Part shown: positions 1-64,000 of the stretch, piece after piece
Position numbering within the stretch: position 1 is the first letter of the stretch
Layout: the number at the start of each line of letters is the position of its first letter
Assembly: GCF_040214835.1 (NCBI RefSeq)
Contig: NZ_CP157874.1
Coordinates: 2,794,001-2,858,000, forward strand
From: Pseudomonas asiatica
GTDB lineage: Bacteria > Pseudomonadota > Gammaproteobacteria > Pseudomonadales > Pseudomonadaceae
Reading direction: 5' to 3'
Length of the DNA: 64,000 bases
Notes under the pieces: generated by a model
What the model was told of the DNA's origin: nothing
Seen by the model: only the letters and a program-made list of their open reading frames with translations
Database searches by the model: none
Made by a program: the position numbers and the translations under genes

Positions 1-1532
1 GCGTATCCCACGCGGCGCAGAAGATGAACGGCATCCTCCAGGACATCGGCCGTGGCACCCACCGCCAGGTGGCAGCGCGCTATACCTTCCGCCGCCTGTT
101 CGTGGCCGGGGTGACTGCGTTGCTGGCCGATGCGGTGGGCTTTGCCGTGCTGATGCTGATCGACATCCCGGTGATCCAGGACCTGGCGATCACCGCCAGC
201 ATCGGCGTGGCGGTGCTGATCTTCACCTCGCTGCTGCTGATGCCGGTGGCGCTGTCTTATGTTGGTGTTGGCCGCAAGGCTGCCGAGCGGGCCCTGCATA
301 TCGACGCCCGCGCAGCCCAGCACCGCGGCTTCGGCCGGCTGTGGGACCTGCTCGACCGCTTCACCGAACGCAAATGGGCCAGCGCCGCACTGCTGGTGGC
401 CCTGGCCCTGGGCGCCCTCGGCATCTGGGGCAGCCTGCAACTGAAAATCGGCGACCTCGACAGCGGTGCCCCCGAGCTGCGCGCCGACTCCCGCTACAAC
501 CTCGACAACGCCTACATCACCCAGCACTACGCGCTGTCCAGCGATACCTTCGCGGTCATGGTCAAGACCGCTCCGGAAGGCTGCCTGCAATACCAGACGC
601 TGGTCCTTGCCGACCGCCTGGCCTGGGAGCTGCAGCAACTGCCGGGTGTGCAGACCACCGTGTCGCTGGCCAACGCAGTGCGCCAGATCACCGCCGGCAC
701 CTACGAAGGTAACCCGCGCCTGAACAGCCTGCAGCGCAACCAGGACGTGCTCAACTACGCCGCCCAGCAGGCTTCGGTCAACGCCCCAGAGTTGTTCAAC
801 AACGACTGCTCGCTGATGCCGGTAATCGCCTACCTCAAGGACCATCGCGCCGACACCCTGGCCCAGGTGGCCGCCGTGGCCGAGCGTTTTGCCCAGGCCA
901 ACAGCAGCGCCGAACAGCGGTTCCTGCTGGCCGCTGGCAGCGCCGGTATCGAGGCTGCCACCAACGTGGTGGTCCGCGAGGCCAACCACCGCATGCTGTT
1001 GCTGGTGTACCTGGCGGTCACGCTGTTCTGCCTGTTCACCTTCCGTAGCTGGCGCGCCACGCTGGTGGCGATCCTGCCGCTGATGCTCACCTCGGTGCTG
1101 TGCGAGGCGCTGATGGTAGCCATGGGCATTGGCGTCAAGGTCGCCACCTTGCCGGTGATCGCCCTGGGCGTAGGCATCGGCGTGGACTACGCGCTGTACC
1201 TGCTCAGCGTGCAACTGCACTACCAGCGCGCCGGGTTGAGCCTGGCCCAGGCCTACCAGAAAGCCGTGGCCTTCACCGGCCGTGTGGTCGGGCTGGTCGG
1301 CATCACCTTGGCCGCCGGCGTGGTCGGCTGGGCCTGGTCGCCGATCAAGTTCCAGGCCGACATGGGCCTGCTGCTGACCTTCATGTTCCTGTGGAACATG
1401 CTCGGCGCTCTGGTGTTGATCCCTGCGTTGTCGCATTTCCTCCTGCGTGGCCAGGCCGCCCCGGCACCTGCCGAGGCCCAGGCCACGTCGCTTCCGCAAA
1501 CCCAAGAAACCGAGTGTTCGCCTCATGTCTGA
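1..1532 (+). CDS. RND/MMPL-family exporter, C-terminal part (gene cut by window edge)
   Basis: The reading frame is open to the left edge, so the gene begins upstream; the ATG at 24 is internal. What is present is the end of one transmembrane bundle (hydrophobic stretches within the first 75 residues), a lone helix near residue 120, a large soluble loop to about residue 320, and a second multi-helix bundle to about residue 480. This is the second half of the two-fold repeat of the RND exporter family (hydrophobe exporters, usually about 800 residues), so roughly 300 residues are missing. These inner-membrane proteins use proton flow to move hydrophobic substrates. The stop overlaps the next gene by 8 bases, so the two are cotranscribed. 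The substrate is not evident; the fatty-acid enzymes downstream suggest a lipid or hydrophobic acid (inference). Confidence 0.88.
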   Translation, partial: VSHAAQKMNGILQDIGRGTHRQVAARYTFRRLFVAGVTALLADAVGFAVLMLIDIPVIQDLAITASIGVAVLIFTSLLLMPVALSYVGVGRKAAERALHIDARAAQHRGFGRLWDLLDRFTERKWASAALLVALALGALGIWGSLQLKIGDLDSGAPELRADSRYNLDNAYITQHYALSSDTFAVMVKTAPEGCLQYQTLVLADRLAWELQQLPGVQTTVSLANAVRQITAGTYEGNPRLNSLQRNQDVLNYAAQQASVNAPELFNNDCSLMPVIAYLKDHRADTLAQVAAVAERFAQANSSAEQRFLLAAGSAGIEAATNVVVREANHRMLLLVYLAVTLFCLFTFRSWRATLVAILPLMLTSVLCEALMVAMGIGVKVATLPVIALGVGIGVDYALYLLSVQLHYQRAGLSLAQAYQKAVAFTGRVVGLVGITLAAGVVGWAWSPIKFQADMGLLLTFMFLWNMLGALVLIPALSHFLLRGQAAPAPAEAQATSLPQTQETECSPHV

Positions 1533-3303
1533 TTACCTTCCGCCACTGCGCGACATGGATTTTCTGTTCAACGAAGTGTTCGACATCCCGGCCTGGTGGG
1601 CGCAAACGCCCGCGCTGGCCGAGCAGTTCGATGGCGATACTGCCCGGGCCGTGCTCGAACAGGCCGGCCGGCTGATTGCCGAGGTGGTGGCGCCGCTCAA
1701 CCGCAGTGGCGACGAGCAGGGCTGCCGCTGGGAGGCCGGCCAGGTACACACCCCCGATGGCTTCGCCGATGCCTACCGGGCATTTGCCGCAGATGGCTGG
1801 GTGGGTGTGGCTGGTGCCCCGGAATATGGGGGCATGGGCATGCCGAAAGTGATCGGCGCCCAGCTCGAAGAAATGCTCAATGCCGCCAACCTGTCGTTCG
1901 GCCTGTACCCGATGCTCACGGCCGGAGCCTGCCTGGCGCTGCTCAACCATGCCAGCGAGCCGTTGAAGGCGCTGTATCTGCCGCCCATGTACCAAGGGCG
2001 CTGGACCGGTTCGATGTGCCTGACCGAACCGCACGCTGGCACCGACCTGGGCCTGATTCGCACTCGCGCCGAGCCGGTTGCCGATGGCCGCTATCGCATC
2101 AGCGGGACCAAGATCTTCATCACTGGCGGTGAGCAGGACCTGACCGAGAACATCATCCACCTGGTGCTGGCGCGGCTGCCGGATGCGCCAGCCGGGCCAA
2201 AGGGCATCTCGCTGTTCCTGGTGCCCAAGGTGCTGGTTGACGCCGACGGCGTGCTGGGCGAGGCCAATGCGGTGAGTTGCGGGTCGATCGAGCACAAGAT
2301 GGGCATCAAGGCCTCGGCCACCTGTGTGATGAACTTCGACGGTGCAATCGGCTACCTGGTCGGCGAGCCGAACAAGGGCCTCAACGCGATGTTCACCATG
2401 ATGAACTACGAGCGCCTTGGCGTAGGTATCCAGGGCCTTGCCCTGGGCGAACGCTCCTACCAGGGCGCCATCGCCTACGCCCGTGATCGCCAGCAGGGCC
2501 GTGCGCCGACCGGTGCCGAAGCGCCGGGGCAAGGCGCGGACCCGATCGTCGTCCATCCGGACGTGCGGCGCATGCTGCTGACCATGAAAGCGCTGAACGA
2601 AGGCGGGCGGGCCTTCTCCACCTATGTGGCACTGCAGCTGGACCTGGCCAAATACAGCGAGGCCCCGGTCGCACGCGCCCAGGCCGAGGCCAGGGTGGCG
2701 TTGCTCACACCGGTGGCCAAGGCCTTCCTCACCGACATGGGGCTGGAAACCACCGTGCACGGCCAGCAGGTGCTGGGCGGCCATGGCTATATCCGCGAGT
2801 GGGGTCAGGAGCAGTTGATCCGCGACTGCCGCATCACCCAGATCTACGAGGGCACCAACGGCATCCAGGCCCTCGACCTGGTGGGGCGCAAACTGTTTGC
2901 CGATGGCGGCCAGGCCTATCGCAGCGTGTCCGACGAAATTACCGCCTTTGTCGAGACGCTGCCCGCGGCGTGCGCCGAGTTCGGCGCGCCGCTGCTGGCT
3001 GCCGTGCGCAACCTCGACGAGCTGACCGCCTGGGTGCTCGACCGCGCCCAGGGCAACCCGCGCGAGCTTGGCGCGGCGGCGGTGGAGTACCTGCAGGTGT
3101 TTGGCTACACCTTCTACGCCTACCTGTGGGCACGCATGGCCGTGGTATGCCAGTGTCATGCGGCCCCCGAGCCGTTCCACCTGAGCAAGCTGGGCACCGC
3201 GCGGTTCTACTTTGCCCGCCTGCTACCACGCATTCATTCGCTGAGTGCCAGCGTCAGGGCCGGTAGCGACAGCCTGTATCTGCTCGAGGCCGGGCAACTG
3301 TGA
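1525..3303 (+). CDS. acyl-CoA dehydrogenase (long, DmdC/FadE-like type)
   Basis: A 592-residue FAD enzyme that introduces the alpha-beta double bond into an acyl-CoA. The ATG at 1525 was chosen because it overlaps the exporter stop and gives the usual N-terminus of this subfamily (MSDYLPPLRDMDFLF). N-terminal and middle acyl-CoA dehydrogenase domains are followed by the C-terminal helical domain; YEGTNGIQ near residue 440 carries the glutamate that is the catalytic base in this family. An extra C-terminal segment of about 130 residues makes it longer than classic 380-residue enzymes, as in the DmdC-type subfamily. It lies between the exporter and an acyl-CoA ligase in one transcription unit, so it should act on the ligase product. 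Chain length or substrate cannot be told from sequence. Confidence 0.93.
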   Translation: MSDYLPPLRDMDFLFNEVFDIPAWWAQTPALAEQFDGDTARAVLEQAGRLIAEVVAPLNRSGDEQGCRWEAGQVHTPDGFADAYRAFAADGWVGVAGAPEYGGMGMPKVIGAQLEEMLNAANLSFGLYPMLTAGACLALLNHASEPLKALYLPPMYQGRWTGSMCLTEPHAGTDLGLIRTRAEPVADGRYRISGTKIFITGGEQDLTENIIHLVLARLPDAPAGPKGISLFLVPKVLVDADGVLGEANAVSCGSIEHKMGIKASATCVMNFDGAIGYLVGEPNKGLNAMFTMMNYERLGVGIQGLALGERSYQGAIAYARDRQQGRAPTGAEAPGQGADPIVVHPDVRRMLLTMKALNEGGRAFSTYVALQLDLAKYSEAPVARAQAEARVALLTPVAKAFLTDMGLETTVHGQQVLGGHGYIREWGQEQLIRDCRITQIYEGTNGIQALDLVGRKLFADGGQAYRSVSDEITAFVETLPAACAEFGAPLLAAVRNLDELTAWVLDRAQGNPRELGAAAVEYLQVFGYTFYAYLWARMAVVCQCHAAPEPFHLSKLGTARFYFARLLPRIHSLSASVRAGSDSLYLLEAGQL

Positions 3304-3314
3304 AGGCCGCCGAC

Positions 3315-4955
3315 ATGATCACCACTCGCGTCATGCCCGCGGCCGAGCAGGCCTACGCCTATCCGCTGCTGATCAAGCGCCTGCTGCTGTCGGGCGTGCG
3401 CTACCAGCCCAACCAGGAAATCGTCTACGCCGACAAGCTGCGCTACACCTACACCACGCTGCTCGAACGCATTCAGCGGCTGGCCAATGTGCTGACCGCC
3501 GCCGGGGTCAAGCCTGGCGACACCGTGGCCTTGCTCGACTGGGACAGCCACCGGGCGCTGGAGTGCTTCTTTGCCGTGCCGATGCTGGGTGCGGTGCTGC
3601 ACACGGTGAACGTACGGCTGTCCACCGAGCAGGTGCGCTACACCATGAACCATGCCGAGGACCGCATGGTCCTGGTACATGACGATTTCCTGCCGTTGAT
3701 GGCGCAATTGCGCGATGACTTGCCGACGGTGGAGGGTTTCATTCGCCTCGGCGAAGGCGACCCCGCAACGAAAGATGTGCCGCTGCTGGGTGAGTACGAA
3801 GCACTGCTGGCGGCTGCCGAGCCGCAATTCGACTTCGCCGATTTCGACGAGCACTCACTGGCCACGCTGTTCTACACCAGCGGTACCACCGGCAACCCCA
3901 AGGGCGTGTACTTCAGCCACCGGCAACTGGTGCTGCATACCTTGGTCGAGCAGGGCACCCTGGCTGCCTGCGGCGAGGTACCGCTGCTGCGCAGCGGCGA
4001 CGTGTACATGCCCATCACGCCGATGTTCCACGTGCATGCCTGGGGCGTGCCCTATGTGGCCACGGCGCTGGGTATCAAGCAGGTCTACCCCGGGCGCTAC
4101 GAGCCCAACCGCCTGGTGCGGCTGTACCGTGACGAGGGCGTGACGTTCTCCCATTGCGTGCCCACGGTGCTGCAGATGATGCTCGACAGCGAAGAAGGGC
4201 GCCGCGCCGACCTGAGCGGTTGGAAGATGCTGCTGGGCGGCAGCGCCCTGACCCTGGGCCTGGCGCAGCGTGCCAGCGAGCGCGGCATCAGCGTGCATTG
4301 TGGCTACGGCATGTCGGAAAGCTGCCCACTGCTCAGCATCACCCACCTGAGCGCCGAGCTGCTGGCACTGCCCATGGCGCAACAGCTGCCGCTGCGTATC
4401 GATGCCGGCGTGCCGATTGCCCTGGTGGACCTGCGCATCGTCGACGCTGAAGGCATTGATGTGCCCCGTGACGGTGAAAGCCTGGGTGAAATCGTGGTGC
4501 GTGCACCGTGGCTGACCCAGGGCTACCTGCATGAGCCGGAGCAGGGTGCCGCGTTGTGGCTGGGGGGCTGGATGCATACCGGCGACCTGGCCTGCATCGA
4601 CCCGGCGGGTGTGGTGCGTATTCGTGACCGGATCAAGGATGTGATCAAGACCGGAGGCGAGTGGGTCAGCTCGGTGGCGCTGGAAAACCTGATCAGCCAG
4701 CACCCGGCGGTCGCGTCGGTGGCGGTGATCGGCATCCCGGACCCGCAGTGGGGTGAGCAACCGTTGGCCTTGGTAGTCTGTTGTGACGGCATGCAGTTCG
4801 ACCAGGCGGGATTGGCCGGGCATCTGCAGCCGTTTGTCGACAGCGGGCACCTGAACAAATGGGCGATACCACGGCAGTTGCGTTGCGTGGACGAGATCCC
4901 CAAGACCAGCGTTGGCAAGATCGACAAGAAGCGGATCCGGCAGGCATTTCCCTGA
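3315..4955 (+). CDS. AMP-forming fatty-acyl-CoA ligase (AlkK-like)
   Basis: Activates a carboxylic acid to its CoA thioester using ATP, by way of an acyl-adenylate. The P-loop-like signature YTSGTTGNPKG is near residue 187, followed by the large AMP-binding domain with GYGMSE and MHTGDLA and a C-terminal lid ending in KTSVGKIDKKRIR with the conserved lysine. Length (546 residues from ATG 3315) fits medium/long-chain ligases of the AlkK type. A GTG at 3300 overlapping the upstream stop (GTGA) is an alternative start adding five residues. Last gene of the operon with the dehydrogenase and exporter; it would supply CoA esters to the dehydrogenase. The tandem REP array begins 17 bases after its stop. 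Confidence 0.92.
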   Translation: MITTRVMPAAEQAYAYPLLIKRLLLSGVRYQPNQEIVYADKLRYTYTTLLERIQRLANVLTAAGVKPGDTVALLDWDSHRALECFFAVPMLGAVLHTVNVRLSTEQVRYTMNHAEDRMVLVHDDFLPLMAQLRDDLPTVEGFIRLGEGDPATKDVPLLGEYEALLAAAEPQFDFADFDEHSLATLFYTSGTTGNPKGVYFSHRQLVLHTLVEQGTLAACGEVPLLRSGDVYMPITPMFHVHAWGVPYVATALGIKQVYPGRYEPNRLVRLYRDEGVTFSHCVPTVLQMMLDSEEGRRADLSGWKMLLGGSALTLGLAQRASERGISVHCGYGMSESCPLLSITHLSAELLALPMAQQLPLRIDAGVPIALVDLRIVDAEGIDVPRDGESLGEIVVRAPWLTQGYLHEPEQGAALWLGGWMHTGDLACIDPAGVVRIRDRIKDVIKTGGEWVSSVALENLISQHPAVASVAVIGIPDPQWGEQPLALVVCCDGMQFDQAGLAGHLQPFVDSGHLNKWAIPRQLRCVDEIPKTSVGKIDKKRIRQAFP

Positions 4956-4972
4956 ACGCTGGCAGCACCGGC

Positions 4973-5688
4973 TGATGGCACCGGCTACGCCGGTGTTCGC
5001 GGGCGCGCCCGCTCCCACAGGTATGGCACATTCCTTCGGCTGATGGGCACCCTGTGGGAGCGGGTTCACCCGCGAAGCAAGCGACACGGTGTATGGCACC
5101 GGCTGCGCCGGTGTTCGCGGGTAAACCCGCTCCCACAGGTACGGCATATTCCTTCAGCTGGTGGGCACCCTGTGGGAGCGGGCATGCCCGCGAAGCAGGC
5201 GACGCGGTGGATGGCACCGGCTGCGCCGGTGTTCGCGGGCGCGCCCGCTCCCACAGGTACGGCGCATTCCTTCAGCTTGTGGGCACCCTGTGGGAGCGGG
5301 TTCACCCGCGAAGCAGGCATTGCGGTGGATGGCACCGGCTGCGCCGGTGTTCGCGGGTAAACCCGCTCCCACAGGTACGGCGCATTCCTTCAGCTGGTGG
5401 GCACCCTGTGGGAGCGGGCATGCCCGCGAAGCAAGCGACACGGTGTATGGCACCGGCTGCGCCGGTGTTCGCGGGCGCGCCCGCTCCCACAGGTACGGCG
5501 CATTCCTTCGGCTGGTGGGCATCCTGTGGGAGCGGGTTCACCCGCGAAGCAGGCAATGCGGTGTATGGCACCGGCTGCGCCGGTGTTCGCGGGCGCGCCC
5601 GCTCCCACAGGTATGGCGCATTCCTTCAGCTGATGGGGTCCCTGTGGGAGCGGGTTCACCCGCGAAGCAGGCGACGCGGTGCATGGCA
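4973..5688. repeat. tandem REP array with exact 118-bp period (about 6 units)
   Basis: This fills the 858-base gap between the ligase and the MGMT gene. The landmark CCTGTGGGAG occurs at 5051, 5169, 5287, 5405, 5523 and 5641, exactly 118 bases apart each time, with a partial unit before the first. Each unit holds two REP elements in opposite orientation (GGGAGCGGG...CCCGCGAAGC, then GTTCGCGGG...CCCGCTCCCACAGG) separated by a small hairpin around CACCGGCTGCGCCGGTG. The two REP hearts vary between units (TTCA or CATG; GTAAA or GCGC) while the stems stay intact. Long frames cross the array on both strands only because the period is not a multiple of three and lacks stops; I do not regard them as genes. 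Confidence 0.95.
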
Positions 5689-5813
5689 CTCTGGCCCGGG
5701 CGATATGCCGACGCCGATGTTCCGCTTGCGTGATTGCCTGAGCAAGAAAGCGGATGCAGGCAGGGCTGTGGATGCGTACAGTAGGTTGATCGCAACCTGG
5801 CAGGAGCCTGCTT

Positions 5814-6314
5814 ATGTCCAGCGCATTCACCTTCATGCAGTCGCCCGTCGGCACCTTGACCTTGGTAGCCCGTGGCGAGTGCCTGGCTGCCGTACTCTGG
5901 GAAGAGGAGCGGGAAAACCGCGTGCGCCTTGGCGCCCTGCACCGCGATGACCAGTGCCCGGTATTGCTGGAAACCGCCCGCCAGCTCGGCGAGTACTTCG
6001 CCGGCAAACGCCAGTGCTTCGAACTGGCGCTGGATTTTGCCGGCACCGAATTCCAGCGTCAGGTGTGGGCCGCGCTGTTGGCGATACCGTTCGGTGAAAC
6101 CCGCAGCTACAGCGACATCGCCCGGCAGATCGGCAACCCCAGCGCGGTGCGCGCGGTAGGCGCCGCCAATGGCCGCAACCCGATCTCGATCATCGCCCCG
6201 TGCCATCGGGTGATCGGTGCTTCGGGCAGCCTCACCGGCTTTGCCGGTGGCCTGGCGGCCAAGCAGTACCTGCTGGCGCTGGAGGGCCGGCAAAGCTTGG
6301 CACTGGACCTGTAA
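5814..6314 (+). CDS. ogt: methylated-DNA--protein-cysteine methyltransferase
   Basis: A suicide DNA-repair protein that moves the alkyl group from O6-alkylguanine (or O4-alkylthymine) to its own cysteine. The active-site motif PCHRV lies near residue 130, preceded by the helix-turn-helix region (SYSDIARQIGNPSAVRAVGAANGRN, approximately residues 102-125) and followed by GSLTGFAGGLAAKQYLLALE. At 166 residues it is a stand-alone Ogt-type protein without an Ada regulatory domain. A good ribosome site (AGGAG) precedes ATG 5814. It is not linked in an obvious operon: REP array upstream, opposite-strand gene downstream. Confidence 0.95.
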   Translation: MSSAFTFMQSPVGTLTLVARGECLAAVLWEEERENRVRLGALHRDDQCPVLLETARQLGEYFAGKRQCFELALDFAGTEFQRQVWAALLAIPFGETRSYSDIARQIGNPSAVRAVGAANGRNPISIIAPCHRVIGASGSLTGFAGGLAAKQYLLALEGRQSLALDL

Positions 6315-6318
6315 GGCG

Positions 6319-6561
6319 TCAGCAGAACCAGCTGGCGACCAGGCAGACCAGCACGGCCAACGCCGAGCCGGCCATCAGGGTGTACTGCCGATGGACCCGG
6401 CGCGCATGGGGCTTGACTGCGCGCAAGTACTCGCCAGGTGTCGGCGCGTCGGGCCGGTGGCGCAAACCCTCGGCCACATCGGCCAGTTGCCCCTGGACGA
6501 GCAGACCCGTCAGGTAGTAGGTACAGGCATAGCTCAGCAACGCCAGAAACAGATAGATCAT
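6319..6561 (-). CDS. small two-helix membrane protein, unknown function
   Basis: An 80-residue protein with a hydrophobic N-terminal helix (residues 1-24, MIYLFLALLSYACTYYLTG) and a C-terminal one (about 62-80), joined by a basic hydrophilic stretch. Its ATG overlaps the stop of the nitrilase gene by 4 bases on the same strand, which supports it as a real, translationally coupled gene. I do not recognise a named family. Its role may relate to the upstream amidase/nitrilase, but nothing in the sequence says so. Confidence 0.65.
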   Translation of the reverse strand: MIYLFLALLSYACTYYLTGLLVQGQLADVAEGLRHRPDAPTPGEYLRAVKPHARRVHRQYTLMAGSALAVLVCLVASWFC

Positions 6562-7301
6562 GCCGGGTGTGGGTCCAGGGGCACCGCCATGGCACTGGCG
6601 TTGGTGGTGTCCAGCACGATCAGCCCTTCGCTGTGGTCGTCCAGGCTGGCCAGCAAGCGCCCCTGGCTGTCCCAGGCCGCCGAGCCGCCGGCACCAATGA
6701 AGGTATCGGCCGGCCCCACGCAGTTGGCCAGCAACACCGTCATGCCCAGCTCACGAGCCACCTCGGGGTAGTGCTGGTAACCCTCGCGGATGCCCTTGGC
6801 GGTTTTCGCCACGCTGACCAGGTACAGATCGGCGCCGTGTTCCCGTGCGGCTGCCGCATGCGCCATGAACATCGATTCGTAGCAGATCGCAGGCGCTACC
6901 CGGTGCGCGCCTACCTGCAGCAACAAGGCTTGATCGCCTGGGGTGAACCAGGGCAGTTCATCATCATGCAGGCGCCGCTTGGCATAGGCCTGGCGCGGTG
7001 CACCGGGGCTGAGGATTGGCATGCCGATACGAATGCCATCGGGTGCCGGCAGTGGCAGGCCCGCGGCCACGGTGATACCAAACCGGTCGCACGCTGCCTG
7101 CAGCGGGTCCAGCCGCGCCGAACTGACAGGCAGGGCTGCCTGGCGCGCGAGGGTTGGCTCATAGCCGGTAAGCGAAAGTTCGGGGAACACCACCAGTTCG
7201 GCGCCAAGTGCTGCGGCCTGTTCGATGCAGGCCAGGTGGCGTTCGAGGTTGGCTTGCACATCGCCCTTGAGCGACGCCAGTTGCACGGCGCACAACTTCA
7301 T
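6558..7301 (-). CDS. carbon-nitrogen hydrolase (nitrilase/amidase superfamily)
   Basis: A 247-residue hydrolase of the nitrilase superfamily, acting on a non-peptide C-N bond. The catalytic triad is visible: Glu in VVFPELSLTGYE (about residue 40), Lys in YAKRRLHDDE (about 107) and Cys in PAICYESM (about 141). The ATG at 7301 was chosen because it yields the canonical N-terminus MKLCAVQLASL; in-frame sequence upstream reads through an intergenic hairpin. Its ribosome site sits inside the 3' arm of that hairpin (7308-7373). The small membrane gene follows with a 4-base overlap. Substrate is unknown; short single-domain members often act on small amides. Confidence 0.9.
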   Translation of the reverse strand: MKLCAVQLASLKGDVQANLERHLACIEQAAALGAELVVFPELSLTGYEPTLARQAALPVSSARLDPLQAACDRFGITVAAGLPLPAPDGIRIGMPILSPGAPRQAYAKRRLHDDELPWFTPGDQALLLQVGAHRVAPAICYESMFMAHAAAAREHGADLYLVSVAKTAKGIREGYQHYPEVARELGMTVLLANCVGPADTFIGAGGSAAWDSQGRLLASLDDHSEGLIVLDTTNASAMAVPLDPHPA

Positions 7302-7307
7302 GAAAAA

Positions 7308-7373
7308 CCCTTCCCTGGTACAGGTTGAAGGGCCGAGCATACTACCGGCACCAACGCCTGTACCAGTGAAGGG
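7308..7373 (-). terminator. long inverted repeat with T-tract abutting the nitrilase start
   Basis: Arms 7308-7323 and 7358-7373 are 16 bases each and match with a single mismatch (CCCTTCCCTGGTACAG against its partner); the loop is 34 bases. Read on the minus strand the stem is followed by TTTTTC and then the nitrilase ATG, so it has the shape of an intrinsic terminator for the DUF3016 gene. The arm also contains the AAGGG that would serve as the nitrilase ribosome site. The large loop makes a simple terminator less certain. Confidence 0.6.
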
Positions 7374-7377
7374 ATTT

Positions 7378-7893
7378 TCAGGATGCCGGGTGGACGGCGA
7401 AGCGCTGGCGGAACCAGTCGTTGAGCATGGCCTTTTCGGCATACAGGCGGTCGCTGCTGCTCGTGACCCGGCCCGGGCGGCTGAGGTACATCTTGTCGCT
7501 GACCCGTTCCTGCGCCTGCTGGTCGGGTTTGCCCGGTTGGCTGAGGGTGTAGCTGAGGTCGATGGTCGGCCAGGTGATTTCGCGCATGTAACGTACATCG
7601 TAGGCCTGGCTGTGCCAGGGCTCGAAACGCCCGGCCAGGTCGATGTCGCGAATGTCGATGACCAGTTGCTGGCCAGGTTGCAGGTAGCGTTGGCCAAGCT
7701 TCTGCAGGTACTGGGTCAGGGTTTTCATCACATAGGCGTCGGCGCCACGCTCGTACCCGTGGCTGTCGAGGCTGGCATCGCGGAATTTTTCCGGATGCTC
7801 GAAACGTACCTCGACCTGCGCGGCCGGGGCACCTTGTGCCATGCTGTCCAATGACAGCGCCATGAGCACGGCACACACGAGGGCGGTACGCAT
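7378..7893 (-). CDS. DUF3016 exported protein
   Basis: 171 residues with a signal peptide (MRTALVCAVLMALSLDSMAQG, cleavage around residue 20), so exported to the periplasm. The body resembles DUF3016, a proteobacterial family of unknown function; features seen include FRDASLDSHGYERGAD and DIRDIDLAGRFEPW. No catalytic motif is apparent. It is the first gene of a leftward group (DUF3016, nitrilase, small membrane protein) separated from the nitrilase by the inverted repeat. Divergent from the metallophosphatase gene, with a 75-base shared promoter region. Confidence 0.82.
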   Translation of the reverse strand: MRTALVCAVLMALSLDSMAQGAPAAQVEVRFEHPEKFRDASLDSHGYERGADAYVMKTLTQYLQKLGQRYLQPGQQLVIDIRDIDLAGRFEPWHSQAYDVRYMREITWPTIDLSYTLSQPGKPDQQAQERVSDKMYLSRPGRVTSSSDRLYAEKAMLNDWFRQRFAVHPAS

Positions 7894-7968
7894 GATGCAC
7901 CTCCGGGGCAGATTGCGTGTGCCTCCATTTTACCCCTGGCATGGCGCTACCAGCAGAGGAAGATTGTA

Positions 7969-8694
7969 ATGGCACGGTTTCGGCGTCTGATTGCCAACCT
8001 GCGGGGGCGTGACCTGGCGGTGGGCGATATCCATGGTCACTTCCAGCGCCTGCAGCAATGCCTGGATGCGGTGGGGTTCGATCCGGCCGTGGACCGCCTG
8101 TTCAGTGTGGGGGACCTGGTCGACCGTGGCCCGGACAGCGAGGCGGCGCTGGAATGGCTGGCGCAGCCCTGGTTCCATGCCGTGCAGGGTAATCACGAGG
8201 CCCTGGCAATCACCCGCGTGCGCGGCGGGCGGCTCGATCTGGACATGTACCGCGCCGCCGGGGGTGGCTGGTTTCTGGACCTGCCGAGGGCTCGGCAGTT
8301 GCGTTTCGTGGAGCGCTTCGAGCAGCTGCCGATTGCGATAGAGGTTGAAAGTGCAGCGGGCCTGGTAGGGCTGCTGCATGCCGATAGCCCATATGCCGAT
8401 TGGGCAGTATTGAGGACCTGGCTGGAACTGGAGGACGACCCGCAAGTACGGGAGGTGTGCCAATGGTCGCGGCGGCGGTTGAAGGTAGGTGATACCGAGC
8501 CCGTGCAGGGCCTGCGTGCCTTGTTGGTGGGCCACACGCCGGTACTGGAGGCCAAGCTGCTGGGCAATGTCTGGCACCTGGATACCGGGGGTTGGGCCAG
8601 TGGCCATTTCACCTTGATGGACATGCGGACCCTGCAACTGGTCAGCCCCAGGCCAGGTGAAACAACAGTGCCGCAGCCAATAGCACCAGCATGA
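7969..8694 (+). CDS. PPP-type metallophosphatase (PrpA/Ser-Thr phosphatase-like)
   Basis: A 241-residue calcineurin-like metal-dependent phosphoesterase. The metal and phosphate motifs occur in order: GDIHGHF (about residue 19), GDLVDRGPD (about 49), GNHEA (about 73) and LVGHTP (about 186). This is the compact bacterial PPP family (PrpA, PphA, ApaH relatives); ApaH itself is larger, so a protein phosphatase or related phosphoesterase is more likely. Its 3' end overlaps the convergent LysE gene by 53 bases. ATG 7969 gives the normal N-terminus with the first metal motif 18 residues in. Confidence 0.88.
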   Translation: MARFRRLIANLRGRDLAVGDIHGHFQRLQQCLDAVGFDPAVDRLFSVGDLVDRGPDSEAALEWLAQPWFHAVQGNHEALAITRVRGGRLDLDMYRAAGGGWFLDLPRARQLRFVERFEQLPIAIEVESAAGLVGLLHADSPYADWAVLRTWLELEDDPQVREVCQWSRRRLKVGDTEPVQGLRALLVGHTPVLEAKLLGNVWHLDTGGWASGHFTLMDMRTLQLVSPRPGETTVPQPIAPA

Positions 8695-9256
8695 ACCCGG
8701 AGGCCCGCTCCAGCCACGGCAGGCAGCGGGCGAAGCGCCGCAGCACCAGCGGGTTGCCGATGGCCAGGGCAACCAGCAGGTCCCACAGCAGCACGATGCT
8801 GAACATCCACAGGGCACAGGTTGCTTTCCAGGCAATGCTGGCGCTGGCGACCATGCTGACCAGGCTGGCATAGAACAGCGCATTCTTGGGGTTGAGGATG
8901 CCGGACAGGAACCCCATGCCCAATCCCCGCCACCACCCTTGGGCGGTCTGCTTGCCAGCGACTGCGCCCAGGCTGGTTTGCCCGGCATGGCGCAGGAACA
9001 GGGTGCCGATGTACAGCAGGTAGCCGGCGCCGGCCAGTTGCAGGGCGGTGAACAGCAGGCTGCCTTCCTGCAGTACCGACAGGCCGGTGAAAGCCATGGC
9101 GATGAACACGCCATTGGCCAGGGCGATACCCAGGCAGGCGCCGCTCGCGACACGCCAGCCGGCGTTGACCGAGGTGCGTGCGACCAGGAAGAAGTCCGGG
9201 CCGGGAGAGAGCAGGGAGAGGAAGTGGGCGAGGGCGATGATCAGGAACTGTTGCAT
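8642..9256 (-). CDS. LysE/RhtB-family amino-acid exporter
   Basis: 204 residues, about six hydrophobic helices, with the family signature at the N-terminus (SLLSPGPDFFLVARTSVNAGW) and GFLSGILNPKNALFY in the middle. Members export amino acids such as homoserine, threonine, lysine or cysteine metabolites across the inner membrane. Convergent with, and overlapping by 53 bases, the metallophosphatase gene. No adjacent regulator of its own; a second LysE-type exporter lies at 10425. The substrate cannot be assigned. Confidence 0.9.
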   Translation of the reverse strand: MQQFLIIALAHFLSLLSPGPDFFLVARTSVNAGWRVASGACLGIALANGVFIAMAFTGLSVLQEGSLLFTALQLAGAGYLLYIGTLFLRHAGQTSLGAVAGKQTAQGWWRGLGMGFLSGILNPKNALFYASLVSMVASASIAWKATCALWMFSIVLLWDLLVALAIGNPLVLRRFARCLPWLERASGFMLVLLAAALLFHLAWG

Positions 9257-9350
9257 TGGGTGAGGTTGCTCTGGCGTAAAGCCTGACTCTGCCCCTCGGC
9301 GCTCATGCCGTATTGAACAATATTGCAGGCCTAACCAGCAGGCGCGGTAA

Positions 9351-9470
9351 CTGTAGGAGCGGCCTTGTGTCGCGATGGGGCGCGAAGCGGCCCCAGGTTT
9401 TCAGCTCCGCAGCACAGATTGCCGGGGCTGCTGCGCAGCCCTTTCGCGACACAAGGCCGCTCCTACACAG
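9351..9470. repeat. REP pair, TAGGAGCGGCC family
   Basis: Inverted pair: CTGTAGGAGCGGCCTTGTGT at the left and its complement (ACACAAGGCCGCTCCTACA) at the right, with GCGCGAAGCGGCCCC and GGGGCTGCTGCGCAGCCC hairpins inside. Lies between the start of the LysE gene and the end of the AraC gene. Confidence 0.9.
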
Positions 9471-9483
9471 ACCGCGCAGGCCT

Positions 9484-10293
9484 TCAGTCTCCCCGATACT
9501 GCCCCGGTGTCACCCCCACATGGGCCTTGAACACCCGCTGGAAATGGCTTTGGTCGGCAAACCCGAGCCGATAGGCCACCTCCGCCAGTGCCTGCCCTTC
9601 ACCCAACAATTGCCGCCCACGGTTGACCCGGGCATTGAGCAGGTAGGCATGCGGTGTAAACCCGGTGGCCGCGCGAAATGCGCGAATCAACTGGTAGCGC
9701 CCAAGCCCGGCCTGCCGGGCCAGTACCGCCAGGCTCAACTGCGCCGGGTCCTGGCCTTCGATGTGGGCGATCAGCCCACTCAACGCGGTCGCCCCCAGGG
9801 CCGGTGCCGGTGCCAGCGGCGCGTGCCTGGCAAAGTCCAGGTCACCCAGAAAGGCAATCAGCGCCGCATCCTTCTCACCACTGCTGGCGTTGGAGAACAG
9901 CAGACTGTTCATTTCGCAGAACTGCCGATACACCTCCGGCACCTGGCAGATACGTGCCGGCTCGCCGGGCCCGGCACCCTCCAGCCCGGACTCCAGGTGC
10001 AGCTGTGCCAGCCAGTCGGCATCCACGTGCAGCATCTGGTAGCTCCACGCCTGCCCGGGCTCTGGGTTGCAGGCATGTACCCGGCGGGCCGGGACCAGCA
10101 CCAGCGTGCCGGGTGTCAGGCGTTGCTGGCCGTTGCCGGCACCGGTGAAATGACTGTACCCGGCGTCCACCACACCGATGGAAAATGTCGGGTGGCTGTG
10201 GGGCTTGTAGCAGGCGCGGCTATGGCAGGCGCGGCGGCTTTCGACATGCGGCAGGGCCGGGTCGCGCCACAGCGCGGCATGGGAACGGGGCAT
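9484..10293 (-). CDS. AraC-family transcriptional regulator
   Basis: 269 residues: an N-terminal cupin-like sensing domain (HSHPTFSIGVVDAGYSHF, then PGTLVLVPARRVHAC) and a C-terminal double helix-turn-helix (approximately residues 175-265) ending in the AraC signature LAEVAYRLGFADQSHFQRVFKAHVGVTPGQYR. ATG 10293 has GAGG eight bases upstream; a GTG three bases earlier is also possible. It is divergent from the LysE-type exporter at 10425. AraC/LysE divergent pairs usually mean that the regulator controls the exporter in response to an amino acid, which is inferred here. Confidence 0.92.
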   Translation of the reverse strand: MPRSHAALWRDPALPHVESRRACHSRACYKPHSHPTFSIGVVDAGYSHFTGAGNGQQRLTPGTLVLVPARRVHACNPEPGQAWSYQMLHVDADWLAQLHLESGLEGAGPGEPARICQVPEVYRQFCEMNSLLFSNASSGEKDAALIAFLGDLDFARHAPLAPAPALGATALSGLIAHIEGQDPAQLSLAVLARQAGLGRYQLIRAFRAATGFTPHAYLLNARVNRGRQLLGEGQALAEVAYRLGFADQSHFQRVFKAHVGVTPGQYRGD

Positions 10294-10424
10294 CACAGGG
10301 TCCTCGGTATGCGCGGCAGCTTATCAGGCGCCGCGCACCCATACAGTTTTTTCCGCTGGCTGTAACTTGACCGCAAGGCCCGCTACCCGCCGAAATAGAC
10401 GCCTGTTGCCAAAGGAAAACAATA

Positions 10425-11048
10425 ATGGACCTCTCAAGCCTGCTGCTTTTCATCCCCGCCTGCTTCGCCCTGAACATGGCGCCGGGGCCGAACAACCTGC
10501 TGTCGCTGCACAATGCCAGCCGTTACGGCCTGCGCACGGCCTGCGTGGCCGGCGGCGGGCGCATCGTCGCCTTCAGCGGCATGATCGCCCTGGCGGCCAT
10601 GGGCCTGGCAGTGGTGCTGCACACCAGCGAATACCTGTTCCTGGCCATCAAGGTGGTGGGGGCGGCGTACCTGTTCTATATCGCCTGGCAACTGTGGCGG
10701 GCACCGGTGGGCGAGGCGGTGGTGGCAAGCGATCACCCACGCGGCACCTGGCGCCTGGCACGTCAGGAGTTCTGGGTGGCCGCTGGTAACCCGAAGGCAA
10801 TCCTGATCTTCACCGCCTTCCTGCCGCAGTTCGTCTCGGTCGGCAGCGCCACCCCGGTGAGCGAGCAGTTCCTCTGGCTGGGTGTGTTGTTCCTTTTGCT
10901 GGAATGGGCCGCCATCGCCATCTACGCCGGCCTGGGGGCGTACCTGCAGCGCTGGTTCAGCCAGCCCGGCCCACGCCGGCTGTTCAATCGGGTCAGCGCC
11001 TCATTGCTGGGCTGCGCCGGTCTCGGGCTGCTGGCTGCGCGGCGCTAG
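10425..11048 (+). CDS. LysE/RhtB-family exporter, paired with AraC regulator
   Basis: 207 residues with about six membrane helices and the signature FALNMAPGPNNLLSLHNASRYG at residues 13-34 and AAGNPKAILIFTAFLPQF in the second half. It belongs to the same superfamily as the gene at 8642 but is clearly a different paralog. A ribosome site AAAGGA precedes ATG 10425. The adjacent divergent AraC gene is the likely controller. It should export a neutral or basic amino acid from the cytoplasm; the substrate is not determinable. Confidence 0.9.
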   Translation: MDLSSLLLFIPACFALNMAPGPNNLLSLHNASRYGLRTACVAGGGRIVAFSGMIALAAMGLAVVLHTSEYLFLAIKVVGAAYLFYIAWQLWRAPVGEAVVASDHPRGTWRLARQEFWVAAGNPKAILIFTAFLPQFVSVGSATPVSEQFLWLGVLFLLLEWAAIAIYAGLGAYLQRWFSQPGPRRLFNRVSASLLGCAGLGLLAARR

Positions 11049-11065
11049 AACTGCGTACTCGGCAC

Positions 11066-11341
11066 TTAGTCGCGGTAGAACGTCTGCACCAGGTGATAAC
11101 CGAACTTGCTCTTGATCGGCCCGTGCACCACGCGCAGGGGCTTCTTGAAGATCACCTGGTCGATGGCGCCGACCATCTGCCCGGGGCGGATTTCACCCAG
11201 GTCGCCGCCACGCTTGCCCGAAGGGCAGGTGGAGAACTTTTTTGCGAGCACGTCGAAAGCCTCGCCATTGGCGATGCGCTGCTTGAGCTTTTCGGCTTCG
11301 TCAGCGGTCTTGACCAGGATGTGGCGGGCTTGGGCTTTCAT
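11066..11341 (-). CDS. ppiC: single-domain parvulin peptidyl-prolyl isomerase
   Basis: 91 residues, essentially one parvulin domain: ARHILVKTADEAEKL at the start, FSTCPSGKRGGDLGEI in the centre and GPIKSKFGYHLVQ at the end. This matches cytosolic PpiC (93 residues in E. coli), which catalyses cis-trans isomerisation of peptidyl-proline bonds. No signal peptide. A second such gene lies at 22191 with about half its residues different, so two parvulin paralogs occur within 11 kb. Confidence 0.92.
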   Translation of the reverse strand: MKAQARHILVKTADEAEKLKQRIANGEAFDVLAKKFSTCPSGKRGGDLGEIRPGQMVGAIDQVIFKKPLRVVHGPIKSKFGYHLVQTFYRD

Positions 11342-11418
11342 GGGGTACCTGTGCTTCGGGGGCGAAAAAGGTGGGCATTATGCCTCATAGTATTGTGCTG
11401 AGGCGATTACGCGTCCTT

Positions 11419-11535
11419 GTTAGGAGCGGCCTTGTGTCGCGATGGGGCGCGAAGCGGCCCCGGCAACCTGTGCTGCGAAGCTGAAAACCTGGGGCCGCTT
11501 CGCGCCCCATCGCGACACAAGGCCGCTCCTACAGG
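11419..11535. repeat. REP pair, TAGGAGCGGCC family
   Basis: Inverted pair TAGGAGCGGCCTTGTGTCGC ... GCGACACAAGGCCGCTCCTA, with inner GGGGCGCGAAGCGGCCCC and its complement. Sits between the parvulin gene promoter side and the end of the acetoacetyl-CoA synthetase gene. Confidence 0.92.
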
Positions 11536-11549
11536 GACGGTTACAAGGG

Positions 11550-13502
11550 TCAGGTTTGCAACTCCTCCCGATCCCGGAACTGCTCCAGTGCCTCGGGGTT
11601 GGCCAGGGCGTCGGTGTTCTTCACCGGCAAGCCATGCACCACATTGCGAATCGCCAACTCCACCAGCTTGCCGCTGATGGTACGCGGGATGTCATCGACC
11701 TGGGCGATCACCGCCGGTACATGGCGGGGGGTGGTGTACTGGCGGATCACCTGGCGGATGTGCTGGCGCAGGGCCTCATCCAGCTGCAGGCCGTCACGCA
11801 GGCGAACGAACAGCACCACCCGCACGTCGCCTTGCCAGTCCTGGCCGATGGCCACGCTTTCCAGCACCTGCTCGACCTTTTCCACCTGCCGGTAGATCTC
11901 CGCCGTGCCAATGCGCACCCCGCCGGGGTTGAGCACGGCATCGGAGCGGCCATGAATCACCAGCCCGCCGTCGGCACGCTGTTCGGCATAGTCGCCCTGG
12001 GCCCACACCCCCGGGAACTGGCTGAAGTAGGCGTCGTGATAGCGGCTGCCGTCCGTATCCTTCCAGAACCCCAGCGGCATCGACGGGAAGTTGCGCGTGC
12101 ACACCAGCTCGCCTTTTTCGCCCTGCACCGGCTGGCCATGCTCGTTCCACACTTCCACCGCCATGCCCAGGCCCTTGCACTGGATCTCGCCACGGCGCAC
12201 TGGCAGGGTCGGGTTGCCCAGCACGAAGCAGGAGACGATATCGGTGCCGCCGGACATCGACGCCAGGCACAGGTCGGCCTTGATCTTGCGGTACACGTAG
12301 TCGTAGCTGTGTGGCGACAGCGGCGAGCCGGTGGACAGCAGCAGGCGCAAGCGTTCCAGGCGGTGGCTTGCCGCAGGCTCCAGGCCCGCCTGCTCCAATG
12401 CTGCCAGGTACTTGGCGCTGGTACCGAAGGCCTGGATGCCCTCGGCGTCGATCAGGTCCAGCAGCCGCTCGGGGCCGGGATGGAACGGCGAGCCGTCGTA
12501 CAGCACCAGCGTGGCGCCCACCGCCAGGCCGCTGGCCAGCCAGTTCCACATCATCCAGCCGCAAGTGGTGTAGTAGAACAGTACGTCATCGGCCTTCAGA
12601 TCGTTGTGCAGGCCATGTTCCTTCAGGTGCTGCAACAACACGCCGCCGGCGCGGTGGACGATGCACTTGGGCACACCGGTGGTGCCGCTGGAGTACAGGA
12701 TGTACAGCGGGTGGTCGAAGGGCAGCGGGGTGAAGCGGGGCTCGCCGCCGGGCTGAAAGAACTCGTCCCACAGGCTGACGTTGGCGGCCTGGAATTCGTC
12801 GGCGCGCGTCCCGCTGCGGGTATGGGGCACCACGATCAGCCGTTGCAGCCCGGGCAGCTGCGCGCACACCTGGTTGACCTTGTCCACCTGGTCGATGGCC
12901 TTGCCGGCGTACTGGTACCCGGCACAGGCGATCAGCAGCTTGGGCTCGATCTGGCCGAAGCGGTCGATGATGCCGTGTACGCCAAACTCGGGCGAGGAGC
13001 TGGACCACACCGCACCGAGGCTGGTGCAGGCAAGCATGGCGACCAGTGTCTGCCAGGTATTGGGCATGACCGCGGCTACCCGGTCGCCGGGGACGATGCC
13101 GGCGGCCTTGAAGGCTGTTTGCAGGCCGGCCACCTGGGCCGCCAGCTGGGCATGGGTGAACAGCTGGCGTTGGCCGTCTTCGCGCACGGCGACCAGGGCC
13201 GGGCGGTCGTCGCGGCGGCGCAGCAGGTGTTCGGCGAAGTTGAGGGTGGCGTTGCTGAACCACTGGGCATCGGGCATCTGCGGCCCTTCGCTGAGCACCT
13301 GGCTCGGCGGGGTATGCCAGTGAACGTGGAAATAGTCGGCAAGGGTTTGCCAGAAGGCAGGGCGCTGCTCGATGCTCCAGCGGTGCAGCGCTTGGTAGTC
13401 GTCGAGTTGCAGGTTGTAGCGCAGGTTGACCCGGCGGCGGAAGGCATCCATCCGGCTGGCCTCGATCTGCGCCGTGGAGGGGCGCCAGAGCACATCGTTC
13501 AT
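11550..13502 (-). CDS. acetoacetyl-CoA synthetase
   Basis: 650 residues, ATP-dependent activation of acetoacetate to acetoacetyl-CoA, which thiolase can then split for the TCA cycle. The adenylate-forming signature LYSSGTTGVPKCIVH and the C-terminal VDDIPRTISGKLVELAIR (catalytic lysine) are present, plus the N-terminal ACAS-type domain (DYFHVHWHTPP). ATG 13502 was chosen over one seven codons upstream because GGAGG lies six bases before it. Length and motifs match AacS rather than acetyl-CoA synthetase. Context: the 3-hydroxybutyrate dehydrogenase and its permease are just upstream on the same strand, so the set turns 3-hydroxybutyrate into acetoacetate and then acetoacetyl-CoA. Confidence 0.94.
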   Translation of the reverse strand: MNDVLWRPSTAQIEASRMDAFRRRVNLRYNLQLDDYQALHRWSIEQRPAFWQTLADYFHVHWHTPPSQVLSEGPQMPDAQWFSNATLNFAEHLLRRRDDRPALVAVREDGQRQLFTHAQLAAQVAGLQTAFKAAGIVPGDRVAAVMPNTWQTLVAMLACTSLGAVWSSSSPEFGVHGIIDRFGQIEPKLLIACAGYQYAGKAIDQVDKVNQVCAQLPGLQRLIVVPHTRSGTRADEFQAANVSLWDEFFQPGGEPRFTPLPFDHPLYILYSSGTTGVPKCIVHRAGGVLLQHLKEHGLHNDLKADDVLFYYTTCGWMMWNWLASGLAVGATLVLYDGSPFHPGPERLLDLIDAEGIQAFGTSAKYLAALEQAGLEPAASHRLERLRLLLSTGSPLSPHSYDYVYRKIKADLCLASMSGGTDIVSCFVLGNPTLPVRRGEIQCKGLGMAVEVWNEHGQPVQGEKGELVCTRNFPSMPLGFWKDTDGSRYHDAYFSQFPGVWAQGDYAEQRADGGLVIHGRSDAVLNPGGVRIGTAEIYRQVEKVEQVLESVAIGQDWQGDVRVVLFVRLRDGLQLDEALRQHIRQVIRQYTTPRHVPAVIAQVDDIPRTISGKLVELAIRNVVHGLPVKNTDALANPEALEQFRDREELQT

Positions 13503-13535
13503 GCCGAACCTCCAGATGATCATTTGGATTCGAGG

Positions 13536-13624
13536 GCGCCTTCGCGGGCTCGCCCGCTCCCACAGGTACAGCGTAGATGTCCAGCCTGGTGACAGCCTGT
13601 GGGAGCGGGCGTGCCCGCGAAGAA
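13536..13624. repeat. REP pair, GGGAGCGGG family
   Basis: GCCTTCGCGGGCTCGCCCGC followed by TCCCACAGG, then the inverse CCTGTGGGAGCGGGCGTGCC to CGCGAAG. Lies between the ecotin stop and the synthetase start. Confidence 0.92.
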
Positions 13625-13650
13625 GCCCCCTGGCAGCAGGGGCTTGCGCG

Positions 13651-14130
13651 TTACTCTACTTTAGCCTTTTGCACGTCCTGCGACGCGGTCCAGACGCGGT
13701 AGCGCACTTCGACGTCCTTGGGCACATACACCACCACCGGCAGCTTGCTGTTGTAGCGCAGCATGAAGCCTTCACCGACCACTGGCACGAAGGCCTCGGT
13801 CTTCTTGCCATCGGGGCAGGCCATCAGCGTGCTGACCGGGCCGCTGACCTTGTCCAGGCGGTAGTAGCTGTAGCCCCAGCCTTCCAGGGTACGTTCCTCC
13901 AGGCTGCCGCCCAGGCGCTGGCGATTGCAGTCCACCTTCAGGGTCTTGCCAGCGAGGATTTCCAGTTGATAGGCCGACTCATCAGCCTGGGCCGGCAGGT
14001 GGATGACCTGCCGGGTGAAGCCTTTTTCCGCCTCGGGGTAGGGCGCGACGTCCTTCAGGCTGGCTGCCATCGCAGGTGCGGCGGCAGCCAGGGTCAGGGC
14101 CAGGATCGCGGTCATCGGGGTTGGGCGCAT
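13651..14130 (-). CDS. eco: ecotin, periplasmic serine-protease inhibitor
   Basis: 159 residues: a signal peptide ([20 protein letters not shown], cleavage about residue 22) then the ecotin fold. The primary reactive loop is recognisable as [15 protein letters not shown]: methionine at P1 and the cysteine that pairs with the one in KVDCNRQ, as in E. coli ecotin. Ecotin is a dimer that blocks trypsin, chymotrypsin and elastase, protecting the envelope from host or predator proteases. Start ATG 14130 follows a short gap after the dehydrogenase stop (55 bases, same strand), so it could be read through from the ketone-body promoter. No functional link to its neighbours is known. Confidence 0.95.
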
Positions 14131-14185
14131 AGGGCCTCCTTGCAGATAAAAGAATGCAAGACCGTCGCCAGGCCCAGGCCGCCCG

Positions 14186-14956
14186 TCACTGGGCCAACCA
14201 GCCACCATCGACGTTCCAGGCGGCACCGCGAACCTGGCTACCGGCCTCGCTGCACAGGAATAGTACCAGCTCACCCAGGTGTTCGGGGGTGACGAAGGCC
14301 AACGATGGCTGTTTTTCTGCCAGCAGATCGTGCTGCGCTTGCAGCGGATCGCCACCGTTGGCAGCACGATCGTCGATCTGCTTCTGCACCAGCGGGGTTA
14401 ACACCCAGCCAGGGCAGATGGCATTGCAGGTGACGTTGCTGGTGGCGGTTTCCAGGCCCACCACCTTGGTCAGGCCGACCACGCCGTGCTTGGCCGCCAC
14501 ATAGGCCGCCTTGCCGGTGGAGCCGACCAGGCCGTGCACCGAGGCGATGTTGATGATGCGCCCCCAGTTGCGCGCTCGCATGCCGGGCAGGGCCAGGCGC
14601 GTACCATGGAACACGGCCGACAAGTTGAGGGCGATGATCTTGTCCCAGCTTTCCAGCGGGAACTGCTCCACCGGCGCCACGTGCTGGATGCCGGCGTTGT
14701 TGACCAGGATGTCGACGCCGCCGAACTCGCGCTCGGCCAGGGCGAACAGCGCTTCGATCTGGGCCACGTCCGACAGGTCGGCCGGGTGATGGACTGCCTT
14801 TACCCCGTGCCGGGCGATCTCGGCCAGCGCCGGGCCAGGGTCGCCGAAGCCGTTGAGCACGATGTTGGCGCCCGCGCGGGCCAGCACCTGGGCAATGCCC
14901 AGGCCGATGCCGCTGGTGGAACCGGTGACGAGTGCGGTCTTGCCTTTGAGGGTCAT
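14186..14956 (-). CDS. hbdH: 3-hydroxybutyrate dehydrogenase
   Basis: 256-residue short-chain dehydrogenase that oxidises D-3-hydroxybutyrate to acetoacetate with NAD. The cofactor motif [13 protein letters not shown] is at residues 12-24, [12 protein letters not shown] near 89, catalytic Ser in INIASVHG (about 142) and the YxxxK pair in [13 protein letters not shown] (about 155). The C-terminal [10 protein letters not shown] matches bacterial 3-hydroxybutyrate dehydrogenases. It follows the GntP permease after only 10 bases and thus belongs to the sigma-54-controlled operon. Confidence 0.93.
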
Positions 14957-14966
14957 GCAAAGCTCC

Positions 14967-16358
14967 TTAGACGATGCCGGTGGCGTAGAACGTGGCGATG
15001 ACCACGAACACCGCCAGGGTCTTGATCAGGGTAATACCGAAAATGTCCTTGTAGGCCTCGCGGTGGGTCAGCCCGGTCACGGCCAGCAGGGTGATGACCG
15101 CACCGTTGTGCGGCAGGGTGTCCATGCCCCCGCTGGCCATGGCGGCCACTCGGTGCAGCACTTCGAGCGGGATGTTGGCGGCATTGGCGGCGGCGATGAA
15201 GCTGTCGCCCATGGCCGCCAGGGCGATGCTCATGCCGCCCGAGGCAGAGCCGGTGATGCCGGCCAGCAAGGTCACGGTGATGGCTTCGTTGACCAGTGGG
15301 TTGGGGATGCCGCGCAGGGCATCGGCCAACACCAGGAAGCCCGGCAGCGAGGCGATCACCGCGCCAAAGCCGTATTCCGAGGCGGTGTTCATGGCCGCCA
15401 GCAAGGCGCCGCCCACGGCGCTTTTGGTGCCTTCGGCCAGGCGGGTGCGGATGGCGCCGAAGGCACACACCAGCACCATCAGGATGCCCACCAGCAACGC
15501 CGCCTGCACCGCCCAGATGGCTGTGAGCTTGGCCACATCGCTTTGTACCGGCGCGCTCATGCCGGGCAGTTGCAGGCTGTGGCTGGGGCCGTACCACTGC
15601 GGGATCCAGTGGGTGAACAGCAGGTTCATCACCCCCACCAGCAGCAGCGGCGACAGGGCCAGCCAGGGGTTGGGCAGCGCCAGGTCGGCAGCGGTTTCCG
15701 GTTCGTTGCGCAAGTCGCTGCCATAGCCTTCACCGGCGCGCTGGGCCTTGTTGCGCTGGCGCTGCAGGTAGGCCATGCCGGTGCAGAACACGAACAGCGT
15801 GCCGATCAGGCCCAGCCAGGGCGCGGCCCAGGCGGTGGTGTTGAAGAAGGTGCTGGGGATGATGTTCTGGATCTGCGGGGTGCCGGGCAGGGCATCCATG
15901 GTGAACGAGAACGCGCCCAGGGCGATGGTTGCCGGGATCAGGCGCTTGGGGATATTGCTCTGGCGGAACATCTCGGCGGCGAACGGGTACACCGCGAACA
16001 CCACCACGAACAGCGACACGCCACCGTAGGTGAGCAGGGCGCATACCAGCACGATCACCAGCATCGCCTGGCGGGTGCCGAGCACGCGGATGGCGGCGGC
16101 GACGATCGAGCGCGAGAAGCCGGACAGCTCGATCAGCTTGCCGAACACGGCGCCCAGCAGGAACACCGGGAAGTAGAGTTTGATGAAACCGACCATTTTC
16201 TCCATGAACACCCCGGTGAATGCGGGGGCCACGGCGGACGGGTCGGTGAGCAGTACCGCCCCGAGGGCGGCGATGGGGGCGAAGAGGATTACGCTGTAAC
16301 CGCGGTAGGCAGCCAGCATCAGCAGGGCCAGAGCGGCTAGGGCGATGAGCACGGTCAT
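14967..16358 (-). CDS. GntP-family permease (probable 3-hydroxybutyrate transporter)
   Basis: 463 residues with about twelve hydrophobic helices spread over the whole protein; conserved family segments include GLSFVVVFAVYPFAAEMFRQ-like region (about residues 118-135) and GSASGGMSIALAAMGD (about 370). GntP carriers import gluconate and other hydroxy acids. Here, immediately upstream of the 3-hydroxybutyrate dehydrogenase and next to a sigma-54 activator, the cargo is most likely 3-hydroxybutyrate, as for the P. aeruginosa neighbour of its bdhA (inference). The -24/-12 promoter at 16409-16423 would start transcription some 40 bases before the ATG. Confidence 0.9.
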   Translation of the reverse strand: MTVLIALAALALLMLAAYRGYSVILFAPIAALGAVLLTDPSAVAPAFTGVFMEKMVGFIKLYFPVFLLGAVFGKLIELSGFSRSIVAAAIRVLGTRQAMLVIVLVCALLTYGGVSLFVVVFAVYPFAAEMFRQSNIPKRLIPATIALGAFSFTMDALPGTPQIQNIIPSTFFNTTAWAAPWLGLIGTLFVFCTGMAYLQRQRNKAQRAGEGYGSDLRNEPETAADLALPNPWLALSPLLLVGVMNLLFTHWIPQWYGPSHSLQLPGMSAPVQSDVAKLTAIWAVQAALLVGILMVLVCAFGAIRTRLAEGTKSAVGGALLAAMNTASEYGFGAVIASLPGFLVLADALRGIPNPLVNEAITVTLLAGITGSASGGMSIALAAMGDSFIAAANAANIPLEVLHRVAAMASGGMDTLPHNGAVITLLAVTGLTHREAYKDIFGITLIKTLAVFVVIATFYATGIV

Positions 16359-16408
16359 CGGGGTGGGTCTCCTGGGTGAGTCTTGTTTTTATCGGTGAAC
16401 AGGAGATA

Positions 16409-16423
16409 GCGGGAATCGTGCCA
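16409..16423 (-). promoter_or_regulatory. candidate sigma-54 (-24/-12) promoter for permease-dehydrogenase operon
   Basis: Minus-strand sequence TGGCACGATTCCCGC: the -24 element TGGCACG is perfect, and GG to GC spacing is the required 10 bases; the -12 element is CCGC instead of TTGC. It lies 51-65 bases upstream of the permease ATG, and the gene immediately beyond (16628-18010) encodes a sigma-54 activator. Confidence 0.7.
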
Positions 16424-16492
16424 GTTTTTAACTCATTGATTTATATGGGTATTTTGTTTTCTACCGAATTTTTGTCTCTGTCTTGAGATTTT

Positions 16493-16606
16493 GGGGCCGC
16501 TTTGCGGCCCATCGCGACACCAGGCCGCTCCTACAAGTGCACCGCGATCTCCTGTAGGAGCGGCCTTGTGTCGCGATCGAGGGCAAAGCCCTCGCGGCAA
16601 TCTCAA
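16493..16606. repeat. REP pair, TAGGAGCGGCC family
   Basis: GGGGCCGCTTTGCGGCCC with ATCGCGACACCAGGCCGCTCCTACA, then the inverse copy TGTAGGAGCGGCCTTGTGTC followed by GAGGGCAAAGCCCTC. It separates the activator stop from the operon promoter it probably serves. Confidence 0.9.
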
Positions 16607-16627
16607 AATGGAAACATAAGTCTCCAA

Positions 16628-18010
<1,383 letters not shown>

Positions 18011-18041
18011 GGGTAGAAATCCTGAAATCTGTAAAAGCAGG

Positions 18042-18140
18042 GCCGGCCTCTTCGCGGGTAAACCCGCTCCCACAGGTACCCCACAGTCCTCAAGGTTTGT
18101 GGTGATCCTGTGGGAGCGGGTTTACCCGCGAAGAGGCCAG
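18042..18140. repeat. REP pair, GGGAGCGGG family
   Basis: GGCCTCTTCGCGGGTAAACC then CGCTCCCACAGG, a 34-base spacer, and the exact inverse CCTGTGGGAGCGGGTTTACC to CGCGAAGAGGCC. A near-perfect inverted pair lying between the end of the ABC permease gene and the start of the activator gene. Confidence 0.95.
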
Positions 18141-18150
18141 ACCTGAAAAC

Positions 18151-19167
18151 CTATCCCCTGGGGTCGAACGCCTCGCGCAAGGCATCCCCGATAAACACCA
18201 GCAGCGACAGGATCACCGCCAGGGCAAAGAACGCGGTAAAGCCCAGCCACGGCGCCTCCAGGTGCTGTTTACCCTGGGTCACCAGCTCTCCCAGCGAAGC
18301 ACTCCCGGCCGGCATGCCGAACCCGAGAAAATCCAGCGCAGTCAGGGTGGTGATCGCCCCGGTCAGCATGAACGGCACATAGGTCAGCGTTGCGTTCATG
18401 GCATTGGGCAGGATGTGCCGCAGCATTACCTGGCTGTCTGGCAACCCCAGCGCCCTTGCGGCCTTCACGTACTCCAGGTTGCGACCGCGCAGGAACTCGG
18501 CGCGCACCACATCGACCAGGGTCAGCCAGGAGAACAGCGCCATGATCCCCAGCAGCCACCAGAAGTCCGGCTCGACGAACCCGCTGAGGATGATCAGCAG
18601 GTACAGCACCGGCAACCCCGACCACACCTCCAGCAGGCGCTGGCCGATCAGGTCGACCCAGCCGCCGTGGTAGCCCTGCAAAGCACCGGCCGCCACCCCG
18701 ATCAGCACGCTGACCACGGTCAGGGCGAAGGCGAACAGCAAGGATACCCGGGTGCCATACAGCACCCGGGCCAGCACGTCGCGGCCCTGGTCGTCGGTAC
18801 CCAGCCAGTTGCTCGCGCTCGGCGGGCTGGGGGTGGGCACCTGCAGGTCGTAGTTGGGGGTATCGGCGCTGAACGGGATGGGGGCGAACAGCATCCAGCC
18901 ACCTTGCTGCTCGATCAGCTGGCGTACATAGGCGCTGCGGTAGTCTGGCTGGAACGGCAGCTGGCCGCCGAACTGCTGCTCGGTGTAGCGCTTTAGCGCC
19001 GGCACGTACAGGTCGCCCTTGTAGCCCAGCAGCAGCGGTTTGTCGTTGGCCACCAGCTCGGCACACAAGCTCAGCAGCAGAAGGGCGGCGAACAGCCACA
19101 GCGAAACCCAGCCGAGGCGGTTGCGGCGAAAGCGTTGCAGGCGACGACGCGAGATCGGTGAAAGCAT
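18151..19167 (-). CDS. YejE-like peptide ABC transporter permease
   Basis: 338 residues: one N-terminal helix (about 20-40), a 90-residue periplasmic segment, then five helices. The ABC permease EAA-type loop is seen at EYVKAARALGLPDSQVMLRHILPNAM (approximately residues 233-258). This layout is that of YejE/OppC-type inner-membrane subunits that take up peptides. The ATG overlaps the stop of the preceding permease gene by one base. No ATP-binding subunit follows; the next gene on this strand is the unrelated activator beyond a REP pair. Confidence 0.9.
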   Translation of the reverse strand: MLSPISRRRLQRFRRNRLGWVSLWLFAALLLLSLCAELVANDKPLLLGYKGDLYVPALKRYTEQQFGGQLPFQPDYRSAYVRQLIEQQGGWMLFAPIPFSADTPNYDLQVPTPSPPSASNWLGTDDQGRDVLARVLYGTRVSLLFAFALTVVSVLIGVAAGALQGYHGGWVDLIGQRLLEVWSGLPVLYLLIILSGFVEPDFWWLLGIMALFSWLTLVDVVRAEFLRGRNLEYVKAARALGLPDSQVMLRHILPNAMNATLTYVPFMLTGAITTLTALDFLGFGMPAGSASLGELVTQGKQHLEAPWLGFTAFFALAVILSLLVFIGDALREAFDPRG

Positions 19168-20225
19168 CAGCGCGCCCTCGTGTCGAAGTCGATACGCGGG
19201 TCGAGCAGGGTGTACGACAGGTCACCGATCAGGCGGATCAGCAGGCCCGCCAGGGTGAAGATGAACAGCGTGCCGAACACCACCGGGTAATCCCGCGACA
19301 CGGCCGCCTCGTAGCTCATGCGGCCCAGGCCATCGAGCGAGAAGATCACCTCGATCAGCAACGAGCCGGCGAAGAACACCGTGATCAACGCCTGCGGCAA
19401 GCCGGCCACCACCAGCAGCATGGCATTGCGCAGCACGTGGCCATACAGCACCCGGCGTTGGCTCAGCCCCTTGGCGCGGGCGGTAACCACGTATTGCCGG
19501 GAAATCTCGTCGAGGAAGGCGTTTTTTGTCAGCAGCGTCAGGGTGGCGAAGCCGCCGATCACCAGGGCGCCGACCGGCAGCACCAGGTGCCAGAAGTAGT
19601 CAGCGACCTTGCCCAGCAGGCTGAGCTCGTCGAAGTTGTCCGAGACCAGGCCGCGCACCGGGAACCAGCTGAGCGAGGTGCCGCCGGCGAACAGCACGAT
19701 CAGCAACAGGGCGAACAGGAACGAGGGCAGGGCATAGCCGACCACGATCAGTGCACTGCTCCAGGCATCGAAGCGGCTGCCGTGGCGCACTGCCTTGCGG
19801 ATGCCCAGCGGGATCGACACCAGGTAGGTGATCAGCGTCGCCCAGAAGCCCAGCGACAGGGTGACCGGCAACTTGTCGAGGATCAGGTCGGTGACCTTGG
19901 CGCCGCGGAAGAAGCTGTTGCCGAAGTCCAGCCGGGCGTATTGGCCCAGCATCAACCACAGGCGCTCGGGGGCGGACTTGTCGAAGCCGTACTGGCGCTT
20001 GATCTCCTCGATCAGTTTCGGGTCCAGGCCACGGGTGGCCCGTGACTCGCCGTGCACCACCTCGGCCCGGGCACCGGGAGTGCCGCCGCCGATGCCCTGC
20101 AGGCGTGCCACCGCTTGCTCCACCGGGCCACCCGGCGCGGCCTGGACAATGGCAAAGTTGACCAGCAGGATCGCCAGCAGGGTCGGGATGATCAGCAACA
20201 GGCGGCGCAGGATGTAGGTGGTCAT
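19167..20225 (-). CDS. YejB-like peptide ABC transporter permease
   Basis: 352 residues: an N-terminal helix ([20 protein letters not shown]), a soluble insert at about 30-125 ([19 protein letters not shown]...[13 protein letters not shown]) and a five-helix core with the EAA-type loop [25 protein letters not shown] (about 246-270). The long insert is characteristic of YejB rather than OppB. ATG 20225 was chosen for [10 protein letters not shown]; it overlaps the end of the binding-protein gene by 4 bases. Works with the YejE-like subunit as the membrane channel. Confidence 0.92.
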
Positions 20226-22177
20226 GGCGAGGATTTCCGGCGTTCGGCCATTTGCGCGTTGGTCAGCGCGGTGGGGCTGACTTCCCACCAGGTGTCCAGG
20301 CCTTCGTCATAGGCAGCCTGGACCTTGGGCAGGCCGAAGCGGTTCCACCAGGCAGTGGAACTGCCCGGTGGGTAGTAGTTGGGGATCCAGTAGTAGTTCC
20401 ATTGCAGCACCCGGTCCAGGGCATGGGCGTGGTGCAGCATGTCGGCCTGGGTGTCGGCGCGCACTAGGCCGTCGATCAGGTGGTCCACGGCAGGGTCCTG
20501 CAGCACCATCAGGTTGCTCGACCCAGGGTCGTGGGCCGCTGCCGAGCCAAAATAGTTGTACAGCTCGGCGCCGGGCGACAGGGTGACCGGGTAGCCGGTG
20601 ACGATCATGTCGTAGTCACGCGCCATCAGGCGGTTGACGTACTGGGCCGAATCGACGTTGCGGATGTCCAGGGTCACGCCAATCTGTGCCAGGTTGCGCT
20701 TCCACGGCAGCAGCAGGCGCTCCATGCCTGCCTGGCCGTTGAGGAAGGTGAACGCCAGCGGCGTGCCCTGGCTGTTCACCAGGCGGTCGCCTTCGGGGCG
20801 CCAGCCGGCTTGTTCGAGCAGCGCCAGTGCCTGCAGCTGCTGCTTGCGGATGATCCCCGAACCATCGGTGACCGGGGCGGTGAAGACGGTGCTGAAGACT
20901 TCGTCCGGCACCTTGCCGCGCAACGGTTCGAGCAGTTTCAACTCGCCGGCATCCGGCAGTTGGCGGGCGGCCAGCGGTGTATTGGAGAAAACACTCTGCT
21001 GGCGGATGTACATGTTGCGCATCATCTGCCGGTTGCTCCACTCGTAGTCCCACAGCATGCCCAGCGCCTGGCGCACGCGACGGTCCTTGAACTGCGGCCG
21101 GTCGAGGTTGAACACGAAGCCTTGGGCCACCTGCGGTTTGGCCGGGCCCAGGTGGGCGCGCTGCAGGCGGCCGTCGTCCAGTTGCGCGCCGTTGTAGCCC
21201 AGGGTGTAGGCGGTGGCGGAGAATTCGCGGTTGTAGTCGTAGCCGCCGCCTTTGAGCACCTGCCGCGCCACTTCGGTATCACCGAAGTACTCGATGCGCA
21301 GCTTGTCGAAATTGTAGCGGCCACGGCTGACCGGCAGATCGCGCGCCCACCAGTTGGCGTCGCGCTCGAAGGTGATGCTGCGGCCGTTGTCGATGCGCCC
21401 GATACGGTACGGCCCGCTGCCGACCGGCTTGTCGAAACCGGCGCCGTTGGCAAAATCGCGCTGCTGCCAGTCGTGTTCGGGCAGTACCGGCAAGCTGGCG
21501 AGGTCCAGTGGCAGGGTGCGGCCGTGGTCAGGCTTGAAGTCGAAGCGCACGCTGTGTGGGCTTTCCACCACGATGGCGGCAACATCGGCGAACTGGGTGC
21601 GATACCTCAGGCTGCCCTTGCTCATCAGCAGCTCGAAGGTAAAGCGTACGTCCTCGGCGCGCACCGGCTTGCCATCGGCGAAGGTGGCGCGCGGGTCGAT
21701 CTCGAAACGCAGCCAGGCATCCTCCGGGCCGCGCTCCATGCGCCGGGCGATCAGGCCGTAGACGGTGTAGGGTTCATCGAACGAGCGCACGGCCAGTGGC
21801 GCGTACAGCAGGCCATCGACCTCGCTGACACCGATGCCTTTGTCGATGTACGGCAGGATATGGTCGAACTGGCCGATCTCGATGGCCGAGCGGCGCAGGA
21901 TGCCGCCTTTGGGGGCGTCGGGGTTGACGTAGTCGAAATGCTGGAAGCCGGCGTTGTAGCGGGGGGCTTCGCCGTAGACGGTGAGGGCGTGGGTGGAGGC
22001 GGCGTGGGCGTTGAAGCCAATGCAAAGCAAAAACAGCCAACACAAGACCTGTGGGAGCGGCGGTGCGCCGCTGCGCTTTACCCGCGAATGCGTCCGTCCA
22101 TGCAACGCCGTTGCCTGATCAGGCGCATTCGCGGGTAAAGCGCAGCGGCGCACCGCCGCTCCCACAGGGGATTTCAT
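20222..22177 (-). CDS. YejA-like periplasmic peptide-binding protein (start uncertain)
   Basis: About 610-650 residues, family SBP_bac_5: conserved runs are [13 protein letters not shown] near the mature N-terminus and [18 protein letters not shown] near the end. It captures peptides or related compounds for the YejB/YejE channel. The start is unusual. The only in-frame ATG is at 22177, but the first 43 or so codons from there run through a REP pair, and the hydrophobic signal sequence ([15 protein letters not shown]) begins just after it. A TTG or CTG at about 22043-22035 would give a normal signal peptide, with no good ribosome site in view. The REP pair seems to have landed at the 5' end of the gene. 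The body is intact, so the coding call is firm although the N-terminus is not. Confidence 0.88.
22048..22167. repeat. REP pair overlapping the 5' end of the yejA-like frame
   Basis: CCTGTGGGAGCGGCGGTGCG to TTTACCCGCGAATGCG on the left and the exact inverse CGCATTCGCGGGTAAAGCGC to CGCTCCCACAGG on the right; the arms are over 40 bases and nearly perfect. The heart differs from other REPs here by an added GCGGTGCGCCGCTGCGC hairpin. Confidence 0.92.
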
Positions 22178-22190
22178 CGGCTGCGAGGAC

Positions 22191-22472
22191 TTAGTCCTGG
22201 CGGCTGGTCACTTCGAGCAAGTGGTAGCCGAACTGGGTCTTCACCGGGCCTTGCACGGTATTGATCGGGGCGCTGAACACCACGGTGTCGAACTCCTTGA
22301 CCATCTGGCCCGGGCCGAACGAGCCCAGGTCACCGCCCTGGCGGCTGGACGGGCAGGTGGAGTTGGCTTTGGCGATTTCAGCGAAGTCGGCGCCTGCTTC
22401 GATCTGGGCTTTCAGTTCGTTGCATTTATCGATGCTGCTGACCAGGATGTGGCGGGCGGTTGCACGGGCCAT
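22191..22472 (-). CDS. ppiC: single-domain parvulin peptidyl-prolyl isomerase
   Basis: 93 residues, one cytosolic parvulin domain with ARHILVSSIDKCNELKAQI, NSTCPSSRQGGDLGSFGPG and GPVKTQFGYHLLEV. Length equals E. coli PpiC. ATG 22472 gives MARATARHILV; longer frames upstream have no support. A paralog is at 11066. It lies between the DAHP synthase and the peptide-transport genes on the same strand and may be read through into the latter, although the REP pair intervenes. Confidence 0.93.
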   Translation of the reverse strand: MARATARHILVSSIDKCNELKAQIEAGADFAEIAKANSTCPSSRQGGDLGSFGPGQMVKEFDTVVFSAPINTVQGPVKTQFGYHLLEVTSRQD

Positions 22473-22552
22473 GGGTACTGCTCCTTGGGGTAAAAAAGGC
22501 AAGCCTAGCGCACTTGTCCGGGGTATGTCTCGCCAGGCTTGCAACCCGCTGC

Positions 22553-23608
22553 CTAGAGTTTTTGTGCCGCCTCGCGCAACAGGGTTTCGGTCGAAGCCCA
22601 GCCCAGGCAACCGTCGGTGATCGACACGCCGTATTTCAGCGCGCCCTTGCCCAGCGCCTGGCAGCCGTCGAACAGGTGCCCTTCGATCATCACGCCGACG
22701 ATCGAACGGTCGCCGGCCAGGCGCTGCTCCAGCACATCGTTGAAAACCGCCGGCTGGCGCGCCGGGTCCTTGCCGCTGTTGGCATGGCTGCAATCGACCA
22801 TGATCCGCGCCTGCAGCCCGGCCTTGGCCAGCGCCTGGCGGGCCATGGCGATGCTGTTGGCGTCAAAGTTCGGGCCCTTGTGGCCGCCGCGCAGCACCAG
22901 GTGGGTGTCCGGGTTGCCCAAGGTCTCGATGATGGCCGGGTAGCCCTGCGCATCCATGCCGAAGTGGCGGTGCGGGTGGGCGGCGCTGCGCATGGCGTCG
23001 CTGGCGATGGCGATGCCGCCGTCGGTGCCGTTCTTGAAGCCGACCGGCAGCTCCAGGCCACTGACCATTTCGCGGTGGATCTGCGACTCGGTGGTGCGCG
23101 CGCCAATCGCGGCCCAGGCCAGAAGGTCATCGAAGTAGCCGGCGGCCATTGGCTGCAGCAGTTCGGTGGCAACCGGCAGGCCGCGTTCGATCATGTTCAG
23201 CATCAGCCCGCGGGACAGGGCGATGCCGGCGTGCATGTCGTCGCTGCCATCGAGGTGCGGGTCGTAGGCAAGGCCTTTCCAGCCGACCGTGGTGCGGGGT
23301 TTTTCGATGTAGGCGCGCATCACCAGCAGCAGCTTGTCGTCGACTTCGCGGCTGAGGGCGGCCAGGCGGTCGGCGTATTCCAGGGCCGAGCGCGGGTCGT
23401 GGATCGAGCACGGGCCAACGATCACCAGCAGGCGCTGGTCGCGGCCTTCGAGGATGTCGCGGATGGCCTGGCGGTGGGCATGGACTTGCTGGGTAAGTTC
23501 GCTGGACAGCGGCATTTGCTGTTTGAGCAGGTGCGGGCTGGGCAGGCGCTGGCTGACGGTGTTGTTGGCCGCTTGCGGCTGGGTCAGGGCGAGGCTGGAA
23601 GCTTGCAT
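22553..23608 (-). CDS. aroF: 3-deoxy-7-phosphoheptulonate (DAHP) synthase, class I
   Basis: 351 residues; condenses phosphoenolpyruvate with erythrose 4-phosphate in the first step of aromatic amino-acid synthesis. Class I (AroF/G/H) signatures: LLVIVGPCSIHDPRSALEYA (about 60-80), EKPRTTVGWKGL (about 104-115), GARTTESQIHREM, LRGGHKGPNFD and MVDCSHANSGKD with the metal-binding cysteine and histidines. ATG 23608 gives MQASSLALTQ; the longer frame upstream runs through the leader region. The 5' side carries two aromatic-rich small ORFs and an intrinsic terminator, indicating attenuation control by aromatic amino-acid supply. Confidence 0.95.
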   Translation of the reverse strand: MQASSLALTQPQAANNTVSQRLPSPHLLKQQMPLSSELTQQVHAHRQAIRDILEGRDQRLLVIVGPCSIHDPRSALEYADRLAALSREVDDKLLLVMRAYIEKPRTTVGWKGLAYDPHLDGSDDMHAGIALSRGLMLNMIERGLPVATELLQPMAAGYFDDLLAWAAIGARTTESQIHREMVSGLELPVGFKNGTDGGIAIASDAMRSAAHPHRHFGMDAQGYPAIIETLGNPDTHLVLRGGHKGPNFDANSIAMARQALAKAGLQARIMVDCSHANSGKDPARQPAVFNDVLEQRLAGDRSIVGVMIEGHLFDGCQALGKGALKYGVSITDGCLGWASTETLLREAAQKL

Positions 23609-23657
23609 GGCGTTTTTTCCCTGGGCGGACGGCGGGTTCTGGCCCGCATGGTCGGCC

Positions 23658-23807
23658 CTATCGAGGTGTTCGACAGATCGTTGAATTCGTATTGGCTGCT
23701 GCATTGCCACCTGTGGAAGACCGAACGGAGGCGGCAGGCTGGCCCGAACGGGATTGGCTAAATCGCCAGGCGTAGGTGTTTGCGTAGTAATAAGTGGCGT
23801 AGTTCAT
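23658..23807 (-). CDS. aromatic-rich leader ORF 2 (49 codons) upstream of aroF
   Basis: Starts at ATG 23807 with GAGG eight bases upstream and ends at TAG 23658, 49 bases before the aroF ATG. The first 16 residues are MNYATYYYANTYAWRF: five... six aromatic residue types counted as six tyrosine positions less one, i.e. Tyr at 3, 6, 7, 8 and 12, Trp at 14 and Phe at 16. The remainder is serine/alanine-rich and unremarkable. It lies downstream of the terminator at 23856-23887, so it is made only from read-through transcripts or from a second promoter. Too short for family assignment; the composition suggests a regulatory peptide whose translation reports tyrosyl-tRNA supply (inference). Confidence 0.6.
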   Translation of the reverse strand: MNYATYYYANTYAWRFSQSRSGQPAASVRSSTGGNAAANTNSTICRTPR

Positions 23808-23855
23808 GAATCTGTCCTCAATGTGAATCGGTGTTGTTCAAAGGCCTGAAAAGCA

Positions 23856-23887
23856 AAACCCCCGGTCGGGGAGCCGACCGGGGGTTT
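23856..23887 (-). terminator. intrinsic terminator (attenuator) in the aroF leader
   Basis: Perfect 14-bp stem: AAACCCCCGGTCGG (23856-23869) pairs with CCGACCGGGGGTTT (23874-23887), loop of four. On the minus strand it is followed by TTTTGCTTTT. It sits 56 bases after the stop of leader ORF 1 and 248 bases before aroF, the position expected of a transcription attenuator. Confidence 0.9.
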
Positions 23888-23943
23888 GAGTATTCTCATG
23901 TTCGGCGGCCCCTCGAAGGTGGGCGCCGTGTGGGTATCGGCGC

Positions 23944-24063
23944 CTAGTGGCTAAACCAATACCCAAAGTAATAGCTGGCAGGTGCCACGCAACTGGCAAC
24001 GGCCAGCACAGGGCGCAGGCTGCGACCGGTGTGGTTGGCGTGGTTGCGGGTGTGTTTCGGCAT
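23944..24063 (-). CDS. aromatic-rich leader peptide 1 of aroF attenuator (39 residues)
   Basis: Minus-strand ORF from ATG 24063 to TAG 23944, with GGAG six bases before the start. The N-terminal part is basic and histidine-rich (MPKHTRNHANHTGR); the end is ASYYFGYWFSH, with six aromatic codons in seven just before the stop. The codons for Gly-Tyr-Trp (GGGTATTGG, 23956-23964) can pair over nine bases, one of them G-U, with CCGATACCC at 23932-23940, giving a 1:2-type leader hairpin. The strong terminator follows 56 bases downstream. This is the organisation of trp/phe-type attenuators: stalling at Tyr, Phe or Trp codons would free the downstream segment and prevent termination before aroF. Confidence 0.82.
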   Translation of the reverse strand: MPKHTRNHANHTGRSLRPVLAVASCVAPASYYFGYWFSH

Positions 24064-24163
24064 GTTGCTCTCCAGTGAATGAGCCCGAGCTTACTTCAGT
24101 TCGGCCGGGCCATTCAATGGATAAATGCTATGGGGGTGATCAATTGTTTTTGTACCGCACGGT

Positions 24164-24715
24164 TCAATGGCCATAGCGCCCGACCAGGCTCTGCGCCCCT
24201 AGCGCGTGGCCTTGCAGCAGTTGCAGCAGGCCGCTGCGGTCCAGGCCTTCGGGCAGGGTGCCCAATGGCAGGTCGGTGGCGATCAGCGTCAGTGCGTAGT
24301 GGTGCGGGTTGTCGCCGGCGGGTGGGCAGGGGCCGCGGTAGCTGAGCGTGCCCCGCGAGTTGCGCCCCACGGTCACGCCTTGCCCGGTCAGCCCGGCGAC
24401 GCCTTCCTTCAACCCATCCTGGGCCGGGTCGATGTTGTAGGCGATCCAGTGGACCACGCCAATGCCCTTGCCGCCGTCCGGGTCGAACATGATCAGGGCC
24501 AGCGACTGGGTGCCTGCGGGGAGGTTGTCCCAGCTCAGTTGCGGGGTGCGCTCTTCGCCGGCACCACAGGCCGGGTCCGGGCCAACCTGTTGCAAGGCGA
24601 TCACGCCGCCATCGGTGAACGACGAAGAGCTGATCGACAGTGCGCCCTGGCCGCCAGCGACGGCCAGGGCGCTGCACGGCAGCAGGGCGGCGAGCAGCCA
24701 GGGTTTGAGGTTCAT
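24164..24715 (-). CDS. YbhB/YbcL-family PEBP-like exported protein
   Basis: 183 residues: signal peptide (MNLKPWLLAALLPCSALAVAGG, about 20 residues) and a phosphatidylethanolamine-binding-protein fold. Family features: LSWDNLPAGTQSLALIMFDPDGG (about 60-82), VVHWIAYNI and YRGPCPPAGDNPHHYALTLIATD (about 126-148). Bacterial homologs (YbhB, YbcL) are called Raf-kinase-inhibitor-like, but their bacterial role is not settled; the conserved pocket binds an anionic ligand. Monocistronic, reading away from the aroF leader. Confidence 0.9.
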   Translation of the reverse strand: MNLKPWLLAALLPCSALAVAGGQGALSISSSSFTDGGVIALQQVGPDPACGAGEERTPQLSWDNLPAGTQSLALIMFDPDGGKGIGVVHWIAYNIDPAQDGLKEGVAGLTGQGVTVGRNSRGTLSYRGPCPPAGDNPHHYALTLIATDLPLGTLPEGLDRSGLLQLLQGHALGAQSLVGRYGH

Positions 24716-24763
24716 GGTGAATCCTTGGCAGGGCGTTCCGGCGCAGTGTAGCCCAGGCCGGCC

Positions 24764-25072
24764 TCAATGGCTGTCCTGGTCCTCGGCGGTGCCACCCGAG
24801 TGCCCGGCGCCGGAGCCGGTGGCTTCGCCGGTGCTGTTGGAGCCACCAGCGGCGCCGTCGGCGGCATCGCTGTTGCTGCCGGTGTCGCTGCTGTCGTTGG
24901 CTTTGCTGCTGCCTGGGCTGTTGACGCTGCTGTCTTCACCGGCGGTCTTGCCACCGTACTGGTCGGTTTGCGGGCGGCTGTCGGTGTCTGTGTCGGTGGC
25001 GGCGAAGCTGGTGCCAGTGACGCTGGCAAGGGCAAGGGCAAGGCACAGTGAGAGTGGGCGAATGCGGATCAT
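24764..25072 (-). CDS. small exported Ser/Gly/Asp-rich protein
   Basis: 102 residues with a signal peptide (MIRIRPLSLCLALALASVTGTSFA) and a low-complexity acidic, Ser/Gly/Thr/Asp-rich mature part (SSDTGSNSDAADGAAGGS and similar). ATG 25072 has GGAG eight bases upstream. No family recognised. Such unstructured periplasmic proteins are common in Pseudomonas; the function is unknown. Confidence 0.7.
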   Translation of the reverse strand: MIRIRPLSLCLALALASVTGTSFAATDTDTDSRPQTDQYGGKTAGEDSSVNSPGSSKANDSSDTGSNSDAADGAAGGSNSTGEATGSGAGHSGGTAEDQDSH

Positions 25073-25218
25073 GGAACGTCTCCTTTGCGGATGATCTGTC
25101 ATTCGTTGGGCTGGGGGCGGGGAGTGGGGTGCCGTCTGGGCGACGGATGGTCATTGTTGCGGGCTGCCGTGCAGCCCGCTCGATTGCAAGGGGGCCGCGC
25201 AGGCCCCGAGGAAGGCGA

Positions 25219-26184
25219 TCAGCGGCAGTTGCCCGCCTTGCGATAACCCGCTGCCTGCGCCTCACCCTCTGTGGCGAAGGTGACCTGGTTCTTCGCGGTA
25301 ACCTGGGTATAGCCCGGGCAGCCGACGGAAAGGTGATAGACGTGGCTGTTGCGGTTGCCAAGCACCGCCCCCACCGACCCGGCACTGGCCAGGCTCGGCT
25401 TGGCCTCTGGCTTGGCAGCCTTCGCCGGCACCGCTTGTACCACGCCACTGCCGACCGGCTTGTAGTTGGCGGTCCATTTGCGTTCCCCGGTCACGAAGGG
25501 GTTGGCATGCCCCATGATCGCGGCAATGCGCCGGTCACGCTCTTTCTCCCAGGCCGACACCGGGTGCTGTTTGTCCCAGGCCATCAGCAACTGCTGCTGT
25601 TGGCGCGACATGCTCAGCTTGTAACGGTCGTACATGTAGAAGGTGGTGCGGGCGACCAGGCCTTTCACTTCGTCACGCGGTTCGGCAGCACGCTGTACGA
25701 AGTCGACCTTGGTGGAGCACTGCCCGTATTGCCCTGCATTGCCAGCAACCATGCCGTAGTTGAAATTGCTGCGGTCGCCGTTGACCTCGCCCACTGCCGG
25801 GTACAGGTTGAACAGGTCGGCCTCCATGGCGCGGAACACCGGGTCGTCATCCACGCAATGCTCGCGGCCACCGTTCTTCCAGCACTGGCGCTGGTTGCCG
25901 AAGGTGTAGGCCGGCACGATGTGCTCCCATTCGGTGCGTTCGGCGCGGTTCTGCTGCTTGCGTGTCTGATAGCCGCAAGAGGCGGCATCGATACGCCCGC
26001 CAGACTTGCCCACCCAGGCCCATTTGCAACCGCAGTACAGGTCGCCCATGGCACTGCTGGCCTGGTCCATGTACACCTTCTGCTTGGCCACCACCTTTGC
26101 CTCGGTGAAGGTCGCCGGTGGGCTGGCAAGGGCGGGCAGGGTAAAGGAAAACAGTAAGGATACGGCGTAAAGCAGTGATTTCAT
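25219..26184 (-). CDS. endA: periplasmic endonuclease I with C-terminal Cys/His domain
   Basis: 321 residues: signal peptide (MKSLLYAVSLLFSFTLPALA), then the endonuclease I domain (about 25-230) with TEWEHIVPAYTFG, FNLYPAVGEVNGDRSNFNYG and PRDEVKGLVARTTFYM, the His and Asn positions of the family active site. EndA cleaves double-stranded DNA in the periplasm. After an Ala/Lys/Pro linker (AVPAKAAKPEAKPS) there is an extra C-terminal module of about 45 residues with YHLSVGCPGYTQV and EAQAAGYRKAGNC, like the small Ada-type or nuclease-tail metal-binding repeats, absent from E. coli EndA. Start at 26184 gives the signal peptide; the longer frame lacks support. Confidence 0.9.
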   Translation of the reverse strand: MKSLLYAVSLLFSFTLPALASPPATFTEAKVVAKQKVYMDQASSAMGDLYCGCKWAWVGKSGGRIDAASCGYQTRKQQNRAERTEWEHIVPAYTFGNQRQCWKNGGREHCVDDDPVFRAMEADLFNLYPAVGEVNGDRSNFNYGMVAGNAGQYGQCSTKVDFVQRAAEPRDEVKGLVARTTFYMYDRYKLSMSRQQQQLLMAWDKQHPVSAWEKERDRRIAAIMGHANPFVTGERKWTANYKPVGSGVVQAVPAKAAKPEAKPSLASAGSVGAVLGNRNSHVYHLSVGCPGYTQVTAKNQVTFATEGEAQAAGYRKAGNCR

Positions 26185-26198
26185 GGGGAAAACATATT

Positions 26199-26582
26199 TC
26201 AGGTTGGGGCGTGCATTGTAATCATTTCCTTGGGGCTGGCCAGCTCGCTGATCCACACCAGTGGGCGGCGCGGGTCGTCGCTGCCCATGCTGCTGAACGT
26301 GGCCGAGTCGAGCATGGCCTTGAGTTGGGTTGCCATGCGCAGCAGGCGCTCGATGAAGCCGGTGCCGACGGCGCCGGTGTCCTCCAGGGAAACACCGCTC
26401 TGGTTGTGCTGGATTGCCAGGTGGTAGTGGCTGACCCCGGCACCGTTGCCACTGCCGCCCAGCACCACGGTGAAGCGCGGGCCGAGCAGCCCGGCCAGGC
26501 GCTGCTGGACCAGGTCGAGTAGCGCGACCGGGACTTCGTCGGGGCGCAGTGAAGTGGGGAAGCATGGTGTGAAGGGTGGCAT
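26199..26582 (-). CDS. hypothetical protein (127 residues)
   Basis: No named family recognised. Central VLGGSGNGAGVSHYHLAIQHNQSGVSLEDTG followed by a leucine-rich helix (GFIERLLRMATQLKAML) suggests a small alpha/beta protein without signal peptide or membrane helix. ATG 26582 has AGGA seven bases upstream; an ATG six bases earlier overlaps that site. It precedes the endonuclease gene by 14 bases on the same strand, so the two are probably cotranscribed. Confidence 0.6.
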   Translation of the reverse strand: MPPFTPCFPTSLRPDEVPVALLDLVQQRLAGLLGPRFTVVLGGSGNGAGVSHYHLAIQHNQSGVSLEDTGAVGTGFIERLLRMATQLKAMLDSATFSSMGSDDPRRPLVWISELASPKEMITMHAPT

Positions 26583-26703
26583 GGGCATGTCCTGCTGGGC
26601 GGGGTACGAGTCCTGGCCAGCTTAAGCAAGGTCACTGTCAACTTGGGTTAAGCAGGGGTAAAAGCGGGTAATGCTCAACGCCAGCGCGTTACGGCATCAG
26701 GCA

Positions 26704-29067
26704 TCAGAAGGTCTGCCCCAGCGAGAACTGGAAGATCTGGGTTTCTGCCCCATCCGGCTTCTTCAGCGGTGCCGCCAGGCTGAAACTCAACGGCCCCATT
26801 GGGCTGTACCAGGTCACGCCAACCCCCAGCGACACGGCCATCTGTGCCAGGTCCACGCTGCCGCAGCCCTGGGTGGTCGACAGGTAGCAGGTGTCGGCGT
26901 ACACGTTGCCGGCATCGACGAACACCGAGCTGCGCAGCTGGCTCTGGTCCTTCACGAACGGCAACGGGAAGATGTATTCGGCGCCGCCGGCAATCAGGAT
27001 GTTGCCGCCCAGCACGTCGGTGTCACGGTCGGAGTAATAGGCTTGTCCTGCGCTGGCGTAGGTGCCGGTGGCCGGGGTATTGCGCGGGCCGAGGCTGCCG
27101 TCCTTGAACCCGCGCACCGAACCCAGCCCACCTGCGGTGTAGCTTTCATAGAACGGCAGCCCGTCGGTGGAGCCATAGCCGTCGCCGTAGCCCAGGCTGG
27201 TATGCAGGCGCAGCGAAGTGTTGCTGGTTAGCGGCAGGTAGGTCTGGCCGCTGTAGTCCAGCTTGTAGAACGACAGGTCGCTGCCAGGGGTGGTGGCCAT
27301 CAGCGTAAGGCTCTGCGAGTGGCCGCGGGTAGCCAGCACGCCTTTGTTCAAGGTCGATTCCGACCAGCCGATCGAGGCCTTGAGGTTGTTGAAACTCTTG
27401 CCTTCGCGGGCGATGAAGTCGTAGATCTCGTCGGCGCTGTAGGTGCCGGGCGAGATATTGTCGTGCTGCAGGGTCAGGCCATAGGTCAGGCGCGAGGTTT
27501 CGTTGATCGGGTAGCCAAAGCTGACCCCGGCACCGTAGCTGTCGATCGCGTAATAGGAAACGCCGTCGTCGTAGTAATCGCTGTAGTCGGTGCTGTTGTA
27601 GAACAGGTTGTAGCCCAGGCTGACGCCATCGGCGGTGAAGTAGGGGTCGGTGAAGCCGAAGTTGTACTTGGTCTGGTACTCACTGCGGGTCAGGCCGATG
27701 GACACCTTGTTACCGGTACCGAGGAAGTTGCTCTGGCTGATCGAACCACCGAGGATCAGGCCGGCGCTCTGGGCGAAACCGACGCTGGCGGTGATCGAGC
27801 CGGAAGCCTGCTCCTCGACGCTGTAGTTGACGTCGACCTGGTCGTCGGTGCCCGGCACCGGCGGGGTCTCGACGTTCACTTCCTTGAAGAAGCCCAGACG
27901 CTCCAGACGGGTCTTGGACTGGTCGATCAGGTAGGTCGAGGCCCAGCCGCCTTCCATCTGGCGCATTTCGCGACGCAGCACTTCGTCTTCGGTCTTGGTG
28001 TTGCCGCGGTAGTTGATGCGGTTGACGTAGGCACGCTTGCCCGGGTCGACCACGAACATGATGTCGACGGTGTGGTCTTCATCGTTCGGCTGCGGCACGC
28101 CGTTGACGTTGGCGAAGGTGTAGCCTTCGTTACCCAGGCGGCGGGTGATCAGCTCGGAAGTGCTGGTCATCACCTTGCGCGAGAACACCTGGCCAGGCTG
28201 CACCAGCAGCAGCGACTTGATCTGGTCTTCCGGCACCTTCAGGTCACCGGACAGCTTGACGTCGCGAACGGTGTACTTCTCGCCTTCGTTGATGTTGACG
28301 GTGATGTAGACGTGTTTCTTGTCCGGCGTGATGGACACCTGGGTGGAGGCGATGTCCATGTTGATGTAGCCGCGGTCCAGGTAGTAGGAACGCAGGCGCT
28401 CCAGGTCACCGGAGAGCTTTTCGCGGGCGTACTTGTCGTCGTTCTTGAAGAACGACAGCCAGTTGGTGGTCTTCAGCTCGAACAGCTGCGCCAGGGTCTC
28501 GTCGTCGAACACGTTGTTGCCAACGATGTTGATGTGCTGGATGGCGGCGACGGTGCCTTCGTTGATCTTGATCTTCAGTGCCACACGGTTGCGCGGCTGC
28601 GGCACCACCTCGGCGTCGACCTCGGCCGAGTAGCGGCCCTGGGCCACGTACTGGCGCTGCAGTTCGTTACGCACACCTTCGAGGGTGGCACGCTGGAAGA
28701 TCTCGCCTTCGGCCAGGCCGGATTGCTTCAGGCCCTTCATCAGGTCTTCGGTGCTGATGGCCTTGTTGCCTTCGATCTCGATGCTCGACACCGACGGGCG
28801 CTCGACCACGTTGATGATCAGGACATTGCCATCGCGGTTCAGCTGGATGTCCTGGAAGAAGCCGGTCTTGAACAGGGAACGGGTCGACTCCACCAGTCGG
28901 CGGTCATCGGCCTGGTCGCCGACGTTCAGCGGCAAGGCACCGAAGACACTGCCGGCGGAAACCCGCTGCAGGCCGTTGACGCGGATGTCGGCGATCCTGA
29001 AGGGGGAGGCCTGGGCCAGCGTGGCGTTCAGCAGCAGGACGGAGAGCAACAGGCGCGGGTAGTTCAT
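26704..29067 (-). CDS. BamA/Omp85-family outer-membrane assembly protein, non-canonical locus
   Basis: 787 residues, full length for BamA: signal peptide (MNYPRLLLSVLLLNATLAQA), five POTRA repeats (about 22-420) and a 16-strand barrel (about 430-787). The L6 motif occurs as GSVRGFKDGSLGP and the barrel ends in the outer-membrane signature FQFSLGQTF. BamA folds beta-barrel proteins into the outer membrane. The usual neighbours (rseP upstream, skp and lpxD downstream) are absent, so this is probably a second copy rather than the essential one (inference). It is divergent from a CpxR/CpxA-like system with a CpxR-type box between them, suggesting stress-induced expression. Confidence 0.92.
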   Translation of the reverse strand: MNYPRLLLSVLLLNATLAQASPFRIADIRVNGLQRVSAGSVFGALPLNVGDQADDRRLVESTRSLFKTGFFQDIQLNRDGNVLIINVVERPSVSSIEIEGNKAISTEDLMKGLKQSGLAEGEIFQRATLEGVRNELQRQYVAQGRYSAEVDAEVVPQPRNRVALKIKINEGTVAAIQHINIVGNNVFDDETLAQLFELKTTNWLSFFKNDDKYAREKLSGDLERLRSYYLDRGYINMDIASTQVSITPDKKHVYITVNINEGEKYTVRDVKLSGDLKVPEDQIKSLLLVQPGQVFSRKVMTSTSELITRRLGNEGYTFANVNGVPQPNDEDHTVDIMFVVDPGKRAYVNRINYRGNTKTEDEVLRREMRQMEGGWASTYLIDQSKTRLERLGFFKEVNVETPPVPGTDDQVDVNYSVEEQASGSITASVGFAQSAGLILGGSISQSNFLGTGNKVSIGLTRSEYQTKYNFGFTDPYFTADGVSLGYNLFYNSTDYSDYYDDGVSYYAIDSYGAGVSFGYPINETSRLTYGLTLQHDNISPGTYSADEIYDFIAREGKSFNNLKASIGWSESTLNKGVLATRGHSQSLTLMATTPGSDLSFYKLDYSGQTYLPLTSNTSLRLHTSLGYGDGYGSTDGLPFYESYTAGGLGSVRGFKDGSLGPRNTPATGTYASAGQAYYSDRDTDVLGGNILIAGGAEYIFPLPFVKDQSQLRSSVFVDAGNVYADTCYLSTTQGCGSVDLAQMAVSLGVGVTWYSPMGPLSFSLAAPLKKPDGAETQIFQFSLGQTF

Positions 29068-29171
29068 CGAGGGTTCCAGACAAGCGGATTCGGAGGGAGC
29101 AAGCGCGGGCAACCCGCATGCAGCGGGCGATGAGGATACGGGCGGGCTATGTTCGGCGCGGTTAGCCGAGG

Positions 29172-29186
29172 GTAAAGATGTGTAAA
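29172..29186. promoter_or_regulatory. CpxR-type box GTAAA-N5-GTAAA
   Basis: Exact direct repeat GTAAAGATGTGTAAA, identical to the CpxR consensus defined in E. coli. It lies in the 196-base gap between the BamA-family gene and the CpxR-like gene, 105 bases from the former start and 78 from the latter, suited to autoregulation and control of the divergent gene. Confidence 0.75.
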
Positions 29187-29193
29187 GTCCGAC

Positions 29194-29218
29194 CGGCCGG
29201 CGGTGACAGTGCCGGCCG
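29194..29218. promoter_or_regulatory. GC-rich inverted repeat in response-regulator leader
   Basis: CGGCCGGC (29194-29201) and GCCGGCCG (29211-29218), perfect 8-bp arms with a 9-base loop, just downstream of the CpxR-type box. Could be an operator or a 5' mRNA hairpin; no T-tract follows. Confidence 0.4.
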
Positions 29219-29263
29219 CCGGGGCGATCATTGCAACCCCTGAAATCACGATTCCTGGCCCTG

Positions 29264-29956
29264 ATGATCCCTGTGCTGCTGGTCGACGATGACCGCGAAC
29301 TCACCGAAATGCTCTCCTTGTACCTGGCCCGCGAAGGGTTCCAGGCCACCGCCGTCGGCACTGGCGAGGAGGGCGAAGCCCAGGCATTGACCGGCAACTA
29401 TCAGGTGGTGGTGCTGGACGTGATGCTGCCGGGCATTTCGGGCATCGAAGTGCTGCGGCGCGTGCGCGCGCGCAGCCAGGTACCGGTGCTGTTGCTGACT
29501 GCCCGTGGCGACAACATCGACCGCATCGCCGGCCTGGAGCTGGGTGCCGATGACTATGTGCCCAAGCCCAGCTCCCCCGGCGAACTGGTGGCGCGCCTGC
29601 GGGCGATCCTGCGCCGTGTTCAGCCGCAACTGATGGGCGAAGGCATGGTGCCCGAACAGGTGCGCAGCGGTGCCCTGAAGATGTGGCCCGGTCGACGCGA
29701 GGCGCACTGGGGCGCTGCCATCCTCGAGCTGACCGGCTCCGAGTTCAGCCTGCTCGAAGCGTTGGCCCGCCAGGCCGGCCAGCTGGTCAGCAAGCAGGAC
29801 CTGTCGCTCAATGCCCTGGGCCGGCCGCTGACCCGTTACGACCGGCGCATCGACGTACACATCAGCAGCATCCGGCAAAAGCTCGGGCCGCGCGCCGATG
29901 GCAGCAGCTGGATCCAGAGCGTGCGCGGCATGGGCTACATGCTGATCGTCGAATGA
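29264..29956 (+). CDS. cpxR: OmpR-family response regulator, CpxR-like
   Basis: 230 residues: receiver domain (about 1-115) with acidic pair VDDD, phosphoacceptor Asp in VVVLDVMLPG (about 52) and Lys in DYVPKPSSPGEL (about 101), then a winged helix ending in RRIDVHISSIRQKLGPRADGSSWIQSVRGMGYML. The receiver sequence (LLTARGDNIDRIAGLELGADDY) closely matches CpxR. The usual KPF is KPS here, a small difference. ATG 29264 gives MIPVLLVDDD; a TTG 11 codons earlier is less likely. The kinase gene overlaps its stop by 4 bases. Probably controls envelope-stress genes including the divergent BamA-family gene through the box at 29172. Confidence 0.9.
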   Translation: MIPVLLVDDDRELTEMLSLYLAREGFQATAVGTGEEGEAQALTGNYQVVVLDVMLPGISGIEVLRRVRARSQVPVLLLTARGDNIDRIAGLELGADDYVPKPSSPGELVARLRAILRRVQPQLMGEGMVPEQVRSGALKMWPGRREAHWGAAILELTGSEFSLLEALARQAGQLVSKQDLSLNALGRPLTRYDRRIDVHISSIRQKLGPRADGSSWIQSVRGMGYMLIVE

Positions 29957-31215
29957 TGCGCCAGCGCCTGTTCTGGAAGCTGTTCCTGGCCTTCTGGCTG
30001 GCCAACACCCTGACCTTCCTGGTGGGCGCGGGCGCCTTCATGCTCAATGACCTGCGTGGTGATACCCCGGCGCTGCGCTCGCTGCTGGCCACCGAACTGC
30101 AGCTGTTGCAACGTTACGGCGAGCAGGCTGGCCGACAGTTGCTCGAGGTCTCGCCGCAGCCGCCGGATGTGCAGGTGGGCCTTTACGATAGCCAGGGCCG
30201 GTTGCTGGCCGGCAGGGCGGTGCCAGTGGCCCGGTTCGAGCAGGCGCAGAGCGATCGCGACGGCCGCCCGCTGGTGCTGCGCGCTTCGGTGGCCACGACC
30301 ATTGGCGAGCCACCACGCCCGCGCGGCATGGGCCCGCTGTTTACCGGCACGCTGATGAGTGCGCTGTTCGCCTTCCTGTGCAGCCTGTACCTGACCCGCC
30401 CGCTGGCCTGGCTGCGCGAAGCAATGGGCCAGGTCGCCCAGGGTCGTTTCGAGGTGCGGGTCAAACCCAGGCTGGGCAAACGCCGTGACGAAATCGTCGA
30501 ACTGGCCGAAGACTGCGATCGCATGGCCGGTCAGCTCAAGGCGTTGGTGCAGGCGCAGCAGAACCTGCTGCACGATATTTCCCACGAACTGCGCTCGCCT
30601 CTGACCCGCATGCATGCCGCCATCGGCCTGATGCGCCAGCAACCGGACCGGCTCGACATGCTTGAACGGGTGGAGCGCGAGTCGCGGCGCATGGACGACC
30701 TGATCGAGCAACTGCTGACCCTTGCTCGCGCCCAGTCCCGGCAGGGCGACGACTTCGCCACCCTCGATGTGGTCGAACTGCTGGCGCAGATCGTCGAAGA
30801 CGCCCGCTTCGAGGCCGGCATGAAGCAGTGTCAGGTTTGCTTGCAGGCCCAGGGCACGTTTATCACTCATGGGCATGAAGAACTGCTGTACCGGGCGTTC
30901 GAGAACATCATTCGTAATGCCGTGCGCTACACCGCAGCAGGTACCGAGGTGTTGGTCGAGGCCGCGCTGGCGCCGGGCGGGCAATGGTTGCAGGTCAGCG
31001 TCAGCGACCATGGCCCGGGTGTCGAGCCGGCGCGCCTGCAGCGCATCTTCGAGCCATTCGACCGCGGCACCGACAGTAACGGTGACGGCTTTGGGCTGGG
31101 CCTGGCGATTGCCCAGCGGGCCGTTGCCTTGCACGGCGGCAGCATCACCGCATTGGCCGCCGCGAGTGGCGGGTTGCGGGTGCGCATCGAGCTGCCGCAG
31201 GCAAACCCTGCGTGA
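29953..31215 (+). CDS. cpxA: sensor histidine kinase, CpxA-like
   Basis: 420 residues: N-terminal membrane helix (RQRLFWKLFLAFWLANTLTFL), a periplasmic domain of about 120 residues, a second helix (FTGTLMSALFAFLCSLYL, about 132-150), HAMP linker, H-box HDISHELRSPLTRM with the phospho-histidine near residue 210, and an ATPase domain with NIIRNAVRYT, SDHGPGV, FEPFDR and GFGLGLAIA. Its start ATG-ATG overlaps the regulator stop by 4 bases. Structure and pairing match CpxA, an inner-membrane sensor of misfolded envelope proteins; the signal here is unproven. Confidence 0.9.
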   Translation: MMRQRLFWKLFLAFWLANTLTFLVGAGAFMLNDLRGDTPALRSLLATELQLLQRYGEQAGRQLLEVSPQPPDVQVGLYDSQGRLLAGRAVPVARFEQAQSDRDGRPLVLRASVATTIGEPPRPRGMGPLFTGTLMSALFAFLCSLYLTRPLAWLREAMGQVAQGRFEVRVKPRLGKRRDEIVELAEDCDRMAGQLKALVQAQQNLLHDISHELRSPLTRMHAAIGLMRQQPDRLDMLERVERESRRMDDLIEQLLTLARAQSRQGDDFATLDVVELLAQIVEDARFEAGMKQCQVCLQAQGTFITHGHEELLYRAFENIIRNAVRYTAAGTEVLVEAALAPGGQWLQVSVSDHGPGVEPARLQRIFEPFDRGTDSNGDGFGLGLAIAQRAVALHGGSITALAAASGGLRVRIELPQANPA

Positions 31216-31258
31216 GCAAGGCCGCTCCAAGGGAACTGCACTTATTGAATTAGCAGGG

Positions 31259-31350
31259 CCCCTGTGGGAGCGGCTTTAGCCGCGAACACCGGCGCAGCCG
31301 GTGCCATGCACCGCGTTGGATTCTTCGCGGCTAAAGCCGCTCCCACAGGT
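31259..31350. repeat. REP pair, GGGAGCGGCTTTAGCCGCGAA variant
   Basis: CCTGTGGGAGCGGCTTTAGC then the inverse GCGGCTAAAGCCGCTCCCAC, with CACCGGCGCAGCCGGTG between. A solitary partial arm (ACCTGTGGGATCG) follows at 31378. Located between the kinase and the Lrp gene, which converge. Confidence 0.93.
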
Positions 31351-31408
31351 ACATCGCTGTTCTCGAGGTTGTCGCTGTACCTGTGGGATCGCAATCGCAA
31401 TAAAGGCT

Positions 31409-31876
31409 TCAAGGCGTGAGGGTCGGCACGAACATGCCCGTCTTCACATTGCTCATCGACACCAGCGTCTTGAAGCGCTTGACGTTGTTGTTCTCGAAGA
31501 ACAGTTCGCGCGTCAGCTGGGTGTACTGCTCCATGTGCCGCACCAGCATGATCAGCACGAAATCGCACTCTCCGGCCACGTAGTAGCACTGCTGCACCTG
31601 CGGGCAGGCGAGGAAGGTGCGTTTCATCTCGTCCAGCAGGTCCAGCCGCTCGTTCTCCACTTCAACCTCGGTGATCACCGTCAGCGTGTACCCAAGCTGC
31701 TCCGGGTTCACCTGTGCCACCGTGCCACGGATCACGCCGTCGGCCGCCAGCTTCTTCAACCGCCGATTGACCGCTGCCGAGGACAGGTTGACCTGCGCAC
31801 CGAGGTCCAGCTGTGAAGTACCAGCGTCGCGCTGCACGGCATCGAGCAGGGCCAGATCGAAGTGATCGAGGGGCAT
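31409..31876 (-). CDS. Lrp/AsnC-family regulator
   Basis: 155 residues: N-terminal helix-turn-helix (LDLLDAVQRDAGTSQLDLGAQVNLSSAAVNRRLKKL, about 5-45) and C-terminal RAM ligand domain (about 65-145, YYVAGECDFVLIMLVRHMEQYTQL). Such proteins sense amino acids and usually control adjacent catabolic genes. It is divergent from the M20 hydrolase and diaminopropionate ammonia-lyase genes, so those are its probable targets. Confidence 0.92.
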   Translation of the reverse strand: MPLDHFDLALLDAVQRDAGTSQLDLGAQVNLSSAAVNRRLKKLAADGVIRGTVAQVNPEQLGYTLTVITEVEVENERLDLLDEMKRTFLACPQVQQCYYVAGECDFVLIMLVRHMEQYTQLTRELFFENNNVKRFKTLVSMSNVKTGMFVPTLTP

Positions 31877-32042
31877 GAAGGGGCCTCTGTAGGTAAACAG
31901 CGGTAAACGCCGGGAATGCGTAATAAAAGTGCGCGCGAAGGCAAAAAATCAAGCTTTTCGTACATGGTGAGCGAATAGAATTCTCCCATGAGCAAAAACG
32001 GCGGTGTAGAGCCAAGGCTTTGCACCCAGGGAGAAACGGTTG

Positions 32043-33293
32043 ATGAATGCGAGTACCCCACTGCAACTGAACGGCGCTTTGCTGCTGCAGCAGATCCGTG
32101 CACTCGGCCAGGTAGGCGCTGACGCCACCCACGGCGGGCGCACCCGGATTGCCCTGAGCGATGCCGAAAAGGCCGGGCGCGACCTGCTGGTCGGTTGGAT
32201 GCGCGAACTTGACCTCGACGTGCAGGTCGACCGCATCGGCAACATTTTCGGTACTTTGCGCGCTGCCGCCGACAGCGGTGAGCAACGCCCACTGATGATG
32301 GGTTCGCACATCGATACCGTTACCAACGCCGGAGCCCTGGATGGCTGCTATGGCGTGCTGGCCGGGTTGGCGGTGATTCGGGCCTACCGTGATGCCGGGC
32401 GCTTGCCTGAGCGTTCGATCACGGTCGGCGCATTCACCAATGAAGAGGGTGTGCGCTACCAGCCCGACATGATGGGCTCACTGGTATATGCCGGCGGCCT
32501 GCCCTTGCAGCAGGCGCTGGACACCCTTGGCACAGACGGTACGCGGCTTGGCGATGAACTGGCGCGCATCGGCTATGCCGGCACGCTGGAGCCTGGCGCC
32601 ATCGTGCCGCATGAATACCTCGAACTGCATATCGAGCAGGGGCCGATCCTCGAAGCCGAGAACACCCTGATTGGCGTGGTCGAGAACCTGCAGGGCATTT
32701 CCTGGCAGCAAGTAGAGGTGAAAGGGCACGCCAACCATGCCGGCACCACGCCGACCCACCTGCGTCATGACGCAGGCTTCGTCGCCGGTGCCATCGTTGC
32801 CGAGTTGCGCGCCATGGCCGTGGATTCCGGCACGACCCTGGCCACGGTGGGCTGCATGCAGTTCGAGCCGAACGTGATCAACGTCATCCCGCGCAAGGCC
32901 ACCTTCACCGTCGACCTGCGCGACCCCGACGAAACTTGCCTGGCTTACGCCGAAAGCCGCCTGAGTCAATACCTGGAGGCGCTTGCCGAGCGTGAAGGGG
33001 TGACCATTACCACCGAGCGCCTGGTGCGTTTCGAACCGGTGATCTTCGACGCAGGCCTGGCGGATGCCATAGAAGCCTCGGCGCAGCGTTTCGGCTTCAG
33101 CCACCGGCGCATGACCTCCGGTGCTGGCCACGACGCGCAAATGATCGCCCGCATTGCCCCCGCCGCGATGATCTTCGTGCCCAGCCAGGGCGGCATCAGC
33201 CACAACCCGCGTGAGCATACCGACGACGAGCAACTGATCCAGGGCGCCCAGGTACTGCTGGATGTGGTCAGCCGTCGCCTGACCCACCCCTGA
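32043..33293 (+). CDS. M20-family amidohydrolase (N-carbamoyl-L-amino-acid hydrolase/allantoate amidohydrolase type)
   Basis: 416 residues, zinc-dependent. Metal-binding motifs: GSHIDTVTNAGALDGCYGV (about 82-100) and FTNEEGVRY (about 127); C-terminal SGAGHDAQMIARIAPAAMIFVPS and GISHNPREH carry the last ligands, and the dimer-type lid domain lies between. These enzymes cleave the carbamoyl or related amide of ureido acids (carbamoyl amino acids, ureidopropionate, allantoate). ATG 32043 is preceded in frame by a TTG. Together with the next gene it resembles the pairing of an M20 enzyme with diaminopropionate ammonia-lyase in E. coli (ygeY-ygeX), suggesting breakdown of a diamino-acid derivative. 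Confidence 0.9.
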   Translation: MNASTPLQLNGALLLQQIRALGQVGADATHGGRTRIALSDAEKAGRDLLVGWMRELDLDVQVDRIGNIFGTLRAAADSGEQRPLMMGSHIDTVTNAGALDGCYGVLAGLAVIRAYRDAGRLPERSITVGAFTNEEGVRYQPDMMGSLVYAGGLPLQQALDTLGTDGTRLGDELARIGYAGTLEPGAIVPHEYLELHIEQGPILEAENTLIGVVENLQGISWQQVEVKGHANHAGTTPTHLRHDAGFVAGAIVAELRAMAVDSGTTLATVGCMQFEPNVINVIPRKATFTVDLRDPDETCLAYAESRLSQYLEALAEREGVTITTERLVRFEPVIFDAGLADAIEASAQRFGFSHRRMTSGAGHDAQMIARIAPAAMIFVPSQGGISHNPREHTDDEQLIQGAQVLLDVVSRRLTHP

Positions 33294-33372
33294 TCCCCAC
33301 TGTAATGCCCCGCCCGCTGAAGCCTGGTTTCAGCGGCATGGGCTTCCTGTTGCCTGCAGAAAGGAGTACCGC

Positions 33373-34587
33373 ATGTTTGTTTCCAACCCCAAGGCTGGTC
33401 GCCGGCCTTACCCGCAAGCGTTGCAAGAGGTGATGAGCATTGCCAGGGCTGAAGAAAGCCGCCAGTGGCTGGCCGGCTGGGCGCGCTTGAACGCTGGCGC
33501 TACGCCGCTGTACACCCTGCCTGACCTGGCTGCCGAGCTGGGTGTTGCCCAGGTGTCGGTGAAGGATGAATCGGTGCGCTCGGAACTGGGCAGCTTCAAG
33601 GCCCTGGGCGCGCCGATTGCCTTGGTCCGGCTGATCCGGCGTACCTTCCCCGCGCAGCAGTTCGACCCGCGTGGCTTGCTGGAAGGCCAGTACGCCGACC
33701 TGCTGGCGCAGTTCACCGTGGTCAGCGCCACCGATGGCAACCATGGCAAGGGCCTGGCGGCCGCCGCGCAAAGTATCGGCTGCCGCTGCGTGATCGTGCT
33801 GCATGCCAACGTCAGCATCGAGCGCGAACAGGCGATCGCGGCCTATGGCGCACAGATCGTGCGCATTGCAGGCAATTACGACGAGTCGGTCGAGCATGCT
33901 GCGGAGCTGGCGACCAGCAATGGCTGGACCGTGGTTTCCGATACCTCCTATGAAGGCTACGAAGTGATCCCGCGTGACGTGATGCAGGGCTACGGCACCA
34001 TTGCTGCGGAAATCATCGAAGCCACTGCCGGGCAACCGCCGTTCACCCACGTGTTCCTGCAGGGCGGGGTGGGCGGCCTGGCGGCCGGCATCGTCAGCTA
34101 CCTGTGGGAGCACTACGGCGCACAGCGCCCGCTGTTGGTCATGGTCGAACCGGAGCAGGCGGACTGCCTGTACCAGAGCGCCTTGCTCGGCAAGCCGGCC
34201 AGGGCGACCGGCTCGGTGGACTCGGTAATGGCAGGCCTGGCGTGCGGCGAGACATCGCCGCTGGCCTGGCGCTTCCTGGAGCCGAGCGTCGATTACTTCA
34301 TGACCATCAGCGATGACCAAGCTGTCGCCGCCATGCGCCGTCTGGCGGCTGGCAGCGCTCGCGACATTCCGCTGGTTGCCGGTGAGTCCGGCGTCGCCGG
34401 CCTGGCCGGGCTTGCCCACCTGGTAACGGATGCTGGCGCATCTGCCGACCTGGGTATCGACGGCAACGCCCGCATCCTCTTCATCAGTACCGAAGGCGCC
34501 ACCGCCCCCGGCGTATATGCCGACCTGCTGGGCGAGTCGGCCAGCTCGGTACTGGCCCGCCAGCAAGCCTGGCGCGTTGAAGTTTGA
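33373..34587 (+). CDS. dpaL: diaminopropionate ammonia-lyase
   Basis: 404 residues, PLP-dependent fold-type II enzyme converting 2,3-diaminopropionate to pyruvate and ammonia. The PLP lysine is in RSELGSFKALGAP (about residue 76); SATDGNHGKGLAAAAQ binds the cofactor ring region, and the phosphate loop is LQGGVGGLAAG. These are the DpaL/YgeX-specific forms. AAGGAG precedes ATG 33373 by a short space. It lies 79 bases after the amidohydrolase on the same strand, so one operon is likely, with the divergent Lrp regulator. Confidence 0.93.
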   Translation: MFVSNPKAGRRPYPQALQEVMSIARAEESRQWLAGWARLNAGATPLYTLPDLAAELGVAQVSVKDESVRSELGSFKALGAPIALVRLIRRTFPAQQFDPRGLLEGQYADLLAQFTVVSATDGNHGKGLAAAAQSIGCRCVIVLHANVSIEREQAIAAYGAQIVRIAGNYDESVEHAAELATSNGWTVVSDTSYEGYEVIPRDVMQGYGTIAAEIIEATAGQPPFTHVFLQGGVGGLAAGIVSYLWEHYGAQRPLLVMVEPEQADCLYQSALLGKPARATGSVDSVMAGLACGETSPLAWRFLEPSVDYFMTISDDQAVAAMRRLAAGSARDIPLVAGESGVAGLAGLAHLVTDAGASADLGIDGNARILFISTEGATAPGVYADLLGESASSVLARQQAWRVEV

Positions 34588-34720
34588 TTCGGGGGCCGCA
34601 TTGCGGCCCTATCGCGACGCAAGGCCGCTCCCACAAAGATGGCCTCGTCCTAGAGGGCAATGCAGAACCTGTGGGAGCGGCCTTGTGTCGCGATAGGGCT
34701 GCGCAGCAGCCCCAAAGTAC
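34588..34720. repeat. REP pair, GGAGCGGCCTTGTGTCGCGA family
   Basis: GGGGGCCGCATTGCGGCCCT then ATCGCGACGCAAGGCCGCTC, and the inverse GGGAGCGGCCTTGTGTCGCG followed by GGGCTGCGCAGCAGCCCC. Fills the gap between the lyase and the convergent MFS gene. Confidence 0.92.
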
Positions 34721-34736
34721 AGAACCGCATTCGGTC

Positions 34737-35921
34737 CTAGTGCCCACCCTTCATCCGCCGTGCCACCAGGTAGATCCCCAGCCCGACCAGCGCCGTAGCC
34801 GCGCCGATGTACCCGGTGCTGGTCCAGCCCATGCCTGCGGTAATCGCCATGCCGCCCAGCCACGGCCCCAGCGCATTGGCCAGGTTGAACGCCGCATGGT
34901 TGGAGGCCGCCGCCAGGCTTGGCGCTTCATGGGCAATGTCCATCAGGCGGATCTGCAACGGTGCCGCCAGGGCAATCATGGTGCCGACCAGGCCAATGCC
35001 CAGCAGCAGGCTCCACAGCGCCTGGGCGGCAAAGCTGAAGAACAGCAGCACGGCAATCGACCACACCAGCACCAGCCCGACGGCGCGGAACTGCAGGCGG
35101 TCGAACAGCTTGCCTCCGGCGATGTTGCCGACAATGCCACCGACGCCGAACGCCGCCAGGCCGAACGGAATCCACTGCGGCGACACCTGGGTCACCTGCA
35201 ACATGGTCGGCGCCAGGTAGCTGAACACACAGAACATGCCGGCAAAGCCGATCGAGGCGATGCCCAGCGCCATCCACACCTGCGGCAGGGTGAAGGCTTG
35301 CAGTTCCTTGCGCGGGTCGCTGCGCACTTCATCGTGGCGCTGGGGCACGAAGCGCCAGACCAGGGCGATGGTGCACAGGGCGATCGCGCCAACCAGCACG
35401 AACGCCGAGCGCCAGCCGAAGTACTGGCCCAGCAAGGTGGCGATCGGGTTGCCGAGCAACATGGCCAGGGTCAGCCCCATCATCACCCGGGCCACGGCCC
35501 CCGCCCGCTGGTCCTTGGCTACCATGCTCGACGCCACCACCGCCGCGATGCCGAAGTAGGCGCCATGGGGCAGGCCGCTGATGAAGCGGAAGGCGACAAG
35601 GCCACCGAACGAGGGGGCGAAGGCGGTAGCCAGGTTGCCAAGGGCATACAGCGCCATCAACAACAGCAGCATGTGCTTGCGCAACAGCCGGGCACCGATG
35701 ATCGCCAGTGTCGGGGCGCCGACCATCACCCCCAGCGCATAGGCGCTGATGGCATGGCCCACCTGGGGCTCGCTCAATTGCAGGTTGCTGGCGATATCGG
35801 GCATCAGGCCCATGATGGCGAACTCGCCGGTGCCAATGGCAAAGCTGCCCAGCGCCATGGCGGCTTCCATCTTCGCGACGGTAGTTTTGCTGGGGAGAGG
35901 GGGTAATTCCTGAACTGACAT
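34737..35921 (-). CDS. MFS transporter (DHA1 drug/arabinose-efflux type)
   Basis: 394 residues with twelve predicted helices and the family motifs MALGSFAIGTGEFAIMGLMPDIA (about 22-45), ARLLRKHMLLL in the 2-3 loop and GLPHGAYFGIAAVVASSM in helix 4-5. This is the DHA1 group that includes AraJ, SotB and PbuE-like exporters. It faces the diaminopropionate genes tail to tail, so cotranscription is excluded. Probable proton-driven efflux of a small polar metabolite or drug; the substrate is unknown. Confidence 0.9.
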   Translation of the reverse strand: MSVQELPPLPSKTTVAKMEAAMALGSFAIGTGEFAIMGLMPDIASNLQLSEPQVGHAISAYALGVMVGAPTLAIIGARLLRKHMLLLLMALYALGNLATAFAPSFGGLVAFRFISGLPHGAYFGIAAVVASSMVAKDQRAGAVARVMMGLTLAMLLGNPIATLLGQYFGWRSAFVLVGAIALCTIALVWRFVPQRHDEVRSDPRKELQAFTLPQVWMALGIASIGFAGMFCVFSYLAPTMLQVTQVSPQWIPFGLAAFGVGGIVGNIAGGKLFDRLQFRAVGLVLVWSIAVLLFFSFAAQALWSLLLGIGLVGTMIALAAPLQIRLMDIAHEAPSLAAASNHAAFNLANALGPWLGGMAITAGMGWTSTGYIGAATALVGLGIYLVARRMKGGH

Positions 35922-36033
35922 CTGGATCCTTGTTGAAACATGCTGAAACGTTCAAGGCGGGATCATAGTCAATCCGTGACGGTGACGTCGAGGAAGCTGG
36001 CCGGCTTCCTGGACCTGCGGCATGAACAGCACC

Positions 36034-36119
36034 TGTGGGAGCGGGCATGCCCGCGAAGAATCCAGCGCGGAGGATGGCACCGGCTGCGCCGGTGTTCGCG
36101 GGCACGCCCGCTCCCACAA
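36034..36119. repeat. REP pair, GGGAGCGGG family
   Basis: CCTGTGGGAGCGGGCATGCC to CGCGAAG, the small CACCGGCTGCGCCGGTG hairpin, then TTCGCGGGCACGCCCGCTCC. Same architecture as a single unit of the 118-bp array at 4973-5688. Confidence 0.93.
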
Positions 36120-36145
36120 GGCTCTGCACAAGCCTGGGAGGGGGA

Positions 36146-36616
36146 TTACAACGTCAGCTTCTTGCTGAACTTGGTCTCCATGACAATGTGCGACGCCGTA
36201 TGGGTCACACCCTTGATCATGTTTATACGGGTCAGTTCGGCATTCAGTTCGCCCAAGGTGTGGGTGGTCAGGTGGATGATGAAATCCATTTCGCCCGATA
36301 CCGCGTACACCGCCTGCACCGACTCCATCTTGCGCAAGGTGGTCATCACGTCGGTGTAGCTCTTGTTGCTGCAGGAGGTCATGGTGAAGCAGTTGATCAC
36401 CTGCTGCAGCTTGTCCTGGTCGATGCGCACGCTGTAGCCGGTGATCACGCCGGCATTTTCCAGGCGGTTGATGCGCTCCTGCACCGCCGAGCGCGACACA
36501 CCCAGCTTGCGTGCCAGCGAGGCTGTGGGCTCGCGGGCGTTGGCCTGCAGCAGCGCCAGCAGTTGGCGGTCCTTTTCGGTAAGTTTGAACAGCGCGCCGG
36601 GGGGGAGGGCGTCCAT
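36146..36616 (-). CDS. Lrp/AsnC-family regulator
   Basis: 156 residues: helix-turn-helix about 12-50 (DRQLLALLQANAREPTASLARKLGVSRSAVQERINRLE) and a C-terminal RAM domain (YAVSGEMDFIIHLTTHTLGELNAEL). ATG 36616 gives MDALPPGALFKL. It follows the oxidoreductase gene on the same strand (20 bases between), so it is probably the last gene of that operon and regulates it in response to an amino acid. Confidence 0.92.
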   Translation of the reverse strand: MDALPPGALFKLTEKDRQLLALLQANAREPTASLARKLGVSRSAVQERINRLENAGVITGYSVRIDQDKLQQVINCFTMTSCSNKSYTDVMTTLRKMESVQAVYAVSGEMDFIIHLTTHTLGELNAELTRINMIKGVTHTASHIVMETKFSKKLTL

Positions 36617-36636
36617 GGCGATTCCTGGTTGTCGTT

Positions 36637-37932
36637 CTAGTTGTTGTACTGCGAGCGCGCTTCCTGGAACCGGTCCATCAGTTTCAGCCCGGCATACACC
36701 GCTTGTGCCGCAGCAGGCCCAAACGGTCCGCCGTTCCATTCCAGGCCATAGGCATCGAACAGGCGATAACGGTCGGTTTCGCCGCACACTGCCTCGGCGA
36801 CTACCCTGGCGCCCACGGGTGCGGTGTTCATACCATGGCCCCCAAATGAAGTACAGGCCCACAACCCCGGGCCCAGAGGGCCGATGTGCGGCATCTTGTG
36901 GCGGGCGTAGCCCATCAGCCCGGACCAGGCCTTGGCGACTTTCAAACCCTGCAGCTGCGGATAAACGCTGAGGATGTCACGGGTCAGCAACTGCCCGAGG
37001 CGTTGTTCGTCCTGCAGATTGCGGGTGGTGATATGGCCACCCCACAGCAGGCGGTCACCTTCGACGATGCGGTAGTAATCCGAGGCGCGGCGGTTGTCGC
37101 CGACGGCATCCGTGGTACGTACCACGTCATTCAGGCGTTCACCCAGGTGTTCGGTGAGTACCACGTAGGTGGCGATCGGCAGGAAAGCTCGGCGCAGCCG
37201 GCCGAACTCGGCGCCGCCGTAACCGCCGCAGCAGTACACCACATCGGCACAGGTGACCGCGCCGTGGGCAGTGGTTACGCGGTGGCGCCCGGCCACGCGT
37301 GCTACCCGCAGCATGGGCGATTGCTCGTGGATACAGCCGCCGGCAAGCTCGACCAGCTCGGCCAGGCCCAGGCAGTAGTTCAGCGGGTGGAAATGAAAAC
37401 CATGGCTGTCGCGCAGCCCCTGGTAGTAGCAGTCGGTGTTCAGGTGGCTGCGTAGCGTCGGGGTATCCAGGTATTCCATCTCGAAACCGAAGTCACGGGC
37501 CATGCGGTCGCGGGTGCGCTGCAGGTTGTCGGCGTCGTCGTAGCGCACCACGCTGAGTTTGCCGGTGGTCGCGGCACAGCCTGGCAGCTGGTGGCGGGCG
37601 ATGGTGTCGCGGACGATATCGACGCCCTCCAGTGACAGCCGGAACAATGCCGCTGCTGTCGGCTTGCCGCAGCGCCGCTCGATGGCCGACAGCCCTTCGG
37701 ACCAGCCCTGCAGCACGAAGCCGCCATTGCGCCCTGAGGCCCCCCAGGCCACTCGCGCGGCTTCCAGCAATACCACCGAGCGCCCGCGCGACAGCAGTTC
37801 CAAGGCTACGCTCAGGCCCGCCAGGCCGCCGCCGATGACGCATACATCGGCCCGGGTTTCGCCGGCCAAAGCCGGGCGCTGCGAGGCCGGGCGCATGGTT
37901 CCGGTGTAGTAGTTGTTGCTGTAGCTGGACAT
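36637..37932 (-). CDS. OrdL/PuuB-type FAD-dependent amine oxidase
   Basis: About 431 residues of the DAO family. The FAD Rossmann motif ADVCVIGGGLAGLSVALELLSRG is at about 27-50, with VVLLEAARVAWGASGRNGGF next; the C-terminal cofactor region reads MPHIGPLGPGLWACTSFGGHGM. PuuB oxidises gamma-glutamylputrescine and relatives oxidise secondary amines or amino acids. Start: ATG 37932 (MSSYSNNYY, with AAAAGGA upstream) is preferred; ATG 37944 and a GTG at 37977 are alternatives. Cotranscribed with the Lrp gene and probably preceded by the ABC genes on the same strand, suggesting import and then oxidation of an amino acid or amine. Confidence 0.88.
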   Translation of the reverse strand: MSSYSNNYYTGTMRPASQRPALAGETRADVCVIGGGLAGLSVALELLSRGRSVVLLEAARVAWGASGRNGGFVLQGWSEGLSAIERRCGKPTAAALFRLSLEGVDIVRDTIARHQLPGCAATTGKLSVVRYDDADNLQRTRDRMARDFGFEMEYLDTPTLRSHLNTDCYYQGLRDSHGFHFHPLNYCLGLAELVELAGGCIHEQSPMLRVARVAGRHRVTTAHGAVTCADVVYCCGGYGGAEFGRLRRAFLPIATYVVLTEHLGERLNDVVRTTDAVGDNRRASDYYRIVEGDRLLWGGHITTRNLQDEQRLGQLLTRDILSVYPQLQGLKVAKAWSGLMGYARHKMPHIGPLGPGLWACTSFGGHGMNTAPVGARVVAEAVCGETDRYRLFDAYGLEWNGGPFGPAAAQAVYAGLKLMDRFQEARSQYNN

Positions 37933-38029
37933 CGGCTGGGTCATCCTTTTACTGAGCGTTGCATGTTCTACGGGCACGCGGGGGCCGCACGCCCTTCAGC
38001 TGAGGGGCGCTGGCCTGTGGGTGATGGGG

Positions 38030-38869
38030 TTATTGCACTTGCGTGAGGTCGGCGCCGTACCACTTCTCGGACAGCTGCTTCAGCGTACCGTCGGCCTTCA
38101 TGCTTTCGACGGCCTTGGCCAGTTCGGCATTGAAGGCGTCGTCGCCCTTGTCGGTGGCGATGGCCAGCGGTTCGTAGTAGGCGGGCTTGCCCTGCACCGG
38201 GGCAATCGGGTAACCGGCCTTGATCGCGCCCATGATGGTCGGCAGCGGCGACAGTGCGGCATCCAGGCGGGTGCCGTTGCCCATGCGCAGGTCATCCAGC
38301 GGGCCCATGCTGTCGCCGTAGGTCTGCACATCGCCAGGCTCCACGGTGTAGCTGAACGCAGGTACGTCCGCCGCGTCGATCTTCAGCCGGCGGTTGATGT
38401 AGTCCTCGGAGGTGGTGCCGGCCTCGACGCCGATGGTCTTGCCATTGAGGTCGGCAGCGCTGGCGCCAGCGGCATCCTTGTGCACTGCGAACATGTAGGG
38501 GGTGTAGTAGTAGATGGCCGGGAAGTCGAGTACGCGGCCACGTTCGGTGGTAGGCGTCATCGAACCGACCGACAGGTCCCAGCGGCTGGCCCAGCGCCCG
38601 GCAGTGATGATGCCGTACTCGGGGGTGACAAACGCTACCGTGGTGCCCATGCGCTTGCCGATTTCGTTGGCAACATCGATGTCGAAGCCCTTGAGGGTGT
38701 TGTCCTCGCCAAGGAACGACTGCGGTGGCCAGTTGGCGGCGGTGGCCACTTTCATGACCTTGCTCTGGTGGATGCGATCCAGGGTGGCGCCCGCCCAGGC
38801 GGCGCCGGTCATCAGGGCCAGGCTGCCGGCGACGGCAGTGAGGGCAAACAAGCGTGCAAGTGGGTTCAT
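38030..38869 (-). CDS. amino-acid ABC transporter substrate-binding protein
   Basis: 279 residues, family SBP_bac_3: signal peptide (MNPLARLFALTAVAGSLALMTGAAWA) and a two-lobe binding domain with LKGFDIDVANEIGKRMGTTVAFV (about 59-81) and ADLNGKTIGVEAGTTSEDYI (about 140-160). A periplasmic receptor for polar or basic amino acids or opine-like compounds. ATG 38869 was chosen for the signal peptide. Third gene of the permease, ATPase and binding-protein operon (all leftward), 97 bases before the oxidase gene. Confidence 0.92.
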   Translation of the reverse strand: MNPLARLFALTAVAGSLALMTGAAWAGATLDRIHQSKVMKVATAANWPPQSFLGEDNTLKGFDIDVANEIGKRMGTTVAFVTPEYGIITAGRWASRWDLSVGSMTPTTERGRVLDFPAIYYYTPYMFAVHKDAAGASAADLNGKTIGVEAGTTSEDYINRRLKIDAADVPAFSYTVEPGDVQTYGDSMGPLDDLRMGNGTRLDAALSPLPTIMGAIKAGYPIAPVQGKPAYYEPLAIATDKGDDAFNAELAKAVESMKADGTLKQLSEKWYGADLTQVQ

Positions 38870-38930
38870 TCGGTAAGTCTCCGGGTATGCAATTGTTGTT
38901 GTGGTGTTGGCACAGCGGTAGACACAGGCC

Positions 38931-39695
38931 TCAGTGGCTGAGAATTTGCGAAAGGAACTCCCTGGCGCGGGCATGGCGCGGGTTGTCGAAGAAGTCGTTG
39001 GGCCGGGCCTGCTCGATGACCTGGCCTTGGTCCATGAAGATGATGCGGTCGGCGACCCGGCGGGCGAAGCCCATTTCGTGGGTGACACAGAGCATGGTGA
39101 TGCCATCCTGGGCCAGCTCGCCCATCACATCGAGCACTTCCTTGACCATTTCCGGGTCCAGTGCCGAAGTGGGTTCGTCGAACAGCATGATCCGCGGCTT
39201 CATGCACAGCGCGCGGGCAATGGCTACCCGCTGTTGCTGGCCACCGGAAAGCTGGCCGGGGAATTTGTCGGCTTGGCTGGCGATGCGCACCCGCTCCAGG
39301 TACTCCAGGGCCAGGGCGCGGGCCTGGGCCTCGTTGAGCCTGCTGACCAGGCGCGGACCGAGCATCAGGTTTTCCAGCACGGTCAGGTGCGGGAACAGGT
39401 TGAACTGCTGGAACACCATGCCGACCTGGCGACGAATGGCGGCCACGCTGGCGGCATCACGGTCAAGCGGGTTGCCGGCAATCAGCACCTCGCCTTTCTG
39501 GAAGTCCTCCAGCAGGTTCAGGCAGCGAATCAGTGTGGACTTGCCTGAGCCTGACGGGCCGCAGACCACCACGATCTCGCCGCTGGCGATTTCCAGGTCG
39601 ATACCCTTGAGTACATGAAAGTCGCCGTACCATTTCTGCAGACCGCGGATCGATACGGCGGCCTGGGCGGCAGCTGGGGTGACTACTTGGTTCAT
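38931..39695 (-). CDS. amino-acid ABC transporter ATP-binding protein
   Basis: 254 residues, GlnQ/HisP class. Walker A GPSGSGKSTLIRC (about 46-58), signature LSGGQQQRVAIARAL (about 148-162), Walker B RIMLFDEPTSALDPEMV and H-loop CVTHEMGFARRVADR. It energises import of a polar amino acid with the adjacent permease (39711) and binding protein (38030). An N-terminal extension of about 15 residues precedes the core. Confidence 0.94.
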   Translation of the reverse strand: MNQVVTPAAAQAAVSIRGLQKWYGDFHVLKGIDLEIASGEIVVVCGPSGSGKSTLIRCLNLLEDFQKGEVLIAGNPLDRDAASVAAIRRQVGMVFQQFNLFPHLTVLENLMLGPRLVSRLNEAQARALALEYLERVRIASQADKFPGQLSGGQQQRVAIARALCMKPRIMLFDEPTSALDPEMVKEVLDVMGELAQDGITMLCVTHEMGFARRVADRIIFMDQGQVIEQARPNDFFDNPRHARAREFLSQILSH

Positions 39696-39710
39696 CGTGA
39701 TGCTCCTCGA

Positions 39711-40676
39711 TCAGCGGTGGGCGCGGTCGAAACGTTTTTCCAGGCGCGACTGCACGGCTTCGAGCAGGATCGACAGCACCCAGTACAGGACGGCGGCGGT
39801 AATCAGCATTTCCAGGTGGCGGAACTCTGCGCGGCCCTGTGTGCGAGCCAGGAACATCAACTCCCACACGCCGATCACTGACACCAGCGAGCTGTCCTTG
39901 AGCATGGAAATGAACTGATTGCCGGTGGGCGGGATGATCAGTCGCATCGACTGCGGCAGGATCACCCGGGTCATTGCCTGGAAGGGGGTCAGGCCAATTG
40001 CTCGCGAGGCTTCCCACTGCCCGCGCGGAATGCTGCTGATGCCGGCGCGGAAGATTTCCGTCATGTAGGCGCCATAGCACAGCGACAGGGCCAGGATGCC
40101 CGCCGGCACTGCACCGACCACGTAGCCGAGTTGGGGGATGCCGAGATAGATCAGGTAGATCTGGATCAGCAGCGGTACACCGCGGAAGAACGAGGTATAG
40201 AAACTGGCGATGGCGATGGCGAAGCCGTTGGACGACAAGCGTGCAGTCGCACCCATCAGGGCCAGGACGAAAGCGATGGCGATCGAGATCGTGGACACGT
40301 AGACGGTGGTGAACACCCCTTGGGTAATCATGAAGCCGACCTTGCTGGCGATGAAACTGTAAGACAGGTCGAAAGTGTCGAAGAACAGCAGGAACAGCAG
40401 CAACAGTTCGAACCAGACGGTGATTACCTGGGCCCGTAGCGCAAAGCGGCCGAGGATGAACAGATTCAGCACCAGGGTGACGGCCAAGGTGGCGGCCACG
40501 GCGATGTTGCGCATTAGCGGTGCCTGCAGGTCGAGCACGATCGGGCCCATCAGCCGGGCCAGGCTACCGTCGCCCACACCGTAGAAAAGGGCGAGTGCAA
40601 AGATCACGGCGGTGGTCAGGGCCATGAACGCAGGGTTGTCGGTCGCACGCGGTTTGACGATATGGTCTCTGTACAT
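39711..40676 (-). CDS. amino-acid ABC transporter permease (HisM/GlnP class)
   Basis: 321 residues: longer than classic 220-residue members because of an N-terminal extension with about three extra helices (residues 20-120). The HisM-type core starts near GVFTTVYVSTISIAIAFVL and has the EAA loop PRGQWEASRAIGLTPFQAMTRVILPQSMR (about 238-266). It probably forms a homodimeric channel because only one permease gene is present. ATG 40676 (MYRDHIVKP) is the chosen start. First gene of the leftward ABC operon. Confidence 0.92.
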   Translation of the reverse strand: MYRDHIVKPRATDNPAFMALTTAVIFALALFYGVGDGSLARLMGPIVLDLQAPLMRNIAVAATLAVTLVLNLFILGRFALRAQVITVWFELLLLFLLFFDTFDLSYSFIASKVGFMITQGVFTTVYVSTISIAIAFVLALMGATARLSSNGFAIAIASFYTSFFRGVPLLIQIYLIYLGIPQLGYVVGAVPAGILALSLCYGAYMTEIFRAGISSIPRGQWEASRAIGLTPFQAMTRVILPQSMRLIIPPTGNQFISMLKDSSLVSVIGVWELMFLARTQGRAEFRHLEMLITAAVLYWVLSILLEAVQSRLEKRFDRAHR

Positions 40677-40845
40677 GGGGTCGTGCCTCACGGAGCTGGG
40701 CTCGTTTGTTGTTGTGAGGCCATTGTAGGGAGGCGAAGCGCAGGCAAGAACCTGACGGATTGCAACGATTGACAGGTTTGTAATGGCATTTGACGGGTGC
40801 ATTGCCTGACATTTGCTGCCTGGGTCCCGTCAACTCGTTTGCCAC

Positions 40846-40946
40846 CGGATGCGCCGGTATTCGCGGCTAAAGCCGCTCCCACAGGGATCACTGCAGGCTT
40901 GCGGTATGCACAACCCCTGCGGGAGCGGCTTTAGCCGCGAAGAGGC
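40846..40946. repeat. REP pair, GGGAGCGGCTTTAGCCGCGAA variant
   Basis: GATGCGCCGGTATTCGCGGC then TAAAGCCGCTCCCACAGG, spacer, and the inverse CGGGAGCGGCTTTAGCCGCG AAGAGGCCGG. Between the ABC operon promoter and the end of the LysR gene. Confidence 0.92.
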
Positions 40947-40961
40947 CGGAACAGGCTGGCC

Positions 40962-41843
40962 TCAACGCTCCAGGTAATGGGTCTGCGCGGCAAAATCGAT
41001 GAAGCGCTTGCTGGCCAGCGACAGGTATTCCCCCGAGCGCCAGCACAAGCGGAAGCTCATCTGCTGCGCTGGCTGGAACGGTACGCCGACAATGCCCGGC
41101 GTGCGTTGTTGCACCGAGCGCAGCAGGGTCGCCACGCCCATGTTGTCCAGCGCGGCCTGTACCACCAGCGATACGAAGTTGCTCTGCAGTGCTACCTGGT
41201 ATGTGATGCCATGTTCGGCGAAGAACGCATCCAGCAGGTGGCGCTGCACGAAGGTGCGGTCGAATACCACCATGTCGGTATTGCGCAGGTCCTCGGCCGT
41301 GAGGAAGGCCTTGCCGGCATAGGGATGGTCAGGGTGCATGCACGCCAGCATCTCGTCGCTGCCCAGCAGGATCGATTCCTTGTCGGGCGGCACGCGCCTG
41401 GACTCCAGCAGCGCCAGGTCGATTTCCCGTTGTTCCAGGCGATGGCCAATGTCCTCGGCACTGCCTTCGAACACGGTCATGGCAATGCCCGGGTACAGCT
41501 GGCGGAAGGCGTTCATCAAGCCGGGCACATAGTGCAGGCCGAACATCGGCGGGATACCCAGGCGCACTTCGCCGCGCTTCAGGTCGGCCATGTCGCGCAG
41601 TTCTTGCCGGGCCACATCCATTTCGCGCAGGGCCGATTCGATACGTGGCAGGAAGCGTTCGCCCTCGGCTGTCAGGATGACTTTGCGCGTGGTGCGGTTG
41701 AACAGGGTGACGCCCAGTTCTTCTTCCAGGCGGGTAACAGCCATGCTCAGTGCCGGCTGGGCAATATGCAGGTGCTGCGCGGCTTTGGTGAAGCTGCCTT
41801 GGCGCACGATCTCGACGCAGCAGCGCAATGCCTTGAGGTTCAT
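40962..41843 (-). CDS. LysR-family regulator, divergent from acetolactate synthase
   Basis: 293 residues: N-terminal winged helix (MNLKALRCCVEIVRQGSFTKAAQHLHIAQPALSMAVTRLEEELG, then LFNRTTRKVILTAEGE) and a periplasmic-binding-like sensor domain (about 90-290). It belongs to the CynR/CbbR-like group by its N-terminal pattern. It is divergent from the acetolactate synthase gene, with a 170-base AT-rich spacer holding two inverted repeats, so it probably controls that gene and itself. Confidence 0.92.
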   Translation of the reverse strand: MNLKALRCCVEIVRQGSFTKAAQHLHIAQPALSMAVTRLEEELGVTLFNRTTRKVILTAEGERFLPRIESALREMDVARQELRDMADLKRGEVRLGIPPMFGLHYVPGLMNAFRQLYPGIAMTVFEGSAEDIGHRLEQREIDLALLESRRVPPDKESILLGSDEMLACMHPDHPYAGKAFLTAEDLRNTDMVVFDRTFVQRHLLDAFFAEHGITYQVALQSNFVSLVVQAALDNMGVATLLRSVQQRTPGIVGVPFQPAQQMSFRLCWRSGEYLSLASKRFIDFAAQTHYLER

Positions 41844-41872
41844 TGAGGGGGTTTACCGTTCATAACAAACTG

Positions 41873-41887
41873 TGATGCCAAGCATCA
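41873..41887. promoter_or_regulatory. inverted repeat, candidate LysR operator
   Basis: TGATGC-CAA-GCATCA, perfect 6-bp arms with a 3-base centre, 30 bases before the LysR start. It is followed by AT-rich sequence (AATATATTTATTATTATTAA), the likely promoter core for the acetolactate synthase gene. Confidence 0.5.
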
Positions 41888-41934
41888 TAACAATATATTT
41901 ATTATTATTAACCAGAGGGCCTACGATGCGCGCC

Positions 41935-41960
41935 ACTGAGACATCCTGCAACATCTCAGT
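41935..41960 (+). promoter_or_regulatory. inverted repeat in acetolactate synthase leader
   Basis: ACTGAGA (41935-41941) and TCTCAGT (41954-41960), perfect 7-bp arms and a 12-base loop, 54 bases before the synthase ATG. Could be an operator or a 5' UTR hairpin; there is no T-tract after it. Confidence 0.35.
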
Positions 41961-42013
41961 CACGCAGCTTAATAAATCTGCAATCCCACAAAGATTTTGA
42001 GGTAGTACCCCAA

Positions 42014-43657
42014 ATGGCCAAGGCCGCCGATGTCGTTGTGCAATGCCTGGAAAACGAAGGTGTCGAGTATGTATTCGGCATTCCTGGTGAGGAAAACCTC
42101 GACCTGCTCGAATCCCTGCGCAAGTCGAAGATCAAGCTGGTACTTACCCGTCACGAGCAGTCCGCAGGTTTCATGGCTGCCACCTATGGTCGCCTGACCG
42201 GCAAGACCGGCGTCAGCCTGTCGACCCTCGGCCCTGGCGCCACCAACCTGGTCACCGCCAGCGCCTACGCCTACCTGGGCGGCATGCCGATGATGATGAT
42301 CACCGGCCAGAAGCCGATCAAGAAGTCCAAGCAGGGCCGTTTCCAGATCATCGACGTGTGCGGCATGATGGACCCCATCACCAAGTACACCCACCAGTTC
42401 GCCTCCGCCGACAACATCCCTTCGCGCATGCGCGAAGCCTTCCGCCTGGCTGAAGAAGAAAAGCCGGGTGCCGTGCACCTGGAGCTGCCGGAAGACATCG
42501 CCGCCGAGCAGACCGACGCACTGCCGATCCCGCCAAGCCTGCACCGCCGTCCGCTGGCCGAGCACGTGGCGATCGACGCTGCCGTGCAAAAGCTGCTGAA
42601 CGCCCGCAATCCGATCCTGGTGATCGGCGCCGGCGCCAACCGCAAGATGACCGCCAAGGTCCTCAAGCAGCTGATCGACAAGACCGGCATCCCGTTCATC
42701 ACCACCCAGATGGGCAAAGGTGTGGTCGACGAGCGTCACCCGCGCTTCCTGGGCAACGCCGCGCTGTCGTCGGGTGACTTCGTGCACCGCGCCGTCGAAG
42801 CCGCCGACCTGATCGTCAACATCGGCCACGACGTGATCGAGAAGCCACCGTTCTTCATGGTCCGTGGCGGCACCGAGGTCATCCACATCAACTTCCGCTC
42901 CGCCGAAGTCGATGCCGTGTACTTCCCGCAGGTTGAAGTGATCGGCGACATCGCCAACGCCGTATGGCAGATCAGCGAAGCGCTGAACGACACTTCGCAC
43001 TGGGACTTCACCCGCCTGATGGCGATCCGTGAAGCCAACGAAGCGCAGATCGCCGAAGGTGCCGACGACAACCGCTTCCCGGTCTACCCGCAGCGCATGG
43101 TCGCCGACATCCGTCGCGTGCTGCCGTCCGAAGGCATCGTTGCCCTGGACAACGGCATCTACAAGATCTGGTTCGCCCGCAACTACAAGGCGCACAAGCC
43201 GAACACCGTACTGCTGGACAACGCCCTGGCGACCATGGGCGCCGGCCTGCCATCGGCCATGGCCGCGCACCTGGTGCACCCGGACCGCCCGGTGATCTCG
43301 GTTTGCGGCGACGGCGGCTTCATGATGAACAGCCAGGAGCTGGAAACTGCAGTACGCCTGGGCATGCACATCACCGTGGTGATCCTGCGTGACGACGGCT
43401 ACGGCATGATCCGCTGGAAGCAGGCCAACATGGGCTTCACCGATTTCGGCCTGGACTACGGCAACCCGGACTTCGTCAAGTACGCCGAAGCCTACGGTGC
43501 CAACGGCCACCGCGTGGAAAGCGCCGAAGGCCTGCTGCCGCTGCTCGAGCACTGCATCAAGACCCCAGGCGTGCACGTGATCGACTGCCCGGTCGATTAC
43601 AGCGAGAACGACCGCATCCTCAACAGCGAGCTGCGTGAGCGCGCGCTGGCGGTGTAA
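42014..43657 (+). CDS. acetolactate synthase, catabolic (AlsS-like) type
   Basis: 547 residues, a ThDP enzyme condensing two pyruvates to acetolactate. N-terminal PYR domain with catalytic Glu in TRHEQSAGFMAATYGRLTG (about 48), central domain, and PP domain with the ThDP/Mg motif GDGGFMMNSQELETAVRLG (about 433). It has no FAD-type regulatory partner gene nearby (no ilvN), as expected for the stand-alone AlsS-like form. A short hairpin-rich leader and LysR gene lie upstream. Its last codons are copied in the duplicated spacer that follows. Codon use is strongly biased, suggesting high expression. Confidence 0.92.
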   Translation: MAKAADVVVQCLENEGVEYVFGIPGEENLDLLESLRKSKIKLVLTRHEQSAGFMAATYGRLTGKTGVSLSTLGPGATNLVTASAYAYLGGMPMMMITGQKPIKKSKQGRFQIIDVCGMMDPITKYTHQFASADNIPSRMREAFRLAEEEKPGAVHLELPEDIAAEQTDALPIPPSLHRRPLAEHVAIDAAVQKLLNARNPILVIGAGANRKMTAKVLKQLIDKTGIPFITTQMGKGVVDERHPRFLGNAALSSGDFVHRAVEAADLIVNIGHDVIEKPPFFMVRGGTEVIHINFRSAEVDAVYFPQVEVIGDIANAVWQISEALNDTSHWDFTRLMAIREANEAQIAEGADDNRFPVYPQRMVADIRRVLPSEGIVALDNGIYKIWFARNYKAHKPNTVLLDNALATMGAGLPSAMAAHLVHPDRPVISVCGDGGFMMNSQELETAVRLGMHITVVILRDDGYGMIRWKQANMGFTDFGLDYGNPDFVKYAEAYGANGHRVESAEGLLPLLEHCIKTPGVHVIDCPVDYSENDRILNSELRERALAV

Positions 43658-44120
43658 GGCCTGACAGGTACGGCGCCACCTGAAGGCTGGCGCCGAACCT
43701 GTGTAGGAGCGGCCTTGTGTCGCGATGGGCCGCAAAGCGGCCCCCGGATTTCAGCGTCAACGCAACAATCGCCGGGGCTGCCATGCAGCCCATCGCGACA
43801 CAAGGCCGCTCCTACAGGGACAGCGACCTGCCTCAGAATCCATCCACAGCATCGTTCAAAGGGCGAGTTCGGTGTCCTTGGCGGTGTAAGGCCTGACAGG
43901 ATCGGCACTACCTCAAAGCTGGCGCCGAACCTGTGTAGGAGCGGCCTTGTGTCGCGATGGGCCGCAAAGCGGCCCCCCGGATTTCAGCGTCAACGCAACA
44001 ATCGCCGGGGCTGCCATGCAGCCCATCGCCACACAAGGCCGCCCATACAGGGATAGCGACCTGAATCTTTGAGCCGGTGCCATCCACAGCATCGCTCAAA
44101 GGGCGAGTTCGGTGTCCTTG
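43646..44120. repeat. direct tandem duplication (232-240 bp) of the synthase/OYE spacer
   Basis: Two copies lie side by side: GGTGTAAGGCCTGACAGG at 43651 and 43883; GTGTAGGAGCGGCCTTGTGT at 43701 and 43933; GGGCGAGTTCGGTGTCCTTG at 43861 and 44101. Each copy holds one TAGGAGCGGCC REP pair. The inner ends are dead gene fragments: copy 1 ends with the last codons of the OYE gene (to about 43881), copy 2 begins with the last codons of the synthase gene. The copies differ by a one-base and a seven-base indel and scattered substitutions. This accounts for the whole 438-base gap. Confidence 0.93.
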
Positions 44121-45196
44121 ATATTGGCAATCGGGCCGAGAATGGCTGGGTCGAACGGTGCAAGCGCCTGCTGGCTCGCCAGGCGCCGCGGGTAGTCCGG
44201 ATTTGCCAGCGCTGCCTTGCCGAGTGCAACCATATCGGCACCCTCATCCAGAACACTGTCGGCACGCTGCACATCCTGCAAGCCACCATTGGCAATCAGC
44301 AGGGCCCCAGGCGCATAACGCCGTGCCAGCTGTACCAGGCTGGCAGCACTGCTGGAAAACGCCGGTTGCCAGGCTTCGTGCTCGGTGACATGGATGAAGT
44401 CGACGCCCACATCACGCAGCGAGCCAAAGATGGCTTCCGCGTCCCGCTCGCCCCCCGCCCACTTGTGCCCGAAGTCGTTGACCTTGCCTTGGGAAATACG
44501 CACGCCAAGCGGCACATCACCCACGTTGGCGCGAACGGCCCTGACCACCTCGAGCGTCAGTTGCACGCGCCGCTCGGTGCAGCCACCCCAGCGATCGCTC
44601 CGTTGGTTGCTGTAGTCGGTAAGGAACTGGTCGAGCAGGTAACCGTTGGCACCGTGAATCTCGATACCATCGAAACCGGCGACCTGCATGGCCCGTTTTG
44701 CGGCATTGGCGAAACCGGTGATGGCATCGGCAATGTCTTCATCGGTCATGGCTTTGGGCTCTGCATAGCGCCCATCCCCATGGTAGAACGGCATCTGCTC
44801 GCCTTTGGGCCGAACCGCCGAAGGCGCCGCGGTTTCACGCTTGAAACGGTTGCCTTGGCTCAACGCGCCCGCATGCATCAGTTGCGCAAATACCGCGCCC
44901 TGGTGGGCGTGTATCCGTTCGACGACTGGTCGCCAGGTACTTGCCTGCTGCTCATCCGTCATGCCGGGCTGGTACCGGTAGCCCTGCGAGTACTGCTGGT
45001 CGGTATACAGGCCTTCGGTGATGACCAGGCCAAAGCCGCCTTTTGCGAAACGTTCGTAGTAGTGGGCCATGGCTGCCGTGGCATCACCGGTTTCGCTCGC
45101 GCTGACGCGGGTCATGGGCGCTACCGCCAGGCGATTGGGCAATGCCAGCCCAGCAATATCGATTTGCGTTAAAGTGCGTGTTTTGAAAGCTGTCAT
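44096..45196 (-). CDS. Old Yellow Enzyme family NAD(P)H:flavin oxidoreductase
   Basis: 366 residues, FMN-dependent TIM barrel that reduces activated C=C bonds. Family segments: NRLAVAPMTRVSASETGDAT (about 22-40), AQLMHAGALS, and the substrate-binding pair in FDGIEIHGANGYLLDQFLTDYSNQRSDRWGG (about 165-195). The Asn in place of the second His is a common variant. It is convergent with the acetolactate synthase and divergent from a LysR gene that probably controls it. Physiological substrate unknown. Confidence 0.93.
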   Translation of the reverse strand: MTAFKTRTLTQIDIAGLALPNRLAVAPMTRVSASETGDATAAMAHYYERFAKGGFGLVITEGLYTDQQYSQGYRYQPGMTDEQQASTWRPVVERIHAHQGAVFAQLMHAGALSQGNRFKRETAAPSAVRPKGEQMPFYHGDGRYAEPKAMTDEDIADAITGFANAAKRAMQVAGFDGIEIHGANGYLLDQFLTDYSNQRSDRWGGCTERRVQLTLEVVRAVRANVGDVPLGVRISQGKVNDFGHKWAGGERDAEAIFGSLRDVGVDFIHVTEHEAWQPAFSSSAASLVQLARRYAPGALLIANGGLQDVQRADSVLDEGADMVALGKAALANPDYPRRLASQQALAPFDPAILGPIANIKDTELAL

Positions 45197-45316
45197 TGGA
45201 TTTCTCTCGGATCAGGGCGCGCACACTATGGCGCCGATGCACTGAGGCTACTGTTGGATGTACGCCTGACCAAGGTAGGCCGCAGAGAAGCCGGTATAAC
45301 GCCAAAGGATATGATC

Positions 45317-46207
45317 ATGCTCGTTGCCGACCTGCGGGTTTTCCTCGCTGTCGTCGCCGCCGGCACCCTGTCAGCGGCAGGCCGCCAGCTCGATGTGTCG
45401 CCCATGCAGGTATCACGCAGGCTTGCGGCATTGGAGGAAGAACTCGGCGTGCGCCTGTTCCATCGAACCACCCGTGCCGTGGCCCTGACGGCAGAGGGTG
45501 AGGCGCTGCTGCCGTATGCCAGGACCATGACGGAAGCCGAGGACAGCGCGCTTGGCGAGTTGCGGCCGTCATCAAGCACCGTCAAAGGGCTGTTGCGTAT
45601 TACAGCGCCCAGTGTTTTCGGCCAGGGCATCGTGGTTGGGCTGCTGCCGCAACTGCTGGCTCGGTACCCGGACCTGCGCATCGACCTGGATGTGTCGGAC
45701 AAACTGGTGGACCTGGTCGGGCAGGGCCTTGACCTGGCCTTGCGCGTAGCGCCCCTGGCCGACTCGGAACTGGTGGCGCGCAAGATCGCCCCCAACCCGA
45801 GGGTGCTGTGCGCAGCGCCCGCTTACCTGCAACAGCACGGCCAGCCGCGCACAATGGCGGACCTGGAACAACATGCCTGCATCATGCTGCAGGCTGTGCC
45901 ACGCTGGCCGTTCGTGGTCGACGGGGGCCTGCAGCATCGACGCATGCAGGCGCGGGTGAGTACCAGCAGCGTGGAGGCTGTGAGGTCGGCCGCTGTTCAA
46001 GGATTGGGCATCGCCATGCTGGCTCATTGGGATGTGTTTCAGCACATCCGTGACGGCCTGCTGGTAGAGATCACGCTGCAGGACGCACAGATGGAGCAGT
46101 TGGCCGTCTGGGCGGTGATGCCGACCCGTCGCTACGTACCGGCGCGGGTGAAAGTGTTTCTCGAGGCGCTGGAAGGCGCGCTGGCGCGTCACGGCCGGCC
46201 AGCTTGA
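45317..46207 (+). CDS. LysR-family regulator, divergent from OYE gene
   Basis: 296 residues: winged helix at 1-60 (LRVFLAVVAAGTLSAAGRQLDVSPMQVSRRLAALEEELG, LFHRTTRAVALTAEG) and sensor domain to the end. It belongs to the large group of LysR proteins that control adjacent quinone/oxidoreductase genes. ATG 45317 was preferred to ATG 45311 because AAAGGA lies seven bases before it. Divergent from the OYE gene with about 120 bases between starts. Confidence 0.92.
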   Translation: MLVADLRVFLAVVAAGTLSAAGRQLDVSPMQVSRRLAALEEELGVRLFHRTTRAVALTAEGEALLPYARTMTEAEDSALGELRPSSSTVKGLLRITAPSVFGQGIVVGLLPQLLARYPDLRIDLDVSDKLVDLVGQGLDLALRVAPLADSELVARKIAPNPRVLCAAPAYLQQHGQPRTMADLEQHACIMLQAVPRWPFVVDGGLQHRRMQARVSTSSVEAVRSAAVQGLGIAMLAHWDVFQHIRDGLLVEITLQDAQMEQLAVWAVMPTRRYVPARVKVFLEALEGALARHGRPA

Positions 46208-46273
46208 ACCGCCCGCCCGCGAAGAGGAGCACAAATGTATCCCCTGCGTGGGCCTTCGACCAGGCAATCAGTT

Positions 46274-47071
46274 TCAGCTGGCACTGTAGCGCGGTGCCAG
46301 CCGGTTGCTGGAAAGCTCACCGAACAGGGCCTGACGGTTGCTCTCGTAGGTTTCGTAGCGCTGCAGGTCATGCAGGGCAGGGATGGAGATCAGTACCTTG
46401 TTGTCGAAGTCCTGTAGGGCGCCTTCGACCAGGTCGTCAACCGACATCACGATACCTGGGTCGAGGTTCTCCACCGGCAAGCCGCCAATCGCCCAGAAGT
46501 CGGTGGCCGTGGCACCAGGCAGCACGGCCTGGACCTGGATGCCGTGTGGTGAAAGTTCCTTGTACAGCGACTGGGTGAAGGCGGTGACGTACGCCTTGCT
46601 GGCGCCATAAACGCCATTGAGCAGCTCCGGGACCAGGCTGACGACCGACGAGATATTGATCACTGCACCTTGCTGGCGGGCAACGAAGCCTGGCGTTACG
46701 GCATAGGTAAGGCGGGTGAGGGCGGTGACGTTGAGGCTGATCATCTCGGCCATGCGTTCGACATCGCTTTCCAGCAGGGGGGTATGGGTGCCGATACCGG
46801 CATTGTTCACCAGCAGGGTGATGCTCGCGTCTTCACGCAACTTGCGCTCGACCCGGGCGAGTTCCTCGGGGCTTGCCAGGTCTGCCGGGAAGACTTCGAC
46901 ACTTTGCCGGGTTTCCTGGCTGATGCGGCTGGCCAGCGCATTGAGGCGGTCGCGGTTGCGTGCGACCAGCACGAGGTCATAGCCGAGGCGGGCCAGGCGC
47001 TCGGCGTATACCGCGCCGATACCCGAGGAAGCGCCGGTAATGAGAGCGGTGCCTTTGTGCGAGTGAGTCAT
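46274..47071 (-). CDS. short-chain dehydrogenase/reductase (DltE/YciK-like SDR)
   Basis: 265 residues. Cofactor motif ALITGASSGIGAVYAERLARLG at about 9-30, NNAGIG near 89, Ser in VINISSVVSLVP (about 141) and YGASKAYVTAFTQSL (about 154). The ARN after the second beta strand suggests NADP preference. The substrate is unknown. It is divergent from a GlxA-type AraC regulator with a perfect palindrome between them, so it is probably that regulator's target. Confidence 0.9.
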   Translation of the reverse strand: MTHSHKGTALITGASSGIGAVYAERLARLGYDLVLVARNRDRLNALASRISQETRQSVEVFPADLASPEELARVERKLREDASITLLVNNAGIGTHTPLLESDVERMAEMISLNVTALTRLTYAVTPGFVARQQGAVINISSVVSLVPELLNGVYGASKAYVTAFTQSLYKELSPHGIQVQAVLPGATATDFWAIGGLPVENLDPGIVMSVDDLVEGALQDFDNKVLISIPALHDLQRYETYESNRQALFGELSSNRLAPRYSAS

Positions 47072-47139
47072 GATTCAAGCTCCAGTGGTTGGGGACTGGG
47101 GCCATGATGCGGTAGATTTTCACTGGCTCAAATGACGTA

Positions 47140-47167
47140 TATGGTAGTGTTTCAGGACACTACCATA
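47140..47167. promoter_or_regulatory. perfect 11-bp-arm palindrome, operator candidate
   Basis: TATGGTAGTGT (47140-47150), loop TTCAGG, ACACTACCATA (47157-47167). Its right end is 12 bases before the regulator ATG and 68 bases from the divergent dehydrogenase start, so a protein bound here would block the regulator's own translation/transcription start region. Confidence 0.75.
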
Positions 47168-47179
47168 CGGAGCCCGGTC

Positions 47180-48124
47180 ATGCATCGCATCGGCTATCTG
47201 ATCACCGAAGGTTTTCAAATCATGGGCCTGGCCACGCAGACGGTGTTCGAGGTCGCCAACCTCGTCGCCGGGGAGGCGTTTTACCGGGTGCAGAACTTCT
47301 CGGTAGGTGGCGGCATGGTCCGCTCATCGCTGGGTATGCCCATCGAAACCCTGCCGTTGGCTGCACCAGGCCTGGCTGACACCTGGATGGTCAGCGGTAC
47401 CCTGACCCCCGAGACGCCCCCCGCCGATGAGGTGCTGGCGTGTGTGCAAGGCTTTGTTGCCAGTGCGCGCAGGACTGCCGGGCTGTGTACCGGCACCTTC
47501 GTGCTGGCTCAGGCCGGCGTGCTGGACAATCGCCGGGCCACCACCCACTGGGCCTATGCCAAGGCACTGCGCACCCTGCACCCCAAGGTCGAGGTCGACG
47601 ATGACCGGATCTTCATCATCGATGGGCCGGTCTGGACATCGGCGGGCATGACCGCGGCCCTCGACATGGCGCTGGCCATGGTGGAGAAAGACCTGGGGGC
47701 AGAGCTGGCCAGGTCGGTGGCGCACAAGTTGGTGATGCATCAGCGGCGCTCGGGCGGGCAGTCGCAACATTCCGAACTGCTCGCCCTGGCGCCGAAGTCG
47801 GACCGCGTCCAGAGCGCCCTGGAATACGCCCGCCAGCACCTGAGCCGCCCGCTCAGTGTCGAAGAGCTGGCCGGTGTGGTGCACCTGAGCCCCAGGCAGT
47901 TCACCCGGGTGTTCACTGCCGAAACCGGGCAGTCCCCGGCCAAGGCCGTGGAGAACCTGCGCCTGGAGGCTGCCCGCCTGATGATCGAGCAAAGCCGGCA
48001 CAGCCTGGACGTGGTGGCCAGGGAGACAGGCTTCAGAGACCGCCGGCACCTGCGCGAGGTGTTCATCCGCGGGTTTGGGGTGCCGCCGCAGGCGGTGCGC
48101 AGGGATGCCAGGCGAGTGGTCTAG
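47180..48124 (+). CDS. GlxA-family AraC regulator with DJ-1/PfpI domain
   Basis: 314 residues: N-terminal DJ-1/PfpI-like domain (about 1-170) and C-terminal AraC DNA-binding domain (about 215-312, with LSVEELAGVVHLSPRQFTRVFTAETGQSPAKAVENLRLEAAR). The nucleophile-elbow equivalent reads GLCTGTFVLAQAG, and TTHWAYAKAL follows as in GlxA proteins. ATG 47180 has GGAG just upstream; the longer frame would run through the palindrome. Probably controls the divergent dehydrogenase. Confidence 0.92.
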   Translation: MHRIGYLITEGFQIMGLATQTVFEVANLVAGEAFYRVQNFSVGGGMVRSSLGMPIETLPLAAPGLADTWMVSGTLTPETPPADEVLACVQGFVASARRTAGLCTGTFVLAQAGVLDNRRATTHWAYAKALRTLHPKVEVDDDRIFIIDGPVWTSAGMTAALDMALAMVEKDLGAELARSVAHKLVMHQRRSGGQSQHSELLALAPKSDRVQSALEYARQHLSRPLSVEELAGVVHLSPRQFTRVFTAETGQSPAKAVENLRLEAARLMIEQSRHSLDVVARETGFRDRRHLREVFIRGFGVPPQAVRRDARRVV

Positions 48125-48132
48125 AGGGTCGT

Positions 48133-49455
48133 TCAGGCTTCCTCGAAATGCATCTCCGGTGGCTTGCGCTTGAAACCACGGGTAATCACGGTCAGGTAGA
48201 GCACCCCGAGGCAGAGCCAGCCTGCCCCCAGGTAGATCGCCAGGTGATCGAGACTCGCCATCAGCCACAAGGTGGAGGCAAAGCCCACCAGGGGGAATGC
48301 GAGGTACATCAGCAGCGCGTTGGCACCACGCTGCTGCATGGCAACCCAGTAGTGGAAGATCACCGCCAGGTTGACCAGGCTGAAGGCGAGAAAGGCACCG
48401 AAGTTGATGAACGAGGTGGAGGTCGTCACGTCCATGCGCAAGGCGAGCAGGGCGACCACTCCGCACAGGATGATGCTGGGCACCGGCGTGCTGAAGCGTT
48501 CGCTCAGCTTGCCGAAGAATGACCTGGGCAGCACACCGTCACGTCCCATCGCATACAGCAGGCGGGAGGCGCTGGCTTGCGCCGACAGGCCCGAAGTGAA
48601 CTGGCCGACGATCAGCCCCAGCAGGAAGATGCTGACGAAGATGTCGCCACCGATGTTCTGGGCAATTTCATAAGCCGCCGCGTCGGCGTTGGCAAAGTCG
48701 GTGGACGGGTGAGCGAGCTGAACGAAGTAGCTGCAGGCGATGAACAGCCCACCGCCGATCAGGGTGATCAGCAGGATGGCTTTCGGGATGTTCTTGCGTG
48801 GTTCCCTGGTTTCTTCGGTCAGGGTGCTGACCGCGTCGAAGCCCAGGAATGAATAGCAGGCAATCGCCGCACCGCTCATGATCAGCGGCAACTGGGTGCC
48901 TTCCTTGTAGAACGGCTCGAGTGTCCACAGCGGCACCGTGGGGTCGCCCCAGACATAATGCACCGCGAGTGCAACGAACGCGGCCAGCACCAGCAGCTGA
49001 ATGAACATCAACAGGCCATTGACGGCCTTGGCCAGCCGCAGGCCGATCACATTGATCGTCGTGGTGATGCCGATGAATGCCAGCACCCAAATGGCTTGCG
49101 GCACGCCCGGGAACGCCGAGTGCAGATAGGCCGCGCCAATGAGCCAGATCGCCATGGGCAGGAACAGGTAGTCGAGCAACACCGCCCACCCGGTGATGAA
49201 GCCCAGCTGCGGGCTGATCGATTTGCGCACGTAGGTATAGGCGGACCCGGCGACCGGGAAGGCGCGCGCCATGTGGCCGTAGCTCAAGGCGGTAAAGAGC
49301 ATGGCGATGGCGGCAGCGAGGTAGGCTGCGGGTACCCTCCCTCCCGTGGTCTCGGCCAGGATACCGAATGTGCCCAGGACGATGATGGGGGTCATGTAGG
49401 CGATGCCGAAAAGCACCACCGAGCCCAGCGAAAGCGTTCGCTTGAGTGTGGCCAT
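48133..49455 (-). CDS. APC-family amino-acid permease
   Basis: 440 residues, about twelve helices. Family marks: FGIAYMTPIIVLGTFGILAETTGGRVPAAYL (about 16-46) with the unwound helix 1 region, SGAAIACYSFLGFDAVSTLTEETREPRKNIPKAIL (about 195-230) and SASRLLYAMGRDGVLP. It carries amino acids or amines across the inner membrane. Next gene upstream on the same strand is a nitrilase-family hydrolase (99 bases apart), suggesting uptake and then C-N bond cleavage of an amino-acid amide or related amine. Confidence 0.92.
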   Translation of the reverse strand: MATLKRTLSLGSVVLFGIAYMTPIIVLGTFGILAETTGGRVPAAYLAAAIAMLFTALSYGHMARAFPVAGSAYTYVRKSISPQLGFITGWAVLLDYLFLPMAIWLIGAAYLHSAFPGVPQAIWVLAFIGITTTINVIGLRLAKAVNGLLMFIQLLVLAAFVALAVHYVWGDPTVPLWTLEPFYKEGTQLPLIMSGAAIACYSFLGFDAVSTLTEETREPRKNIPKAILLITLIGGGLFIACSYFVQLAHPSTDFANADAAAYEIAQNIGGDIFVSIFLLGLIVGQFTSGLSAQASASRLLYAMGRDGVLPRSFFGKLSERFSTPVPSIILCGVVALLALRMDVTTSTSFINFGAFLAFSLVNLAVIFHYWVAMQQRGANALLMYLAFPLVGFASTLWLMASLDHLAIYLGAGWLCLGVLYLTVITRGFKRKPPEMHFEEA

Positions 49456-49554
49456 TACTGCTTGCTCCAGCTTGTGATTGTTATTCAGAGTCGAACACGC
49501 TGCCGTCCCTGGCGGCCTTGCATTCCAGTAAGAGAGCCTGGAAGGGTGGAATAT

Positions 49555-50376
49555 TCAGGAGGGGATGATCAGTTCGCGAAGGCCGTTGGCGTGCTCGACC
49601 TGTTCACCCGGCAGCTGGATGCGGCGCTGGGCGATGTAGGTGTAGTCGCGCCGTGACTGCTGCAGTTGCTCCATGGCCAGCTCGACGGTCATGCGGCACT
49701 CGCCACGGCCGGCTTCGCACAGCAACTGGCCGTACGTGTCGACGACGGCACTGCCGCCAGCGAAGACCAGGCCGCCATCACCGTCGCCCACGCGGTTGAC
49801 CATGACCGCGAAGGCCTGGTTTTCCATGGCGCGTGCGGTGATGGCGGTTCTGTGAGTGGGCCCGTACGGGTCCATGTTGCCGTTGGTGACAATGATCAGT
49901 TCTGCGCCCAGCTGCCCCAGGGCACGGGCGGTTTCGGGGAATTCGATGTCAAAGCAGATCAGCAGGCCGACACGGATGCCTTTGAACAGGGCTGTCGCAA
50001 AACGGTCGCCTGGGGTGAAAACCCCGCAGTCCGATGCCCAAAGGTGGGTCTTGCGGTAGGTGAGCGCTACGCCTTCAGGCGTAACCAGCACGGTGGTGTT
50101 GTAGAAACGACCGTCGTCTGCGGCTTCGGCCAGCCCGACGACCACGGCAACGTTTTGCGCTTGTGCGGCCTGTTGGACTGCCGTGATGCTCGGGCCATCC
50201 AGTGGCTCGGCGATGCGGCCGATGTTTTCTTCGGTTGGGAAGCCCATCAACTGGGTTTCCGGAAAGACCAGCAGATCGGTATCGGCGCCGCAGTTGCCGA
50301 TCGCCTCGATGGTGCGCTGCAGGTTGTACGCGGTATCGCCATCGCGACCGGCCAGTTGGACAAGCTCTACCTTCAT
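49555..50376 (-). CDS. carbon-nitrogen hydrolase (aliphatic amidase/nitrilase superfamily)
   Basis: 273 residues with the catalytic triad Glu in LLVFPETQLMGF (about 40), Lys in LTYRKTHLWASD (about 111) and Cys in LLICFDIEFPETAR (about 144). The ICFDIEFPE form resembles N-carbamoylputrescine amidase/aliphatic amidase relatives. ATG 50376 has GAGG seven bases upstream; the frame extends upstream but without support. Same direction as the APC permease; divergent from a LuxR-type regulator with an inverted repeat between. Confidence 0.92.
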   Translation of the reverse strand: MKVELVQLAGRDGDTAYNLQRTIEAIGNCGADTDLLVFPETQLMGFPTEENIGRIAEPLDGPSITAVQQAAQAQNVAVVVGLAEAADDGRFYNTTVLVTPEGVALTYRKTHLWASDCGVFTPGDRFATALFKGIRVGLLICFDIEFPETARALGQLGAELIIVTNGNMDPYGPTHRTAITARAMENQAFAVMVNRVGDGDGGLVFAGGSAVVDTYGQLLCEAGRGECRMTVELAMEQLQQSRRDYTYIAQRRIQLPGEQVEHANGLRELIIPS

Positions 50377-50405
50377 TTCCAATCCTCGACTAACGGCTTC
50401 GACCG

Positions 50406-50424
50406 CCATGCCCTGGCGGCATGG
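50406..50424. promoter_or_regulatory. inverted repeat in nitrilase/LuxR intergenic region
   Basis: CCATGCC-CTGGC-GGCATGG, perfect 7-bp arms, 30 bases before the hydrolase ATG. Possible operator for the divergent LuxR-type regulator. Confidence 0.4.
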
Positions 50425-50538
50425 GGTGTAAAAAACGATCCCGGTACAGGTTCGCTCAGCGTAAGCTAGCCCGGATTATGGGGTGGTCATCATGGCGGGG
50501 GGTATTACGCCCACGTGGTAACCCAACAGGGGTAGAGG

Positions 50539-51327
50539 ATGAATTTTACGCTGCACGACATCGCCTGGCACCGATCGGTAGGCCAATTGATCGAAACCCT
50601 CGACAAGGACCACTTCTGGACAGCCCTGGTGCGGTTGCTGAACGAGTACGTTGCCTGCGACAGCTGGGTTGCGCTGCTGTTTTCCGCAGGGCGCCCGCAG
50701 GTGTTCGCCGAATGCCCCAGTGCAGACGGCAACCCTGATCCGCTGTTCCAGGATTACCTGAACGGCCTGTACCTGCTGGACCCGTTCTACGTGGCCAGCC
50801 GAGAGGCTGCGGTGTCCGGCCTGGTGCGCCTGGCGGATGTGGCCCCTGAATGTTTCGAGCAGACAGACTACTACCAGCGCTATTTCCGGCTTAACGTGGT
50901 TGCCGATGAAATTCAGTACAACGTGCAGCTGGATGCGCAGCGCACGCTGTGCCTGTCGCTGGGTAGCAAGCGCCGGTTCAGCATCGAACAGGTCACCCTG
51001 CTGGAACTGTTGCGGCCGTGGGTAACTGCGCTGATGCGCCAGCGGATGACCTTCGAGCGGGAGTTGCTGGAAGAGGCCACCAAGCCCGCGCCGCACTGGC
51101 AAAGCCGCATGGAGGACAGGGTCGAGCAGATGGAGTCGCCGCTGACCGGGCGTGAGCTGGAGGTGGGCAGGCTGATGCTCAGCGGGTGTTCCAGCAAAGA
51201 GATCGCGCGCAAGCTTGAAATCTCCGTGGAGACAGTGAAAGTGCACCGCAAGCATATGTACAGCAAGCTGGGTATCAAATCGCAGTCGGAGCTGTTTTCG
51301 CTGTTTCTTCAGGCCCAGCTGGGTTGA
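50539..51327 (+). CDS. LuxR-family (GerE-type) transcriptional regulator
   Basis: 262 residues: a C-terminal GerE helix-turn-helix at about 200-255 (LTGRELEVGRLMLSGCSSKEIARKLEISVETVKVHRKHMYSKLGI) and an N-terminal domain of about 190 residues with no receiver or autoinducer-domain signature that I recognise. It is not a quorum-sensing LuxR by sequence. Divergent from the nitrilase-APC pair, which it probably controls, perhaps by sensing the substrate with its N-terminal domain (inference). Confidence 0.9.
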   Translation: MNFTLHDIAWHRSVGQLIETLDKDHFWTALVRLLNEYVACDSWVALLFSAGRPQVFAECPSADGNPDPLFQDYLNGLYLLDPFYVASREAAVSGLVRLADVAPECFEQTDYYQRYFRLNVVADEIQYNVQLDAQRTLCLSLGSKRRFSIEQVTLLELLRPWVTALMRQRMTFERELLEEATKPAPHWQSRMEDRVEQMESPLTGRELEVGRLMLSGCSSKEIARKLEISVETVKVHRKHMYSKLGIKSQSELFSLFLQAQLG

Positions 51328-51345
51328 TTCCGGCCAACTGCATAC

Positions 51346-51418
51346 CCCGCGAACACCGGCTTGGCCGGTGCCATCCACCGCGTCGCCTGCTTCGCGGGCA
51401 TGCCCGCTCCCACAAGGA
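51346..51418. repeat. REP element pair, degenerate left half
   Basis: CGCGAACACCGGCTTGGCCGGTG followed by GCTTCGCGGGCATGCCCGCT and CCCACAAGG. The right REP is intact; the left one retains only CCGCGAA. Confidence 0.8.
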
Positions 51419-51472
51419 CCGCGCTGGCACCCAGGCCTGCGCTGCATCTTCAGATTCGACTGGTAATCAGAA

Positions 51473-52126
51473 ATGACCCGCCCGCTGTTTGTTTCCATCG
51501 ATGGGCCCAAGGGCACTGGCAAGACCACGCTTCTGGAGGCGGTTACCAAGGCCCTGAGGGCTGACAACAAGAAAGTGATCCGGCTTTGCGAGAAAAAAAG
51601 CGATCCCTACCGGGGAGAAACCATGGCCCTCGTCAACCAACTGGTCAGAAACCCCTCCCGGGACCTGGAATTGAGGGTATGCGAGCGCTTCGCCGAAAGC
51701 CGTGCCTGGATTTCCCGGCATGTGCTGCCCAGGCAGCCAGTAGACAGCATCATCCTGATCGATCGCTGGTACCCGTCTGATGCCGCATTTCGCCGTAGCG
51801 TGGCGTTCGACGAGATCCTGCGCCTGAACCTCGAGCGAAATGTGCAAGTGCCCGATTTGCATGTCGGCGTTGTCACGGCCCCTGATACTTCATGGGCAAG
51901 GGCCGCGGCACGAACGCGTGGGTTGGGCAGTACGGTGATCCATAGCCTGGACGAGCAGGTTGCCTGTACCGAGGCGTTCGAACGTGCGGTAGCGGAACAC
52001 GGCTGGGTACTGTGCCGTAATGAAGGGGCCATCGAGGATGCAACGCTGCAGGTAGTGGCTGAGATCGATGGCGTGCTTCAGTGTGTTGATCGGGCTGGGG
52101 GCTGGCCTGTTCGCGGTGGTAGCTGA
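51473..52126 (+). CDS. P-loop nucleotide kinase, thymidylate-kinase-like
   Basis: 217 residues. P-loop SIDGPKGTGKTTLLEAV at about 8-24, and DRWYPSDAAFRR (about 103) in the place of the DR(W/Y) motif of dTMP and deoxynucleoside kinases; an Arg-rich lid (ARAAARTRGLGSTV) follows near 143. It probably phosphorylates a nucleotide or similar small substrate with ATP. It is shorter than or divergent from canonical Tmk, which is elsewhere in Pseudomonas genomes, so this is an accessory paralog. It stands alone between a REP and the peroxiredoxin gene (57 bases apart, same strand). Confidence 0.8.
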   Translation: MTRPLFVSIDGPKGTGKTTLLEAVTKALRADNKKVIRLCEKKSDPYRGETMALVNQLVRNPSRDLELRVCERFAESRAWISRHVLPRQPVDSIILIDRWYPSDAAFRRSVAFDEILRLNLERNVQVPDLHVGVVTAPDTSWARAAARTRGLGSTVIHSLDEQVACTEAFERAVAEHGWVLCRNEGAIEDATLQVVAEIDGVLQCVDRAGGWPVRGGS

Positions 52127-52183
52127 CGTACCCCGGTGGATGCTGCATCATGCCTGGCCATTTACCGCCCCAGGGAGACAGCG

Positions 52184-52687
52184 ATGATCAAGACCGGCGA
52201 TACACTGCCCGACGTAACGCTTTACCAGTACAGCAACGGCGAGGGCGGTTGTGCGATCGGCCCGAACGCGTTTTCCCTGCACGAGCGCTGCAAGCAGAAA
52301 AAAGTGGTGATCTTCGGCTTGCCTGGTGCCTTCACGCCAACCTGTTCGGAACGGCATGTTCCGGGTTACGTGGCTGCGGCCCAGGATCTGTTCGCTACCG
52401 GGGTTGCCGAAATTCTCTGTGTTTCGGTCAATGATGCATTCGTCATGAATACCTGGGGCGCGAGCCTGCAGGTGGGCGAGGCGGTCAGGATGATTGGCGA
52501 TGGCAACGGTGAGTTCAGCGAGGCGCTGGGCCTGATTCAGGACCTCTCGGCACGCGGCATGGGCCGGCGTTCGCAACGCTATGCCATGTTGGTCGACAAC
52601 CTGGTGGTCCGGCACATCGCGGTCGAAGCACCCGGCAAGTTCGAGTGCAGCGACGCCGCGAGCATGTTGGCTGTTTGTAAGCCCTGA
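52184..52687 (+). CDS. peroxiredoxin, Prx5 type
   Basis: 167 residues. The peroxidatic cysteine is in GLPGAFTPTCSERHVPGYVA (about residue 48), the hallmark of Prx5-type peroxiredoxins; SVNDAFVMNTWG and the GNGEFSEALGL loop follow. Reduces hydrogen peroxide and organic peroxides with thiol donors. ATG 52184 has GGGAG upstream; the longer frame (from 52136) lacks a site. Downstream is a REP cluster; the upstream kinase gene may be cotranscribed. Confidence 0.93.
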   Translation: MIKTGDTLPDVTLYQYSNGEGGCAIGPNAFSLHERCKQKKVVIFGLPGAFTPTCSERHVPGYVAAAQDLFATGVAEILCVSVNDAFVMNTWGASLQVGEAVRMIGDGNGEFSEALGLIQDLSARGMGRRSQRYAMLVDNLVVRHIAVEAPGKFECSDAASMLAVCKP

Positions 52688-52773
52688 AGGCATACACAGG
52701 TCCTGTGGGAGATTGCCCAGCCCTTTGGGCCGCGCTGTCGCACAGATAACGGAGTTCGCAAGCGATCCTCGTA

Positions 52774-52863
52774 CCCTGTGGGAGCGGCTTTAGCCGCGAA
52801 GAATCCAACGCGGTGCATGGCACCGGCTGCGCCGGTGTTCGCGGCTAAAGCCGCTCCCACAGG
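52774..52863. repeat. REP pair, GGGAGCGGCTTTAGCCGCGAA variant (plus a degenerate arm)
   Basis: CCCTGTGGGAGCGGCTTTAG to CCGCGAAG, CACCGGCTGCGCCGGTG, then TTCGCGGCTAAAGCCGCTCC to CACAGG. Nearly identical, in inverse order, to the pair at 31259. A lone CCTGTGGGAGATTGCC arm lies at 52702. Confidence 0.93.
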
Positions 52864-52921
52864 GTCCCTGCTAATTCAATGAGTTATGTGCAGTTCTATG
52901 GGAGCGCATGCGGTGTAACGG

Positions 52922-53752
52922 CTACGCGGCAAAGTCGGTAGAGAGCGACAGGTCCCGCCACTGGGCCAGTTCTTGCTCGACCGCGCTGTTCTTGGCCTCG
53001 ATGCGCGCGACGGCGTCGCTGCCCAGCGCCAGGCGCAGTGGCGGGTTCGCTGCATTGGCCAGGACCAGCAGGGCTTCGGCCAGCTTCGCCGGGTTGCCGG
53101 GCTGGGCATGGTTGGCTGCCTCGGCGTAGTGGCGCATGACGCCGACGGTGGCTGCGTAGTCAGGCAGCTCCAGCGCCGTCTTCACCAGCGATTGGTCATC
53201 CAGGAAGTCGGTACGGAAGAAGCCCGGCTCGACCACGGTTACCTTGATCCCCAAGGGGGCCAGCTCCTGATGCATCGCTTCGCTGATGCCTTCGACCGCG
53301 AACTTGGTCGAACCGTACACCCCCCAGCCCATGTAGGCCTGGTAGCCGCCGAGCGACGAGATGTTGATCACGTGGCCGCTGCGTTGGCGACGCATGTGGG
53401 GCAGTACGGCGCGGGTTACGTTGAGCAGCCCGAAAACGTTGGTGGCGAACAGCCGTTCGGTTTCGCTGGCGCTGGTTTCTTCTACCGCGCCGAGCACGCC
53501 AAAACCGGCATTGTTGACCAGCACGTCGATTTGCCCGAAATGCTTGATGCCAGCAGCGACCGCCGCATGGGCGTCCTCTTCGCGGGTCACATCCAGCCGC
53601 ACGGCCAGCAGGTTCGGGTGCTGGCCAAGGCGAGCCTCGATGTCTTCCGGGTTACGCGCCGTTGCGATGACGGCGTCACCCGCTGCCAGGGCCTGTTGGG
53701 CGATCAGGGTGCCGAAACCGCGGGAAGCGCCAGTAATGAGCCAGGTACGCAT
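52922..53752 (-). CDS. short-chain dehydrogenase/reductase
   Basis: 276 residues. Cofactor motif WLITGASRGFGTLIAQQALAAGD at 4-26, NNAGFGVLGAVEE (about 82), catalytic Ser in INISSLGGYQ (about 133) and YGSTKFAVEGISEAM (about 147). Members of this branch act on small carbonyls or sugars; the exact substrate is unknown. ATG 53752 gives the standard start; the frame continues upstream only as antisense to the LysR gene. Divergent from that LysR gene (127 bases), which probably regulates it. Confidence 0.92.
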   Translation of the reverse strand: MRTWLITGASRGFGTLIAQQALAAGDAVIATARNPEDIEARLGQHPNLLAVRLDVTREEDAHAAVAAGIKHFGQIDVLVNNAGFGVLGAVEETSASETERLFATNVFGLLNVTRAVLPHMRRQRSGHVINISSLGGYQAYMGWGVYGSTKFAVEGISEAMHQELAPLGIKVTVVEPGFFRTDFLDDQSLVKTALELPDYAATVGVMRHYAEAANHAQPGNPAKLAEALLVLANAANPPLRLALGSDAVARIEAKNSAVEQELAQWRDLSLSTDFAA

Positions 53753-53879
53753 GTCAACTCCTCCTGTATCCGACCCTGCACCATGCGGGCCTTCTCGATG
53801 AGTTGAGCGAACTTTAAAATCTTCGGATTGATGTGATAATCCCATGAATATTACATAGGCCTTTGAGTAGCTTTCAGCA

Positions 53880-54770
53880 ATGAAGCCAACCAGCACCGCC
53901 GATCTGTCCCTGTTCCTGTGTATTGCCCGCCACCTGAACTTCAGCCGCGCGGCGGTCGAGCTGGGCCTTACGCCCTCGGCCCTCAGCCATGCGCTGCGGG
54001 CCCTGGAAACCCGTCTTGATGTTCGCCTGTTCAACCGCACCACGCGCAGTGTGGCGCTTACCGAGGCCGGGGAGCGTCTATACCAGAGGCTGCAACCGGC
54101 CTTTCGGGACATCGCCGACGCGCTGGAGGACCTCAACAACTTCCGCGACAAACCGTCAGGCAACCTGCGCATCACCGCCGGGCGCGCCGCAGTAGAGCTC
54201 GCGCTACTGCCACTGGCCAATCGCTTTCTGCTGGCGTATCCGGATATACGCCTGGAAATCGTCAGTGACGATGCGCTGGTGGACATGGTGGGCACCGGCT
54301 TTGACGCCGGCGTGCGCCTGGGGGAGCGACTCCAGGCGGACATGGTTTCGCTGCCCATCGGCCCTTACCTTCGTTCGGTGGTGGTAGCGGCGCCCGCGTT
54401 CTTCGATCGATATCCTGTTCCACAGCACCCGCAAGACTTGAAGCAGCTACCTTGCATCGGGCACCGCTTCCCAGGTGGCGCACTTTATCGATGGGAATTC
54501 GAGCGCGGGGGCGTGCAACTGGAGGTCGATGTCCAGGGGCCCTTGGTATTGGGTGACGTCAGCCTGATGCTGGCGCCTGCCTTGCAAGGGCTCGGCCTGG
54601 CCTATGTGTTCGAAGACATGGCCAAGGAGCACCTGGAGCGTGGCCATCTGCAGCAGGTGCTGGGGGACTGGTGTCACTACTACCCGGGGCTGTATCTGTA
54701 CTACCCGAGCCGCCGCCAGGTGCCTGCGGCGTTGCGGGCCTTTATCGAGTTCGTACGGGAGCAGCGCTAG
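53880..54770 (+). CDS. LysR-family regulator, divergent from SDR gene
   Basis: 296 residues: winged helix at 1-62 (LSLFLCIARHLNFSRAAVELGLTPSALSHALRALETRLDVRLFNRTTRSVALTEAG) and a sensor domain with VSDDALVDMVGTGFDAGVRLGE. Matches the LysR group that controls nearby reductases. ATG 53880 is the natural start. The divergent dehydrogenase is its likely target. Confidence 0.92.
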   Translation: MKPTSTADLSLFLCIARHLNFSRAAVELGLTPSALSHALRALETRLDVRLFNRTTRSVALTEAGERLYQRLQPAFRDIADALEDLNNFRDKPSGNLRITAGRAAVELALLPLANRFLLAYPDIRLEIVSDDALVDMVGTGFDAGVRLGERLQADMVSLPIGPYLRSVVVAAPAFFDRYPVPQHPQDLKQLPCIGHRFPGGALYRWEFERGGVQLEVDVQGPLVLGDVSLMLAPALQGLGLAYVFEDMAKEHLERGHLQQVLGDWCHYYPGLYLYYPSRRQVPAALRAFIEFVREQR

Positions 54771-54870
54771 CGTGAGCGTGGCTTCTGGAGGCAGGTAAGG
54801 AAGGGCTAAACTGGCGCCAGTTCCAGACGTTCGCTTTGCCGTCGCTGCCCGCATACCTCGGAGGTAACTC

Positions 54871-55329
54871 ATGGCTTCTGCACCTGAAAGGCTCTTTTTC
54901 GAGGACTTGCAAGTAGGTGAGTCCTTCATGAGCGGCTCGTATGAAATGACCCAGGAACGGATCCTGAGCTTCGCCTCGGAGTTCGACCCCCAGCCATTCC
55001 ATACGGACCCCGATGCTGCCCAAAAAACCTTTTTTGCTGGGCTGGCTGCTAGCGGCTGGCATACATCCGCAGTCACGATGCGGTTATTGGTAGAGAGTGT
55101 TCCTGTGGCCGGAGGGCTCATCGGGGCCGGCAGCGAAATCACCTGGCCAAGGGCCGTGCGACCAGGTGACCTGCTGCGAGTGACCACAACCATAAGGGAG
55201 CTTGCCGCGTCGAAGTCTAAGCCTGACCGGGGCTTCGCTGTCCTTGAAAGCACCACGCTCAATCAGGACGATGCCGTATGCCAAACCACTGTTTCAAAGG
55301 TATTGGTGTTTCGCCGGGCAGATGTGTAA
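54871..55329 (+). CDS. MaoC-like hot-dog dehydratase
   Basis: 152 residues, single hot-dog fold. The R-hydratase-type motif appears as FASEFDPQPFHTDPDAA (Asp and His, about 31-47), followed by ASGWHTSAVTMRLL. MaoC domains hydrate enoyl-CoA esters in fatty-acid or polyhydroxyalkanoate metabolism. GGAGG lies before ATG 54871. Isolated gene, convergent with the TPP enzyme and tail to tail with it (21 bases apart). Confidence 0.9.
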   Translation: MASAPERLFFEDLQVGESFMSGSYEMTQERILSFASEFDPQPFHTDPDAAQKTFFAGLAASGWHTSAVTMRLLVESVPVAGGLIGAGSEITWPRAVRPGDLLRVTTTIRELAASKSKPDRGFAVLESTTLNQDDAVCQTTVSKVLVFRRADV

Positions 55330-55350
55330 GGCCCCGCTGCCGCGCACATC

Positions 55351-57138
55351 TCATCTCTTGCCCGGTAATACCGAACCGAGAACTTGCCTGGCCGTCTGCA
55401 CGATGACCCCAGCCTGGTCCGGGTCGCCCTTGAGCAGGCTGCTGGCGAACTTCTTCGCCTGTTCAAGCTTGATGTGCGGCGGCAAGGGAGGTACGTCCGG
55501 ATCGGTCTTGAACTCGATCAACACCGGTCGGTCAGCCGCCAGGGCTCGCTCCCAGGCGTCGGCAATGTCTTCTTCGCGTTCCACATAGATGCCTTGCAAA
55601 CCGATGGAGATGGCGAACAGATGGTAGGGCACATCAGGAATCGTCTGTGAGGCCTCGAACTTGGGGTCGCCCTCCATTACCCGTTGCTCCCAGGTCACCT
55701 GGTTGAGGTCTTCGTTGTTGAACACCGCGCAGATCCACTGGGGGTTTTCCCACAGGCGCCAGTACTTGGCGACGGTGATCAGCTCGGCCAGGTTGTTCAT
55801 CTGCATCGCCCCGTCACCCACCAATGCCACCACGCTGCGCCGCGGATGGGCGAACTTGGCGGCGATGGCATAGGGTACCGCCGCACCCATGCTGGCCAGG
55901 CCACCGGACAACGAACACTGCATGCCCTGGCGTATCTGCAGGTCGCGGGCAAACCAGTTGGCGCAGGACCCGGAGTCGCTGGTGACGATGGCGTGGTCGG
56001 GCAGGCGAGGGGAGAGTTCGTGCACCACGCGCTGGGGGTTGATCGGGTCGGCCTTGACCAAGGCGCGTTTCTGCAGGGTCTTGTCCCAGTCTGCGCGCCA
56101 GCCTTCGACCTTGTCGCGCCAACGGCGCTCGGTCTTGTGTTCGAGCAATGGCAGCAGTGCCCGCAGCGTTTCGCTGGCGTCGCCGACCAGGTTGACCTCC
56201 ATGGGGTAGCGCAGGCTGAGCATGTCTGGCTGCAAATCGATCTGCACGCCACGGGCCTGGCCTTCCTCAGGCAGGAACTCGGCGTAGGGGAAGCCGGAAC
56301 CGATCATCATCAAGGTGTCGCATTCGCTCATCAACCGATAACTCGGTTCGGTACCTAGCAGCCCGATGGCGCCGGTGACCCAGGGCAGGTCGTCTGGCAC
56401 TACGGCCTTGCCCAGCAGCGCCTTGGCCACACCTGCACCAAGCGTTTCGGCTACCGCTATCACCTGTTCGGTGGCTTGCAGTGCACCGGCACCGACCAGG
56501 ATCGCCACTTTTCGCCCAGCGTTGAGTACCTCGGCGGCACGTTGCAGGTCCTGCTCGAAAGGCACCACCCTGGGCCTGCTGTAGCCGATGCCGGAATGCA
56601 CCGTGCCATGGGCTTTCGGTGGTTCGTGGTAGGGCAGGTCCTGCAGGTCGTTGGGCAGGATGATGGCGGTGACCCGGCGTTCGCCGACGGCGGTACGTAC
56701 AGCGCGATCGAGCAAGTGGCGCACCTGTTCCGGGGTCGAAGCCTGCTGGACGAAGGCACCTGCGACGTCCTTGAACATCGACAGCAGGTCCAGCTCCTGC
56801 TGGTAATGCCCGCCAAGCGCTGCTCGCGCCTGCTGACCGACGATGGCCAGCACCGGCTGGTGATCCATGCGCGCGTCATACAGGCCGGTAAGCAGATGTG
56901 AAGCGCCGGGGCCGGAGGTGGCAATGCACACGCCCAATTCGCCGGTGAACTTGGCATGGGCGCTGGCCATGAAGGCCGCCATTTCCTCGTGGCGTGCCTG
57001 GATGAACTGGATCTTGCCCTCGGCCCGGCTCAACGCCCCGAATACCCCGTTGATGCCGTCGCCGGGGTAACCGAAGATGCGCCGCACCCCCCATTGATAC
57101 AAGCGCTCCACCAGAAAGTCGCCTACCGTGCTGGTCAT
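55351..57138 (-). CDS. pyruvate-oxidase-like ThDP enzyme
   Basis: 595 residues. PYR domain with Glu in ARHEEMAAFMASAHAKFTG (about 50), central domain, and PP domain with VGDGAMQMNNLAELITVAKYW (about 440-460). Related to PoxB, which decarboxylates pyruvate to acetate and CO2, but this branch (also called thiamine-pyrophosphate-requiring protein) is slightly longer and common near stress genes in Pseudomonas. I do not see a clear C-terminal membrane-binding helix, so quinone-linked oxidation is uncertain. It heads the accessory island at the right of the window and is divergent from the YjlB remnant. Confidence 0.88.
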   Translation of the reverse strand: MTSTVGDFLVERLYQWGVRRIFGYPGDGINGVFGALSRAEGKIQFIQARHEEMAAFMASAHAKFTGELGVCIATSGPGASHLLTGLYDARMDHQPVLAIVGQQARAALGGHYQQELDLLSMFKDVAGAFVQQASTPEQVRHLLDRAVRTAVGERRVTAIILPNDLQDLPYHEPPKAHGTVHSGIGYSRPRVVPFEQDLQRAAEVLNAGRKVAILVGAGALQATEQVIAVAETLGAGVAKALLGKAVVPDDLPWVTGAIGLLGTEPSYRLMSECDTLMMIGSGFPYAEFLPEEGQARGVQIDLQPDMLSLRYPMEVNLVGDASETLRALLPLLEHKTERRWRDKVEGWRADWDKTLQKRALVKADPINPQRVVHELSPRLPDHAIVTSDSGSCANWFARDLQIRQGMQCSLSGGLASMGAAVPYAIAAKFAHPRRSVVALVGDGAMQMNNLAELITVAKYWRLWENPQWICAVFNNEDLNQVTWEQRVMEGDPKFEASQTIPDVPYHLFAISIGLQGIYVEREEDIADAWERALAADRPVLIEFKTDPDVPPLPPHIKLEQAKKFASSLLKGDPDQAGVIVQTARQVLGSVLPGKR

Positions 57139-57277
57139 TGTCTTCTCCCGTCCTGTGACCGATAGGGGTCTGGACTTGGCTCGGATCGGGAAAGTTTCAA
57201 GCGTGTGCGCACTGGTCTACCGACTGGAACCTTGCATGAGCCATCGGGTTCGCAAGTGAACCTACAACAGGATCAGG

Positions 57278-57546
57278 ATGCTCGACATGAATGCGACAGA
57301 CACTGCGGGTGCCACCGTGCAGACCTTGTATTTCAAGGACGACGGTGCAACGCCGAACAGCCGTTTCCCGGTATTGCTGTACCGCTTGCAACTCAACCCG
57401 TCGCAAGACTGCGCCAGTGCCTTCGAGGCGCTGTTCAAGAAAGCGCAGCGCACCAGCAGGCGCTGGCGCGAATCGCTTCCGTGCCCGACCCCGCACAAGA
57501 CCCGTTCAACGGCACGCGTGGCGCCCTGATGACGGCCTGGCGCTGA
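57278..57546 (+). pseudogene. YjlB-like cupin gene remnant (internal deletion, frame change)
   Basis: Frame 2 from ATG 57278 gives TLYFKDDGATPNSRFPVLLYR and PSQDCASAFEALFKK, the typical N-terminus of YjlB-type cupins. After about residue 55 the match stops; in frame 1 the sequence ALARIASVPDPAQDPFNGTRGALMTAWR, ending at TGA 57546, looks like the C-terminal tail of the same family. The central cupin barrel, including metal ligands, is missing (about 100 residues) and the reading frame has shifted. Divergent from the TPP enzyme. Confidence 0.75.
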
Positions 57547-57646
57547 GTTTCTGAGCCGGTCGTCGTCGCTGCTGAACGGCTGCACTCAAGCCAGGATCAA
57601 TCGAGCTGAGTCGCCCGATTTCACTCAGCCAGCAGGAGTTACAGCG

Positions 57647-57865
57647 ATGGCCAAGTACCTGTACCTGATCAGCTACATCCTCGACAACCAACCCGGCACC
57701 TGCGAGTTGCGCAGCGACCAGGAGGACCTGAGCCGCGAAGCGGCGCGCGATTACCTGCAAGGCATGCACCGCAACGAAGCGTCATCTTTCACTGACGTGC
57801 AGGTGCAGCGTCTGGAGCACGACCATGAGCCAGGCACTTCGCCGGGGCATTATCAGCAGCCATGA
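57647..57865 (+). CDS. small hypothetical protein (72 residues)
   Basis: No family recognised with confidence. MAKYLYLISYILDNQPGTC begins a beta-rich small protein without signal peptide or membrane helix; the C-terminus is polar. AGGAG precedes ATG 57647 by about eight bases. It precedes the 98-residue gene by 18 bases and the DUF72 gene, all rightward, so they form a likely operon. Confidence 0.65.
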   Translation: MAKYLYLISYILDNQPGTCELRSDQEDLSREAARDYLQGMHRNEASSFTDVQVQRLEHDHEPGTSPGHYQQP

Positions 57866-57883
57866 AAAGGTGAGGGCTGGCAG

Positions 57884-58180
57884 ATGAAACGAAGAGGTGA
57901 AACCTACAGACGGTGGTGCGACCCGATCCTGCACCATCAAACCCATGAGGAAACGCTCGGCACCGGCACCTGCCTGGAAGTGCAGACGCGCTTGTCACGC
58001 ACAGGCGCCACGCAGTTGTTCATCGGTGTCTATCGCACCGACGGTTCCGTGCTGTGCGAACGGATCTACGACCAGCGCGCAGGGGAAACCATGAGGCGGG
58101 CGCTGCTGTGGGGTGTGGGGTATGCCCGGCGCGTCGCGGCTGAGGGCGAGGCGTTGCGTGGCGAACCAGCAGGTAGTTGA
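57884..58180 (+). CDS. small hypothetical protein (98 residues)
   Basis: Basic N-terminus (MKRRGETYRRWCDP), then a beta-strand region (TCLEVQTRLSRTGATQLFIGVYRTDGSVLCERIYD) and a helix (TMRRALLWGVGYARRVAAEGEAL). No named family recognised. Its stop TGA is immediately followed by the DUF72 ATG, so the two are coupled. Confidence 0.65.
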   Translation: MKRRGETYRRWCDPILHHQTHEETLGTGTCLEVQTRLSRTGATQLFIGVYRTDGSVLCERIYDQRAGETMRRALLWGVGYARRVAAEGEALRGEPAGS

Positions 58181-58894
58181 ATGATTTATCTGGGTTGCGC
58201 TGGCTGGAGCCTGCCGAGCCGTTACGCCGAGGCATTTGCGCAGCCCGGCAGCCACCTGCAACGCTACGCCAGCCGCTTCAATGCGGTGGAAATCAACAGT
58301 TCCTTCTACCGACCCCATCGCCCCGAAACCTACGCCCGTTGGGCTGCGTCCGTGCCTGAGCATTTCCGCTTTGCGGTGAAGGTGCCCAAGGCCATCAGCC
58401 ATGAGCAGCGGCTCTGCGGGTGTGAGGACGCGCTGGACAGGTTTCTTGCTCAATGCGGGCAGTTGGGCGACCGCCTGGGTTGCCTGCTGGTACAACTGCC
58501 GCCATCGCTTGGCCATGACCCCGAGCATGCGCGACGTTTCTTCGAAAGCCTGCGGCAACGGTATGACGGGCCGGTAGCGCTGGAGCCCAGGCACGCCAGC
58601 TGGCAATCGGCGCAGCCGATGCTGGTCGATTTGCGCATCGCCCAGGTTGCCGCAAGCCCGTCGCGTTTCGTTACCGATGCGCAACCGGGTGGTTGGCCAG
58701 GGCTGGTCTACTGGCGCCTGCATGGCGAACCGAAGATCTACCACAGCGAGTATCCCGACGAATATCTGCAGCGTCTGGCTGAACGCTTGCAGCACAGCCT
58801 TGCCGCCGGAGTGCCCACCTGGTGCATTTTCGACAACACCGCCTCCGGTGCTGCGATAGCCGATGCACTGGCTTTGGAGCGGCATTTGCGCTGA
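58181..58894 (+). CDS. DUF72 family TIM-barrel protein
   Basis: 237 residues. YLGCAGWSLPSRY at the start and FNAVEINSSFYRPHRPETYARWA (about 34-56) are the DUF72 signatures; LEPRHASWQS and YWRLHGEPKIYHSEYPD follow. DUF72 proteins are TIM barrels of unknown reaction, often near stress or DNA-repair genes. The start abuts the preceding stop. The family function is still unsettled, so none is assigned. Confidence 0.9.
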   Translation: MIYLGCAGWSLPSRYAEAFAQPGSHLQRYASRFNAVEINSSFYRPHRPETYARWAASVPEHFRFAVKVPKAISHEQRLCGCEDALDRFLAQCGQLGDRLGCLLVQLPPSLGHDPEHARRFFESLRQRYDGPVALEPRHASWQSAQPMLVDLRIAQVAASPSRFVTDAQPGGWPGLVYWRLHGEPKIYHSEYPDEYLQRLAERLQHSLAAGVPTWCIFDNTASGAAIADALALERHLR

Positions 58895-59006
58895 GGACGT
58901 GATGGAAACATGGCGATGGAAAAGAGCGATGACCAACCAGTCAAAATTAATGAATCTTTTTACACGTTGCTCGCTCCATTAGTCTGAATTGGTGAAGGAG
59001 AGTGCA

Positions 59007-59303
59007 ATGGCTGGACAGCAGTTGTATGTGATCGAGTACGAGCTTCATGGGGAATTTCGCACCTTCATCATCCGGCTCGAGCGTATGGACAACGCCGAAG
59101 CCTGGCACTGGGCAAGTTGCGATGCCGGCGTGGGTATCATCCCGCGGTTCGGCCAGCACAAGATCAAGAAGGTCAGCCGGCCGATGGCTGAGCGCTACGG
59201 CATCAACAATGTGCGCTGGCGGGTATCGGGCGACGGGCCGGAGTTCGTCGCACCGACCATTGATGTAAAGAAATTCTCCAATAGCGGTACCGGCGGTACC
59301 TGA
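59007..59303 (+). CDS. small Pseudomonas protein, DUF6555-like
   Basis: 98 residues: LYVIEYELHGEFRTFIIRLERMDNAEAWHWASCDAGVGIIPRFG. This is a widespread small family of pseudomonads, recalled as DUF6555, with no known role. GAAGGAG precedes ATG 59007 by eight bases, a strong ribosome site. It lies between the DUF72 gene and the membrane gene, same strand. Confidence 0.75.
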   Translation: MAGQQLYVIEYELHGEFRTFIIRLERMDNAEAWHWASCDAGVGIIPRFGQHKIKKVSRPMAERYGINNVRWRVSGDGPEFVAPTIDVKKFSNSGTGGT

Positions 59304-59410
59304 AGCTTGTTGTGACCAGGACCTGCCTGAAATCTTCAGGCAGGCCTTCACTCATGGGTTCGCTTCTCAAGTTTCGAGGCACCATCATTCTCACTTTCAG
59401 GAGCCAGTAC

Positions 59411-59935
59411 GTGCCGCGAATCATCACTCCAGGCACCCCTGAACACGAGATCAGCGAGCGGAACGCCCGCATGTTCGGTTCGCCAAAAGAGCGCCTTGAT
59501 TTCTACCGCCGTGAAATCCAGTACGAGACCAGCATCCTCGCCAACCGCACTGACGCCTATCTTGCCGCGCAGTCGTTTCTGGTGATCGCCTTCGTATCGT
59601 CGATGGGTAACCTCAATCAGAGCTGGGGCGAGATGTTCACGCTGGTGGTTCCGCCGTTTCTCGCATTGCTGGGCGTGTTGAGTTCACTCAATGCCTGGCC
59701 GGGCATTCGCGCGGCCTACAAGATCATCGAGCACTGGCAATTGAAACAGAGCCACCTTCTGCGCAGCGAGCCACTGATGGGTCTGGCATATGACGAATCG
59801 CCACTGTTCAGCGAGGCGGAAACCTCCCTGGCCGGGCACCGCAAGTCGTTGTTGTTTTCGCTGCGTACACCTTGGATATTCCTGGTCTTCTGGATGATTC
59901 TCGGTATTTACGCGGTATTCATCCAGCTGGCCTGA
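59411..59935 (+). CDS. predicted membrane protein, RipA/SLATT-like topology
   Basis: About 174 residues from GTG 59411, chosen because AGGAG lies seven bases upstream; an ATG at 59354 gives a longer form. Two helix pairs: AYLAAQSFLVIAFVSSMG with MFTLVVPPFLALLGVLSSL (about 52-100) and a C-terminal helix LRTPWIFLVFWMILGIYAVFI (about 152-172). The N-terminal part is a charged helix (RLDFYRREIQYETSILANRTDAY). The pattern resembles small pore-like membrane proteins (SLATT or RipA groups), but I cannot assign a function. Confidence 0.7.
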   Translation: MPRIITPGTPEHEISERNARMFGSPKERLDFYRREIQYETSILANRTDAYLAAQSFLVIAFVSSMGNLNQSWGEMFTLVVPPFLALLGVLSSLNAWPGIRAAYKIIEHWQLKQSHLLRSEPLMGLAYDESPLFSEAETSLAGHRKSLLFSLRTPWIFLVFWMILGIYAVFIQLA

Positions 59936-60175
59936 GCAGCGCGGCTGCCCCCGAGACAACGCGGTGCTCCAATCGTTGTCGACTTTGATTACCGCCACCT
60001 TCAAAGCCTTTGCTCCGGTACCAACAACCAGGTTTGATTGCGCCATTTTCTCTGGGCCTCCAAGCAAATGTCATAGATCACAAACGCTGAACTCCTGCCG
60101 CCTCACCTGCGTCCCTCGAATGAATGCCCCATTAAAGACGGCATCCACCCAACTATCCGCTTCGAGGGCGAAACG

Positions 60176-60763
60176 ATGGACAAGACCAATCAAAGCTCGA
60201 CCTCTCCACCCGGCAGCACCCAGGAACATGCCTTGATCGATGACGCCGGTGCGCTGCTTGGCGAGGCCAGGCACAAAGGCAGCGAGCAGTTCGAACACTA
60301 CCGCGATAACGCAGCCGATCAGCTTGATTCGCTCGAGGAAGGGGCGCGTTCGGCTGCTGCTGCGCTGCAAGGCAACGACAGTCTCGGACTGTCGCAGTAC
60401 TTGAACCAGGCAGCAGAGTGCGTGGGTGAGTTTGCCGAGCAGGTACGCCATGAAAGTGCCGAAAGCCTGCTGCAGCGTGGTGCTCAGTTGGCCAGGAGCA
60501 ACCCGGCGCTCTTCCTGGCCGGTAGCGTCGCCATCGGGTTTGCCGTGTCGCGTTTCATGCGAGCCAGCACCAGCCATGAGTCCACCACCCCTGCGTCGTC
60601 CGGTGATTGGGAACAGTCCCGCCCCGCGCAGTCAGTGCCTGATCGTGGTAGCGACGTATCTACCCGTGAACCTTTCACCCCCGTCGACCCAGTCGGCCCT
60701 GGTGCAGGCACGCCGGTCAGTGGCAGCCCGTTCGAGCGCGATCCACTCAAAGGAGGTGAATGA
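60176..60763 (+). CDS. stress-type protein with C-terminal membrane helix (YqjD/DUF883-like)
   Basis: 195 residues: charged helical N-terminus (EQFEHYRDNAADQLDSLEEGARSAAAALQ), a hydrophobic helix near 113-128 (NPALFLAGSVAIGFAVSRFM) and a Pro/Ser-rich tail. The layout resembles YqjD/ElaB proteins that tether to the inner membrane in stationary phase. Followed by the holin-type and DUF3618 genes with ATGA overlaps, so it is the first gene of a three-gene operon. Confidence 0.7.
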   Translation: MDKTNQSSTSPPGSTQEHALIDDAGALLGEARHKGSEQFEHYRDNAADQLDSLEEGARSAAAALQGNDSLGLSQYLNQAAECVGEFAEQVRHESAESLLQRGAQLARSNPALFLAGSVAIGFAVSRFMRASTSHESTTPASSGDWEQSRPAQSVPDRGSDVSTREPFTPVDPVGPGAGTPVSGSPFERDPLKGGE

Positions 60764-61191
60764 TGAACAAAGACCCCTTGCATACCACCCCAGGCCTGCA
60801 CACGGTGGAAGACGACGCCGTCGGTGTTGGCGGTTTGTTGCGCCAACTGATGCGGGAAGTACCGGACCTGTTCACCAAAGAGCTGGCCCTGGCCAAGGCA
60901 GAGCTGCAGCAGAACCTCGCCACCCTGAAGGCCGGCACGGCTGCGGTGGCGGCGGGAGCGATCGTTATGCTGGCGGGCTTCGTCATCCTGTTGCTGGCGG
61001 CAGTCTACGCCCTGGCGATGGTGGTCGAGCCTTGGCTGGCAGCCTTGATCGTGGGCGCGGTCACCTTGGTGATCGGGTTCATCATGTTGCAGTCGGGCAA
61101 GAAACAGTTCGAACCCACGCACCTGGCCCCTGACCGCACCTTGCATGCCATGCAGCAGGACAAGGACACGCTGAAGAGGAAACTGCCATGA
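60760..61191 (+). CDS. phage-holin-superfamily (YqjE-type) membrane protein
   Basis: 143 residues with two hydrophobic helices: GTAAVAAGAIVMLAGFVILLLAAVYALAMVV and WLAALIVGAVTLVIGFIMLQ. LLRQLMREVPDLFTKELALAKAELQQNL before the helices is the signature of the holin_X/YqjE family. AGGAGGTGA lies right before the ATG-ATG start; 4-base overlap with the previous stop. Despite the family name, the chromosomal role is envelope-associated and not lytic, as far as known. The next gene overlaps by 4 bases. Confidence 0.88.
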   Translation: MMNKDPLHTTPGLHTVEDDAVGVGGLLRQLMREVPDLFTKELALAKAELQQNLATLKAGTAAVAAGAIVMLAGFVILLLAAVYALAMVVEPWLAALIVGAVTLVIGFIMLQSGKKQFEPTHLAPDRTLHAMQQDKDTLKRKLP

Positions 61192-61994
61192 CCACTTCCT
61201 TCGAACATGAAGCGCACAAAGACCCTGACTTGCTCGAGCAGGAAATCAACGCCAAGCGCGAGCACATCAGCGATCTGGTGGACGCCCTCGAACAGCGCCT
61301 GAGCCCGGGCCAGATGGTCGACCGAGTCCTGGCCTATGCCAAAGGCAATGGCGGCGAGTTCTTCCAGAACCTGGGCACCACCCTCAAGAACAACCCCGTA
61401 CCCGCTACCCTGACGGTACTGGGCCTGGCCTGGCTGGGCCTGAACCAGAACCGCCCCTTCAACCCCGGGCCTGCGCACCAGGGCCCGGGGTTGGGCGAAA
61501 AGCTCGGTGACGCGGTGGACACGGTGAAGGGCGCTTTCGCGCAGGCGGGGGAGGCAGTGCACGACGCCAGCCAGAAGGTGCGCATGAAAGCCCATGACAT
61601 GCGCGATCGGGCCAGCGAACTCGGCAGCGGCGCCCGCGACTCCGTGGGGGCTTCCGCAGATACCCTGCGCCATTCGGCACACAAGGCCGCAGACCAGGCC
61701 ACGGCTCTGAAAGGCCAGTTCGATCATCTGCTTCAGGAGCAACCGCTGGTATTGGCCGCTTTGGGGATAGCACTGGGTGCGGCATTGGGGGCGGCGCTAC
61801 CCAGTACCCGCAAGGAAGACCAGCTGATGGGCGCCAGCAGCGATCGCTTGACCGACACACTCAAGGCCAAGGGTCGCGAGGTGAAGGCGTCGGTCGAAGA
61901 GTCGCTCGATCAGGCAAGTGGTAAAGCGTCGACACAGGCAGAGCGCAGGCCTGGAGACTCCGACCTTTCCTCAGGGTTGGGCTTCAATTCCTGA
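61188..61994 (+). CDS. DUF3618 membrane-associated protein
   Basis: 268 residues. EQEINAKREHISDLVDALEQRLSPGQMVDRVLAYAKGNGGEF is the DUF3618 signature; a hydrophobic helix NNPVPATLTVLGLAWLGL follows, then a long Ala-rich amphipathic region (TLRHSAHKAADQATALKGQFDHLL) and a second helix PLVLAALGIALGAALGAAL near 187-205. Resembles a hybrid of DUF3618 and YqjD-like segments. Completes the three-gene operon; probably binds the inner membrane under stress. Confidence 0.88.
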   Translation: MTTSFEHEAHKDPDLLEQEINAKREHISDLVDALEQRLSPGQMVDRVLAYAKGNGGEFFQNLGTTLKNNPVPATLTVLGLAWLGLNQNRPFNPGPAHQGPGLGEKLGDAVDTVKGAFAQAGEAVHDASQKVRMKAHDMRDRASELGSGARDSVGASADTLRHSAHKAADQATALKGQFDHLLQEQPLVLAALGIALGAALGAALPSTRKEDQLMGASSDRLTDTLKAKGREVKASVEESLDQASGKASTQAERRPGDSDLSSGLGFNS

Positions 61995-62096
61995 TCCTGC
62001 GGCATCTTCGTCGTCGGCCCAACTGCCCCGGCAGAGGGCCGGCGGCTATCTGTGTGCCGGACAATCGCTTGCAGCTTGAATCAGGGAGGCTCTGCT

Positions 62097-62399
62097 TTGA
62101 AGATCGACGCGTTGTTGACCGAACTCCTCAATGCCCGTGGCCCCGGAGGGCAAGAGGATGAGGTGCGGGCTATTTGCCTTCGAGAGCTCGGCAGTTATTG
62201 CGATGACACGCACACCGATGCCGCCGGCAACGTGGTGGGGGTCATTCGCGCCGGGCTTGCCTGTATCGCGATCCCTACAGAGAATACCCATGGTTTTGAG
62301 ATGGTGCTCCTGGACGGCATTTCAGCCTGTGCTGAAAACTTGGCTGAATTTCTGCTGGGCTGCCAGGACGAACAGCACGCAACGAACGACCATAATTGA
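62097..62399 (+). pseudogene. M42-family peptidase with large in-frame internal deletion
   Basis: TTG 62097 is preceded by AGGGAGG, a strong ribosome site. The first 65 residues (LKIDALLTELLNARGPGGQEDEVRAIC...DAAGNVVGVIRAG) are a normal M42 N-terminus. They run directly into CIAIPTENTHGFEMVLLDGI and AENLAEFLL, the C-terminal end of the same family, in the same frame. About 250 residues carrying the zinc ligands and catalytic Glu are gone, leaving 100 residues, so it cannot be an active peptidase although it may still be made. Flanked by the DUF3618 operon and a convergent iron-permease-family gene. Confidence 0.8.
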
Positions 62400-62402
62400 C
62401 CT

Positions 62403-62819
62403 CTAGCGCTGCAGGTTGTCCCGAGCGGCATCGTCTGCCTGCTGTTCGTGAGGCGACTGTGGGGCCGTTTCGCAGTTTCGGCCCATCGCCTGATACTCCT
62501 TGCGAAGTTGATGGATCTCTCGGTTGTCGAGTGATTCGAGACCTAGTACCGATTGCTCTGCGGACTTTGTAGCGCGGATCAGTTCGTCGAGCTTCACGTG
62601 GATGATGTCGTTGTCACGGTTCTGGGTGTTCTGAATCAGAAAGACCATCAGGAAAGTGATGATGGTCGTCGATGTGTTGACGATCAGTTGCCAGGTGTCG
62701 TTGTAGTGAAACCAGGGCCCGGAGGCAGCCCACAGGGTGATGAGCATCACGGCGATGAGGAAGGTACTGGGTTTACCAGCGTGCTTGGCGAGCCATTGGC
62801 AGAAAAGCGCGAATTTCAT
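62403..62819 (-). CDS. low-affinity iron permease family membrane protein
   Basis: 138 residues. Two helices (KPSTFLIAVMLITLWAASGPWFHY and LIVNTSTTIITFLMVFLIQNTQNRD) followed by a charged tail. TWQLIVNTSTTIITFLMVFLIQNTQNRD is the signature of this family, named after yeast Fet4; the bacterial forms are small and their function in iron uptake is not established. ATG 62819 (MKFALFCQWLAKHAG) is the start. Its stop almost touches the M42 remnant. Confidence 0.85.
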   Translation of the reverse strand: MKFALFCQWLAKHAGKPSTFLIAVMLITLWAASGPWFHYNDTWQLIVNTSTTIITFLMVFLIQNTQNRDNDIIHVKLDELIRATKSAEQSVLGLESLDNREIHQLRKEYQAMGRNCETAPQSPHEQQADDAARDNLQR

Positions 62820-62999
62820 GGTGTTATCTCCACTGCTATCTACGATTCTGACCGCAGCGGTGCGCTGAAATCTTTTTTGCTTTTTCGCCTGGATGACGGG
62901 ATACACCTGGTGCGCTGCAATTCCTGCAAGCCAATGCTGGGCAGGTATCAGCATTGCCGCTACGCTTTGATCCTCGCGCCAGGTCAAGAATTTTCCACA

Positions 63000-63917
63000 G
63001 TGAAGAAAACAGTTCGGGTTGATGATCTTCAGGTCTTCGTCACAACAGCCTCTGCCGGCAGCTTCTCGGCAGCAGCCAGGTTGTTGGATATTTCACCGGC
63101 CTTGGCCAGCGGCGCAGTCCAGCGCCTGGAAAACTGCCTGGGTGCCAGGTTGTTCGTGCGTTCCACGAGGCGTTTGCGGCTTTCGGCTGATGGCGAGCGA
63201 TATCTGCCTCATGCCCGTCAGGCCTTGGAGGCACTGGACAACGGTGAGCTGGCGCTGACCGAGGGGCGAGATGAGATCGCGGGTACACTTCGCCTGTCCA
63301 TGCCCTCGGATATTGGCAGGAATCTGCTGCTGCCCTGGTTGGACGATTTCCAGCGATTGCACCCCAAGGTGATGCTGCAACTGCGGATCAGCGATCAGGT
63401 GGCCGACCTTGTCGGCCAGCAACTGGATGCGACTATCCGATATGGGCAGCTGGCAGATTCCAGCCTTGTTTCACTGATGCTTGCCCCTGGAAATCGCAGA
63501 ACGGTCTGCGCCTCGCCACATTACCTGGCACGACATGGGGCACCAGGGGCCTTGGAAGATCTGGGCAGGCATAATTGCCTGCGGTATGTGATGGGCGAGC
63601 AAACCTACGAGCGATGGAGCTTCCATTTGCCCGATGGCGTCAAGACCGTGCAAGTCACAGGCGACCGCGTGAGCGATGACGCCGATATCGTTCGGCGTTG
63701 GGGTGTTGACGGATTGGGGGTCGTTTACAAATCCAGGCTGGACGTGCTGGCGGACATACGTGCCGGGCGGCTGATCGAGTTGTTTCCCGGCGATTACGGT
63801 CAACCTGCGCCGTTGCAGCTGGTGTGCGCTCATCGAACATCGCTCACACCTGCTGTGCAGGTGCTCAGAGCGTTTCTGGCGGAGCGTTTCGAGCAGCTCA
63901 TCGCTGCTGATGGATAA
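63000..63917 (+). CDS. LysR-family regulator
   Basis: 305 residues from GTG 63000: helix-turn-helix (VRVDDLQVFVTTASAGSFSAAARLLDISPALASGAVQRLE, then LFVRSTRRLRLSADGE) and a sensor domain to the end. It belongs to the group of LysR proteins that control adjacent quinone- or zinc-type reductases. The convergent partial dehydrogenase gene follows after a short hairpin. The GTG start is the first that gives a full winged helix, but no strong ribosome site is seen. Confidence 0.88.
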   Translation: MKKTVRVDDLQVFVTTASAGSFSAAARLLDISPALASGAVQRLENCLGARLFVRSTRRLRLSADGERYLPHARQALEALDNGELALTEGRDEIAGTLRLSMPSDIGRNLLLPWLDDFQRLHPKVMLQLRISDQVADLVGQQLDATIRYGQLADSSLVSLMLAPGNRRTVCASPHYLARHGAPGALEDLGRHNCLRYVMGEQTYERWSFHLPDGVKTVQVTGDRVSDDADIVRRWGVDGLGVVYKSRLDVLADIRAGRLIELFPGDYGQPAPLQLVCAHRTSLTPAVQVLRAFLAERFEQLIAADG

Positions 63918-63922
63918 GGTGA

Positions 63923-63939
63923 CGGGGCTCATGGCCCCG
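63923..63939. terminator. short hairpin between convergent genes
   Basis: CGGGGC-TCATG-GCCCCG, perfect 6-bp stem, followed by CCTTCGTTGTGTT on the plus strand. A modest terminator-like structure between the LysR gene and the convergent partial gene. Confidence 0.45.
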
Positions 63940-63966
63940 CCTTCGTTGTGTTGACCGGGCGAGTGA

Positions 63967-64000
63967 TCAGAAGCCTTCCAGAACGATCTTGCCTTTTGCC
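63967..64000 (-). CDS. C-terminal end of a probable zinc/quinone-type dehydrogenase (cut by window edge)
   Basis: Minus strand, stop TGA at 63967. The last residues read AKGKIVLEGF, a frequent ending of medium-chain alcohol dehydrogenase/quinone oxidoreductase proteins. Only eleven codons are visible, so the family call is tentative. A LysR gene is next to it, a common pairing. Confidence 0.45.
   Translation of the reverse strand, partial: AKGKIVLEGF

Follow-up and report, generated by a model that had tools for sequence, protein, structure and literature searches.

A probable two-stage regulatory leader with two aromatic-rich leader ORFs upstream of aroF in Pseudomonas

Introduction

Leader-peptide attenuation is a textbook mechanism. 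In the trp and pheA systems of enteric bacteria, a leader peptide with control codons is followed by an intrinsic terminator and a competing antiterminator, and the position of the ribosome on the leader decides which structure forms. The attenuator of the his operon belongs to a multi-stem type, with a chain of alternating helices that is longer than that of trp, and in Sinorhizobium meliloti the trp leader RNA is known to act also in trans. For peTrpL, the leader peptide of the same trp attenuator, an action in trans is described in PMC7298713. As to the aromatic pathways, PMC5343134 names the attenuation of trp and pheA and describes PhhR, the Pseudomonas homologue of TyrR, as a regulator that mostly controls aromatic degradation, and PMC1173090 lists attenuators for tyrA operons, the “aroF” of that paper being another gene. 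In the open-access literature, as far as titles and abstract openings tell, we found no account of what controls aroF in Pseudomonas, no attenuator at this gene, no function of the catalogued RNA P15, and no description of the second leader ORF that is presented below.

Here we describe the region upstream of aroF in a 64,000-nucleotide stretch of Pseudomonas asiatica DNA, which is termed the window. This region probably constitutes a two-stage regulatory leader, in which a transcription attenuator that is governed by a first leader peptide (LP1) is followed by a second leader ORF (LP2). The finding suggests how these bacteria tune their aromatic synthesis, it supplies a directly testable control mechanism for Pseudomonas aroF, and it gives P15 a likely function in cis.

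Results and discussion

Organization of the aroF leader

On the minus strand, a promoter-like pair of hexamers is followed by LP1, a series of alternating G+C-rich segments, a terminator, LP2, and finally aroF (Table 1). These parts, their conservation, the alternative pairings and the predicted switch were established by computation. The stretch 24063-23840 folds better than 200 out of 200 dinucleotide shuffles (z -5.65). The terminator that an earlier note on this DNA had placed ahead of aroF is indeed there: its perfect stem begins 56 bases past the LP1 stop codon and is followed by the tail TTTTGCTTTT, T-rich to 23849, and an intrinsic terminator thus lies between leader ORF and gene, as in attenuators. 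The promoter-like hexamers were assigned by eye, and by eye a TTGAA- or TTGCC-like hexamer occurs at the -35-like place in many of the 74 loci that were printed, with a GTAAGCT- or GTATGGT-like -10 at similar spacing in many Pseudomonas loci; a scan with a strict promoter consensus reported no promoter. Our guess is that the transcript starts near 24081, about 20 nt before LP1. The genome contains a second AroF copy (54% identity), at which no leader passed the filter for small ORFs with aromatic residues.

Table 1. Features of the aroF leader, in positions of the window
Feature	Position	Strand	Remarks
-35-like hexamer TTGAAT	24112..24117	-	by eye
-10-like hexamer TAAGCT	24088..24093	-	18 nt after -35-like hexamer, by eye
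LP1 Shine-Dalgarno GGAG	24070..24073	-	
LP1, leader ORF	23944..24063	-	39 codons + stop, ends SYYFGYWFSH
Segment 1, GGGTATTGG	23956..23964	-	Gly-Tyr-Trp codons; pairs with 23940-23932 when ribosome-free
Segment x, GGCGCCG	23938..23944	-	at LP1 stop; pairs with y
Segment 2, CCGATACCC	23932..23940	-	overlaps x
Segment y, CGGCGCCC	23921..23928	-	pairs with x (antitermination) or 3 (termination)
Segment 3, GGGGCCGCCG	23903..23912	-	pairs with y or 4
Segment 4, CGGCTCCCC	23868..23876	-	terminator loop + arm; antiterminator partner of 3
Intrinsic terminator stem-loop	23856..23887	-	perfect 14 bp, 4-nt loop
Rfam RF00627 (P15, Pseudomonas sRNA) match	23859..23977	-	113.3 bits, whole model
LP2 Shine-Dalgarno GAGGA	23815..23819	-	
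LP2, second Tyr-rich leader ORF	23658..23807	-	49 codons, MNYATYYYANTYAWRFS...; between terminator and aroF
LP2 core TGGCGATTTA	23759..23768	-	Trp, CGA-Arg, TTT-Phe, A..
Possible H-type pseudoknot	23706..23750	-	S1 23750-23744:23728-23722; S2 23735-23730:23711-23706
Second conserved LP2 element CGAACAC	23666..23672	-	near LP2 stop; CGA 54/55, ACA 54/55
aroF Shine-Dalgarno AGGGA	23618..23622	-	
aroF, type I DAHP synthase	22553..23608	-	351 aa; NF009395, TIGR00034, PF00793

LP1 and its aromatic codons

LP1 had been recognized in the earlier note as a 39-codon ORF with a GGAG site and with six aromatic codons among the last seven, and both observations hold, except that the block YYFGYWF is separated from the stop codon by two further codons. 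For comparison, we used the best 80 of 587 stretches that encode an AroF relative in named genomes, which together with the window makes 81 loci. An alignment of the upstream regions showed that the ORF and its aromatic codons are kept in relatives, and the lack of conservation that had been named as a possible refutation was thus not observed. In the 74 of 81 loci at which the script located LP1, the nine codons that end at the last aromatic codon have an aromatic fraction of 0.673 in frame; the other frames reach 0.069 and 0.195, and the aroF gene 0.037. The aromatic cluster is therefore no chance feature. Substitutions were counted in 53 of the 55 Pseudomonas-type loci (L046, for which a wrong start had been picked, and L049 were left out): pN/pS is 0.79-1.01 in alignment columns 0-29 and 0.26 in the YYFGY block, in which Tyr and Phe interchange. 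The Trp is present in 53 of 53 loci, and the last Phe is encoded by TTT in 52 of 53, a codon that accounts for 14 of the 331 Phe codons across the aroF genes. Judged from the alignment, the body of LP1 is free to vary and the aromatic codons are constrained. A short leader ORF with its ribosome-binding site ahead of a biosynthetic gene, and control codons for the product amino acids that are conserved as codons, are what is expected of an attenuator.

The conservation of both leader ORFs together with ribosome-binding sites would also agree with small proteins that act after their synthesis, but the above-mentioned ratios in columns 0-29 and the failure of LP1 and LP2 to match any Pfam or NCBIfam family argue against this, as does the fact that codons and RNA, and not the whole peptides, are conserved. 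We therefore regard such small proteins as very improbable.

Alternative helices

The competing structures, which the earlier note had not resolved by eye, form a relay of x:y, y:3, 3:4 and 4:5. The recommended folding of the leader revealed the competing antiterminator, which consists of segment 3 paired with the terminator loop and arm. To the native duplexes, we compared duplexes with permuted partners in 45 leaders chosen from the best-80 loci (30 Pseudomonas-type and 15 Halomonadaceae-type, the segments of five being placed by hand). For x:y, not one of 5000 permutations was as good as the native duplex, neither overall nor within either group, and for 3:4 the counts were 0 of 5000 overall and 5 and 0 of 5000 within the groups. 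For y:3, no permutation out of 5000 was as good overall, but within the groups the native duplex was no better than permuted ones (1981/5000 and 795/5000), which means that y:3 differs between the groups with no measurable co-change inside either. The nine-base pairing of the Gly-Tyr-Trp codons that the earlier note had described, 1:2 in our nomenclature, can indeed form with nine pairs including one G-U, and it is kept in the Pseudomonas type (45/5000 permutations as good); in the Halomonadaceae type it is not preserved (1800/5000), and it is therefore peripheral and does not belong to the shared core.

Counts by alignment column agree with the permutations for one of the two types. In the 15 Halomonadaceae-type leaders, 93.3% of the 3:4 cells are paired, and neither this value nor the covariation score was reached by any of 500 shuffles, one position being U-A in 7 and C-G in 6 leaders, while the number of double-change pairs did not exceed that of shuffles (171/500). 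In the 30 Pseudomonas-type leaders, the covariation of 3:4 does not exceed that of shuffles (74.6% of its cells paired; 249/500), because the ends of the helix hardly vary and its middle is mismatched. An exclusive antiterminator with compensatory change is thus seen in the permutations and in the Halomonadaceae-type 3:4, and the Pseudomonas-type column counts show none.

Predicted switch by ribosome position

The influence of the ribosome was modelled by folding at equilibrium, the ribosome being assumed to cover 12 nt. As snapshots, RNAs that were cut just ahead of the terminator were folded for 43 of the 45 leaders, two being dropped as the script did not locate their segments. With the ribosome at the LP1 stop codon, y:3 forms at 0.85 and 0.87 in the two types and exceeds 0.5 in 42 of 43 leaders. 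When the Tyr or Trp codon that precedes the last Phe occupies the A site, y:3 drops to 0.20 and 0.18 in the Pseudomonas type and to 0.14 and 0.09 in the Halomonadaceae type, and x:y is formed in both. A stall four codons before the last Phe results in 0.29 and 0.15 in the two types. For stalls on the last Phe codon, y:3 stays at high values of 0.57 and 0.62, and the folds do not predict that such a stall alone would give a clean response. In the window's own leader, y:3 falls to 0.29 only at the Tyr and Trp stalls; it amounts to 0.87 at the stop codon and also with no ribosome, to 0.82 for a stall on the last Phe codon and to 0.80 four codons earlier. For the two types, a ribosome-free RNA that starts just before segment 1 gives 0.69 and 0.08: untranslated Pseudomonas-type leaders are predicted to terminate too, since 1:2 hides x, and for Halomonadaceae-type leaders read-through is predicted when no ribosome is present.

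When segment 4 is included, 3:4 amounts to 0.77 and 0.95 at the Tyr/Trp stalls, 0.72 and 0.94 on the last Phe codon, 0.64 and 0.83 with no ribosome, and 0.38 and 0.72 with the ribosome at the stop codon, where the window's own leader even reaches 0.97. As 3:4 at equilibrium is still this frequent at the stop codon, termination must rest on y:3 forming first. The ribosome position thus selects the structure as a thermodynamic prediction for the stop codon versus the Tyr/Trp stalls, and the folds support that Tyr and Trp stalls would switch the leader structure.

Proposed mechanism of the first stage

We propose that the first stage is a ribosome-controlled transcription attenuator. RNA polymerase would start about 20 nt upstream of LP1. 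When charged Tyr-, Phe- and Trp-tRNAs are plentiful, the ribosome would reach the LP1 stop codon and cover segment x, so that y could pair with 3, the terminator could form, and a short RNA, the P15 region, would be released. When one of these charged tRNAs is short, the ribosome would halt within the YYFGYWF block and leave x free to pair with y. Segment 3 would then be available for pairing with 4, i.e. with the loop and arm of the terminator, and the polymerase would read into aroF. We infer in this scheme both the transcript and its response to tRNA charging. A leader-peptide attenuator that reads Tyr, Phe and Trp in one peptide, which was the core proposal of the earlier note, is supported by the codons, the terminator, the exclusive helices and the predicted switch.

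Such an attenuator would also matter for strain engineering: in P. taiwanensis, a feedback-resistant aroF-1 has been used in its native context (PMC6882275, in the main text of which neither “leader” nor “attenuat” occurs), and if this aroF-1 carries the leader, the attenuator would continue to limit its expression as aromatic amino acids build up.

Distribution among relatives

By a filter for small aromatic-rich ORFs, two leaders were found in the large majority of the best-80 loci. Another filter found LP1 in 74 of 81 loci and missed it in L049, L058, L071, L075, L076, L077 and L078, of which L058, L071, L075, L076 and L077 carry an LP1-like sequence when inspected by eye. AroF was also sought in 293 genomes of the order, and among the matches listed, a relative with at least 59% identity occurs in 37 genomes from three families, namely the Pseudomonadaceae (f1), the Halomonadaceae (f33, identified by means of the named loci) and f40. 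LP1 with its aromatic codons recurs in all three. In a fourth family, f18, the wording of the leader is different (FFWWFGYGFYFS, e.g. FFWWFGYGFYFSQ); the ORF filter found this leader in five of ten upstream regions, and it was seen by eye in four more, while in the region L126 a quick look did not reveal it. By eye, the helices of f18 follow the same plan (CCGGGC:GCCCGG, GGCAGCC:GGCTGCC, GGCTGCC:GGTAGCC).

The second leader ORF

The range 23658-24063 that the earlier note had covered also holds a second aromatic-rich ORF, 23807-23658, which was not mentioned there. This is LP2, and it contains a highly fixed core, TGGCGATTTA, which is exact in 75 of the 81 loci from Pseudomonas and Halomonadaceae, including all 55 of the set that consists of the window and L002-L055. 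The six loci without the exact core are four Salinicola loci, in which no LP2 was found, L061, in which CGC replaces CGA, and L078, which lies on a contig that begins within aroF. In frame, aromatic codons make up 40.8% of the 15 codons that end at the core Phe (counting the core Trp and Phe), and in the other frames 0.9% and 5.2% (75 loci). In the codon counts, which for LP2 comprised 55 of 55 Pseudomonas-type loci, Tyr is kept and its codon varies between TAT and TAC. The core codons are rare in the aroF genes: CGA represents 3.3% of the Arg codons, and for TTT the above-mentioned low share applies. The base after the core TTT is A no matter whether Ser, Thr, Asn or Ile follows, with the exception of L109, whose core variant is CGATTTTGC. 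LP1 also shows TTT-A, there with Ser, Arg, Thr, Ile or Met as the next residue. The pattern indicates that the constraint on the LP2 core is on nucleotides that are read in one fixed frame. In the genomes of the wider search, LP2 is absent from G115 (f33) and from L099, L104, L105 and L111 (f40), degenerate in L102, and L098, L107 and L112 keep CGATTTAGC without the preceding Trp; a small ORF of the genome L130, from f18, contains TGGCGATTTATC. The puzzle posed by LP2 is why ten bases do not change between families in which the similarity of the AroF proteins is as low as about 60%.

With the starts chosen by the script, the distance from the end of LP2 to aroF is 39-50 nt in nearly all Pseudomonas loci, and in 8 Halomonadaceae loci LP2 ends within 7 bases of aroF or overlaps it, which fits a coupling of the two cistrons. 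In simulations with a ribosome at the LP2 stop codon, the cost of opening the aroF Shine-Dalgarno sequence was about 1 kcal/mol lower in two groups and higher in the third.

LP2 might be a classical translational attenuator, in which a stall on the Tyr, Trp or Phe codons frees the aroF ribosome-binding site. Its aromatic-rich sequence and its location between terminator and aroF are in line with this, in the consensus fold of the aeruginosa/stutzeri type the LP2 core is bound to the start region of aroF, and the effect is seen in single loci such as L006, where the opening cost drops from 9.1 to 4.1-4.7 kcal/mol. Against it speaks that the core pairs only slightly better with the aroF start than shuffled motifs do, and that in stall simulations of 74 loci in three groups (group means, folds without pseudoknots) the aroF Shine-Dalgarno sequence is not freed in the way known from erm-type systems: opening costs are 5.7 kcal/mol free versus 5.6-5.8 stalled in one group and 5.3 versus 5.4-5.5 in another, and in the third they decrease by only 1, from 6.5 to 5.5-5.6. 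We thus consider a classical translational attenuator unlikely.

Partners for the core were sought as well. Inside the leader (29 loci, three groups), the best candidate was the segment-3 region, with -9.3, -11.7 and -7.6 kcal/mol, as compared to about -6 when the motif was shuffled. It was rejected because segment 3 is variable and the core is not; no internal partner that co-varies with the core was found in these loci. A trans partner was rejected, too: the reverse complement of a 12-base core occurs once in the genome outside aroF, as compared to 0.7 expected occurrences, and no small aromatic ORF was seen there.

In many loci, an H-type pseudoknot can form about 8 nt past the core. In 29 chosen loci, which align free of gaps over 70 bases behind the core, 93.4% of the pseudoknot cells are paired, as compared to 22-54% for versions slid along the alignment, and three pairs are changed on both sides. 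Values as high were reached by 6 of 500 shuffles for the percentage paired, by 6 of 500 for double-change pairs, by 26 of 500 for the covariation score and by 215 of 500 for pair types. The support is moderate, since the version slid by +3 rivals the covariation score (0.109 versus 0.112) and has more double changes (10 cells versus 4). An unguided scan found the pseudoknot as best structure in 10 of 15 Pseudomonas-type loci, the others being L003, L010, L011, L032 and the window, in which S1 has two U-U mismatches and another pairing was preferred. In the 14 Halomonadaceae-type or other loci, the pseudoknot or one much like it ranked first almost throughout (L075 is different), and in L048 it forms from altered arms. 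In 13 loci of the aeruginosa/stutzeri type, the scan was no better than shuffles (mean 2.5, with failures scored as -99, versus 21.9).

A CGA-TTT-A sequence followed after a spacer of about 8 nt by a stem arrangement with H-type pseudoknot geometry, as found in many loci, resembles a programmed frameshift site. However, no conserved alternative frame was found behind the slip site: the +1 frame is between 2 and 412 codons long, the -1 frame stops immediately in the majority of loci but not in every one, and its phase relative to aroF varies. Moreover, the core is kept in the 13 aeruginosa/stutzeri-type loci in which the scan did not find the pseudoknot. Frameshifting at LP2 was thus rejected, and we consider it highly improbable.

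In our proposal for the second stage, the read-through transcripts carry LP2, which most likely would act at the level of translation. The ribosome would pause in a defined position at Trp-CGA-TTT-A, in many lineages in front of the pseudoknot, and LP2 ends near the aroF start. LP2 may then be a codon-programmed pause about 8 nt ahead of the pseudoknot that gates the translation of aroF once LP1 has permitted its transcription, resulting in a control by the charging of the same tRNAs at two levels. This is a tentative idea to which we assign a limited probability, everything on the action of LP2 being inferred, and we know of no description of such a codon-programmed pause sensor.

P15 as a likely part of the attenuator

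The P15 match extends from the last LP1 codons through the terminator, and its score lies well above the gathering threshold of 70 bits. No other RNA family exceeds its cut-off in the window, and the genome has no further P15 match. In the 293 genomes of the order, which were searched with filters that lose weak matches, P15 has 33 matches in 32 genomes, and 32 of the 33 lie 80-357 bases upstream of the best AroF match of the genome and on the same strand, as judged by manual comparison of the coordinates; all 16 matches above cut-off adjoin aroF upstream. The exception, a second P15 match in G268, is a terminator after an unrelated ORF and was discarded. P15 is found in 32 of the 37 genomes with a close AroF (among the matches listed). 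The remaining five (G064, G115, G138, G157 and G233) all belong to f33 and contain an LP1-like sequence, which indicates that the Rfam model is weak there; in 20 related loci that were scanned, P15 was above cut-off in 9, among them 0 of 7 Halomonadaceae-type and 0 of 3 f18 loci. G209, the sole sampled genome of the window's genus without P15, has no close AroF either, its best match being at 53%.

Both PMC2527527 and PMC2375449 refer to P15 as a P. aeruginosa sRNA, and the latter gives it among the sRNAs detected by Livny et al. and states its absence from its own screen. Rfam describes an sRNA gene, and the model omits most of LP1 and all of LP2, in contrast to the locus as we see it. The position of P15 argues for a role in cis, and P15 likely is the product of the aroF attenuator.

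Could P15 instead be chiefly a trans-acting sRNA gene, with its position upstream of aroF being secondary? The Rfam classification and the detection by Livny et al. that PMC2375449 lists would agree with this, and a variant would be that P15 pairs with the LP2 core of read-through aroF mRNA, by GGGTCGCCA of segment 3 with TGGCGATTT, a duplex that had the largest advantage over shuffled motifs in the partner scan. However, the above-cut-off matches all sit at aroF, the helices of P15 are those of the attenuator, and there is no co-change, as segment 3 differs among lineages and the LP2 core does not. A primarily trans-acting P15 is thus distinctly unlikely. P15 may have some role in trans in addition to the one in cis.

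PMC2527527 also suggests that P15 may be a riboswitch, based on synteny with a TPP riboswitch. The TPP covariance model has no match at the gathering threshold in the window, no family of riboswitches attains its cut-off either there or in 20 related loci that were scanned, and conservation concerns the aromatic codons and the helices of the attenuator. That P15 is a metabolite riboswitch is therefore extremely improbable.

Comparison with known systems

Like the enteric trp and pheA attenuators, the aroF leader combines control codons, a terminator, an antiterminator and a predicted switch by ribosome position. Unlike these, it targets the entry enzyme of the pathway, and one peptide would read Tyr, Phe and Trp. 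Its relay (x:y, y:3, 3:4, 4:5) comprises one alternative more than those of trp and pheA, and in the length of the helix chain the leader resembles the his attenuator, which responds to a different amino acid. peTrpL is an example of an attenuator product with an action in trans, whereas a function in cis is what we propose here for P15 and LP1. The second leader ORF past the terminator has no counterpart in the trp and pheA systems. We thus rate the amino-acid attenuator as a known kind of regulator, and the tandem arrangement of the leaders as the new and unusual part of this locus.

A second leader ORF and the aroF start codon

Between LP1, the leader ORF of the predicted aromatic amino acid attenuator, and aroF, the type I DAHP synthase gene, lies a second leader ORF, LP2 (see table), the core of which is kept at the codon level, with CGA, TTT and then A. 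At the related aroF locus L117, the core Trp of LP2 is preceded by four alternating Gly-Tyr codon pairs (GYGYGYGYGW). The aroF reading frame is open 5' of its ATG as far as a GTG at 23710, this extension overlaps LP2, and automatic start calling could annotate aroF too long.

Features of the leader region and the second DAHP synthase copy
Feature	Location	Strand	Description
LP2	23807-23658	-	second leader ORF, aromatic-rich; core TGGCGATTTA fixed
Upstream open aroF frame	23710-23608	-	GTG to ATG
Second type I DAHP synthase	G000:C1:1993742-1994749		54% identical to AroF

Leaders at other DAHP synthase genes

At the second copy in the same genome, our filter for small aromatic-rich upstream ORFs found no leader ORF, and the two copies are therefore probably regulated differently. 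Leaders of the type FFWWFGYGFYFSQ precede aroF relatives of a fourth family, f18, where the filter picked them up at L122, L123, L127, L129 and L131, and where they were recognised by eye at L124, L125, L128 and L130. Judged by eye, the attenuator plan of these f18 leaders is similar to that of the other families; the Rfam P15 model (RF00627, Rfam 15) matched none of the three f18 loci scanned (L122, L127, L130). Halomonadaceae-type members are detected by this model weakly or not at all, and it begins within LP1, leaving out the LP1 start codon and the promoter.
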